Position numbers and translations under genes: made by a program. A DNA stretch of 36,472 nt from a virus, in the IMG/VR virus record IMGVR_UViG_3300037827_000273, positions 1 to 36,472 of that record. The stretch is one strand, 5' to 3'. The notes under the pieces were generated by a model, which did no database searches, was not told the origin of the DNA, and was given only the letters and a program-made list of their open reading frames with translations. Shown here piece by piece: positions 1 through 36,472 of the stretch; positions within the stretch are counted from its first letter, which is position 1, and each line of letters opens with the position of its first letter.

Positions 1-7
1 CTCCTTT

Positions 8-244
8 TCAAAACTTGTGGGGCTGCTGCTGCTGCTGGGTGGCCACCCGGTGTTGTTCTTCAATTCGTCCAGAGTCTTTAGAGGCGGAAACAAGTTCAGT
101 TAGGCGAGAGTTGAGAAGTTTGTGAACTACTTCCACTTTTTCGTTAACTTTCCTAACCCTAACAGCGGCAAGACCAGCAAAAATTGCAGAGATTACCGCA
201 GGTACTACCGACACAATAGCAAGTTGCACAGTCTCAGACAGCAT
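8..244 (-). CDS. Small membrane protein, holin-like
   Basis: This 78-aa protein has one N-terminal hydrophobic segment (about residues 6-28, rich in A, V, I and G). A charged helix follows with the run EVVHKLLNSRLTELV, a pattern I recognise from many small phage membrane proteins annotated as holins or holin-like. The tail is glutamine-rich (QQQQQ). The start is the ATG at 244, preceded by a strong purine-rich ribosome site (GGGGGGAGG about 10 bases upstream). A role in lysis is inferred from topology, size and position at the end of a minus-strand cluster. It could instead be a membrane protein of other function. The endolysin expected beside a holin would lie beyond the left edge. Confidence 0.5.
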   Translation of the reverse strand: MLSETVQLAIVSVVPAVISAIFAGLAAVRVRKVNEKVEVVHKLLNSRLTELVSASKDSGRIEEQHRVATQQQQQPHKF

Positions 245-303
245 TTTGCTGCCTCCCCCCCTCCAGCCAGTTCTCCAAATGGCAGAAGGTCTCTACTTAA
301 AGT

Positions 304-588
304 CTAACGGTCGAGTTGGTCACCAAAGTTACGAAGTTTACGTTTTTCTTCCCATTCGAGATTTGAGAGAAAAGGTTTAACGTAGATAAACACGTAACCC
401 ATGAGTTCGCAGTGGGTCCGGCCCCGCTGGGCGGCGGAGGCTAGGTCGCCTTTGTGCTCAAAGAGTTTAAAACAGGAAGTGTTGGAACCGTGACGATAGT
501 AGAGAGAGTATACAGAGCGGAGATCAACGGGCAGAAGAAGATCAGATTCTAGAGCTTTCTCTAATTTAGAAGAGGTCGAGGTTGTCAA
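304..588 (-). CDS. Hypothetical protein, 94 aa
   Basis: I do not recognise a family. The ATG at 588 overlaps the stop of the upstream gene as ATGA, so the two are probably translationally coupled. The N-terminal half is leucine-rich (DLLLPVDLRSVYSLYY) and the middle has two cysteines (near residues 39 and 60) without a clear metal-binding spacing. The C-terminus is a charged helix (LEWEEKRKLRNFGDQLDR). There is no convincing transmembrane segment or signal peptide. It lies between a terminase-small-subunit-like gene and a holin-like gene, which suggests a late role. Confidence 0.6.
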   Translation of the reverse strand: MTTSTSSKLEKALESDLLLPVDLRSVYSLYYRHGSNTSCFKLFEHKGDLASAAQRGRTHCELMGYVFIYVKPFLSNLEWEEKRKLRNFGDQLDR

Positions 589-902
589 GCTGGAAGCTCC
601 CGAGGAAGAAGAATTGGGTTTAGACCACCTTTGGAAAGAGGGTCATTGATAACAATGGTTATAGAGGGCAGGGGGGCGGCTTGGTCTTTCATAAGGCCAC
701 GAGCTTTTAGAGAAAGTTCAGCGGCCCGAAGCCTAACAACTTCGCTGCCGCCCCGTTGCATTAAACCTTCGACTACTTCTAAAGTGGGGTCGAGGCCAAG
801 TCCAGCGCGGTCCAGGGATTCAGGAACTCCAGACTGCGTCTGTTCTCCAAGAAGTCCACTTTCTCTAAGAGCGGCTGCTATTTCCGGTTTAAGTATAGGC
901 AT
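585..902 (-). CDS. Putative terminase small subunit-like protein
   Basis: The 105-aa product reads like short phage small-terminase proteins: an N-terminal segment, then LDRAGLGLDPTLEVVEGLM, a helix with EVVRLRAAELSLKARGL, and the C-terminal signature SITIVINDP followed by GGLNPILLPREL. In that family the small subunit recognises the pac/cos site and loads the large terminase ATPase-nuclease. I place the start at the ATG at 902, ten bases after the stop of the upstream gene. A longer in-frame extension to 1010 would run deep into that gene. No good ribosome site is visible. The large subunit is not in the window and may lie off the left edge. The family call is by recognition of sequence style only. 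Confidence 0.45.
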   Translation of the reverse strand: MPILKPEIAAALRESGLLGEQTQSGVPESLDRAGLGLDPTLEVVEGLMQRGGSEVVRLRAAELSLKARGLMKDQAAPLPSITIVINDPLSKGGLNPILLPRELPA

Positions 903-912
903 TAGAGGAAGG

Positions 913-1140
913 CTACCAGTCCCGGTCCCGATTTGCAGAATCGTAGGCTTCAAAAATTTCTTTAACCGTAAGTTTCCCCGGCAGGGGGCCTTGCCACCCG
1001 GCGGCCCCAAGTTCCTCTGTTTTTCTTTCTAGCTGGTTTCTAAAAAGAGAGTGAAGGGGAGACTCGGCAACTCTTTGCAGAGCGGCACAGAGTGCCGTAG
1101 CCTCTTCTTCACTCTTGGAGAAGTTTGAATCGTGGTTCAC
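913..1140 (-). CDS. Hypothetical protein, 75 aa
   Basis: A short soluble, acidic and helical protein without a family I recognise. The start is a GTG at 1140 with AGGA seven bases upstream. It is the first gene after the predicted promoter at 1164-1191 and is followed after ten bases by the terminase-small-subunit-like gene. It is therefore the probable leader gene of the leftward operon that continues past the left edge. Two parts are visible: a helical N-terminus (SEEEATALCAALQRVAE) and a C-terminal piece (KLTVKEIFEAYDSANRD). Confidence 0.55.
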   Translation of the reverse strand: MNHDSNFSKSEEEATALCAALQRVAESPLHSLFRNQLERKTEELGAAGWQGPLPGKLTVKEIFEAYDSANRDRDW

Positions 1141-1144
1141 AATT

Positions 1145-1160
1145 GGTCCTAGAGGATACC
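1145..1160 (-). promoter_or_regulatory. 5' stem-loop at predicted transcript start
   Basis: Read on the minus strand, GG(ta)TCC-tcta-GGACC forms a short hairpin. It begins within a few bases of the start predicted from the promoter at 1164-1191. It resembles the 5'-terminal hairpins seen at the other minus-strand promoters here. The stem is short and has a bulge, so the call is tentative. Confidence 0.3.
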
Positions 1161-1163
1161 ACT

Positions 1164-1191
1164 ATAATAAGGATAGAATCGGGGTTGTCAA
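1164..1191 (-). promoter_or_regulatory. Putative sigma70-like promoter
   Basis: The minus strand reads TTGACA (1191-1186), a 16-base spacer, then TATTAT (1169-1164). The -35 matches the consensus fully and the -10 at five of six positions. A second possible -10, TATAGT, lies three bases further with a 19-base spacer. It sits in the 72-base gap upstream of the gene at 913-1140 and would drive the leftward operon with the terminase-small-subunit-like and holin-like genes. Confidence 0.6.
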
Positions 1192-1212
1192 GAGGGCAAA
1201 GCAGGCTGGCTT

Positions 1213-1434
1213 TTAGTTTGTTTTCTTAGAGTTGGGGCCGAAGGTCCGAATGGCCCTAGACGTGCCGCGCCTCTGGACTCTAGCGAAACCCCTTTTAATA
1301 GTTGGATCTTTCAAAATCCTATCTTCTAGAGTCGCCCGCTGTTCTTTTTTCTTTTTTAGGTGAGCCTCGGAGTTCTCAAGTGTGTGCCCCCGAACGGCCA
1401 GGAGTTCCTTGATTTTGTCTCTAAGTTTACCCAT
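1213..1434 (-). CDS. Hypothetical basic protein, 73 aa
   Basis: A small, very basic protein: KLRDKIKELLAVRG at the N-terminus, a run of lysines (HLKKKKEQR), and an arginine-rich C-terminus ending in PNSKKTN. This composition suits nucleic-acid binding, but I recognise no family. The ATG at 1434 lies inside a 13-bp tandem duplication that also contains the stop of the upstream gene. The segment coding near residues 57-62 contains the 16-bp sequence found again at 3121-3136. Confidence 0.5.
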   Translation of the reverse strand: MGKLRDKIKELLAVRGHTLENSEAHLKKKKEQRATLEDRILKDPTIKRGFARVQRRGTSRAIRTFGPNSKKTN

Positions 1435-1455
1435 TAGCGGGGCCCATTAGCGGGG
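1430..1455. repeat. 13-bp tandem duplication over a stop/start junction
   Basis: CCCATTAGCGGGG occurs twice without a gap (1430-1442 and 1443-1455). On the minus strand each copy contains TAATG. The upstream copy gives the stop of the gene at 1447-1749 plus an ATG opening a six-codon reading frame. The downstream copy gives the ATG of the gene at 1213-1434. Confidence 0.9.
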
Positions 1456-1749
1456 CTTACTCAATTTCTTAAAAGAGTCAGCTAATTCCTGATCGAAAAT
1501 CGAGAGTTCGGGCGGTTCGTAAAGTCGGCCACGTTCGGCCCGCACTTCTCGGGCCTTCAGCACTCGGGGGCCTGGCGGCCGTCCAGCTTTTTCCCTGGCT
1601 TCTCTAGAAATCAGACTTTTTAAACCTGCTAGAAGTCGGCGGCGCTGGGCATTCGAAAGCCGCCAACCCAGGTTCTTCGTCGTGCCCCGGCCCCGGGCGG
1701 CCCAGCGAGTTAGCTTTTTTTTAAAGTTTTCGCAACCTTGTTTTACCAC
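1447..1749 (-). CDS. Hypothetical basic protein, about 100 aa
   Basis: An arginine- and lysine-rich helical protein (KKLTRWAARGRGTTKNLGWR, then QRRRLLAGLKSLISREAREK). I recognise no named family; a DNA-binding or small structural role is possible. The frame stays open up to an ATG at 1953. That upstream part runs through two hairpins, including the terminator at 1881-1926, and does not read like protein, so I prefer the GTG at 1749. No clear ribosome site supports either start. The end at 1447 is firm because it is coupled through TAATG to the next gene. Confidence 0.45.
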   Translation of the reverse strand: MVKQGCENFKKKLTRWAARGRGTTKNLGWRLSNAQRRRLLAGLKSLISREAREKAGRPPGPRVLKAREVRAERGRLYEPPELSIFDQELADSFKKLSKPR

Positions 1750-1770
1750 TTTGCAAAAGAAAGCTGCCGG
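1746..1770 (+). repeat. Inverted repeat copy A (partner at 2380-2404)
   Basis: This 25-bp stretch beginning CCACTTTGCAAAAG matches the reverse complement of 2380-2404 with three mismatches. Its first 14 bases are also an exact reverse complement of 2331-2344. Confidence 0.75.
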
Positions 1771-1836
1771 TTGTCCACTTGTTTTCGAGAGCCTCAAGGA
1801 GTCTGAGTGTGGGTCAAGAGGACTTTTGCATCCGGC

Positions 1837-1857
1837 CTCCCCACCCTTTTGGGGGAG
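1837..1857. other. GC-rich hairpin
   Basis: CTCCCC and GGGGAG (1837-1842 and 1852-1857) pair around a nine-base loop. No T-run follows on either strand, so it is not a typical intrinsic terminator. It lies in the leader between the terminator at 1881-1926 and the gene ending at 1447. Confidence 0.4.
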
Positions 1858-1880
1858 TGGTACCCTCCGAGAAAGCTTAG

Positions 1881-1926
1881 AAGTAATAAAGTTCCCTACC
1901 TCCACACGGCGGAGGAAGTAGGGAAC
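1881..1926 (-). terminator. Intrinsic terminator
   Basis: On the minus strand GTTCCCTAC and CTCC pair with GGAG and GTAGGGAAC (13 pairs, one three-base bulge, loop GCCGTGT). The stem is followed directly by the T-rich run TTTATTACTT. It begins 15 bases after the stop codon of the small gene at 1941-2111, where a terminator for that unit would be expected. Confidence 0.65.
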
Positions 1927-1940
1927 CCTACCTAGGCAAC

Positions 1941-2111
1941 TTAAAGAACACAAAGACTAGTTGGGATGCTATTCACAGCGTCCTGCCACGTCTCATATCC
2001 ATAACTCCACAAATCATCTGTAGGCCGCTCTCGTTCCTCAGGAGAGAAAACTAACCAAGGTTTAGATAGGCCTCTACAAGATTTGAAAACCAACCATTTA
2101 GTTTGCTTCAC
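1941..2111 (-). CDS. Hypothetical small protein, 56 aa
   Basis: The frame starts at a GTG (2111) with GAAAGG about nine bases upstream and ends in TAA at 1941. The product begins MKQTKWLVFKSC and ends NSIPTSLCVL. It is rich in tryptophan (KPWLVF, DLWSYGYETWQDAV), a composition that reads like a genuine small phage protein rather than chance. No family is recognised. It has its own predicted promoter (2235-2263), a structured leader (2135-2229) and a terminator (1881-1926), so it is likely expressed as a single-gene unit. Confidence 0.55.
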   Translation of the reverse strand: MKQTKWLVFKSCRGLSKPWLVFSPEERERPTDDLWSYGYETWQDAVNSIPTSLCVL

Positions 2112-2134
2112 AGTTCACAACCTTTCTAAAGGAC

Positions 2135-2229
2135 TGTAAGGCAGGGCCGGTCTCATCGAACCTCAAACTGGCCCACTTTCGTGAGTGTAAAGTTCACAGT
2201 TTCAACTACTGACGGTCGCCTGCCTTACA
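2135..2229 (-). ncRNA. Structured leader RNA candidate (four-helix fold)
   Basis: An 11-bp perfect inverted repeat (TGTAAGGCAGG, 2135-2145, with its complement at 2219-2229) encloses three hairpins. The first is 2146-2153 with 2165-2173 (one mismatch, one wobble); the second is CACT/AGTG at 2174-2187; the third is CAGT/ACTG with a seven-base loop at 2197-2211. On the minus strand the promoter at 2235-2263 is predicted to start transcription near 2228, the first base of the outer helix, and the ribosome site of the 56-aa gene follows the last base. I read it as a 5' leader or riboregulator. It is not a canonical tRNA and I recognise no known riboswitch. DNA-level symmetry alone cannot fix the strand. 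Confidence 0.35.
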
Positions 2230-2234
2230 TTACT

Positions 2235-2263
2235 ATAGTAGCCGCCGGGCAGAAAGTTCTCAA
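2235..2263 (-). promoter_or_regulatory. Putative sigma70-like promoter of the 56-aa gene unit
   Basis: The minus strand reads TTGAGA (2263-2258), a 17-base spacer and TACTAT (2240-2235). The -35 matches five of six bases and the -10 four of six. The predicted start (about 2228) coincides with the 5' strand of the long stem at 2135-2229. Confidence 0.4.
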
Positions 2264-2357
2264 CTAGGTTAGTTCCTAGACAAACTACCCAAGCTTAGTT
2301 TCATAAATGTAATTCCTTTCCCTAGGCCACCTTTTGCAAAGTGGACTAGAGCCGGAA
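2264..2357 (-). other. Intergenic segment with mini-ORF and hairpins
   Basis: Downstream of the 163-aa gene the minus strand holds three items. CCACTTT-GCAA-AAGGTGG (2344-2327) is a hairpin closed by a GNRA-type tetraloop. Next is an 11-codon frame (ATG at 2304, stop at 2269) with AAAGGA at good spacing. A CTAGG/CCTAG hairpin lies at 2264-2279, at the end of that frame. No T-run follows the first hairpin, so I do not call it a terminator. Whether the mini-ORF is translated is unknown. Confidence 0.35.
2331..2344 (-). repeat. 14-bp repeat copy (exact partner at 1746-1759)
   Basis: CTTTTGCAAAGTGG on the plus strand is the exact reverse complement of 1746-1759. It lies just after the stop of the 163-aa gene, in the hairpin described for that segment. 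Confidence 0.75.
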
Positions 2358-2849
2358 CTACTCGGCAGACTTCTGGGGTCCAGCAGCTTTTTTTTGCAAA
2401 GCGGTCAGAACCTGGGGCATCGAGCGAATGAGATCTTTGGCGGCCTGCTTGGCGGCAGTCTTTTTGTCCCGACCCTCCTGCGGGTTCTTCGGATCGGTCG
2501 TAATTTCGTCAAATCCAAAGTTCAACTTAGCAAACATGAGAACTACCGGGTTGACATCTTCGGGATTTGCCAGAGTTCCCGCAAAGGGAATTTCCGTCTC
2601 TTTTCCATCTTCAAAAACTTTCCAACCTTCGGGATTTTCGCGGGCGCTCCGGGTGGCCTCAGCTTGCAGGCCGTCCCGAAGGATAGTCAGTAGCTTCGCC
2701 TTGTCGTGGCCGAGTCTAGCCAGGGCGTCTTCCAGTGAATGCACTTCGGCGATCACGGGGACCCGCTTATATAAGGTCACGTCCTCGAAACTTGTCAAGT
2801 CGAGACCACTCTTGGTGGTTCGCAGTTCTGTTACAGCGTTTGGTGTCAC
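2358..2849 (-). CDS. Hypothetical protein, 163 aa
   Basis: I do not recognise this protein. It starts at GTG 2849 with AAAGGAG at good spacing inside a small hairpin loop, directly after the promoter at 2877-2905. It is soluble and helical: a central helix (LEDALARLGHDKAKLLTILR), a mixed middle (GWKVFEDGKETEIPFAG) and a lysine/alanine-rich C-terminus (DKKTAAKQAAKDLIRSMP). It is the first gene of the leftward direction, next to the origin-like region. This fits an early or regulatory protein as well as a structural one. Confidence 0.7.
   Translation of the reverse strand: MTPNAVTELRTTKSGLDLTSFEDVTLYKRVPVIAEVHSLEDALARLGHDKAKLLTILRDGLQAEATRSARENPEGWKVFEDGKETEIPFAGTLANPEDVNPVVLMFAKLNFGFDEITTDPKNPQEGRDKKTAAKQAAKDLIRSMPQVLTALQKKAAGPQKSAE
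2380..2404 (-). repeat. Inverted repeat copy B (partner at 1746-1770)
   Basis: The reverse complement matches 1746-1770 with three mismatches in 25. Here it lies within coding sequence for the C-terminal LQKKAAG of the 163-aa protein. Confidence 0.7.
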
Positions 2850-2854
2850 GTTTA

Positions 2855-2870
2855 AGAGCTCCTTTGCTCT
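2855..2870 (-). promoter_or_regulatory. 5' hairpin presenting the ribosome site in its loop
   Basis: The minus strand reads AGAGC-AAAGGA-GCTCT. The loop is the Shine-Dalgarno sequence of the gene starting at 2849, and the 5' base (2870) is where the promoter at 2877-2905 is predicted to start transcription. Confidence 0.45.
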
Positions 2871-2876
2871 ACTTCT

Positions 2877-2905
2877 AGTTTAGGTCTTTTCCCGATCGAA
2901 GTCAA
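2877..2905 (-). promoter_or_regulatory. Putative sigma70-like promoter, leftward
   Basis: The minus strand reads TTGACT (2905-2900), a 17-base spacer, then TAAACT (2882-2877). The -35 matches five of six bases and the -10 four of six. It faces left from the divergent intergenic region toward the 163-aa gene. Confidence 0.55.
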
Positions 2906-3120
2906 GCTTTTTTCAAGAAAAAGTCCAACTTTTTAAATTAGGGAACTTCTTAGGCCAAATGGACCCTGCCGGTCTATCCCAGAGGGCCTAAAAACAGCGG
3001 ATGGTCTAGGGATGATTGGGGATGATCCTGGGAGAATTCTGGGATGACACAGTATGAATTTTTCTTAATGTTTTGACCTACCTACCAGGGGTAACCCGTT
3101 GAGGGTGCAGGGGTTAGGTG

Positions 3121-3136
3121 ATGGCCCTAGACGTGC
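3121..3136 (+). repeat. 16-bp direct repeat (second copy at 1250-1265)
   Basis: ATGGCCCTAGACGTGC occurs here in noncoding DNA and identically at 1250-1265 inside the gene at 1213-1434. Here it is part of an imperfect palindrome, GGCC(c)TAG...CTAGGCC (3123-3143). Confidence 0.8.
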
Positions 3137-3255
3137 TCTAGGCCGGAGTAGCGAGAGAAAATTTAGGGGGGCAATACCATAAAAAGTATATATATATTAT
3201 GTAAGAATTACCGAACTATTCTCCTTAAGACTCAAGGGGTTAGGGAGGTACTACA

Positions 3256-3345
3256 AACTACTAGTACTGGTAGTTCGCTTTTTCTTCGTTTTGTACACTC
3301 TGAAAAGAGTGGGTCTAACCCCTCTCGAATCAAGGGGTTAGACCC
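3256..3345. other. Three consecutive hairpins
   Basis: In order: AACTAC/GTAGTT (3256-3261 with 3270-3275, 8-base loop); CACTCT-GAAA-AGAGTG (3296-3311, GNRA tetraloop); and a perfect 13-bp stem GGGTCTAACCCCT (3311-3323) with its complement at 3333-3345 and a 9-base loop. The last two share one base. They may form in RNA or serve as palindromic protein sites. The long stem includes the GGGGTTAG iteron on both strands. No T-run follows on the plus strand. Confidence 0.6.
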
Positions 3346-3493
3346 GGTAAAATTTACTTACAACAAGCCCACACCTACGCCTACCCAGAAAAAACTGAGC
3401 CACGCGAGAACAGACAGCGAAACCACACCTAAACCACTCACTCCAAACGACTTAACTCCCATTCAATCATCCCCTGTCGTCCTTAGATCCCCC

Positions 3494-3523
3494 TTGACAC
3501 GTCCCACTACGTCATGGTATCCT
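3494..3523 (+). promoter_or_regulatory. Putative sigma70-like promoter of the early operon
   Basis: TTGACA (3494-3499), an 18-base spacer and TATCCT (3518-3523). The -35 is perfect and the -10 matches four of six bases. Transcription would start near 3526-3530. There GCTGTGA and TCTCAGC (3526-3546) can form a stem with one mismatch, echoing the 5' hairpins of the leftward promoters. The ATG at 3514 lies inside this promoter, so both cannot be used as drawn. Confidence 0.5.
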
Positions 3524-3948
3524 TAGCTGTGATCGACCGTCTCAGCATAGTCAGACCTACCTACCACCGGTCCCCAAAGAAGCACCCAAACTTCAAAGAA
3601 TTTTCACAAATCAAGAAAGTTAAAAAGCCAGTCAAACCAGAAGAACTACCGACAGCTCCAGAGAGCACAAATGGAAAAGAAACAGAAGTGGAACGCCCGC
3701 AAGAAGCACCCAAACTTCAAACCCTACACAAAGCGCTCACCGATTGGACCGCCCGTGCCAACACGAGAGCCGAGAGAAAAAGAGCGAGAATTGCCACAGC
3801 AAGACTTGAGCAACTTTCAGGCTCTATTCGACCGCCAGCGGGAGAATTGGCCTCCAGCGGACCCAGCGGACCCTACGAAATCGAAACAGACCAACAGTTC
3901 AGAGAACGACTGAACCACCGTTTGCGGAATTTTGAGAAAGGAATTTAA
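3514..3948 (+). CDS. Hypothetical basic helical protein (start uncertain)
   Basis: First gene of the rightward operon. The C-terminal 86 residues look genuine: a helix LHKALTDWTARANTRAERKR, then a proline/glycine linker and a charged C-terminal helix (DQQFRERLNHRLRNFEKGI). The N-terminal part is low in structure. The first in-frame ATG (3514) has no ribosome site and lies inside the predicted promoter. Alternatives are GTG at 3529, which would be almost leaderless, or GTG at 3688. The sequence AAGAAGCACCCAAACTTCAAA occurs at 3578 and again at 3702 in a different frame, which suggests one copy arose by duplication and is not constrained as protein. No family recognised. Confidence 0.5.
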   Translation: MVSLAVIDRLSIVRPTYHRSPKKHPNFKEFSQIKKVKKPVKPEELPTAPESTNGKETEVERPQEAPKLQTLHKALTDWTARANTRAERKRARIATARLEQLSGSIRPPAGELASSGPSGPYEIETDQQFRERLNHRLRNFEKGI

Positions 3949-3953
3949 AAAAA

Positions 3954-4148
3954 TTGCCCTTCGTTAAACTTAGCAGCTTTGACTGCACGAACATCCTGAG
4001 ACTTTTTGAAGAGTTCGACGAATCGGAGCTTACCGATTCCGATCGCCGGACACGCGAAACTGTCCGCACTATTCAAGCCCTCCAAGAGTTGAAGCACACA
4101 GCAACTAAATCTACACTTAGAAAGGATACACTTAAAAATGGAAAATAG
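3954..4148 (+). CDS. Hypothetical protein, 64 aa
   Basis: Begins at a TTG (3954) with AAAGGA some 13 bases upstream and overlaps the next gene by 11 bases. The product is acidic in the middle (LRLFEEFDESELTDSD) and helical and basic toward the end (IQALQELKHTATKSTLRKD). No family recognised. The tight packing and overlap are typical of this operon and support the frame, while the TTG start makes the exact N-terminus uncertain. Confidence 0.5.
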   Translation: MPFVKLSSFDCTNILRLFEEFDESELTDSDRRTRETVRTIQALQELKHTATKSTLRKDTLKNGK

Positions 4149-4818
4149 CCAATCTCCCCTCTGTCGCTCCGGCCACCCGCTTGCCACTCCTGGTGGCTAC
4201 TGTCCCACTTGTGCAACTTGCTCACTTTGCAAAAGGCCACTTACCGCTACTGAGTATCACTGGACACTTGAGCACACACCTGAAAGCCAAGAGCCTACCT
4301 TTAGGCATCCCGGCTGTTTCTCGGAAATTGAACGCTTAACACTTGCAACCGAGGAAGTCTCAATTCCCCGCGCCCTGTTCGATAAACTCAATGCCTGCCG
4401 TTTGCTACTTGAGCCTTTAGAGGATCGCAACGTCAAGACAAATGAACAAGACGCAGATTTAAAAGTTCAGCGCTGGATTCACGAATCTGCCCAAACCAAA
4501 ACCTACGAAAAGCATTCTGAGTACCTCTACTTAGTTCTCCGGCGCATGGAAAGTGCGTGCGCCACTCTTAGCCTTGCAGTTTCTAAACAACGCCGAGTTA
4601 TCGAACAAGAACTAAGTGAGAAAGACAAACAAGCACATTTGGAAGCTCGGACCGCTGCTAAAGCCCACAGAGACTTAGCTCCCACAACCCACAAGAAAGT
4701 TGAGAAACGGAAACTAACTAAAGAGGAAAAGGCAGTGGCCGATCTGGTGGGTCTGGGGCTTTCAGAAGCGGATGCCCGCCAGTGCATCCAGAGAAACTCG
4801 AAAGGAACTGTGAACTAA
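4138..4818 (+). CDS. Hypothetical zinc-ribbon/coiled-coil protein, 226 aa
   Basis: The N-terminus is rich in paired cysteines and histidines (C9, H13, C22, C25, C28, C31, then H46 and H57 with C60), consistent with one or two zinc-binding knuckles. The remainder is mostly helical and charged, with a long lysine/alanine/glutamate helix around residues 150-200, ending in a small helical motif (EADARQCIQ). A DNA- or RNA-contacting role is plausible, but I recognise no named family. It starts at ATG 4138 inside the end of the previous gene. Confidence 0.65.
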   Translation: MENSQSPLCRSGHPLATPGGYCPTCATCSLCKRPLTATEYHWTLEHTPESQEPTFRHPGCFSEIERLTLATEEVSIPRALFDKLNACRLLLEPLEDRNVKTNEQDADLKVQRWIHESAQTKTYEKHSEYLYLVLRRMESACATLSLAVSKQRRVIEQELSEKDKQAHLEARTAAKAHRDLAPTTHKKVEKRKLTKEEKAVADLVGLGLSEADARQCIQRNSKGTVN

Positions 4819-4820
4819 TA

Positions 4821-5000
4821 ATGTTACATTTTGAATCTTTAGATGAACTTAAAACTACAATACCACAGTCAAGTGGACCATTCTGTTGTTTCGTCGATGG
4901 TTTCGGAGAAATTCAAGTAAACTCACATGAGGATATATTCGCAATAGCTGGAAAAATAGCTATGCGTTATAGCTATTTTTGGGAGTATACTAATGCCTAG
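4821..5000 (+). CDS. Hypothetical protein, 59 aa
   Basis: Begins at ATG 4821, two bases after the previous stop, and overlaps the helicase gene by eight bases. The product starts MLHFESLDELKTTIP and contains CCFVDGFGEIQVNSHEDIF, an alternating hydrophobic pattern suggesting a small beta-rich fold. No family recognised. An in-frame extension to 4782 would only run back into the previous gene, so the ATG is preferred. Confidence 0.6.
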   Translation: MLHFESLDELKTTIPQSSGPFCCFVDGFGEIQVNSHEDIFAIAGKIAMRYSYFWEYTNA

Positions 5001-6843
5001 ACTTCTCCAGCTTTGTCCCTCCTGCCAGCGGCCTCTGGAGTTAACCTCTGAGGAAACCTTCGGCTCTGAAATCCTCCAGTCTTTCAAATGTGGCCACTCT
5101 TTTGTAAAGTCTAAGTTAGAAGCTTCAGACCCAAACGCACTAGACTTCCTGAGTGTAGACGGCTCCAAACAGGCGCGTGAGTACCAAAAGACTGGAGTCC
5201 AATTCATCTTAGATTCTGACTTCGCTTGTGTTATTGGCGATCAGATGCGATTAGGTAAGACTCCCCAGAGCTTACTAGCTCTCAAGAATGCTTTTCGGCT
5301 CGGTCTAAAGAGCAAAGCTCTAGTCCTTGTCCGCGCGGCCAACATCTGGCAGTGGGTCAAAGAGTGCCACACTTGGGTAGATAACAAACCCAATTGTGTA
5401 TGGGTTTGCCAAGGTACCTCAGCTTGGATACCTCCCGGCTTTAGCATTTATCTAATGTCAATGGACACTTTCGGCCGCCACGGAGCCTGCGAACAAGCCG
5501 ATTGCAGGAATGGTAAGAAAGGCCATCCTTATCATGAAGAGGAGTGCAAGAAAACCGGCTGCAACTGCCAAGTTTGGAAAGGTAAGGCGCTTTCCGACGA
5601 ACTTCTAACAATGGGATTTGATGTAGTTGTAGTTGATGAAGCTCACAGCTTCAAGAACACTGGCTCCCAGCGGTCCAAATCCCTAACAGCTTTCCTCAAA
5701 AATATCGAGAGAAGTGAACTAGAGCAAGAACTAGACTTTACCTGTCCGTTCTGTAAGGCTAAAGGCACTGAAACTAAGTGGACGGACAAAGTTACAATTA
5801 AAATCGATGGAACTGAAGCAACCCAGAGAGTCTCAAAGACTTCCCACTGCCCCGCTTGTTTTGGACAAGTTCAGCAATCCGCCGCTGCCCACCTGAAAGT
5901 TTCCCGAAAGTGCGGCATTGTCATGCTAAGTGGAACTCTCATTGAGAACAACGCCGAGGAAAACTTTGTCCCTCTGAATTTGATAGACCCACAGCGATTC
6001 CCCTCCAAGGCACACTTCCAAAACCGCTGGCTAGACTACAGCGGCAAACGAATCAAACATTGGGAATTAGAGAACTTCCGCAAGGAAATAGCCCCCTACG
6101 TCTTACGACGTGTAAAGGAGGATGTCTATACCGATCTCCCAGAGCTAAATCGGCTATTCACAGTTATTGAAATAGAGGATGAGGCACTTAGAAAAGCCTA
6201 CAACAAAGTTCTAGACCGAATCGAAGCTTCCGCAGGACCCTCGGGCAGCTACTCCTTCTTTTCAAACATTGGAGAACTCCAACAACTTAGACAAATTTGT
6301 GGCCTTGCTAAAGTTAACTGGGTCTCTGACTACGCTGAGGAACTTCTGGCGGAAAGCGAGACAGGGAAACTAGCAATTGGAATTCACCACCACTCGGTTA
6401 GAGACAGACTAACTACAAACCTTGCCGCCTACAACCCTCTAGTTCTCAGTGGTGAGGACAACTCCACTCAGAAGTACCAAACGATGCAAAGGTTCAATAG
6501 TGACCCAAAGGCCCGTATCCTAATAGTGAACATGCTCGCTGGCGGTGTTGGCCTAGATCTCCACGAATGTGACAACGTTCTAGTTGTAGAACGGCAGTGG
6601 AACCGGGAAAAAGAGAAGCAATTCGAGTTCCGCTTCTACAATCCTGACAAAGGAATAAAAGAAAGACCAACAAACGTGGAGTACGTTCTAGCTGATAAAA
6701 CAGTGGACAAGTTCTTTCATGCTATGGGGATTGAAAAGGAAGCAAACGTGAATCCGCTTCTCTATGAAAAGACTTGGGAACTTGAGTCCGATCCCCGCAG
6801 TTTTCAACAACTGATGGAGGCCACCTGCGGATCGAGACTCTAG
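4993..6843 (+). CDS. SNF2-type superfamily 2 helicase with zinc-binding insertions
   Basis: A 616-aa ATP-dependent DNA translocase/helicase of the SNF2/DEAD-like class. Visible motifs: Walker A GDQMRLGKT (82-90; the usual form is GDEMGLGKT), motif II DEAH (215-218), motif III SGT (313-315), motif V MLAGGVGLDL (513-522) and motif VI around ERQWNREKEKQFEFR (533-547), where the usual QAxxRxxRxGQ is altered. Cysteine clusters occur at the N-terminus (C8, C11, C33, H35), in an insertion before motif II (C166, C171, C185, C190, C192), and between motifs II and III (C251, C254, C286, C289). Related phage proteins are thought to help replication, recombination or transcription remodelling; which applies here is not shown. 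It is the first large enzyme of the early operon. Confidence 0.9.
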   Translation: MPRLLQLCPSCQRPLELTSEETFGSEILQSFKCGHSFVKSKLEASDPNALDFLSVDGSKQAREYQKTGVQFILDSDFACVIGDQMRLGKTPQSLLALKNAFRLGLKSKALVLVRAANIWQWVKECHTWVDNKPNCVWVCQGTSAWIPPGFSIYLMSMDTFGRHGACEQADCRNGKKGHPYHEEECKKTGCNCQVWKGKALSDELLTMGFDVVVVDEAHSFKNTGSQRSKSLTAFLKNIERSELEQELDFTCPFCKAKGTETKWTDKVTIKIDGTEATQRVSKTSHCPACFGQVQQSAAAHLKVSRKCGIVMLSGTLIENNAEENFVPLNLIDPQRFPSKAHFQNRWLDYSGKRIKHWELENFRKEIAPYVLRRVKEDVYTDLPELNRLFTVIEIEDEALRKAYNKVLDRIEASAGPSGSYSFFSNIGELQQLRQICGLAKVNWVSDYAEELLAESETGKLAIGIHHHSVRDRLTTNLAAYNPLVLSGEDNSTQKYQTMQRFNSDPKARILIVNMLAGGVGLDLHECDNVLVVERQWNREKEKQFEFRFYNPDKGIKERPTNVEYVLADKTVDKFFHAMGIEKEANVNPLLYEKTWELESDPRSFQQLMEATCGSRL

Positions 6844-6852
6844 GGAGACTAA

Positions 6853-7116
6853 ATGTATCAATTAAAAACCACTGATTCTAGAGTACCCCGGTGGATGCAA
6901 CTAGCATTTCCAGAGGACGCTGCACAGACTGTAGAACTAGCTAAACTAGTAGTTCCAGTCTCATCAAAAGCTCAAGACGATTATCTAAAGTTTGAGCTAA
7001 CTAAACTTTCCTATGAGATTTGGAGACGAACTGGAAGAGTCCATAAGCTGAAGTTCCCACACTCCTGTCGCCCCTCTAAACTAGCCCGTATTACAGGTTA
7101 CAGAAAGGACCACTAA
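6853..7116 (+). CDS. Hypothetical protein, 87 aa
   Basis: A small soluble protein starting at ATG 6853 with AGGGAG in front, nine bases after the helicase gene. It is helical in the middle (TVELAKLVVPVSSKAQDDYL) and basic at the end (CRPSKLARITGYRKDH). No family recognised. The stop is followed directly by the next ATG, so it is probably co-translated with its neighbours. Confidence 0.65.
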   Translation: MYQLKTTDSRVPRWMQLAFPEDAAQTVELAKLVVPVSSKAQDDYLKFELTKLSYEIWRRTGRVHKLKFPHSCRPSKLARITGYRKDH

Positions 7117-7791
7117 ATGACACGTCGATCCTGTTTCACAGCACTTTTTGGATTTGCTGCCCCCATTGAAAGGCACTACCAGAAGAACAAACGGGTTCAC
7201 CACTCAGGAATCCAAATTTTCAAAGGTGTTCTGGAGTTACCAACTGAAGTAATCGAACACGCACTACAGAGTCCACTATTTCGCACCACACACCGGCATG
7301 AAGCTGTACGATTTAAGCTCCACGGCACAATTTTTCTTTTTAGAGAACTTGCAGAAACCACAACCTACGTAGGTGAAATAGTTCAGACACCTGAGGGTTC
7401 TCAGAGAGTTCATTTGTTTAAGGTAGCTTTTGTGGGATCTAAGCCTAAATTTGTTTTCACTTTTGCCCCTCAAGTACCCCTTTCCCACCTCCAGCCCGAA
7501 GATTATCCTCAAGCTGTCCCACTCGTTCCCCCGGTCGCCAGCGAGGATGTCGATTACGACGCCCCGGCGTATTCGCAATATTGCGATCCAAAATACGCCG
7601 AGCAACTCATGGATGAAGCTATGCCCGCACCGATCCTACCTCCAATGATCGTTCCGTCACCGAGTTGGGGCCCAAATGAGCTGCACACCAAGATCCAAGC
7701 GCAAGGGATGGGGAGGCCAGCGCAAGGGCGCCGACCTCAAGCCCCACTTTTACCTAATATGGAAGTTCCACAACCAAGCTGGAGATCTTAA
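7117..7791 (+). CDS. Hypothetical protein with repeated proline-rich motif, 224 aa
   Basis: The N-terminal two thirds looks like a compact beta-rich domain (VRFKLHGTIFLFRELAETT, VGEIVQTPEG, VFTFAPQVPL). The C-terminal third is proline-rich and probably disordered. It contains one short motif twice, PILPPMIVPSPSWG and PLLPNMEVPQPSWR, the second at the very end. Such repeats often act as peptide ligands for a partner protein; this is inference. The gene abuts its neighbours on both sides. No family recognised. Confidence 0.65.
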   Translation: MTRRSCFTALFGFAAPIERHYQKNKRVHHSGIQIFKGVLELPTEVIEHALQSPLFRTTHRHEAVRFKLHGTIFLFRELAETTTYVGEIVQTPEGSQRVHLFKVAFVGSKPKFVFTFAPQVPLSHLQPEDYPQAVPLVPPVASEDVDYDAPAYSQYCDPKYAEQLMDEAMPAPILPPMIVPSPSWGPNELHTKIQAQGMGRPAQGRRPQAPLLPNMEVPQPSWRS

Positions 7792-8169
7792 ATGGAAGCA
7801 ATTCAGCGAAGCCCAACTTCTAACACCTTCTGTGTCCCTGCCGCTCTGGCCGCTCTGCTAGACTGTCACGTGGATTTAGCAGAAGCCCTTCTAAAAGAGG
7901 AACTAGGGGATCAACCAATTACAGGTATCTACTACCCACTAATCTTCAAAATCCTCCGCCGTGTAGACCCAACCTTCCGCTGGACTGAAGTCTCTCAGAC
8001 TTACAGGCAAACCCACAACGAAATCTACCTACTTTACTTTGATGGTCATGTCGGAGTTGTGAAGGATAAGTGCTACTTTGACAACCAACAACCAAATGGT
8101 AAACCGATGACTGAACATCCCTACAGTAAGAAGATTCGACAGATCTTTAAGATTTGGAAAACCACTTAA
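7792..8169 (+). CDS. Papain-like/C39-like cysteine protease-fold protein (putative)
   Basis: The 125-aa sequence has the layout of minimal papain-like peptidases. Cys14 sits at the start of a helix (TFCVPAALAALL), preceded by polar residues that can form the oxyanion hole. His86 lies in GHVGVV and an Asp97/Asn98 pair in YFDN, giving a plausible Cys-His-Asp/Asn triad in the usual order and spacing. Short phage proteins with this pattern occur and are annotated as cysteine proteases of unknown substrate. There is no signal peptide, so action would be cytoplasmic: processing of a phage protein or attack on a host protein are both possible. The fold call is my reading of motifs. Confidence 0.5.
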   Translation: MEAIQRSPTSNTFCVPAALAALLDCHVDLAEALLKEELGDQPITGIYYPLIFKILRRVDPTFRWTEVSQTYRQTHNEIYLLYFDGHVGVVKDKCYFDNQQPNGKPMTEHPYSKKIRQIFKIWKTT

Positions 8170-8286
8170 ATGCTTCAAGACTTCTCCGACTCCAAGTTAC
8201 CGCCAGGTAAACTTGAAGAGTGGACAATCGCCGCATTGTCCCTAGTTTGGTTTCTACTTCAACTTAAAGGATGGCTCCGGCTATGA
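8170..8286 (+). CDS. Single-pass membrane microprotein, 38 aa
   Basis: ATG 8170 follows the previous stop without a gap and the stop overlaps the next ATG as ATGA at 8283. The product has a hydrophilic N-terminus (MLQDFSDSKLPPGKLEEW) and one hydrophobic segment (TIAALSLVWFLLQL) ending in basic residues. A small membrane-inserted early protein is likely; function unknown. Confidence 0.5.
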   Translation: MLQDFSDSKLPPGKLEEWTIAALSLVWFLLQLKGWLRL

Positions 8287-8483
8287 ACACACCACAAGAA
8301 TTTAAAATCTACATTCAAGAACTCTCAGACTCAGAACTCTTAGTTGTTCTTGAAACACTCCAAGAGTTCAAAGCAATTTTAGCTAAACAACAAGAACTTC
8401 TGATAAGAGAGATTGAGGAAAGGGGACAATTTAGAAACTTTGAACTTTCCCCTTTAGAAGTACAGAGGTTAGAAAATGCTTGA
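8283..8483 (+). CDS. Hypothetical helical protein, 66 aa
   Basis: I place the start at ATG 8283, coupled by ATGA to the preceding microprotein. An in-frame ATG at 8271 would leave the AAAGGA element touching the start codon. The product begins MNTPQEFKIYIQELSD and is almost entirely charged helix, probably a coiled coil (FKAILAKQQELLIREIEERG). No family recognised. Confidence 0.6.
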   Translation: MNTPQEFKIYIQELSDSELLVVLETLQEFKAILAKQQELLIREIEERGQFRNFELSPLEVQRLENA

Positions 8484-8586
8484 AAGACCCCCCTCAAACT
8501 CAGATTTAGTTTTTTGGATTAAATTTATAATTGGCTATGCAATAATCTTCCCACTAGGTTGTTGGTTAGGACTTTGGCATGTCTAA
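8476..8586 (+). CDS. Single-pass membrane microprotein, 36 aa
   Basis: Begins at ATG 8476 inside the end of the previous gene and overlaps the nuclease gene by eight bases. After a short polar start (MLERPPSNSD) it is one hydrophobic stretch (LVFWIKFIIGYAIIFPLGCW). It is the second tiny membrane protein within 420 bases. Function unknown. Confidence 0.5.
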   Translation: MLERPPSNSDLVFWIKFIIGYAIIFPLGCWLGLWHV

Positions 8587-9541
8587 AACAATTCTTATTC
8601 TTGACTCAAGTCAGATTTCAACATTCCTTGACTGTCCAACCATGTGGCAACTAGGCTACCAGGAAAGACTCCAGCCCGCTGCGGCTAAGGAAAACGTTCC
8701 TATGGATATGGGAACTTATGGACATAAGCTACTTGAGATCATTTACAAAGAACGGGCTAAAGGAAACAGCGCTGGTGCTTTAGACTGTGCTTTCTCTTAC
8801 AACATCGACAGGGAAACTTGTCGCTGCTCTCACGGGGCGGAGCGACACGGAGAAAGTTTTACTAAACCGTGTCTTTCGGTAGGTTGTGGCTGTATGGAAT
8901 TTCAGCCTATCGAATTCCCCCTATCTGAACCTGACCGCGCCTTTGTCCGCCAGCGGGTCCAAGAGTACACATTTGTAGAAGGCTCCTCAATTCCAGAACT
9001 TGTCCCCCACTCCCCAGACCACGTTGAAGTAGGATTCAGCGAAAAAATCTATGGAGACTCAGAGAGACTCTACATTCTTGAAGGTAGGATTGATCTCCTG
9101 GGACAAATTGCAGGAAATGTTACAAATGGATGGGCTGACCATAAGTTTCAGAGTCGGGAAAGAGACCTTTATCTTAAGTCTATCCAATTTAGAAACTACG
9201 CAATGGTTACAAAGCTCCCCATCGGGGTTGTCAACTATATCCGATTTGCAAAGAAAATCGAGAAAGACAAAACCTTCAAGCGGGCTGTAATTTCCTTCTC
9301 CCGTCTTGAGATGGAAGCCTGGCGGCAGGAGCTTCTGGCTATCTTTCATAGAGTTGAACAATTTTTAAAATATCCTGAGACAATGAGTTCTGTAGAAGTT
9401 CGCAATTGGGCCGCCTGCTCGGGCCGCTTCGGCTACCCCTGTGAATTTACACCTCTTTGCGAAGAGTGGAACAACCCACCGCTGGTACAATTGAAAAAAG
9501 AAGCTGAATTCAAAAAGAAAGCAGAGTGGAGGCCGTGGTAG
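8579..9541 (+). CDS. PD-(D/E)XK nuclease, RecB/Cas4-like with iron-sulfur cysteines
   Basis: A 320-aa exonuclease-like protein. Motifs in order: an N-terminal cysteine in STFLDCPTMW (C19), H49 in GTYGHKLLE, the GRID motif with D172, the catalytic D187-x-K189 in WADHKFQS, then C280, C288 and C294. One early and three late cysteines is the pattern that binds a 4Fe-4S cluster in Cas4, AddB and related nucleases. An unusual insertion at about 79-105 adds C81, C83, C98, C103 and C105, perhaps a second metal site. The likely role is 5'-end resection of DNA with the Sak4-like and SSB-like proteins of the same operon. The start is ATG 8579, overlapping the previous gene. Confidence 0.85.
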   Translation: MSKTILILDSSQISTFLDCPTMWQLGYQERLQPAAAKENVPMDMGTYGHKLLEIIYKERAKGNSAGALDCAFSYNIDRETCRCSHGAERHGESFTKPCLSVGCGCMEFQPIEFPLSEPDRAFVRQRVQEYTFVEGSSIPELVPHSPDHVEVGFSEKIYGDSERLYILEGRIDLLGQIAGNVTNGWADHKFQSRERDLYLKSIQFRNYAMVTKLPIGVVNYIRFAKKIEKDKTFKRAVISFSRLEMEAWRQELLAIFHRVEQFLKYPETMSSVEVRNWAACSGRFGYPCEFTPLCEEWNNPPLVQLKKEAEFKKKAEWRPW

Positions 9542-9772
9542 ATGCCTAAACTACAAATTGAAATAGATACAGATAAACTTGAGCTTCTTGAAGTCTATCA
9601 AGAGTTCTCAGATGCCGTAGCGGTATCCAGAGTCTATGAACTTGGCTTATATACTATTTGTATAGCTAATGAAGATTCAACAGTCTACTTAGTTTTACCG
9701 CTCCCAGAAGGTTACGACGGGGATTTATATTTTAAGTGGGGCTGCTACGAACTTAAGGAGACAGATGTCTAA
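9542..9772 (+). CDS. Hypothetical protein, 76 aa
   Basis: An acidic, beta-rich small protein (LQIEIDTDKLELLEVY, YTICIANEDSTVYLVLPLPE) starting directly after the nuclease stop and overlapping the next gene by eight bases. No cysteine motif and no membrane segment. No family recognised. Confidence 0.6.
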   Translation: MPKLQIEIDTDKLELLEVYQEFSDAVAVSRVYELGLYTICIANEDSTVYLVLPLPEGYDGDLYFKWGCYELKETDV

Positions 9773-10064
9773 AAGTTTGAATCACGTTCATACCTACGTC
9801 CGCTGGAAACCCGCCTTTGGCGAAATGCACTACCGCTGCGATCATCCAGATTGTATGCACCACGCCCCCACAAGTCTCTTAAGGGGTAAGAAGTCAATCT
9901 GTGCAGTTTGCAAGGAAAAAGAACTAATTCTAAAAAGTTCAGACTTCAAACTTGCCCGCCCCCGCTGTGAGGACTGCTCAGAAACTGCGGAAGCTGTGGC
10001 TCGTCGAGAGTTCGCAGCTATTGCACATCAATTTGTGACAGACCCAGAGGAGGACCAGCAGTGA
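9765..10064 (+). CDS. Zinc-ribbon protein, 99 aa
   Basis: Contains HYRCDHPDCMHH, SICAVCKEKE and RPRCEDCSE, that is three Cys pairs with histidines, an arrangement expected to bind zinc. Similar short phage proteins that begin with a His-x-His/Trp pattern and an RCxxPxC knuckle are common. Their role is unknown; recognising a host factor or nucleic acid is possible. The end overlaps the next GTG start. Confidence 0.65.
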   Translation: MSKSLNHVHTYVRWKPAFGEMHYRCDHPDCMHHAPTSLLRGKKSICAVCKEKELILKSSDFKLARPRCEDCSETAEAVARREFAAIAHQFVTDPEEDQQ

Positions 10065-10339
10065 AAGAAGAAGGAATAATTCCACCAGGCCCGCCCAGAA
10101 GTCACGTAAGAGTTTTTCTTTATATCCAGAGATTGCGTAGAGGACCAACAGTGAAACCTAGACTACCTAGAAATGGCCCTGGAGAACTCCAAGTAGGCTT
10201 AAATGACCAAGGTACTGAAATTATTATAAACTTACCTAAAGATATGACAGGGCATATAGTTTTCTCACTTCCTCAGGCCGCAAACCTTGCTAAAATTCTT
10301 ATGAAGAAAATTAAAGAGGTTACCGAAAATGAAAGATAA
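10061..10339 (+). CDS. Hypothetical protein, 92 aa
   Basis: Starts at GTG 10061, coupled as GTGA to the zinc-ribbon gene. The N-terminus is basic and proline-rich (GIIPPGPPRSHVRVFLY, TVKPRLPRNG). The C-terminus forms a beta-alpha unit (TEIIINLPKDMTGHIVFSLP, then a basic helix LAKILMKKIKEV). No family recognised. Confidence 0.6.
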   Translation: MKEEGIIPPGPPRSHVRVFLYIQRLRRGPTVKPRLPRNGPGELQVGLNDQGTEIIINLPKDMTGHIVFSLPQAANLAKILMKKIKEVTENER

Positions 10340-10595
10340 ACTAGTCATCATCGCAACCATCCAATATTGCATTGAAAATATGAAGTCTATCCTCTTCGAT
10401 GCAGGACGGGGAAACCAATCTATGGAAAAGCGGGGCGCACTTAAGACTCTTGGTCTAGTCCTAATAGAGATGCACTATGCAATAACTGGAAACCATTGGC
10501 AGGGCAGCCCTAAAGACCTTAGCCTTTGGATGCTCCGCTACTGTAAGCAGGAGGCGGATGCACTTGGGAAGCCTGATTTGGTGGTGATACAGTGA
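10329..10595 (+). CDS. Hypothetical protein, 88 aa
   Basis: An all-helical small protein (LVIIATIQYCIENMKSI, KTLGLVLIEMHYAITG, LSLWMLRYCKQEADALG) starting at ATG 10329, which overlaps the previous gene by 11 bases. It ends coupled to a GTG. No family recognised. Confidence 0.6.
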   Translation: MKDKLVIIATIQYCIENMKSILFDAGRGNQSMEKRGALKTLGLVLIEMHYAITGNHWQGSPKDLSLWMLRYCKQEADALGKPDLVVIQ

Positions 10596-10717
10596 TAATC
10601 TATAAACTTTTAGTTAATATTTACTGTTTGTTTTCAAGACGTGCAAGAAAAATTCGTTTACATGCACTCAACTATTCAGCAAGCTATAGAACAATTTGGA
10701 TAAATCTTGTTAAATGA
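10592..10717 (+). CDS. Hypothetical microprotein, 41 aa
   Basis: GTG 10592 overlaps the previous stop as GTGA, and its own stop overlaps the next start as ATGA. The product begins MIIYKLLVNIYCLFSRRARK: a short hydrophobic start followed by a basic cluster. The sequence is more AT-rich than its neighbours. First of a run of five very small linked genes. Confidence 0.4.
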   Translation: MIIYKLLVNIYCLFSRRARKIRLHALNYSASYRTIWINLVK

Positions 10718-10866
10718 ACAATGCTCAAATTAGAATTATAATGCAAGTTTTGTGGTGGTTACTTTTTAGATCACTAAATGGAACAGGTTTTTTTTATGTT
10801 GAGAGAAAAGAAGAAAAAGAGCTACTTTCAAATTTAAATCATGAAATTCAGAGGTTAATGCCGTGA
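10714..10866 (+). CDS. Hypothetical microprotein, 50 aa
   Basis: ATG 10714, coupled as ATGA to the preceding microprotein and ending coupled to a GTG. It has a short hydrophobic patch (IIMQVLWWLLF) and an acidic C-terminal helix (EEKELLSNLNHEIQRL). AT-rich. Function unknown. Confidence 0.45.
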   Translation: MNNAQIRIIMQVLWWLLFRSLNGTGFFYVERKEEKELLSNLNHEIQRLMP

Positions 10867-11042
10867 ACTACACAATCCTAGCAATGAAGAAGTATGGCGG
10901 AAGCTTTATTAAAGCTCTGGCTGCCGTTCTGGAAGTCGCTGATGACTCAAATATAGTTAAGATAATTAATACTTGGCCAGTTGAGTACGAACGGTATCAA
11001 AAACTTGGTAGACAGTTATTTGAAAGTGAAAAAACTCAATGA
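10863..11042 (+). CDS. Hypothetical protein, 59 aa
   Basis: GTG 10863, coupled to the gene before and after (GTGA, ATGA). The product contains FIKALAAVLEVADDSNIVKI and NTWPVEYERYQKLGR. This resembles a widespread kind of tiny phage protein with the pattern F-x-x-A-x-A-x-x-x-A-D-x-x-N followed by an aromatic-rich helix. Role unknown. Confidence 0.55.
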   Translation: MNYTILAMKKYGGSFIKALAAVLEVADDSNIVKIINTWPVEYERYQKLGRQLFESEKTQ

Positions 11043-11194
11043 TCCTCTACGATACAGCCCCTACCTCTCTTGTAGTTGAACAGTACATCCTTAAACTTCT
11101 TGGATTTTATAAACGCCTTCAAGACGCTAAAGACGAGAAGAGTCCAGGAGAGAATATTTACAAGATAACTATTGAAGTTGAGGAGTTGGACTAA
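11039..11194 (+). CDS. Hypothetical protein, 51 aa
   Basis: ATG 11039, coupled to the preceding gene as ATGA. The product begins MILYDTAPTSLVVEQY and ends with the acidic strand KITIEVEELD. It is probably a small alpha-beta protein. No family recognised. Confidence 0.45.
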   Translation: MILYDTAPTSLVVEQYILKLLGFYKRLQDAKDEKSPGENIYKITIEVEELD

Positions 11195-11196
11195 CT

Positions 11197-11373
11197 GTGG
11201 CCACACCTAAACAAATCTCCTACGCTGAAGTTCTACTTAACGAAGCAGGAATTGATTCACACAGTAAAGTGAAAGACTTTCTTCAACTTAGATTTAAAAA
11301 GTCTTTTGTAACTGATTTAACGAGTTCAGAGTGCTCTCAACTGATTAGGGAACTTCTGGGAGAAGACGACTAA
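11197..11373 (+). CDS. Hypothetical protein, 58 aa
   Basis: GTG 11197, two bases after the previous stop. Two helices are likely (ISYAEVLLNEAGI, SECSQLIRELLGEDD) around a basic centre (LQLRFKKSF). The stop precedes the next ATG by two bases. No family recognised. Confidence 0.45.
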   Translation: MATPKQISYAEVLLNEAGIDSHSKVKDFLQLRFKKSFVTDLTSSECSQLIRELLGEDD

Positions 11374-11375
11374 CC

Positions 11376-11579
11376 ATGCCATCTGACGCCTCTCTTGAAG
11401 AAATTAAAGAAAATGCACTTAAGATCCTTAGTGAAAAAGGCTTCGACGGAATGGATGAAGCAGTGGCTTACATGATAAAAAATTGGAAGATGAATGAAAT
11501 CCTTATGGATATTGGAATTTTAAGAGTTGAAAACTTGGATTTAATTGGCGTAACTGAGTGGATTAAAGGATTTAAATAG
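11376..11579 (+). CDS. Hypothetical protein, 67 aa
   Basis: A soluble helical protein (SLEEIKENALKILSEKGFDG, EAVAYMIKNWKMNEILMDIG) ending directly before the Sak4-like ATPase gene. Its opening MPSDAS resembles the MPSAAS opening of that next gene, perhaps by local duplication of the start region. No family recognised. Confidence 0.55.
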   Translation: MPSDASLEEIKENALKILSEKGFDGMDEAVAYMIKNWKMNEILMDIGILRVENLDLIGVTEWIKGFK

Positions 11580-12416
11580 ATGCCATCCGCAGCCTCGATT
11601 AAACCTGACTCCCGTTTCTTTGGCCTTTTCATTGGCCGCTCCGGCTCTGGCAAATCCGCCGCTGCCTACAGTTTCCCCCACCCAATAAAAGTCCTAGATC
11701 TCGATGGTCGCATCCGTGGCGGCCTAGTTCCTTGGGTAGAAAGAGAGGGAATTGACTACACTTACTATCCACCTAAACCAGACAAAGGAACTGTCTTCGA
11801 TCTACTTAACAACGACTTTGCCGCCCTGCAAGTTATGTGCAGGACGGGCCAGAACTACTTTAAGACTTTGGTTCTTGATTCCATTACTTGGGCCACTATT
11901 GATCTACTTCTTGACGCAATTCCACTAACCCACGCGGCGGGAAGTGGCAACGATAAAGGAAAATCTATCGGAGGAATGCAAATTGGCGGCCCAGCAGACT
12001 ACCAGTTCCAAAGTACAGGTATCTATCAAATTCTTGCATTTCTCAAGTCTCTCCCAATCCCTAACATAATCGTGACAGCACACGTAGTGGGAAAGTGGGG
12101 AAAGAGGAAGGACGCGGCTGGTAAGATTATTGATCCTTATGGGCCTTCTGAGCTAATTGGAGAGCAGCTTAGCTTGACTGATAAGTTAGCAGAGAACGTA
12201 CCTAGCTCTTTTGACAATGTTTTTAGCTTCGAGAAAGTAGATACAGGCTCTCAAGTCAAATTCTTCTTTGAGGCTCAAGGGGAGCTTGCCCGCTCCGCCT
12301 ACCCTGAACTCCCCTACCAAAGGCTAGATGTTACAGGAAAAGACTTCTACAAATTTCTGATGGAGAAAGTGCAGCCATTAGTACCCTCAACCGCATCATT
12401 AACCACTGGTTCTTGA
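11580..12416 (+). CDS. Sak4-like RecA-fold ATPase (recombination)
   Basis: A 278-aa P-loop ATPase. Walker A is GRSGSGKSAA (19-28) and Walker B is TLVLDSITW (96-104), followed by a typical loop with histidine (IIVTAHVVGKWG). Order and length fit the phage AAA_24/Sak4 group, single-domain RecA-like proteins that promote annealing with the phage SSB. The neighbours fit: an SSB-like gene directly downstream and a RecB-like nuclease upstream. The gene starts at ATG 11580, directly after the previous stop. Action is on DNA in the cytoplasm during replication-recombination. Confidence 0.75.
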   Translation: MPSAASIKPDSRFFGLFIGRSGSGKSAAAYSFPHPIKVLDLDGRIRGGLVPWVEREGIDYTYYPPKPDKGTVFDLLNNDFAALQVMCRTGQNYFKTLVLDSITWATIDLLLDAIPLTHAAGSGNDKGKSIGGMQIGGPADYQFQSTGIYQILAFLKSLPIPNIIVTAHVVGKWGKRKDAAGKIIDPYGPSELIGEQLSLTDKLAENVPSSFDNVFSFEKVDTGSQVKFFFEAQGELARSAYPELPYQRLDVTGKDFYKFLMEKVQPLVPSTASLTTGS

Positions 12417-12430
12417 AAGGAGCCACTTCT

Positions 12431-12871
12431 ATGCCTATCATAAGATTTACTGAGGCCGACCGCCTAGCAGGAAAAACCCTTGAAAAAGGTTACTACACCG
12501 CCCAGATAACTAGTCTAGTTGGTCCCACCGCTAGCGCTTCTGGAAAATCCCTATCCTTTGAAGCCACTTTTACAATAACTAAGGGGGCTTTCCAAAACAA
12601 AGAACTTACAGTGTTCTTCAACACAGAAACAAGTGGAAATTCTCTACTTGGTACCCGCCAGTACGCTCCTCACAATTGGTTACTTGCTAAGGTTGCACCC
12701 GCTGTTCTAGGAGTGCCTTTTGCTGAAGTTCCACTTGAACTCGACACAGATTCTCTAATGAATCAACCTCTAGACATCTCAGTAGGTGTTGAAACGAGTG
12801 GTGGAAACGTTGAAAATATTATCAATGGGTTTGTACCAGCGGGGAAGGGGAGTGCGGCTCTGCCTTTCTAA
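12431..12871 (+). CDS. Single-stranded DNA-binding-like protein (DUF669-like)
   Basis: A 146-aa beta-rich protein. Features are KGYYTAQITSL, LSFEATFTITKGAFQNKEL, the loop FFNTETSG and a glycine-rich end (AGKGSAALPF). The layout matches small phage proteins placed next to Sak4-type ATPases and often annotated DUF669 or SSB-like. I choose ATG 12431 because AAAGGAG stands eight bases upstream. The longer frame from TTG 12413 would overlap the ATPase and swallow that ribosome site. Likely role: coating ssDNA during replication and recombination. Confidence 0.65.
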   Translation: MPIIRFTEADRLAGKTLEKGYYTAQITSLVGPTASASGKSLSFEATFTITKGAFQNKELTVFFNTETSGNSLLGTRQYAPHNWLLAKVAPAVLGVPFAEVPLELDTDSLMNQPLDISVGVETSGGNVENIINGFVPAGKGSAALPF

Positions 12872-12964
12872 ACGACAGGTTTCCCTACTCTAACAACTAT
12901 GTTTAGAGATTTCGGCCATCTAGCCCCGAATGGTGGGAAAATCGGGGCACACAAACTTAAAACC

Positions 12965-13153
12965 ATGAAAAAACTAAAACAATTTCTCCTTTTCCCTTGG
13001 TGCTGGCTTTGCGCTAGGCTCTGCCGCTGCGACTGGTGCTTCGGACCACTCGCAACTACTGACAACTGGGAAGCTTCGGGCTGTCAAGAGATTAGCTTCT
13101 GCACCCGTTGTGGGTGGAATGACTGTGAGCTTCCTTCTAGGTGGGACGCATGA
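12965..13153 (+). CDS. Cysteine-rich small protein, 62 aa
   Basis: The product carries many cysteines (WCWLCARLCRCDWC, then SFCTRCGWNDC), suggesting one or two metal knuckles. I choose ATG 12965; an in-frame ATG at 12899 would add 22 residues. Neither has a clear ribosome site. The inverted repeat TCTAAAC/GTTTAGA (12867-12907) lies just upstream. The end overlaps the next ATG as ATGA. No family recognised. Confidence 0.5.
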   Translation: MKKLKQFLLFPWCWLCARLCRCDWCFGPLATTDNWEASGCQEISFCTRCGWNDCELPSRWDA

Positions 13154-13440
13154 TATATGATCTAGATGAATCACACAACCCGGTGCCAACTACAGATTTT
13201 AAGTGTTTCAATAAAAACCACGTTGTAAAAAAAGAATTAGTAGGTAGCTCGGAAGTTTCTACTGTTTTTCTCTGTATAGATCATAACTATGGTAGAATCG
13301 GACCGCCACTTTTATTTGAAACAATGGTCTTTGGGCCGTTAGACCCCGAAAATGAAATTCAAGAACGATGCTCTACTTGGGATGAAGCTTTAGAGCAACA
13401 TCAAAGAATTGTAGATAAATTAAAGGTAAAATTAAATTGA
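13150..13440 (+). CDS. Conserved phage protein of unknown function, 96 aa
   Basis: I recognise the pattern VSTVFLCIDHNYGRIGPP followed by LFETMVFG and a C-terminal STWDEALEQHQRIV. It occurs in many short phage and prophage proteins of unknown function. The N-terminus (MIYDLDESHNPVP) also fits. The ATG at 13150 is coupled to the previous gene as ATGA and the stop is coupled to the polymerase as TTGA. Confidence 0.65.
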   Translation: MIYDLDESHNPVPTTDFKCFNKNHVVKKELVGSSEVSTVFLCIDHNYGRIGPPLLFETMVFGPLDPENEIQERCSTWDEALEQHQRIVDKLKVKLN

Positions 13441-15893
13441 TAGCAGGCCACGGCGCTTCCAGTCCCTCTGTTATGTTAGTTACAGATTTCTCACAGGGAG
13501 AAGACTTAAAGACAGGTTACGCAATCTCTGGTTACAAAGAAAAGCTCTTGCGTGACTTTTGGTCTGCCGCCGGACTCAACTGGAACGATACCTATAGAAC
13601 CTGTCTAATTAAAGAAAATCTCCCCACTCAAGTAAATTGGGGAAAGAAGAAAGTCTCAGAAACAGAAGTAGCGAAGTTCTACTTAGAGAAATTGGAACCC
13701 ACCTATGGCCCTATCCTTAAAAATGAAATCTCAGCCCTTAAGCCCAACCTGATAATCCCTCTAGGGGAGATCGCGTTCCAGTTTACTAGCGGATTGGCTG
13801 GCATCCGGAAATTCAGAGGTTCGGTACTTAGACTTAATCCGTTACTTGGTATTGAGAAGTACACTAAAGTTCTTCCGATTCTTGGCCCTTATCCCTACCT
13901 CTACCAGGATTATAAACAGAAGTTCATTACTCAGATAGACTTTGGGAAAGTTCCTCGATGGATAGGCAGCTCTGAAATACCCGATGACACTTACAGAATC
14001 TGGGTCTGTCGCTCCCCTGACGCCCTTCGGAACTTTCTTGAAAGAGCCTACCAGCCCTGCTCGGCAAAGTCTGTAGAAGAGGGTGGCTTTCTAGTCTTTG
14101 ACATCGAAACCTACATGAATGTCCCTACCTGCATTTCTTTTTGTTTCGATGGTTTCGAGTCCTGTTGTATCCCTTTTCTAGATCCCTCAATTGACCAAGA
14201 TCAGCGGGCCGTAATGATAGATTTAGTAGCAAGAGTCCTAGCTTCTTCAATTCCGAAGGTTAACCAAAACATAAAGTATGACTGGAAAACACTCGAACGA
14301 TGGTCCTTCAAAGTCTCTAATGTTGTCGGAGATACAATGTTGGCTACATCAACACTCTACTGTGAGTTCCCTAAGAATCTTGGTTTCCTTACCTCCATTT
14401 ACACAGATCTCCCTTATTTTAAGGATGAGGGACGGCAGTACGACCCGTCTAAACATAAAAAGGACCAGTTTTACCTTTATAATGCTAAAGATAGTCTTGC
14501 TACTCACCAGATTTACTTTAAACAGTTACCTGAAACAGTTGAGCAAGGAACAGCTTGCGTCTACCAGAAGTTAGTCCAGCTTATTCCTGTGTACAGAAGG
14601 ATGGAAGATCGGGGAATCAGAATAGATGGGGAGCGGCGAGACTACCTACTTGCTAAGTACGAATCTCTCTTCCGCCGCCACACAACAGCCCTGCGCCGCC
14701 TAGCTAACTCAGATACTTTCAATCCTCTATCTTGGGAACAGTGCGGAAGACTTGTCTTCGAGGAGTTAGGCTATCACAAAATCCGTGGTGTAAAAGGTAC
14801 AGATGAAGAATCCTTCAATATGCTCCAAGCCTTCGGGCAACCCAAGAACTGTGGAGTCCAAGATGGCAAACAAATCCTCCAAGAAATCTCCTGGTGTAGG
14901 AAGATACACAAAATCATTGAGATTCTCAATCTTGACCTTTATCCCGATGTCCGCTTTCGATGTGAGTTCAATCTTGCAGGGACAGAAACAGGAAGAACCT
15001 CCGCCGGAAAAACCACAGACTACTACGTCAAACCAGAAGGTACGAAAGGGAAGGTCAAAACAGTCAACTTAGGGCACAGTCTCCAAACAATTGGAAAGCA
15101 CGGTTTCTTTATAGGAGAGGAACTCTATGGTGTTGATATTCGATCTTGTTTTGTGCCTAGCTTTGGCTATTCTTTTGTGGAAAACGACTTATCAGGAGCC
15201 GAAGCCAGAGTTGACAGAGTACTTTCTGGAAACTTTGAAATGTCTGTGTTTGACAGTCCTGGTATCCATCGTCTTACTGGTTCTTGGCTCTTTGATTGTA
15301 AACCAGAGCAGATAAAGAAAAACACACTTCAATACCATTTATCTAAGATCTTCCGCCACGCCGGTGAAAGAAACATGGGGGCCAACCGAGCTTTCCTAAT
15401 GGTACAAGATGAGGGTCTTGGTCTAAGTTTAACACTTAAAGAAGTTACAACTAAACTTGAGAAGTTCCACAGTTTTGCACCAGAGATTCGAGGTACTTTC
15501 CATCGTGACATTGAAACTGCGATTAGAACAACAAATGCTCTAATCTGCCCCAATGGTAGGCGGAGAGACTTTTTTGATAGAATTGACCATCACTCCATTA
15601 ATGAGGGTATTAGCTTTATCCCGCAAGCTGTTGTTAGCGATCAAACTAAATTTAGTTTTATTAAGACTTTTGAGGAAGCACCTTGGGCTTTTCTACTCTC
15701 TGAAGCTCATGATGGTAGCTTGGCAGAGGTGCCGCGCGGCAGGGAAGTTGAGTTTGCTTCTATCTACAAGAGGAACATTGAAACAAAGATCGACTTTAGA
15801 AAAGGCTCTCTGAAACGGGACTACAACCTTACTATTCCTTGTGAGAGCTCAGTTGGTGAGAATTGGGAGGAAATGGAGGAATTGAAGCTATGA
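13437..15893 (+). CDS. Family A DNA polymerase with N-terminal UDG-like domain
   Basis: An 818-aa protein. Residues 1-170 resemble the uracil-DNA glycosylase superfamily (VMLVTDFSQGED, YRTCLIKEN, LKPNLIIPLGEIAFQFT, RKFRGSVLRL), but the usual GExPG and HPS catalytic motifs are replaced, so glycosylase activity is doubtful. Residues 215-365 form a 3'-5' exonuclease with DIE (222-224), NQNIKYDW (276-283) and YNAKD (348-352). The polymerase part has TETGRTSAG (516-524), motif A DLSGAEAR with D584, motif B near 640-650 (RHAGERNMG) and motif C with D759 in EAHDGSL. In motif B the usual conserved lysine appears to be glutamate 644. The start is probably TTG 13437, coupled as TTGA; the next in-frame ATG is at residue 13. 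This is the replicative polymerase. Confidence 0.85.
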   Translation: MIAGHGASSPSVMLVTDFSQGEDLKTGYAISGYKEKLLRDFWSAAGLNWNDTYRTCLIKENLPTQVNWGKKKVSETEVAKFYLEKLEPTYGPILKNEISALKPNLIIPLGEIAFQFTSGLAGIRKFRGSVLRLNPLLGIEKYTKVLPILGPYPYLYQDYKQKFITQIDFGKVPRWIGSSEIPDDTYRIWVCRSPDALRNFLERAYQPCSAKSVEEGGFLVFDIETYMNVPTCISFCFDGFESCCIPFLDPSIDQDQRAVMIDLVARVLASSIPKVNQNIKYDWKTLERWSFKVSNVVGDTMLATSTLYCEFPKNLGFLTSIYTDLPYFKDEGRQYDPSKHKKDQFYLYNAKDSLATHQIYFKQLPETVEQGTACVYQKLVQLIPVYRRMEDRGIRIDGERRDYLLAKYESLFRRHTTALRRLANSDTFNPLSWEQCGRLVFEELGYHKIRGVKGTDEESFNMLQAFGQPKNCGVQDGKQILQEISWCRKIHKIIEILNLDLYPDVRFRCEFNLAGTETGRTSAGKTTDYYVKPEGTKGKVKTVNLGHSLQTIGKHGFFIGEELYGVDIRSCFVPSFGYSFVENDLSGAEARVDRVLSGNFEMSVFDSPGIHRLTGSWLFDCKPEQIKKNTLQYHLSKIFRHAGERNMGANRAFLMVQDEGLGLSLTLKEVTTKLEKFHSFAPEIRGTFHRDIETAIRTTNALICPNGRRRDFFDRIDHHSINEGISFIPQAVVSDQTKFSFIKTFEEAPWAFLLSEAHDGSLAEVPRGREVEFASIYKRNIETKIDFRKGSLKRDYNLTIPCESSVGENWEEMEELKL

Positions 15894-16291
15894 TTTGTAC
15901 CTGTCCTGGAAAATTAAGTGAAAATGACGGCCCACATGAAATTTGGTGTGCTATGTTTAAGAAGGAAGCCCCTGCCGCCCGCCGGGATCTAGTAGCCTAC
16001 CGCTATGATGTTCTCTATTGGCAATTTATCCACGCTATGGCACAAATTGGACACTTCGGAGCCGAGAAGTACGGTGAGTTAAACTATAGGCAGCCTGGAC
16101 TCCAAAGAGACAAAAGCCCTATTAACCACATAGCAAATCATCTTAGAAAATTCATCGAAAATGAGCCTTACGATCACCCTGAAGTAGGAAACCAACGTAA
16201 ATACCATCTTGCCGCCATTGCTTTTAATGCTATGATGCAGTTTTGGCACGAGGATCACCAGGACTACCCACCAGAAAAAGAGAATGCCTAA
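15890..16291 (+). CDS. dATP/dGTP pyrophosphohydrolase-like protein (DUF5664/MazZ-like)
   Basis: I start at ATG 15890, coupled to the polymerase stop as ATGA (133 aa). The core matches the all-helical NTP pyrophosphohydrolase type: FIHAMAQIGHFGAEKYGELN, then HIANHLRKFI, and KYHLAAIAFNAMMQFWHEDH, with the conserved FGAxKYG and helix-borne E, H and D residues. Such enzymes hydrolyse dATP/dGTP to monophosphates plus pyrophosphate and adjust the nucleotide pool. An N-terminal Cys-rich stretch (ICTCPGKLSE, HEIWC) is an unusual addition. MazZ of 2-aminoadenine phages belongs to this group, but no PurZ-like gene is visible, so a modified genome is not supported. Confidence 0.7.
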   Translation: MICTCPGKLSENDGPHEIWCAMFKKEAPAARRDLVAYRYDVLYWQFIHAMAQIGHFGAEKYGELNYRQPGLQRDKSPINHIANHLRKFIENEPYDHPEVGNQRKYHLAAIAFNAMMQFWHEDHQDYPPEKENA

Positions 16292-16487
16292 AGATATCTA
16301 CAAACACAACCAAAAAAGCGGCCCAAAGCCTTCCTGCTTTTGTGGAACTTGCACTAAATGTAGACAAAGAGAGCACTATAGAAAGAAGAAACTGGGTCTA
16401 ACTAAATCCTATCGAGATCGCCGAGTAAGCTCTGCTGAGTTGGATCATAAACTAAATGAAAAATTCAAAGCATTAGGCTGGGACTAA
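16284..16487 (+). CDS. Small zinc-binding protein, 67 aa
   Basis: Has the compact knuckle CFCGTCTKCRQREHYRK, a pattern common in tiny phage and actinobacterial zinc proteins that probably bind nucleic acid. The rest is basic. The ATG at 16284 overlaps the previous gene by eight bases. Its stop overlaps the ATG of a seven-codon frame that leads to the helicase gene. Confidence 0.6.
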   Translation: MPKDIYKHNQKSGPKPSCFCGTCTKCRQREHYRKKKLGLTKSYRDRRVSSAELDHKLNEKFKALGWD

Positions 16488-16510
16488 TGGCTAAAAGAAA
16501 CCAAAGTTGA
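16487..16510 (+). CDS. Seven-codon coupling ORF (MAKRNQS)
   Basis: ATG 16487 overlaps the stop of the zinc-protein gene (TAATG). After seven codons its TGA (16508-16510) overlaps the TTG start of the helicase. It exactly bridges the 19 bases between two genes that would otherwise be uncoupled. A stable product is unlikely; it may carry ribosomes to the weak TTG start. Confidence 0.35.
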   Translation: MAKRNQS

Positions 16511-17682
16511 CCTTTGTACAGACGCTACTTAAACATACCGCTTCCTATGAGTCGCCAACTTCTTTCTGGAAGTGGTCTGCTTATGCTTGCATTGCGGCTG
16601 TTCTACGTGACAACGTTTGGTTAGAAGATGGGGACAGCAAGCTTTATCCAAATGTCTACATAATCTTCCTTGCTGCCTCGGCCCAACGAAAAGGTCGCCC
16701 AGTGACACTGGCTGAGCATTTGATCTACTTAGTTGATAATGTGAAAGTTATTAGCGGCCGTTCTTCAATCCAGGCCATCCTCCAAGAAATCGGACACACA
16801 GAGACAGATGAGAAAGGCAAGATCAAACCAAGTGGAAGTGCTATCTTCTTAGCACCAGAGCTGGCCGCCGGGATAGTTTCAGATGACCAAAGTATACAAA
16901 TTCTTACAGATATTTATGACTATAAATCGGTTGGCCACACAACTAATCTTATTGGAAGAGGAAAGTTCAAAGTTGACAAACTTATTTTCTCAATGTTCGG
17001 AGCTTCTAACGAAGAACTTCTCAAATCTATCTACACCACAAAAGCAATTTATGGAGGGTTACTTGGAAGGACTTTCCTTATTAAGCCAGACGAATTTAGA
17101 AAGTCAAATGCATTTCCAGAAGGCAATGAAGTCGGATTTAGAGAACTTGTTAACGGACTTAAAGAAATCTCAGAACTCTTAGGTAAAGCCACTTTCACTT
17201 GGGAAGCTAGGGAGTTCTACAGAGTCTGGTACACCGAATTTAGAGAAGAAGCCAAGAAGAAAGACGATCGGGCTGGTATCTTTGGCCGCTTCCACACTAA
17301 CGTGAAGAAGCTAAGTACAATTTTAGCAGCTAACGAACTTAAACTTGAGATTGAGAAGCGACACGTGGAAGAAGCAATTGAGGAAGGACTTAAGCTTATT
17401 AAAAACTACAATAGCTTTATCCTAAGTAGTGGAAAGTCAACTATAGCGGAGGCGGGCGGAACGGTACTTGAGATTTTAGCTGCCTCTAACGGCCACTTAG
17501 TTGACCGTAGATCTATCATACGGGACCACTGGATGAATTTTGATCCAGACACACTTGATAAAGTAATAGTTGCTTTTGAAACTGCTGGTCTAATCCAAAT
17601 TCAAGTTAGTGGAACAATGGTCTACTATAAACTAAGTGAGAAGGGTGAGGAGACGATTGGTAAGAAAGGGGCAGGAGCTTAA
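16507..17682 (+). CDS. DUF3987-like replicative helicase/ATPase
   Basis: A 391-aa protein with the plan of phage DUF3987-type helicases: a short N-terminal helix set (SFWKWSAYACIAAVLRD), the strand NVYIIFLAAS leading to a P-loop-like segment (AASAQRKGRPVT, 56-67), and a second strand SAIFLAPELAAGI (111-123). Next come QILTDIYDYKS and KLIFSMFGASNEELL, then a winged-helix-like C-terminus (KVIVAFETAGLIQI). The Walker A is atypical: no GxxxxGK[ST], with lysine 62 followed by glycine. The start TTG 16507 is coupled to the seven-codon frame upstream. Likely role: fork helicase with the PolA enzyme. No primase domain is obvious. Confidence 0.7.
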   Translation: MTFVQTLLKHTASYESPTSFWKWSAYACIAAVLRDNVWLEDGDSKLYPNVYIIFLAASAQRKGRPVTLAEHLIYLVDNVKVISGRSSIQAILQEIGHTETDEKGKIKPSGSAIFLAPELAAGIVSDDQSIQILTDIYDYKSVGHTTNLIGRGKFKVDKLIFSMFGASNEELLKSIYTTKAIYGGLLGRTFLIKPDEFRKSNAFPEGNEVGFRELVNGLKEISELLGKATFTWEAREFYRVWYTEFREEAKKKDDRAGIFGRFHTNVKKLSTILAANELKLEIEKRHVEEAIEEGLKLIKNYNSFILSSGKSTIAEAGGTVLEILAASNGHLVDRRSIIRDHWMNFDPDTLDKVIVAFETAGLIQIQVSGTMVYYKLSEKGEETIGKKGAGA

Positions 17683-17808
17683 ATGTTGATACCGAATTGG
17701 AAATACAAAGAAATTTATCTTGCTATTAAGAAGACGGAACAGCAAGAATTGAAGCAACTTTCTTGGTGGAAGCAGCTTTGGGAAAGAATTTGTGACTATT
17801 CAATTTAA
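17683..17808 (+). CDS. Hypothetical microprotein, 41 aa
   Basis: ATG 17683 directly after the helicase stop. Tryptophan- and lysine-rich (MLIPNWKYKEIYLAIKK, LSWWKQLWERICDYSI), probably one amphipathic helix. It overlaps the next gene by 17 bases. Confidence 0.45.
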   Translation: MLIPNWKYKEIYLAIKKTEQQELKQLSWWKQLWERICDYSI

Positions 17809-17959
17809 AGATGAGAAGGGTGGTGGCCAGACAATTCCAATTAAAAATGATGTAGTGGAAATTATACTTGAACTTAAAGGTAAAAGATTTTGGTTTCTCT
17901 ATTACTCTGATGGAGATAGGTGGGAAGTTACTAAGTGGTTGATCTATGACTCTCTGTGA
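17792..17959 (+). CDS. Hypothetical protein, 55 aa
   Basis: GTG 17792 within the end of the previous gene; the stop overlaps the next gene by 14 bases. Beta-rich with aromatic residues (DVVEIILELKGKRFWFLYYS, RWEVTKWLIYDSL). No family recognised. Confidence 0.45.
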   Translation: MTIQFKDEKGGGQTIPIKNDVVEIILELKGKRFWFLYYSDGDRWEVTKWLIYDSL

Positions 17960-18146
17960 GCTGTGTGGGCGGCAGAAAGCTGTCTTTAAGATAACTATCC
18001 AAACTATTCTTAATTCGCAGCATGTACCCTACGGGAAAACCAAAATGTTTGGAATTTGTAAGGACTGCCTGCCATTTGAAATTGTAAGAGAAACAACTGA
18101 GACTGTAGTTATAACTAAGAAGAGGAAAACTACTGAGCCTCTGTAG
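17946..18146 (+). CDS. Zinc-ribbon protein, 66 aa, last gene of the early operon
   Basis: Two CxxC pairs (CELCGRQKA near the start, ICKDC in the middle) flank a beta region (VFKITIQTILNSQHVPYG), a standard small zinc ribbon. The basic C-terminus (TKKRKTTEPL) overlaps by 17 bases with the convergent structural gene on the other strand. Confidence 0.6.
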   Translation: MTLCELCGRQKAVFKITIQTILNSQHVPYGKTKMFGICKDCLPFEIVRETTETVVITKKRKTTEPL

Positions 18147-20409
18147 GTTGAAACTTCCCATCTTTATCAATAGTACCCTTCTGCCGTGTTCCGTCCTGTC
18201 CAACTAGTGTAATAGTCGTTCCTTGAATGGCTGCTGCTAACTGTCGAGCGGCCATTTGTTCACTCATTCCAAGAGGTTGGCCCCCCGCTAGATTAATAAG
18301 TGTTCTTGCTACCGTGGGATTTGTTGTAGCTCTTGCAAGAGCGGAAAATCCTAACTCAGCACTAGCTACCGCTGCCCCACTCTCCACACTTCTAGTAGAA
18401 AGTCCAATTAAGGCTGGAACTATTCCTAAACCAGCTCTGACTGCTGTAACTTTAGGTAACCAAGACCCATTAGGTTTAGCTTGAGTAAGCGCTATAGTTT
18501 TAAATAGCTGATTGATGTTGCTTTGTCCTTCACTATTGAAAAGAAGTTTATTTGAATTTACCATCTTAGGATCATTAAATGAATTCTGCACACTTTTGAT
18601 GTTAAGAACTGGATTTCCTTGGGCGTCTAATGATTCGCCACTTGACCAAGCTGATTGAAGACGGGCCGCCGCTAGATCTTTCTTAGTTGCTGTAGCTTTA
18701 CCAAGTGACAATTCTCCAGTAGGGCCTGTTGTGCCCTTACCAGCTTTAAAGTTAATCTCCCCAGCGGTTAAAGCACGTTGAAGCGCCTGAGAATCTGCTA
18801 AAGTAGCCTCGACTTGTGGGAGTGGGCTATTTGCATTATCTACAATATTTCTAAGAGTAGGAACTGTAGCGCCTTCAGGAGAAAAGACTTGATTTCTTTC
18901 TTCAACTGTAGCTTTAGCTGCCTTCCACCCTTTCATGGCGTCTTTTCCTGGGGTGTCCCAAGCAGGGATTCCAGCTTCTATGTCATTGTTCATAGAGTGG
19001 AAAAGAGCTTTATTAAGACGTTGAGTAGGTGTTAGATTTACATCGGTTTGAGAAAAAGAAGTGTTATTACCAAAATCCTGCTTTCTATCCCAGGCTTCTC
19101 CAAAACTTATTGGATCTGATCTAAGAAGTTTACCTGTTTGAGGGTCAAACTGTGCATTAGTGGCACTAAGTAACTGTTGAGCTGTTCGGTAACCCGCTGC
19201 CTCATCATTTGTAGGTGGGAGAGTTGATTGATCTATCCCTTTTACATATTTATTTGCTGTTTCAAGTGTCTCAGTTAGTGGAATAGGGCCTTTAACAGTT
19301 GTACCTACACCAGCTGGAATAGGAAGACCAAGTCCTTGATAAGTAGCTTGAATCTGGGGAGAAACTATTTGTTGAGGAGCGCCCTCCGCTATAACCCTAG
19401 CACTTTGAGCTTGAGCATTAGATTTATCTAAATAGGCGTCCCACGCATTTCCAAGATCCGTCTGAACTGTTCTACTTAACATCTCTGGATCAGTTACAGT
19501 TGAAACTGCACGACCTGAAAGTTGAGAAGCCTTCTCAGCTACCATTTGCTTTCCTATAGTCGCGCTATTTTGAATGTTAGCTTCTTTAGTCCCAGGAGTA
19601 AAAAGATCCTCAAGTACCCCAGGAACACGCCCATTAAGAGAAAGTGCTCGAAGAGTACGCCCCAGTGGAGTTGCGCCTACTTCAGGACTAGAAAGAGCTT
19701 GAGAAACTGTTGGTTGGAGTCTCTTGAGTTGTTCAAGGGTAGGTGAAACTACTTTGTTCCCAAATGTTCTTAAACCTGCACCTATTATACGGCCCCCAAC
19801 TTCCGTTCCAGCTAGTTGAGAAGCAGCATCTCCAGCATCTTCAGAAAAACTTGGGGGTGGCCCACCTTGAAGATAATTTTGTAGATGATTTAAAAGTGCA
19901 TCAACACCAAAGTAAGTTCCAGCCCCTACTGCCGCCCCAACCCCAGCTTTTGCCCAAGGAGGGCCAGGAGTTGCGGAAGCTGCTGCATTAGCATTTGCAA
20001 TTGCTGGAGCAAAGGAAGCTAAAGGTTTTCCAACTCCTGTAAGTCTTGCGACTATACCACTTGGAGAATCTCCACTTGGGGCTGGGTAGCCTAAAGGTGC
20101 AGCAGTTTGGGGAATTCCAGGACCATTAGAGGGACCTTGCGGAGCTTTTGGAACTGGCATTCCTGGATGCCAACCACTACCATCATTAGCTACATAACCA
20201 GTTTGTGGGGAAAAAGTCAGTGGAACTTGCACTTGAGCCTGTGCTCTAGTTTTAAATTGTTGAAAATCTGAATCTGAAAGCTGACCAAAAGTTGGATCAA
20301 CTCTAGATAGAGTAGCCCTCTGTGTAGAAAGATCTAACTTCTGAAAGTCAGGATCTGCTAAGAGTGAGTTTATGTCTCCTGGCATCTTATTGAGTACTCC
20401 CAAATCCAT
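18130..20409 (-). CDS. Putative internal virion (ejection) protein, 759 aa
   Basis: The last gene of the structural cluster. It is long, rich in alanine, glutamine, threonine and proline, with hydrophobic glycine/alanine segments (AKAGVGAAVGAGTYFGVDAL near 153-172; GLGIVPALIGL and AAVASAELGFSALA toward the C-terminus) between helical stretches. This composition, the position after the spike and the paired partner genes match podovirus internal proteins ejected into the host envelope with the DNA. No enzymatic motif is visible. ATG 20409 lies within the end of the upstream gene (23-base overlap), with a second in-frame ATG eight codons on. The gene name is uncertain because such proteins diverge quickly. 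Confidence 0.5.
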   Translation of the reverse strand: MDLGVLNKMPGDINSLLADPDFQKLDLSTQRATLSRVDPTFGQLSDSDFQQFKTRAQAQVQVPLTFSPQTGYVANDGSGWHPGMPVPKAPQGPSNGPGIPQTAAPLGYPAPSGDSPSGIVARLTGVGKPLASFAPAIANANAAASATPGPPWAKAGVGAAVGAGTYFGVDALLNHLQNYLQGGPPPSFSEDAGDAASQLAGTEVGGRIIGAGLRTFGNKVVSPTLEQLKRLQPTVSQALSSPEVGATPLGRTLRALSLNGRVPGVLEDLFTPGTKEANIQNSATIGKQMVAEKASQLSGRAVSTVTDPEMLSRTVQTDLGNAWDAYLDKSNAQAQSARVIAEGAPQQIVSPQIQATYQGLGLPIPAGVGTTVKGPIPLTETLETANKYVKGIDQSTLPPTNDEAAGYRTAQQLLSATNAQFDPQTGKLLRSDPISFGEAWDRKQDFGNNTSFSQTDVNLTPTQRLNKALFHSMNNDIEAGIPAWDTPGKDAMKGWKAAKATVEERNQVFSPEGATVPTLRNIVDNANSPLPQVEATLADSQALQRALTAGEINFKAGKGTTGPTGELSLGKATATKKDLAAARLQSAWSSGESLDAQGNPVLNIKSVQNSFNDPKMVNSNKLLFNSEGQSNINQLFKTIALTQAKPNGSWLPKVTAVRAGLGIVPALIGLSTRSVESGAAVASAELGFSALARATTNPTVARTLINLAGGQPLGMSEQMAARQLAAAIQGTTITLVGQDGTRQKGTIDKDGKFQPTEAQ

Positions 20410-21766
20410 GTTTCTGAAGAAGTTGATCTACCAAGGGATTTGGCTGGGCTGTTGCTCCTGGAGGAACTTGTGGTACTGATACAGGCTGCGGACCCCCCGG
20501 CTCCTGTATATTTGCCTTACTGTGTGGATACTTATCAAGTCCAACTTGCGCCCTAAGTGCAGCTTGTTGTCCGGGACTCATTCCACTAGTTTCCCCATTA
20601 AAAACTTCATTAAGTGTATCTACATAGTTTCCCCTATTAAGCTTATTTCCGGCATTCACACCAGGACCTAAGTTACTACTCATCCCGTAGGCGTTCTGCA
20701 TAGCTTGGATTCGTGGCTGAGAAAGTCTATTTGTTGCTCCCCCAAGCATGGAATTTGTAGCCTGAATCAAGTTTTCTTGAATCGCTGGTTTTTCTTTAGA
20801 TGCAAAAACGTAGGGATCAGAACCAGGTACCATTGTAGCTTGTGTATAGTTTTGATCTAAATTATTTGTAAATGCGTCCATTCGTGGGATAACACCTATC
20901 GCTGAACCAAGACCTTGGAAGAATGACTTTTGTTTATCTGAAATTGGAATTACTCCAGCAGCAGAAGCTACTTCCTGTACAATTGCTTGCTGACTCTTAG
21001 GAAGTTTACTTATATCTTCCCTACTGACAGTTCCATTTGCTACACCTTTTGTGTAAGGGGTCGGATCAAAGTCTCCCTGATCTGGTTTAATCTTTAAGTT
21101 AGCAATTGCAAGTCGGTTTTCATTTTCTAATTTAGATCTAAGTGCTTCTGCATCTTCTCTTTGTTTTCCAACAGCGAGTGCCCTATCATTGTTAGCTTTA
21201 TCAATCGCAGTTTGTCTAGCTTCATCAGCCGCCTTAGTTGCAAGTTGTCGTTGTTCCATTGCAGCTTGGGTTGCTGTACTTTCAGCATTCTTTCTATCTA
21301 TTTCTGGTTGCTGTTGAACTTGTGCCCGCTGCGCCTGCATTGCATCCCACTGAGAAGCTGGATAGAAAGGAACTTGGACATCTGGATTAGTTCCATCTCC
21401 AGTTCCTGGAATAGTCTGCATTGCTGGAACTCCGACTGAGCCTGGAGGCGGTTGAAACACCTGCCCACCTGGAATTGGTTGACCACTCTGTTGAGAACCT
21501 GTAGCTATCTGCTGTTGATCTTTAAGCTGTTGGAGCTTTTGAAACGCGGCGGCAGCCTTTGAAGTTGCATCAAGTCTCTGATTCTCTATCCCATGTTGCT
21601 TAACAAGTTCAGCAAGTGTATCAGCCCGACTCTTAGCCTCACTTTCTTGATAGTCTTGTTGCTGTTTAGCTCGAACAGCTTCTTGGGCCGCTCGCATGTT
21701 TTCGGCACGACGAGCCTGAGCTATTTTAAGTCCTTCTAAGATTCCATCTACTTGTGCTTGGGCCAT
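20387..21766 (-). CDS. Putative internal virion protein with coiled coil, 459 aa
   Basis: Residues 1-80 and about 150-225 are strongly helical and alanine/glutamine-rich (ARRAENMRAAQEAVRAKQQQ; NAESTATQAAMEQRQLATKA), probably coiled coils, separated by a proline-rich linker (GGQVFQPPPGSVGVP). The C-terminal half is mixed and ends in a proline-rich tail. There are no cysteines. Composition and neighbours suggest a structural or ejection protein. It starts at ATG 21766, 13 bases after the preceding gene. Confidence 0.5.
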   Translation of the reverse strand: MAQAQVDGILEGLKIAQARRAENMRAAQEAVRAKQQQDYQESEAKSRADTLAELVKQHGIENQRLDATSKAAAAFQKLQQLKDQQQIATGSQQSGQPIPGGQVFQPPPGSVGVPAMQTIPGTGDGTNPDVQVPFYPASQWDAMQAQRAQVQQQPEIDRKNAESTATQAAMEQRQLATKAADEARQTAIDKANNDRALAVGKQREDAEALRSKLENENRLAIANLKIKPDQGDFDPTPYTKGVANGTVSREDISKLPKSQQAIVQEVASAAGVIPISDKQKSFFQGLGSAIGVIPRMDAFTNNLDQNYTQATMVPGSDPYVFASKEKPAIQENLIQATNSMLGGATNRLSQPRIQAMQNAYGMSSNLGPGVNAGNKLNRGNYVDTLNEVFNGETSGMSPGQQAALRAQVGLDKYPHSKANIQEPGGPQPVSVPQVPPGATAQPNPLVDQLLQKHGFGSTQ

Positions 21767-21779
21767 TGGAATCTACTCC

Positions 21780-22571
21780 TTAACCAAAAAGACTAGCTAA
21801 TACAGAACCTAATCCACCAAAAAGACCACTAAGACCGCCCCCAGTCTCTTGATTTTGTTGTGTAGTTGAAGTTGAGTTAACATTTGTATTCTGACTACCA
21901 CTCTCACTTGTATTCCCAGTCTGAGAGGTTGTTCCGGTTTGAGAAGTTTGCCCCGTAGTTGTACCAGTTGTTGTTCCACCAGTGGCTTGAGTTTTTGGAG
22001 CACCAGCTAAGTAAGAAGTTCCGGCCCCCAGGTTCTGTAAGGTCAGCTGTTGTTGAAGAAGTGGGAGACTTTCATCTAAACTTGTTATCTGTCCAGTTCG
22101 CTGTGCTGTAGTTTGGGCCGCCACAGCTCCTGAAACTGGGGAGGTTGAAAGACCTTTAGCGGCAAGTTCTGCCTGCTGTGCCTGTCCTGTGGCATTCGAG
22201 TTTTGATTTATCTGTGCAATTTGCTGACTCTGGTAGGGGGCAAGGTTTGTAGGTTGAGCTATAGCTCCGTAAGCTCCAGCTAAATTAGTTGAGAGATTAG
22301 TTGCCCCCGATGTTGCGTAACCACCTGTTGAAGTTCCAGTAGTTGTACCTGCTTGTTGTTGAGCTTGGGTTCCCTGTATTTGGCTTAGGGTAGAAAGAAG
22401 ACTTTGAATCTGTTGATCTGTAAGAGTTCCTGTAGTTGAGGAACCTGTAGTTGTAGAGTTAGTTGTAGTTGGGGTTGGAAAAAGGCCGGCTAAACCCCCG
22501 AGACCAACTAGACCTGCTTGCCCAGCATCTGAATTAAAAAATGATGAAAGTCCGCTTGGTGCTGTTGACAC
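21780..22571 (-). CDS. Low-complexity T/Q/G/S-rich virion protein, 263 aa
   Basis: The protein has a glycine-rich hydrophobic N-terminus (AGLVGLGGLAGLFPTP) and a mirror-like glycine-rich C-terminus (GGGLSGLFGGLGSVLASLFG). Between them lie long T/Q/G/S tracts (TTTGTTTGQTSQTGTTSQTG) and one alanine/glutamine helix region. The hydrophobic ends suggest membrane insertion, as in small ejection proteins. The start is GTG 22571 with AGGGGA close upstream. No family recognised; the call rests on composition and position beside the other internal-protein candidates. Confidence 0.45.
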   Translation of the reverse strand: MSTAPSGLSSFFNSDAGQAGLVGLGGLAGLFPTPTTTNSTTTGSSTTGTLTDQQIQSLLSTLSQIQGTQAQQQAGTTTGTSTGGYATSGATNLSTNLAGAYGAIAQPTNLAPYQSQQIAQINQNSNATGQAQQAELAAKGLSTSPVSGAVAAQTTAQRTGQITSLDESLPLLQQQLTLQNLGAGTSYLAGAPKTQATGGTTTGTTTGQTSQTGTTSQTGNTSESGSQNTNVNSTSTTQQNQETGGGLSGLFGGLGSVLASLFG

Positions 22572-22581
22572 TTTTTATCCC

Positions 22582-24309
22582 CTACCGTCGAATGTAGTAA
22601 CCAGTTGCCCGACTTGTGGTTGTCACAGATTGTGTAGTGCCATCCCCATTAAGTATAGTTGTAGCTGTACCGTCACAAGGGTGCCAAACTCCACCAGTTA
22701 AAATTCCAGGAGTTTCAGTAAGAACTTCCTGCCCGCTCGAATCTCCAGGTACACCAAAAACCCATTGAGTTCCTATCCAAAGCAGTAAATGTTGATAATC
22801 TGTTACCCAATAGTAAAGTCCATAGTCGTTGACCGCTGGAGTTGGAAGACTAGCCAGAGTTCCCTGCATCCAGTCTGAAAGTCCAATATTATTAATTGAA
22901 CGATAGGGAACTCCACCAGCTAGGAGTGAGCTATGAACAGTGGGACCAAAGTTGTTACCCTCTATAACTATACCTGTACAAGTTGCAAGTTGAATACCGT
23001 AAAGAGCTACAGGTGTAAAGTCATCGTCCCCTAAATAGTTACCCTTTATGACACAGCCATCTGTGTTAAAGACATCAAGTTCATCTCCCGCCGGGGTCTG
23101 AACATTGTTGTAGTGAAGTTGGTTTCCCTCTATTAGAACTTGAAGGGCACGTCCAAATCCGTTACCACTTTGGTCATCAATGATAATAACCCCAGTTCCT
23201 TTATTGTTTCTAACTGCATTACCAAGAATCGAGCATCTATCTGCCGCGTCGAGATAGATCCCCGTTGCATTAGTGAGAACGTTGTTATTTGCAAAGATGT
23301 TGGAAGTGCAACGTGTCCCATAGATTCCACTAGCCCCATTGTAGTTACAGTGATTTCCAATTATAACATGATCGCCAACATGACCAAAAGTACTTACTAC
23401 TGTTATACCGGGACCTGTTTTAGTAGAAGCAAAAATAGCTGTAAAGGTTGTACTTGTAATTGCACTAACTACCACATACTCAAGGTTACTTGTATCGGAG
23501 TTAGCTACAACTTGTGTAGAACCAACCTTGATGTTAGTCATAGCGGCAGGTGTAACAGTCTGCTGACCAGTTGCAACGTTAGCTGAAATTGTAGTTGAAA
23601 CAGTTAAACAAGTTGGAAGTAGATAGATACCATTTCGTCCATTAGAAAAAATCCTGTTATTTATAATGTTAATTTCATCAGCCTGAAAACATCCATTGGC
23701 ATTAGTTAGACGAATACCATCCCCTGAACCACCATAGATAAGGCAGTCTTGGACTGTTGTGTAAGCTGAATTAGTGAGAGCTAGGCAAGCACCAAAGTTA
23801 GGGGATTGATTGGCTGCATTTCCTAGAAGTGTCACACCGAAGATGTGCCCATACATCCCATTTCCAGGATAAGTCCCACTTGTGAAAGCTGAGCCATCAA
23901 AACTAAGAAGGTCAGTTTGAGTGGAAGCTTTAAGCATTAGCCCGCCGCCGCCAAAGACCCAGTAGTCGTTGGAAGTTATGGAGACTTGGGTTGTTACAAA
24001 AGTATAACCTGGAGGAAGCCAGAGGTAGCCAAGAGCGGCGGCAGTGACCACAGCAGCAGAGTCGTCAGTTACACCATCTCCAATTCCTCCAAAGTCTAGA
24101 GGAGATTTAAGACCATGAGTTGAAGGTGTGGTAGTTGTCTTATTAAGAAAACTTAATCTAGAGGGGGTCGTGGCAGCCTGAAGTTGTTTTAGTGTAACTA
24201 AATCCTGTGGATCAGTTGCATCTCCAGCATTCTTTGTTTGCCGCCCGTGGAGATTGGCAGTCTGAACAGCCAGGATGTTGACCCGTGCGTTTTGGAGATT
24301 CTGGTTCAC
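22582..24309 (-). CDS. Tailspike with right-handed beta-helix (pectate-lyase-like)
   Basis: A 575-aa spike. The N-terminus (about 1-50; NAGDATDPQDLVTLKQLQ) resembles the virion-anchoring start of phage tail fibres. At 72-88 is DFGGIGDGVTDDSAAVV, the signature of the pectate-lyase-3-type beta-helix. Repeated N/G/I rungs follow (IINNRIFSNGRNGIYL, SGIYGTRCTSNIFANNNVLT, CVIKGNYLGDDD). A beta domain of about 80 residues (232-312) interrupts the helix. The C-terminus ends ATGYYIRR. The likely role is binding and possibly cleaving a surface polysaccharide. Catalytic residues cannot be assigned by eye. The GTG start is coupled as GTGA to the upstream tail gene, with GGAGG in front. Confidence 0.75.
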   Translation of the reverse strand: MNQNLQNARVNILAVQTANLHGRQTKNAGDATDPQDLVTLKQLQAATTPSRLSFLNKTTTTPSTHGLKSPLDFGGIGDGVTDDSAAVVTAAALGYLWLPPGYTFVTTQVSITSNDYWVFGGGGLMLKASTQTDLLSFDGSAFTSGTYPGNGMYGHIFGVTLLGNAANQSPNFGACLALTNSAYTTVQDCLIYGGSGDGIRLTNANGCFQADEINIINNRIFSNGRNGIYLLPTCLTVSTTISANVATGQQTVTPAAMTNIKVGSTQVVANSDTSNLEYVVVSAITSTTFTAIFASTKTGPGITVVSTFGHVGDHVIIGNHCNYNGASGIYGTRCTSNIFANNNVLTNATGIYLDAADRCSILGNAVRNNKGTGVIIIDDQSGNGFGRALQVLIEGNQLHYNNVQTPAGDELDVFNTDGCVIKGNYLGDDDFTPVALYGIQLATCTGIVIEGNNFGPTVHSSLLAGGVPYRSINNIGLSDWMQGTLASLPTPAVNDYGLYYWVTDYQHLLLWIGTQWVFGVPGDSSGQEVLTETPGILTGGVWHPCDGTATTILNGDGTTQSVTTTSRATGYYIRR

Positions 24310-25277
24310 TGAGCCTCCTCAGGAGCTGGTAAAGTGACCCACTCACTATCAGAGTCGCGCCCACTCTTCATAACTAGAAGCCTAACATAAAAACGGTAGA
24401 AACTAAAAGTTGAACTTGCAGTTGGCCCCAGCTCAATCCTAACTATCTGGCCGCCTGCCACTTGTCCAAGTCCAATTTCATAAGTTTGTTCAATTCCATT
24501 CACAACTTGAAAACTGCTAGGTATAACCTGATTATCGTTAAATCTAACTATATAAGGTAGTGACAGAAGAGCATTTTCAGAACTTGCTGTATCAAGAGCT
24601 AGAAGTCTAACTTCTAACTTCTTTACACGACCGTAACGAAAGAGTTCTTCAGGCCCAACTTGATCGTATTGGCGAGCAATTGGAAGTACTTGAACTATAT
24701 CTGGTTTACCAATTTCATAAACCTCAAATGGACCGCCAGCTAAAGTCCCACCAAAGTCTACACCGAAAGCGTCGGTTTTAAAGAAATAGAAGAAAGTTTG
24801 CTTCGACCCGTTAAAAGTAACAGAGGTTTGAGAAATACCGTCTACTATTGGTGTAAAGACAACAGAGTTTCCAAGTGTATCAAGAACAAAAGGCTGAACC
24901 CTAACTCGTTTCTTACAAGGAGTACCAAGGTTAGAGGGGAGGATTAGTCGGTAGTCAACTAAATCTGGAAGAACCTCTATGTCGTCAGACTGAGGATCGA
25001 GAATAGACCAAAGTTCAAAAGGGCTACCACTAGAGAAAGTGCCTGAAAAATCTACCCCTATTTGGTCTGTTGTGAAGTAGTACTCTGATGTTTCTTTACC
25101 GGTATATTGATATGAATTAGTCGGGAGTGGAGTTCCATCCATAATAGGTGTAAAGGTAACAGCACCACCCCGCGGGTCTAGAACAAACCTCCACTTCCGA
25201 AGGTGCTTCCTAGAGGTAGTCCCAAAATTTGTTACTGGGACTGTATAGAATTTAAGAGGTTTTGGAAAGGTTTCCAC
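24306..25277 (-). CDS. Tail protein with two copies of the six-copy repeat, 323 aa
   Basis: Residues 1-101 and 102-196 are two more copies of the repeat that ends the preceding 1182-aa protein (pattern FGTxxRKxxRK, then GxxVxFTPxxDG, then VDFxGT and FExYxI). The remaining ~125 residues are a different beta domain (KLEVRLLALDTASSENALL, FSFYRFYVRLLVMKSGRDSD). The start is GTG 25277 in a TAGTG junction sharing one base with the upstream stop, in the -1 frame, so reinitiation is likely. Copy 1 here is closest to copy 2 of the upstream protein and even begins with the equivalent methionine (METFPKP versus MEKFPEP). It probably arose by partial duplication. It may act as a tail or fibre adaptor. 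Confidence 0.55.
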   Translation of the reverse strand: METFPKPLKFYTVPVTNFGTTSRKHLRKWRFVLDPRGGAVTFTPIMDGTPLPTNSYQYTGKETSEYYFTTDQIGVDFSGTFSSGSPFELWSILDPQSDDIEVLPDLVDYRLILPSNLGTPCKKRVRVQPFVLDTLGNSVVFTPIVDGISQTSVTFNGSKQTFFYFFKTDAFGVDFGGTLAGGPFEVYEIGKPDIVQVLPIARQYDQVGPEELFRYGRVKKLEVRLLALDTASSENALLSLPYIVRFNDNQVIPSSFQVVNGIEQTYEIGLGQVAGGQIVRIELGPTASSTFSFYRFYVRLLVMKSGRDSDSEWVTLPAPEEAQ

Positions 25278-26422
25278 TAGACTGGAGTTCCAATCTCATA
25301 AACTTCAAAGGGGCCCCCCGTCAGAGTGCCCCCAAAGTCTGTTCCAATTGTATCAACTGTAAAGTAGTGGAAGAAGGTTTGTTTACCGTTTGATCCAACA
25401 AAGGTAGTAGGAGTACCAGAATTGCCATCTATGATGGGGGTAAAGACCACATTGTTTCCAAGGGTGTCAAGTACGAATGGCCACTCTCCAAGGCGCTTGC
25501 GGCTGGCAGAACCAAGGTTTGAAGGTTTGATTAAGTAAAATTCGATTCGTTCAGGAAGAACATCTATCTCATCTTTAGTAGGGGGGATGATAGCATAGAC
25601 TTCAAAAGGTCCACTTCCAACTAAAGTGCCGCCCCAATCCACACCAACCTCATCAACTGTAAAGTAACGAATATAGGTAGATTTACCAGTACCTGTAAAG
25701 GTGGTTGTTGAAAGTGAAGATCCATCCACTATAGGAGTGAATACTACGTTATTTCCAAGCGGATCAATCATAAAACTAAATTTACGGACGTGTTTTCTAG
25801 CTGAAGTTCCGAAATTGTTAGGAAGAATTAGTTGATACTCAATAGCATCGGGTAGAACTTCCATGTCCTCAGGATCAGGTTTTAGGATATCCCAAAGTTC
25901 AAAGGCGGTTGAGCTAGAAAAGGTCCCTGAGAAGTCTACCCCCACTTGATCGGCAGTAAAGTAGGCTGCAACTGTTTCTTTACCAGTAAAGTTGTATGTA
26001 GTTGTAGATCCACTGGAGCCATCTATAATGGGAGTGAAAGTAACAGAGCCACCCCGCGGATCAAGTACAAAGCGCCACTTTCGGAAGTGCTTTCTGGCCA
26101 TTGTCCCAAAGTTTGTCACAGGGATTGTATAGAACTTAATTGGTTCTGGAAATTTTTCCATATACTGTTGTGGTTGAACCCCAAAGAATTCAAACGGCCC
26201 TCCGTAGATTAGAAATTCCCAATCTACTGCAATTTCATCTGTTAGAGACTGGTAGTCAAAACTCTGTTTACGATTTGAACTAACTAAAAGTGCCGGCTGA
26301 GGAGTTCCATCTAAGACAGGAATGAAAGAAGCACTTCCCCCAAGTGTATCTATCATGAATGGAATAGTTGGAATTCGTTTTCGTCCTGTAGTTCCGAAGT
26401 TCTCGGGAAGTAGATGAGTGTG
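24690..26422 (-). repeat. Six tandem protein repeats spanning two genes
   Basis: Copies of about 87-101 codons, by approximate start: 26422, 26161, 25858 and 25561 in the 1182-aa gene; 25277 and 24974 in the 323-aa gene. Core pattern: N-F/L-G-T/S-x-x-R-K, F-x-L/I-D-x-L/R-G, V-x-FTP-I-x-DG, YF-x-x-D, G-x-D-F/W-G-GT, FE-x-Y-x-I. The first copy is the most divergent; copies 2 and 5 are the closest pair. Confidence 0.85.
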
Positions 26423-28825
26423 GGTAAGCTGGGGTGGCCGAGTGTCGAAGTAGAAGGTTATGTCATCTATTGTTAAATTACTAAAGGAACCATAGAGTTG
26501 AAATTGGAAGGTCTTAAGAAGTGGTACATAGGCTGAGACATCTAAGAGTGTCTCTACCAAGGCACTTGTATTTACTGAGCCTATAGTTGTTAAAGTCCCT
26601 GTATCATCTATAATACCAACTACTAAAAGTTGGCCGCCTGTATTAGCCCGCACATTCAGTGTGTAGGCATCTTTACGCTGTTTAGGCGTTCCACCATCAA
26701 AGACGGGAGAGAGGATATTTACTAACTGATTAGTTGTACCATCTATCTGAAGAGAACTTTGTTGGTCCAGAAGTCGAAGCCGTTTATCCCCCGCAAAGAA
26801 CCCTAAGATTCCCCCATCTTGGGTTGAACAAATGGCAAGACAATCTCCTTTTCCGATAGAGAAATTCCTCCAGTAGTTTCTGGTAGAATCCAGAACTTCA
26901 ATTCTGGATTGTCCTGTAATTGAACACCACAACTTGTTCCGCGCAAGGCACACAGGAAATCTAATAGATCCTGGCGTGATTTGAACATCAACGCTATATC
27001 CATAAGCTGTGATTCCTCTATAGAGACGATCTGTTGTAAGTACTGTAATGTTTACACAATTCCCATTTCCATCAATTGAACGCCAACCATCCGCCGCCAG
27101 GTAGAAGACTTGACCACTAGAGAAAGTGGCATCAAAGGTTATTGGTGGGTACTTACAACCAAGCGACTGGTAGTAAATGTCTACTGTCCCATCAGGAAGG
27201 GTAATAAAGGTACCTGTCAGAAGATAGACATCTCGACTAGTTCCAACTAAAACAGAATTGTTAGAAATCCGCCGCGCCCAGAGGTAGAGTTCAGCCTGTC
27301 CACAAGTCCGTACCCCGAGAGTTACATCTACTAGATCTGGATCATTTATATCCGATGGATACATGAACTGAGAAGTAAAATAGAACCATCGCCCTTCAAT
27401 AGGTCCTATGATGTCGTAGATGTTGTCTGTTATGCCTGTAGAATTAACTGTAACTAGATTTAAATTAGCTGTTATATCAATTGTTTGAACCGTCGTGTCA
27501 GTTGTTGCCCAGTACTGAGGAGTGGAGAAGCTACCTTTCTCGAAGACAAGAATTCGATACCACTGTTCTAAGTTATTACCAATAGCAAAAATCCAGATTT
27601 GATCTACTTGAGCCTCAAGTCCAGTTATATCTGGTAAGACTTGTATCGTGTTGTTGTTAGGGTAGAGAGTGCCAGAGGCTACAGAAAGTTGACTAAGTCC
27701 TATGTAGGCACCTCCATTTGAATTAACATTCATCTGAGCAAATTGGTAACCAGAACTATTTTGACCTATTTGAAAATTAGAAGAGACACCATTATTTATA
27801 GATCCAGTAATGTTAGAACCTGGAAGTCCAGCCGCTGTCATTGCTACAGATAGGTATATAGCTGGAATGTTAAAATTAGCGTTACCAATAATTGTAATTC
27901 TACACCCATAAACTGAACTCCATCCAGCATTTGAACTACCCACCCTAGTGAAGTTCTGGCGAGGCATTACTAAAGAAAACTGAGCTTGACTTGAGATACC
28001 TCCAGGGTTTGTATAAGTAAAAGTAAAGTAATCGGAAACAACATCTCCGCCGGAGTCCGGGGCGGCAAGCAAGACGTCGAAAGTAATTGCATTTATCGAC
28101 CCTAACAGATTGGCACCAGCCGATGTATTTTCAAAATAAAGAAGAAAATAATCTGTAGGATCAGCTACATAAGGAATAGACTGAGAAAGACTATTAGAGG
28201 CCACAAACTGTGTTGTATCAACAGGAAGTGCCGGACTACTTTGCGTATAAGATTGCCAAATCCAAGTTAGTGTAGTTGCATCGGGTTGGACCCCTGAAAA
28301 TGTATTACCTGAAAGACTACTTGTAGTTCCTTTAACTTGAACAGAACCTGTAGAGTTAAAAACATTACAATAAAGATAACCATCAACCTCAGCAAGTCCA
28401 ACTCCAGGCGGGGTAGTGAGTCCAAGAGGATAAGTAAGTTGATTTGGACTATCGTCCTTGATTCTAGTTACACCTGAACAAGCAAGTACCCAAAAGTAAG
28501 CAGTTGCGAATGCCGCATTAGAAGTAGAACCCCCAGTTCCTACTGTTTCTCTATAGCTACTAGCAACATCGGTTCTAAAGATGTTTCCAGCGATATCTGC
28601 TACAAAATCATAACGAATTTGCTGTAAAACAAAAGAGGCAATTGTATGTGCATTAGCGGCGTAGACAGCCCCAACAGTTGCTGTGCCGCCCACTAGCGAC
28701 AAAGCCCCAGTTTTATCAAGTTCCAAGTTGTCCATTTGGAGTAGACAACCTTTTGGCGCATTGACAGAATCAGCCGAAGGTTGCCAGCCGCCGGCAAAGC
28801 TGTTCCATGTGAAAGAATCGGGCAC
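25277..28825 (-). CDS. Large tail protein (nozzle-like body plus C-terminal repeats), 1182 aa
   Basis: The N-terminal ~800 residues read like the beta-propeller tail-tube or nozzle proteins of short-tailed phages. It opens SFTWNSFAGGWQPSADSVNAP, then LLQMDNLELDKTGALSLVGG, and has repeated beta segments with domains such as LGVRTCGQAELYLWARRISN and DVYLLTGTFITLPDG. Residues about 802-1182 hold four copies of a ~95-residue repeat that continues in the next gene. It starts at GTG 28825 and ends in TAG, sharing one base with the downstream GTG. I infer a structural role at the tail tip, with the repeats as surface or fibre-binding domains. The exact equivalent in model phages is uncertain. Confidence 0.6.
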   Translation of the reverse strand: MPDSFTWNSFAGGWQPSADSVNAPKGCLLQMDNLELDKTGALSLVGGTATVGAVYAANAHTIASFVLQQIRYDFVADIAGNIFRTDVASSYRETVGTGGSTSNAAFATAYFWVLACSGVTRIKDDSPNQLTYPLGLTTPPGVGLAEVDGYLYCNVFNSTGSVQVKGTTSSLSGNTFSGVQPDATTLTWIWQSYTQSSPALPVDTTQFVASNSLSQSIPYVADPTDYFLLYFENTSAGANLLGSINAITFDVLLAAPDSGGDVVSDYFTFTYTNPGGISSQAQFSLVMPRQNFTRVGSSNAGWSSVYGCRITIIGNANFNIPAIYLSVAMTAAGLPGSNITGSINNGVSSNFQIGQNSSGYQFAQMNVNSNGGAYIGLSQLSVASGTLYPNNNTIQVLPDITGLEAQVDQIWIFAIGNNLEQWYRILVFEKGSFSTPQYWATTDTTVQTIDITANLNLVTVNSTGITDNIYDIIGPIEGRWFYFTSQFMYPSDINDPDLVDVTLGVRTCGQAELYLWARRISNNSVLVGTSRDVYLLTGTFITLPDGTVDIYYQSLGCKYPPITFDATFSSGQVFYLAADGWRSIDGNGNCVNITVLTTDRLYRGITAYGYSVDVQITPGSIRFPVCLARNKLWCSITGQSRIEVLDSTRNYWRNFSIGKGDCLAICSTQDGGILGFFAGDKRLRLLDQQSSLQIDGTTNQLVNILSPVFDGGTPKQRKDAYTLNVRANTGGQLLVVGIIDDTGTLTTIGSVNTSALVETLLDVSAYVPLLKTFQFQLYGSFSNLTIDDITFYFDTRPPQLTHTHLLPENFGTTGRKRIPTIPFMIDTLGGSASFIPVLDGTPQPALLVSSNRKQSFDYQSLTDEIAVDWEFLIYGGPFEFFGVQPQQYMEKFPEPIKFYTIPVTNFGTMARKHFRKWRFVLDPRGGSVTFTPIIDGSSGSTTTYNFTGKETVAAYFTADQVGVDFSGTFSSSTAFELWDILKPDPEDMEVLPDAIEYQLILPNNFGTSARKHVRKFSFMIDPLGNNVVFTPIVDGSSLSTTTFTGTGKSTYIRYFTVDEVGVDWGGTLVGSGPFEVYAIIPPTKDEIDVLPERIEFYLIKPSNLGSASRKRLGEWPFVLDTLGNNVVFTPIIDGNSGTPTTFVGSNGKQTFFHYFTVDTIGTDFGGTLTGGPFEVYEIGTPV

Positions 28826-28834
28826 TTGAGTCCT

Positions 28835-29119
28835 TTAGTACTCGTAAATAGCCAATATAATGGAGGAGTTAGAAGGGGGAGTAGTAAACGTTATAGTGGT
28901 GGGTCCAGGACCTCCCGAGACTATAAAACCAGAGAATTGAAGAATTGTATTAACGTAAACAAAGATGATACTTGTAGCGGGAATCTGAGAGAGAATAAAT
29001 GCAGTAGTTGAACCATCACCTGTAAAGAAGTCTTGTTTATAACGAAGGGCTGTTTCCCCAGTAGAAACTCCAAAATCAGAGAGCGATTGGCGAAGGTAGA
29101 TTTCCTCAGTGTAGGTCAC
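28835..29119 (-). CDS. Small tail/neck structural protein, 94 aa
   Basis: Beta-rich protein with KQDFFTGDGSTTAFILSQIP, FVYVNTILQFSGFIVSGG and ITFTTPPSNSSIILAIYEY. The F-x-GDGxTTxF, VxVNG and ITFxxPP pattern is common in small phage tail or fibre-associated beta domains. GTG start at 29119 with GGAG upstream. The next gene begins nine bases after its stop. Confidence 0.55.
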   Translation of the reverse strand: MTYTEEIYLRQSLSDFGVSTGETALRYKQDFFTGDGSTTAFILSQIPATSIIFVYVNTILQFSGFIVSGGPGPTTITFTTPPSNSSIILAIYEY

Positions 29120-29168
29120 TTAGTTTCTCCGACCGGTGTATTATGATTAGTAAGCCAAATTAAAATCA

Positions 29169-29840
29169 TCAATATCCTTCGTCCACTGAAACTCCAAATT
29201 GCCCAATTGGTAGAACCGGCTCACCCGGAAAGTAGTTAGAACTCACAATCTCGTTCATTACTAACTTCCTCGGTTTCCCATAAAGATCATCAAGTAACTC
29301 GTAGAACTCAAGTTTAAGTTGATCCCACTTCTTTCCAAAGTAGGCCTGAAGCTTTACGTTGCTACCCGGTCCATCAATCCCATAGGCACGCTTGGCTACA
29401 TAAGCCTTTAGAAGTTGCCTCTTGATGTAAGGGGGAAGAACAAAAGTCGCATTATCTGTAGCACGGTAGAATTCAACTATAACACAGTTAGGAATGTCAG
29501 TAGTCCAAAGAGCCGAACCTGCCGCCAGATCCACGTTAGGTGTCGGGAAAAGCTGAATTTGGTTCTGCCCCACATTGTTGTAAATGTACCAGAAAGGCTG
29601 CGAGACTTGGGGGGCGGATTGGAAAACTTCCCTGAAGTTTCGCTGTGGCAGCGGGTCAAGTTTCCACCCAAGCCAGGTTACTCTTCTTATTGAGAGAACG
29701 TAGTCTGGAAGTGTGTAGTTTGAAGTTAAATTGACTATTGTAGGGGAATAGCGATCGACAAAGAGGGGGCGCTCAGAGGAGATCTCGTTTTCCCCCTGAC
29801 TATAGAAACGACTTAGATCGGAACTAGTAAAGAGGGGCAC
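29169..29840 (-). CDS. Neck/tail structural protein, 223 aa
   Basis: A mixed alpha-beta protein: MPLFTSSDLSRFYSQGENEI, then IVNLTSNYTLPDYVLSIRRV with an aromatic-rich section (VSQPFWYIYNNVGQNQIQLF), and a helical C-terminal half (QLLKAYVAKRAYGI, DQLKLEFYELLDDLYGK). The strand-then-helix layout and position between a head-tail adaptor-like gene and the tail genes resemble connector proteins of short-tailed phages. GTG start at 29840 with GGAG upstream. The family is not certain. Confidence 0.5.
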   Translation of the reverse strand: MPLFTSSDLSRFYSQGENEISSERPLFVDRYSPTIVNLTSNYTLPDYVLSIRRVTWLGWKLDPLPQRNFREVFQSAPQVSQPFWYIYNNVGQNQIQLFPTPNVDLAAGSALWTTDIPNCVIVEFYRATDNATFVLPPYIKRQLLKAYVAKRAYGIDGPGSNVKLQAYFGKKWDQLKLEFYELLDDLYGKPRKLVMNEIVSSNYFPGEPVLPIGQFGVSVDEGY

Positions 29841-30395
29841 CTAACTCCACTGTTGAGCCATAGCATCAGCTATTCCACTAAAAAATCTACTACGGTCTTT
29901 CCATCTATCTATACTTGGCGGAGCCTTATGGATTGAATGATCTCTCATCCACTTTGGCATAATCCTAGTTGGCTCAAGTTTTGGTAAATCTTTAAGCCAC
30001 AAACAAATAGTTTTACACTCCATTTCTTCAAATTGCCAAGGATGGATTATTTGAGTGGGTTTACAAATCTGAGAACTAATCAGTGAAACTGGATTTTCTA
30101 AACAAATTCTAGGAATAGGGGCATTAAGTAGAAAACGTACAAAATCAAGACTTTCCTCAATTAGTTTATTTCCTTTATTTTTAAACCATCTAGCTCCTGA
30201 GACCGCTAAATGTGTACAAGGTGGGTGTGCTATCATTAGATCAAATTTAGTTAAATCTAGCCCCTTAACATCACATTGTAAATGCGGCCCAGTAGATTCA
30301 GTAGGTAAAAAATCACAAGAAATTGCATTATGCCCTTTACGTAAAAAAGCATCTCTAACTACACCACTAAATTCACAAGCAACTAAGACTCGCAT
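29841..30395 (-). CDS. DNA-methyltransferase-like conserved phage protein
   Basis: I recognise this family: MRVLVACEFSGVVRDAF at the start, LPTESTGPHLQCDV, then FDLMIAHPPCTHLAVSGARW with a PPC motif (58-60), ENPVSLIS, and a C-terminal WLKDLPKLEPT. Such 170-220-aa phage proteins are usually annotated as DNA cytosine methyltransferases. They have a Rossmann-like start and the PPC-like and ENP motifs, but lack the target-recognition size of full C5 enzymes, so activity is unproven. The gene is visibly more AT-rich than the structural genes on both sides and fits exactly between them, as expected of an inserted cargo gene (moron). Confidence 0.7.
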   Translation of the reverse strand: MRVLVACEFSGVVRDAFLRKGHNAISCDFLPTESTGPHLQCDVKGLDLTKFDLMIAHPPCTHLAVSGARWFKNKGNKLIEESLDFVRFLLNAPIPRICLENPVSLISSQICKPTQIIHPWQFEEMECKTICLWLKDLPKLEPTRIMPKWMRDHSIHKAPPSIDRWKDRSRFFSGIADAMAQQWS

Positions 30396-30396
30396 T

Positions 30397-31026
30397 TTAA
30401 ACCCTCAAAAGCAGATCTGCCGCCGCCAAACGAACACACCGATCCTTGTACTTAGGAAGATCCCTTCTGTACTCCGCCCAGTAGGGTTGCGACTTACTCA
30501 TTTCCTCAGCACTTTCTAAAAGGTCCGCAGTTGCATAGAACTCTAAAAGAGGTTGCATATCTGTAGAAACTAGAGGAACCGAGGAGTCGGAAGAAAGGGT
30601 CGGGGCGGCGGCCCAGTACCAAAGGGTGAATTGTTCATTAACGATTATAGGTAAAACAGGGGCAACTGCTATGTACTGTAAGGAGTGGGGGGCCCAAAAT
30701 TGACAATCCCCATTCCACATTTCCCAATCTCTTCGTAGTCTGTCGAAATCCCTTAAAGAAACATCGTCCCTAAGCCAGAAAGCGGTTGATTGATTATAAA
30801 TCGCTGTCGTCCCTAAGTAGTCAGTTACTCCAAGAGAAACAAAGTCGTAGTAGTTTGCATTTGCAACTTGACTTACTGTGGCACTCTTAGTTATGCAGCG
30901 GGCTTTGGCCGCCACTTCGTTGTAGGCGTCCTGAAGTGCATCATTGATAGAGTTGTCGTCATAGAAAGTGATACCTGAGTCACTTAGGTTCGATCTAACG
31001 TTAGTTCTAAGCTGAGCGAGTGTCAA
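30397..31026 (-). CDS. Head-to-tail adaptor-like protein, 209 aa
   Basis: The start (MTLAQLRTNVRSNLSDSGIT) and the following DDNSINDALQDAYNEVAAKA have the pattern of phage adaptor proteins, which begin with a helix hairpin that binds the portal. The C-terminus is a long helix (LLEFYATADLLESAEEMSKS, YWAEYRRDLPKYKDRCVRLA). The middle is beta with LGTTAIYNQS and FTLWYWAAAPTLSS. TTG start at 31026, overlapping the methyltransferase stop. A neck role is inferred from this layout and gene order. Confidence 0.6.
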   Translation of the reverse strand: MTLAQLRTNVRSNLSDSGITFYDDNSINDALQDAYNEVAAKARCITKSATVSQVANANYYDFVSLGVTDYLGTTAIYNQSTAFWLRDDVSLRDFDRLRRDWEMWNGDCQFWAPHSLQYIAVAPVLPIIVNEQFTLWYWAAAPTLSSDSSVPLVSTDMQPLLEFYATADLLESAEEMSKSQPYWAEYRRDLPKYKDRCVRLAAADLLLRV

Positions 31027-31580
31027 GGTGTCACAAGTTGGTAAGTATCCTCTTTAAAGGCTTTCCCAACTTCCCCTTCATAACCTACTATTGGTTTTCC
31101 AGTTCCCTTAGTGGCTCGTGTTACAGTATTAAAGAATTGACTCCCAGGTTCTGCTATCGACTGGCAGTCTTCAAAGCCAAGAGTTCCAAGCAGAAGGTGG
31201 AGTTCCTGAGGGATCATTGCACAAACGTGGTAGTCGGAAGGGTAGAGCTGCCGCCCGTAAAGAGTCTTTTCCCAGAACTCCCGACGACCTTGGAAGTTGT
31301 CAACGAAGAGTTTAGCACAAATTTCAAAGTTAGGATAGGAGATGTAAACTTGGCCACCCACCTGAAGTACCCGTGCAAACTCTTGGAAAATCCAGCCGTG
31401 AAACCTTTTCTGGATATGTTCAACTGTGTGGAAAAAGTAGATCTCCTCCACAGAGCCTTCCTCGTAGGGGAGCGGCGCGGCACAGAAGTTTAACAGAAGA
31501 TCAGGTTTACAGGACTCTTCACAGTCAATTGAAACTGTTCCTTCGATTTTTGAAGTGCCTGAGCCGACGTTAAGTTTCAT
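31023..31580 (-). CDS. SAM-dependent methyltransferase, class I
   Basis: A 185-aa Rossmann methyltransferase of the Methyltransf_11 type. Motif I LNVGSG (3-8) is at the very N-terminus, followed by an acidic residue after strand 2 (VSIDCEES). Next come the LPYEEGSVEEIYFFHTVEHI segment, FARVLQVGGQVYISYPNFE and FEDCQSIAEPGSQFFNTVTR. Proteins of this kind modify sugars or small molecules more often than DNA. Its neighbour is a glycosyltransferase, which suggests a glycan-tailoring role. It starts at ATG 31580, overlapping the zinc-finger gene by 11 bases. Confidence 0.75.
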   Translation of the reverse strand: MKLNVGSGTSKIEGTVSIDCEESCKPDLLLNFCAAPLPYEEGSVEEIYFFHTVEHIQKRFHGWIFQEFARVLQVGGQVYISYPNFEICAKLFVDNFQGRREFWEKTLYGRQLYPSDYHVCAMIPQELHLLLGTLGFEDCQSIAEPGSQFFNTVTRATKGTGKPIVGYEGEVGKAFKEDTYQLVTP

Positions 31581-31695
31581 TTAAGTTAGTATCCAATACC
31601 ATATAACCATGTGTATCTTGTAAATGATTATCTTTTTCTAAAGCAGTTTGAAACTCTTCAAAGCAAATAGGACATATATAATCAAATTTTGTCAC
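31570..31695 (-). CDS. C2H2-like zinc-finger microprotein, 41 aa
   Basis: GTG 31695 lies one base after the glycosyltransferase stop and the end overlaps the methyltransferase start. The product begins MTKFDYICPICFEEFQTAL and contains NHLQDTHG. The spacing C-x2-C-x14-H-x4-H is close to a C2H2 finger with a slightly long loop. AT-rich. It is probably co-translated with its neighbours; a protein- or nucleic-acid-binding role is inferred. Confidence 0.55.
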   Translation of the reverse strand: MTKFDYICPICFEEFQTALEKDNHLQDTHGYMVLDTNLNET

Positions 31696-31696
31696 C

Positions 31697-32464
31697 TTAA
31701 GCCCCCTTCACCATCTTCAAATAGTTGTCCCCGCGCTCACCAGTAGGCTCTTTCTTATCACAATCGGGATTCATAGCTCGAAAGTACTCAGCGTAAGCTT
31801 CCCGATTGATAGTTCCAATAGTTTCGGGCCAAAGAATGTGAGAACACTCAAGTTCACAATTGACCCGTATAGTTAGATCTGGGTTAGCCATTCTAGCTTT
31901 AACACAGAAGTAAATGTCCTCTGTGTTGTTTATCCCTGTAACAAAGTAAGGAGGGGGCATTGTCTTAAAGACAGAAGTTTTAATAAGACAACAAGAGAAA
32001 CCCACTGCCCCTACATCTTCAATTCCTTTAGTTGGCATTTCCTCAAGAGGATAAAGACCGCGCGGATCTTCAGGGCGGCCCACAAAGCACATGTACTGGA
32101 AAGGATAACCACGAATGCAGACTTTTCCTGCCGCCACGTCCGCCTCGCACTCCAGAAGAAGCTTAAGTGCATTGTTAGGAGGAACTAGAACATCGTCATC
32201 CAAGAAAAGAAGGTAATCGGCTTCGCACTCAAGTGCTACCTTAGCCGCCATATTTCTGCAACGGTCTATTGACATGCGACTTGGATTACTCAAAATGAAG
32301 TCAATTTCAGGGTATGAACGACCTAATCTAAACCAAAACTGTATATGGTTTGTATAGGCAGGATATTGGATTTCTGTCAAACTGTTAGTACATACAACAA
32401 TTCGCATCCTTTTCTTAACTTTTTCAGGATTTAGTTCAGTTGAGGATAAAGGTGTCGGTTCCAT
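31697..32464 (-). CDS. Glycosyltransferase, GT-A fold
   Basis: A 255-aa glycosyltransferase: RMRIVVCTNSL at the start of the fold, SRMSIDRCRNMAAKVALE (62-79), and the metal-binding DDD in LLFLDDDVLVP (89-91). Next are AGKVCIRGYPFQYM, the acceptor-side VGAVGFSCCLIKTSVF and NNTEDIYFCVKARM with a conserved E-D. It transfers a sugar from a nucleotide-sugar donor. Placed directly after a capsid-associated gene, it may glycosylate a virion protein, although a host target is possible. The ATG at 32464 has AAGGAA upstream; an in-frame ATG at residue 20 is an alternative. Confidence 0.75.
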   Translation of the reverse strand: MEPTPLSSTELNPEKVKKRMRIVVCTNSLTEIQYPAYTNHIQFWFRLGRSYPEIDFILSNPSRMSIDRCRNMAAKVALECEADYLLFLDDDVLVPPNNALKLLLECEADVAAGKVCIRGYPFQYMCFVGRPEDPRGLYPLEEMPTKGIEDVGAVGFSCCLIKTSVFKTMPPPYFVTGINNTEDIYFCVKARMANPDLTIRVNCELECSHILWPETIGTINREAYAEYFRAMNPDCDKKEPTGERGDNYLKMVKGA

Positions 32465-32487
32465 TGGAAGTTTCCTTAAAAGAGGTG

Positions 32488-32518
32488 TGCCGGTCTTATT
32501 TTAGCCCTAGATCCGGCA
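32488..32518 (-). promoter_or_regulatory. 5' stem-loop of the glycosyltransferase unit
   Basis: Minus strand: TGCCGG(a)TCT pairs with AGACCGGCA (nine pairs, one bulge, 12-base loop). The 5' base is where the promoter at 32526-32553 is predicted to start transcription. No T-run follows, so it is a leader hairpin rather than a clear terminator for the upstream gene. Confidence 0.4.
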
Positions 32519-32525
32519 GAAGGGC

Positions 32526-32553
32526 ATTTTCCACCCCAGTAAGGCCTAGTCAA
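32526..32553 (-). promoter_or_regulatory. Weak putative sigma70-like promoter
   Basis: Minus strand TTGACT (32553-32548), a 16-base spacer, then GAAAAT (32531-32526). The -35 matches five of six bases and the -10 four of six. It lies in the only gap over 100 bases within the visible structural cluster and would give the glycosyltransferase, zinc-finger and methyltransferase genes separate expression. Confidence 0.3.
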
Positions 32554-32573
32554 CCTACCAGAATGAAAACTCG

Positions 32574-33188
32574 TTACATACATCGTACAAAAGCGCGATA
32601 GCCAATTGCAGTGAAGGTTTGAGTCGCAGCAGTTAGGGAGGTAGAGGAAGCCTGAGTTGCAATTGAGTCAAGCATGAGGATTTGGTAAGCAGCACCAGCT
32701 ACAGAACCAAAACCTGTGGTAGCTGAAACTGTCGAACCAGTCCAAGAAGCACCGATGATAGAAGGAGTGAAAGTATTAAAAACGTTGTTAACTGTGTCGA
32801 TTGAAAGTGCGTAAGCAATAGAAGAGGAAGAGGCGGAAGAAGCCCAAGTGGCATTCGATGCACTTCGAGTCCCCACTAGCACAAGTGCGTAGGGACAAAT
32901 CCCGTGAATTACAACTTCACCCAGTTGATTTGGGTTAATAGTTGGACTCACACAAACCCCATAGAAGAAGAGTCCAGCGGAAGGCGACCCCGCTGTGCTA
33001 GGTAGCACAACTTGGAGACCGTCCTGATAGCCAACAGCAAAACCGTCGCCGCCAGTTGTCGGCTGGGCGGTAGTAGAAAGATTGAGAATTACAGGTTGTC
33101 CACGACTAATCGTGGCAGTGCTTTCAGCACTCTGAACAGAAGCGATCATACGCTCCGGTCGATTATTCTCGGCAAGTCCCATTTTCAT
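32574..33188 (-). CDS. Putative capsid decoration/head-associated protein, 204 aa
   Basis: Directly follows the major capsid gene. It begins MKMGLAENNRPERMIASVQS, then GQPVILNLSTTAQPTTGGDG, DGLQVVLPSTAGSPSAGLFF, and serine/alanine/threonine-rich beta sequence to the end. Beta-rich, G/S/T-rich proteins of this size next to the capsid gene are often decoration or head-fibre proteins. The start ATG 33188 has GAGGAG upstream; an ATG two codons later is possible. The virion location is inferred from position. Confidence 0.5.
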   Translation of the reverse strand: MKMGLAENNRPERMIASVQSAESTATISRGQPVILNLSTTAQPTTGGDGFAVGYQDGLQVVLPSTAGSPSAGLFFYGVCVSPTINPNQLGEVVIHGICPYALVLVGTRSASNATWASSASSSSIAYALSIDTVNNVFNTFTPSIIGASWTGSTVSATTGFGSVAGAAYQILMLDSIATQASSTSLTAATQTFTAIGYRAFVRCM

Positions 33189-33215
33189 TGCAGTTTTCTC
33201 CTCTCTTTCCTCTAC

Positions 33216-34349
33216 TTAGCTGGAGTAGGTTCTGGCAATCTTACCAAGAACACCCTGTTTGCGTCGATTGTTGATAGTTACGTTGCCCATCCAACCCAGG
33301 TGACCAATTCGAAAGTCGCCATTGATGGGTTTAACGAACCATTTGCCGTTCTCATCTTTGAGAGGCTCAAAGTCCCGGTCAGGATGGTAACGGATTTTGA
33401 AGAACTTCGAATTTACGAAGAAAGCAGAACCATAGGTAAGTGTGGTTGGATCTACCACACCGCCCGTTTCTGTGCCAGGCGCCCCTGTGTAGACATCAGG
33501 GATTTTGTCATCCATGATGATCTTTGCATTGAAGAACTTCTTTCCTACGAAGGGGTAGCCAGAATCCAGAGCGTCGGGAGCCGCTTTGTAGATAGAGAAG
33601 TAGGCGTGAATGAAAAGCTGATAAGTGTTCTGATCCACAATTACGTGAGTGGGAGAACCGCCAGTGCCTAAGGAACAGAGATTGTACATGTTCTCAAGTT
33701 CAAGGATAAAGGCACTGTAGGTTGTTGCTGCACTTGTAACTGAGTGGTTGCGCCACCAAGTGTTTGTATACTCTGAGAGGTTCCCAACTGTTAGAGCTGT
33801 GCCGCTGGCTCCGCTTGTATTGTAAGAAACCAACTTCGGAAGAGGTTCAATTGCATAGGCGTTGGTGGCGGTGGAAATCTTAGGAACAGTGATCGCACCA
33901 CCATTCTGATAGTTCCCCCACGCGAAAGCTTGCGCCCAAGCTTCCTGGATTCCCATCTCGCTTTGTTTGATCCGACTCTTAACTAAGTCGATGATCTTCT
34001 TTTCATTTTGGATCACCTCCTTCATGTTGTAAGAGATAGGACTTGCCATCTGGCGCCACTCAAATTGTGCCTGAGTAATGCCATCTGTGGGGGTTGTAGA
34101 AAGTGTATCGTAACCAGAGTACCAATCCGCTGGAGCAAGACCGTACATCAAGTCTTCAGCAAAATAGGTTCCCCCACCTTCAGCACTCTCATACGCATCT
34201 GATTTCATCAGTTCATAGAGAAGTGAGTTAGTGGACCCGATGTTATCGGTAAGAGTCTTTCGATAGTTGGCTAAAGAGAGACTAAAGACCGAGTCGAGGT
34301 AGGTTGTAATGTTTGCAGGGGCAGTAAGTTGCCCAAAAGTTAGAGCCAC
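33216..34349 (-). CDS. Major capsid protein, HK97-like fold (putative)
   Basis: A 377-aa protein with the features of a phage major capsid protein: MALTFGQLTAPANITTYLDS, a helical segment SLANYRKTLTDNIGSTNSLL, then FEWRQMASPISYNMKEVIQN (E-loop-like), KIIDLVKSRIKQSEMGIQEA (spine helix), and a long beta-rich part with HVIVDQNTYQLFI, KIIMDDKIPDVY and FKIRYHPDRDFEPL. Location between the scaffold and a decoration-like gene supports it. GTG start at 34349 with AAGGA upstream. Size and order are standard. Confidence 0.85.
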   Translation of the reverse strand: MALTFGQLTAPANITTYLDSVFSLSLANYRKTLTDNIGSTNSLLYELMKSDAYESAEGGGTYFAEDLMYGLAPADWYSGYDTLSTTPTDGITQAQFEWRQMASPISYNMKEVIQNEKKIIDLVKSRIKQSEMGIQEAWAQAFAWGNYQNGGAITVPKISTATNAYAIEPLPKLVSYNTSGASGTALTVGNLSEYTNTWWRNHSVTSAATTYSAFILELENMYNLCSLGTGGSPTHVIVDQNTYQLFIHAYFSIYKAAPDALDSGYPFVGKKFFNAKIIMDDKIPDVYTGAPGTETGGVVDPTTLTYGSAFFVNSKFFKIRYHPDRDFEPLKDENGKWFVKPINGDFRIGHLGWMGNVTINNRRKQGVLGKIARTYSS

Positions 34350-34364
34350 AAGCTATTTCCTTTT

Positions 34365-35231
34365 TTAATTTGCACTCTTCCCAGCCTGCTCAATTGCAGA
34401 TTGAACAGACTCTAGAAGAGACATTTGCCTATTGGGATGCACAGCAGCTTCACCAACTTTTGGTGAACTACCTGCAGCGGATGCTAACCTTGCAGGCGCA
34501 TCAATGCGATTTTTTGCTATTTTCTTTACTTGGTCGAGAGTTTTCTTAGTTAGGGAAACTCCTTCTTCAGCCGCCGCGACGACCAGAAGTCTCTCTAAAT
34601 AAGCTTTCATGGTTTGACCAGGACGGACCGGGATTTCATCTATTAGTAAGTTAATTTTAGAGGTAAGTTTATCGGGAATCGTCCCATCAAAGTACTCGCG
34701 GCCCAGAGCCTCCTGAGCCTGATCGGCCAATTGTTCATTCTTTTCAAGGTCTCCTTGATCCAGTCGCCCCTTAAGTTCACCTTTAGCAGCCTCTACCTGC
34801 TCATCTAAGTACTTCTGAAAAACAGGTCCCATCTTATCCGCTAAGTACTCAAGCTCAGGGCCAAGGGCTTCTTTAAGATCGGTCACCATCCCCTTTTTAA
34901 CTTGGGTCGCTTCTTTCTTGGTTTCAGGTTTTTCATAACCGCCCTGACGCGCCAAGAATTCTATAACAGTGGGAGCCTTAGAAGGGTCTCGTAGAGCGGC
35001 TAGAAGCTGGCGAGCTTCAGTTTGTTGTTGCTTTGTAAGACCGAATTCGTCAAGTCCGTCCGACTCTTCAGCTTTTTCCTCTTTCTTAGGAGTTTCCAGC
35101 TCCGCCGCCCCAGGCGGCGCTAGTGGGCTAGTTGTGACAGAGCCATCCTCCACTAAAACTCCTTCAAGTGCAGTAGTCGAATTCTTTACAGAGGAGGAAA
35201 CAATTTCATCAAGTGTTTGAGTTTCAGCCAT
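34365..35231 (-). CDS. Capsid scaffolding protein
   Basis: A 288-aa acidic, highly charged, mostly helical protein: an N-terminal disordered region (PLAPPGAAELETPKKEEKAE), a long coiled-coil-like centre (ELEYLADKMGPVFQKYLDEQ; LKGRLDQGDLEKNEQLADQA), and a C-terminus with RQMSLLESVQSAIEQAG. It lies directly before the capsid gene, the standard place for the scaffold that guides procapsid assembly. No protease motif is visible. ATG 35231 has AAGGAA upstream. Confidence 0.7.
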   Translation of the reverse strand: MAETQTLDEIVSSSVKNSTTALEGVLVEDGSVTTSPLAPPGAAELETPKKEEKAEESDGLDEFGLTKQQQTEARQLLAALRDPSKAPTVIEFLARQGGYEKPETKKEATQVKKGMVTDLKEALGPELEYLADKMGPVFQKYLDEQVEAAKGELKGRLDQGDLEKNEQLADQAQEALGREYFDGTIPDKLTSKINLLIDEIPVRPGQTMKAYLERLLVVAAAEEGVSLTKKTLDQVKKIAKNRIDAPARLASAAGSSPKVGEAAVHPNRQMSLLESVQSAIEQAGKSAN

Positions 35232-35241
35232 TAGAAGTTCC

Positions 35242-35433
35242 TTAAGCAGTCGGAAGTTTTTTCAAAGTAACTGGTCGGATTGTTGGTTTGATAGTAGCTA
35301 TTTGAGTTGGTTCATTTCTAGATCCAAGCCCCGTAAATTTAAGTGCTACCTTCTGTTTCATAAGCCCCCGAATGGTTAGAGGGCGCCTTTTGTAGGGCTT
35401 CGGTGACCGGATTGAAGGTAGGGTTGGTGTCAT
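35242..35433 (-). CDS. Small basic protein between portal and scaffold, 63 aa
   Basis: ATG 35433 overlaps the portal stop as ATGA. Very basic and proline-rich (LPSIRSPKPYKRRPLTIRG; IKPTIRPVTLKKLPTA), without a recognisable fold. It could be a head-associated nucleic-acid-contacting peptide, but this is inference. Confidence 0.5.
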   Translation of the reverse strand: MTPTLPSIRSPKPYKRRPLTIRGLMKQKVALKFTGLGSRNEPTQIATIKPTIRPVTLKKLPTA

Positions 35434-36472
35434 TGCAGTTGCTGATCCAGCTGATTCTGAGTTTGTTGAGGCATTGGAGAAGCCATCTGCCCTACCTGTG
35501 CAGTAGCGGCATTCCCACCGCCCGGCATGTTTGGATTCGGCCCTGTTCCAGCCACTTGCGAAAGTGTTTGGCCTTGAGTTGCCGCCTGTTGTGCTGCTTT
35601 AGCAGCCATTGAGAGAACTGCAACTTGTTGCATTTGGTGGATGACTCTTTCATCTCTCATGCCTGCAACCATAGCGGCTTTCCGAATGAGAACTGGAGAC
35701 ATCGCGATTTCAGGAAACTGGTGAGTAAGACTAAGAAAAGTCACAAAGGACTGTTGCTGGGCCGCCTGGGCGGCAGGAGTTTGATTAATTACATCTAAAT
35801 CTACCTGGAAGTCGTAGCCATCGTCGATCTGCTGACTTGTTACATACTTAAAAATTGGTTGATTCTGTTGGACATCCGCTAAAGCAGTAGCCTCATCTGG
35901 ATTTGTGGAGTACTTGACCCAAAGCCCCTCGACCAAGTTTTCTTTAGCCGATACAAGTGTTTCTCTACCGATTTCACAGAGCCAAACTGAGAAATCCATC
36001 TGCTCAGCAGACTCCCGTATCTCAGCTTTTTGATCGACAATTTTAGAAGCAGTAGCTGTTTGACGGTCGGTGGCTTGGATGTTTGAACTATTTCCACTAA
36101 CCGTATAAAAGTCATCCTTTGCAATGAGAAGAGCTTGCTCCGCTGTCTGACCCTGCTCTGGATTCTGGATAGGTACAAGAGCATCTATTTTTTTAACTTC
36201 TATGACTATTCCATCAGGGCCGCTGACAAACTTCTCTATTTCTAGAGGATCTATCTGATCCTTAAGGGCTTGGAACTTACGGGTGAACCTTCTTCTAAAA
36301 GAGCGGGTCTGTTCCCGAGCCTCATTTATTTCGTCTTGGGGGCTAAGCCACTGAAAAACTGGTGGAATCGGGTACCACCCTTCAAGTCTGAAGTCCCATC
36401 TTAGGTCTTTAAATGGTAGTCTGTCGCAATCCGTGCTCCAAAGTTCCTCGAAATTTTCATCAAGTAAAAGAA
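35430..36472 (-). CDS. Portal protein, C-terminal part (cut by window end)
   Basis: The frame is open from the right edge to the stop at 35430 and gives about 346 residues. They include WDFRLEGWYPIPPVFQWLSP, then EAREQTRSFRRRFTRKFQAL, FVSGPDGIVIEVKKIDALVP, FYTVSGNSSNIQATDRQTAT and a long helix (IVDQKAEIRESAEQMDFSVW). The tail is alanine/glutamine-rich. This is the arrangement of the portal family of podovirus-like phages, with the wing, stem and crown helices. The N-terminal part and start lie outside the window. The protein forms the vertex ring through which DNA passes. Confidence 0.85.
   Translation of the reverse strand, partial: LLLDENFEELWSTDCDRLPFKDLRWDFRLEGWYPIPPVFQWLSPQDEINEAREQTRSFRRRFTRKFQALKDQIDPLEIEKFVSGPDGIVIEVKKIDALVPIQNPEQGQTAEQALLIAKDDFYTVSGNSSNIQATDRQTATASKIVDQKAEIRESAEQMDFSVWLCEIGRETLVSAKENLVEGLWVKYSTNPDEATALADVQQNQPIFKYVTSQQIDDGYDFQVDLDVINQTPAAQAAQQQSFVTFLSLTHQFPEIAMSPVLIRKAAMVAGMRDERVIHQMQQVAVLSMAAKAAQQAATQGQTLSQVAGTGPNPNMPGGGNAATAQVGQMASPMPQQTQNQLDQQLQ

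Follow-up and report, generated by a model that had tools for sequence, protein, structure and literature searches.

A predicted promoter, hairpin leader, small gene and terminator within a variable region of a tailed phage genome

The 36,472-nt sequence analyzed here (the window) comes from an uncultivated phage and carries on its minus strand a compact unit whose parts follow one another in the order promoter, 11 bp inverted repeat, SD-like site, GTG ORF and terminator. This unit exists as sequence and is probably a real small gene, and we give about an even chance to its being a moron-like accessory cassette in a variable slot, whose base-paired 5′ end stabilizes its mRNA. The collections searched yielded only one relative, IMGVR_UViG_3300039766_000002 (a viral contig of 22,083 bases with an 85% identical capsid protein), and the whole unit is missing from it while the flanking genes are kept, in agreement with the initial annotation, which had described a self-contained unit. 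The individual parts are weak when taken one by one, but they are less easily dismissed jointly.

Layout, predicted start and small ORF

All of the parts previously listed (promoter, 11 bp helix, ribosome site, 56-aa ORF and terminator) were found in the sequence. A promoter scan places a sigma70-like promoter, TTGAGA-17-TACTAT, at 2263–2235; it is followed by a 95 nt 5′ leader hairpin (2135–2229, from the fold prediction and the inverted repeat), an SD-like AGAAAGG (2127–2121) that lies 9 nt upstream of the GTG, the 56-aa ORF with its four tryptophans (2111–1941), and an intrinsic terminator (1881–1926) with a 13 bp stem (1914–1926 paired with 1891–1903, including one G-U), a 10 nt loop and a TTTATTACTT tail. 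The unit lies within a slot (1213–2357, minus strand) between conserved 163-aa and 75-aa genes, the contents of which have no homology in the relative. Upstream, the 163-aa gene ends with its stop at 2358, and an intergenic hairpin lacking a U-tract (2351–2321, minus strand) adjoins its 3′ end.

If the unit is a cassette, that is, one small gene with its own promoter, structured leader and terminator in a variable slot of a ∼40 kb tailed phage, then transcription would start at about 2228 and the first base of the RNA would already be paired in the 11 bp stem. In this state the leader hairpin would protect the 5′ end against 5′-end-dependent decay (by RppH with RNase E, or by RNase J), ribosomes would load just 3′ of the hairpin to make a 56-aa protein of presumably accessory role and some benefit to the phage, and the terminator would end a transcript predicted to be roughly 340 nt long.

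The promoter at 2263 scores only 9 of 12, and promoter-like matches in positions 1–6000 occur at the level expected by chance (four found, 3.3 expected). A second possible −10 sequence, TATAGT (2237–2232), would shift the start by about 3 nt. The inverted repeat that follows is perfect over 11 bp (arms 2229–2219 and 2145–2135, minus strand) and is among only four exact inverted repeats of at least 10 bp with a spacer of at most 100 in the window, where ten 10 bp seed pairs of exact inverted repeats were seen and about four are expected from shuffles of the window. The window contains 36 promoter-like matches, and the one at 2263 alone has its predicted +1 within 3 nt of the start of an exact helix measuring at least 8 bp; the helix here is 11 bp, and the stem begins at or within one or two bases of the predicted 5′ end. 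This coincidence of promoter, helix and predicted start, which the other 35 matches lack, argues for the cassette, as does the combination of a stable unbranched 5′ hairpin with a ribosome site outside it.

The low promoter score argues in the opposite direction, and the 2263 promoter has no counterpart at the same place in the relative. By comparison, the minus-strand promoters at 1191–1164 and 2905–2877, upstream of the 75-aa and 163-aa genes, respectively, are probably real, as judged by the matching promoters that occupy the same places in the relative (G001 11528–11556 and 9803–9832). The leader hairpin might be a processing site or a decay barrier (for example, for RNase III) within a read-through mRNA from the 2905–2877 promoter, the match at 2263 being due to chance. 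That the upstream promoter is the one matched in the relative favors this explanation, and so do the hairpins without U-tracts that lie 3′ of the 163-aa gene in both phages; it would nevertheless leave the agreement between the predicted +1 and the first bases of the helix to accident, and we consider it unlikely.

The ORF is equivocal as a coding sequence. Its codon score is borderline (p about 0.02 against random ORFs of the same composition) and falls between those of false and true gene segments, and this too weighs against the cassette. The 56-aa protein had no significant match in IMG/VR, phage records or PDB sequences, nor in Pfam, PHROGs, NCBIfam or PADLOC, and an AlphaFold model of it alone, with a mean pLDDT of 54.6, was set aside.

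The variable slot and its counterpart in the relative

Relatives were sought in IMG/VR with three proteins (capsid, 163-aa protein and exonuclease), and every query returned the same single contig; scans of reference genomes with the capsid and annealing proteins found no relatives. This contig is collinear with the window, with a partner of the 163-aa gene (46% identical) and with the 75-aa and 141-aa genes retained. The two slots differ little in length (about 1.15 kb here, against 1.16 kb in the relative), but there is no recognizable homology between their proteins, and the relative holds different small genes. The promoter, leader and ORF of the unit are all missing there; this absence between collinear flanking genes is a further argument for a cassette. 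Where the window has the unit, the relative shows a long hairpin (−34.2 kcal/mol) directly 3′ of its 163-aa gene; after it come an AGGAG site, a 49-aa ORF that includes three tryptophans, and a further hairpin. The long hairpin is unrelated to the leader of the window, but the analogous arrangement of hairpin, SD site, small tryptophan-containing ORF and hairpin also favors the cassette interpretation. There is no promoter match upstream of the relative's small ORF, so independent transcription is not a feature common to both slots, and this point counts against a cassette. Within the variable slot the two phages share a single DNA element, a hairpin past the unit that is formed by a C-run and a G-run (CCACTCCCCC-loop-GGGTGGGG; about 1836–1865 in the window and 722–754 of L002 in the relative).

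Positions 1745–1770, which the unit separates from the 163-aa gene, are an inverted copy of 2405–2380 at the end of that gene; 23 of 26 positions match, and the best result in 60 shuffles was 20 of 26. The relative has a counterpart to this gene end, so the copy at 1745–1770 is probably the derived one. Its origin may lie in a local duplication and inversion during rearrangement of the slot, or it may instead be a repeated site for a putative binding protein. The window holds six copies of the core CTTTGCAAA, four of which lie between 1.7 and 4.3 kb, and a motif around CCACTTTGCAAAAG is repeated at 1745–1770, 2331–2344, 2380–2405 and 4222–4235, two of these being further near copies.

Could the unit then be nothing but a chance hairpin and degenerate, functionless sequence in a decaying, rearranged slot, with an ORF that is possibly untranslated? 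Each single part is near chance, the codon score is borderline, no homologues were found, and the inverted copy of the neighboring gene's end indicates recent rearrangement. Against this stand the correct order and spacing of the parts and the coincidence of a helix with the predicted start of a promoter, and we regard this explanation as improbable, a shade more so than read-through. A much bolder proposal is that the whole slot is a cassette site at which phages of this lineage swap small genes, each led by its own hairpin, with the inverted copies at 1745–1770 and 2380–2405 as possible traces of arrival and the leader as an undescribed phage RNA class defined by its architecture and not by its sequence; we think this very doubtful. 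Most likely the unit is a small gene of an ordinary kind. If the cassette interpretation is right, it adds one more small unannotated accessory gene to those of phages, and it would gain interest only if more relatives showed the layout of hairpin plus small gene with changing contents.

Several other features of the window deserve mention. Between the leftward and rightward genes lies ∼600 nt of non-coding, repeat-rich DNA (2877–3514) that holds a perfect 13 bp inverted repeat (3311–3323 with 3333–3345) and an AT-rich palindrome (3180–3203); it is possibly an origin or control region. A single ORF at 13437–15893 matches a uracil-DNA glycosylase domain and then a 3′-5′ exonuclease and family A DNA polymerase. 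Neither the terminase nor the N-terminal part of a portal-like gene is present in the window, and the relative has both between its versions of the genes at the window ends (1 and 36472); the record seems to be a permuted genome with a few kb missing.

Predicted fold of the leader

The 93 nt leader sequence has a predicted fold of −36.4 kcal/mol (z = −3.56), which was equaled by one of 200 dinucleotide shuffles, and z values of −3.3 or lower were reached in 37 of 4852 tiles of the window. The minimum-energy structure is a single long hairpin without branches, capped by a GAAA loop and interrupted by several internal loops. It had been proposed that the leader folds into a four-way junction; the best forced cloverleaf with three local hairpins is about 6 kcal/mol worse (−30.3 against −36.4), and when 2000 structures were sampled, 1986 (99%) contained a single hairpin loop. 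The accompanying idea that the leader could hide or expose the ribosome site fares no better, as that site falls outside the hairpin and its predicted openness is equal with and without the leader. With the unbranched fold favored and the ribosome site unaffected, no junction switch is predicted, and these thermodynamic calculations do not support toggling of that site by a four-way junction. If this reading is right, it offers a caution that several local helices drawn by eye can turn out to be one plain hairpin.

The initial annotation recognized no known riboswitch or tRNA in the leader, and this was borne out: no Rfam family scored above its curated threshold, nothing credible appeared at a permissive threshold, and ARAGORN found no tRNA or tmRNA in the window. 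The ARAGORN result and the disfavored cloverleaf fold led us to reject a tRNA-like leader. No second copy of the leader that might show compensatory changes was found in the collections searched; its DNA had no match in phages or plasmids, an internal 25-mer found nothing, and a covariance model based solely on the leader had no match in the relative. The sole IMG/VR match to the outer-helix pattern, contig L007, scored 12.5 bits (E = 2.5) with an unalignable interior and an unrelated neighborhood, and is a probable chance match.

These results bear most directly on the view, taken initially, of the leader as a riboswitch-like or protein-bound regulatory RNA that acts in cis and controls the small gene through a change of shape. 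Its fold is strong for its composition, alternative local hairpins can be drawn, and it lies directly upstream of the ribosome site; yet the cost of branching, the unchanged accessibility of that site, the lack of an Rfam match and the absence of the leader from the relative make such control quite improbable. Least probable of all is a short, structured non-coding RNA as the product, with the ORF incidental. The short distance from promoter to terminator, the strong 5′ fold and the weak coding signal would fit, but the SD is correctly spaced, the ORF fills most of the RNA past the leader, and no other copy of the RNA was found.

Comparison with known systems

The unit resembles riboswitches and other structured leaders in having a structured RNA upstream of an ORF, but it matches no known family, is predicted neither to form a junction nor to switch the ribosome site, and is not conserved in the relative.

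The phage genes called morons are independently transcribed accessory genes (PMC2147016, PMC6469090) that were acquired singly and often have their own promoters and terminators (PMC2147016). Like them, the unit is a single small gene with its own predicted promoter and terminator between conserved phage genes, and it is missing from a relative that keeps those genes. It differs in that other small genes fill the relative's slot, and no sign of lysogeny was seen. Morons are acquired horizontally and often differ in composition; the GC content of the unit (0.46) is close to that of the window (0.45), no homologue was found elsewhere, and a foreign origin would be putative. No integrase was found among the proteins scanned; the phage may therefore be lytic, and the prophage expression that is typical of many morons may not apply here.

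Hairpins at the 5′ end are known to impede 5′-end conversion by RppH and can stabilize mRNAs in Escherichia coli and Bacillus, and 5′-terminal stem-loops of the ompA and papA type stabilize mRNA (reviewed in PMC3997798). The hairpin of the unit is longer than these (95 nt), has several internal loops and follows a 5′ end that is predicted only, but it shares with them a ribosome site outside the stem and a strong stem that begins no more than one or two bases from that 5′ end.
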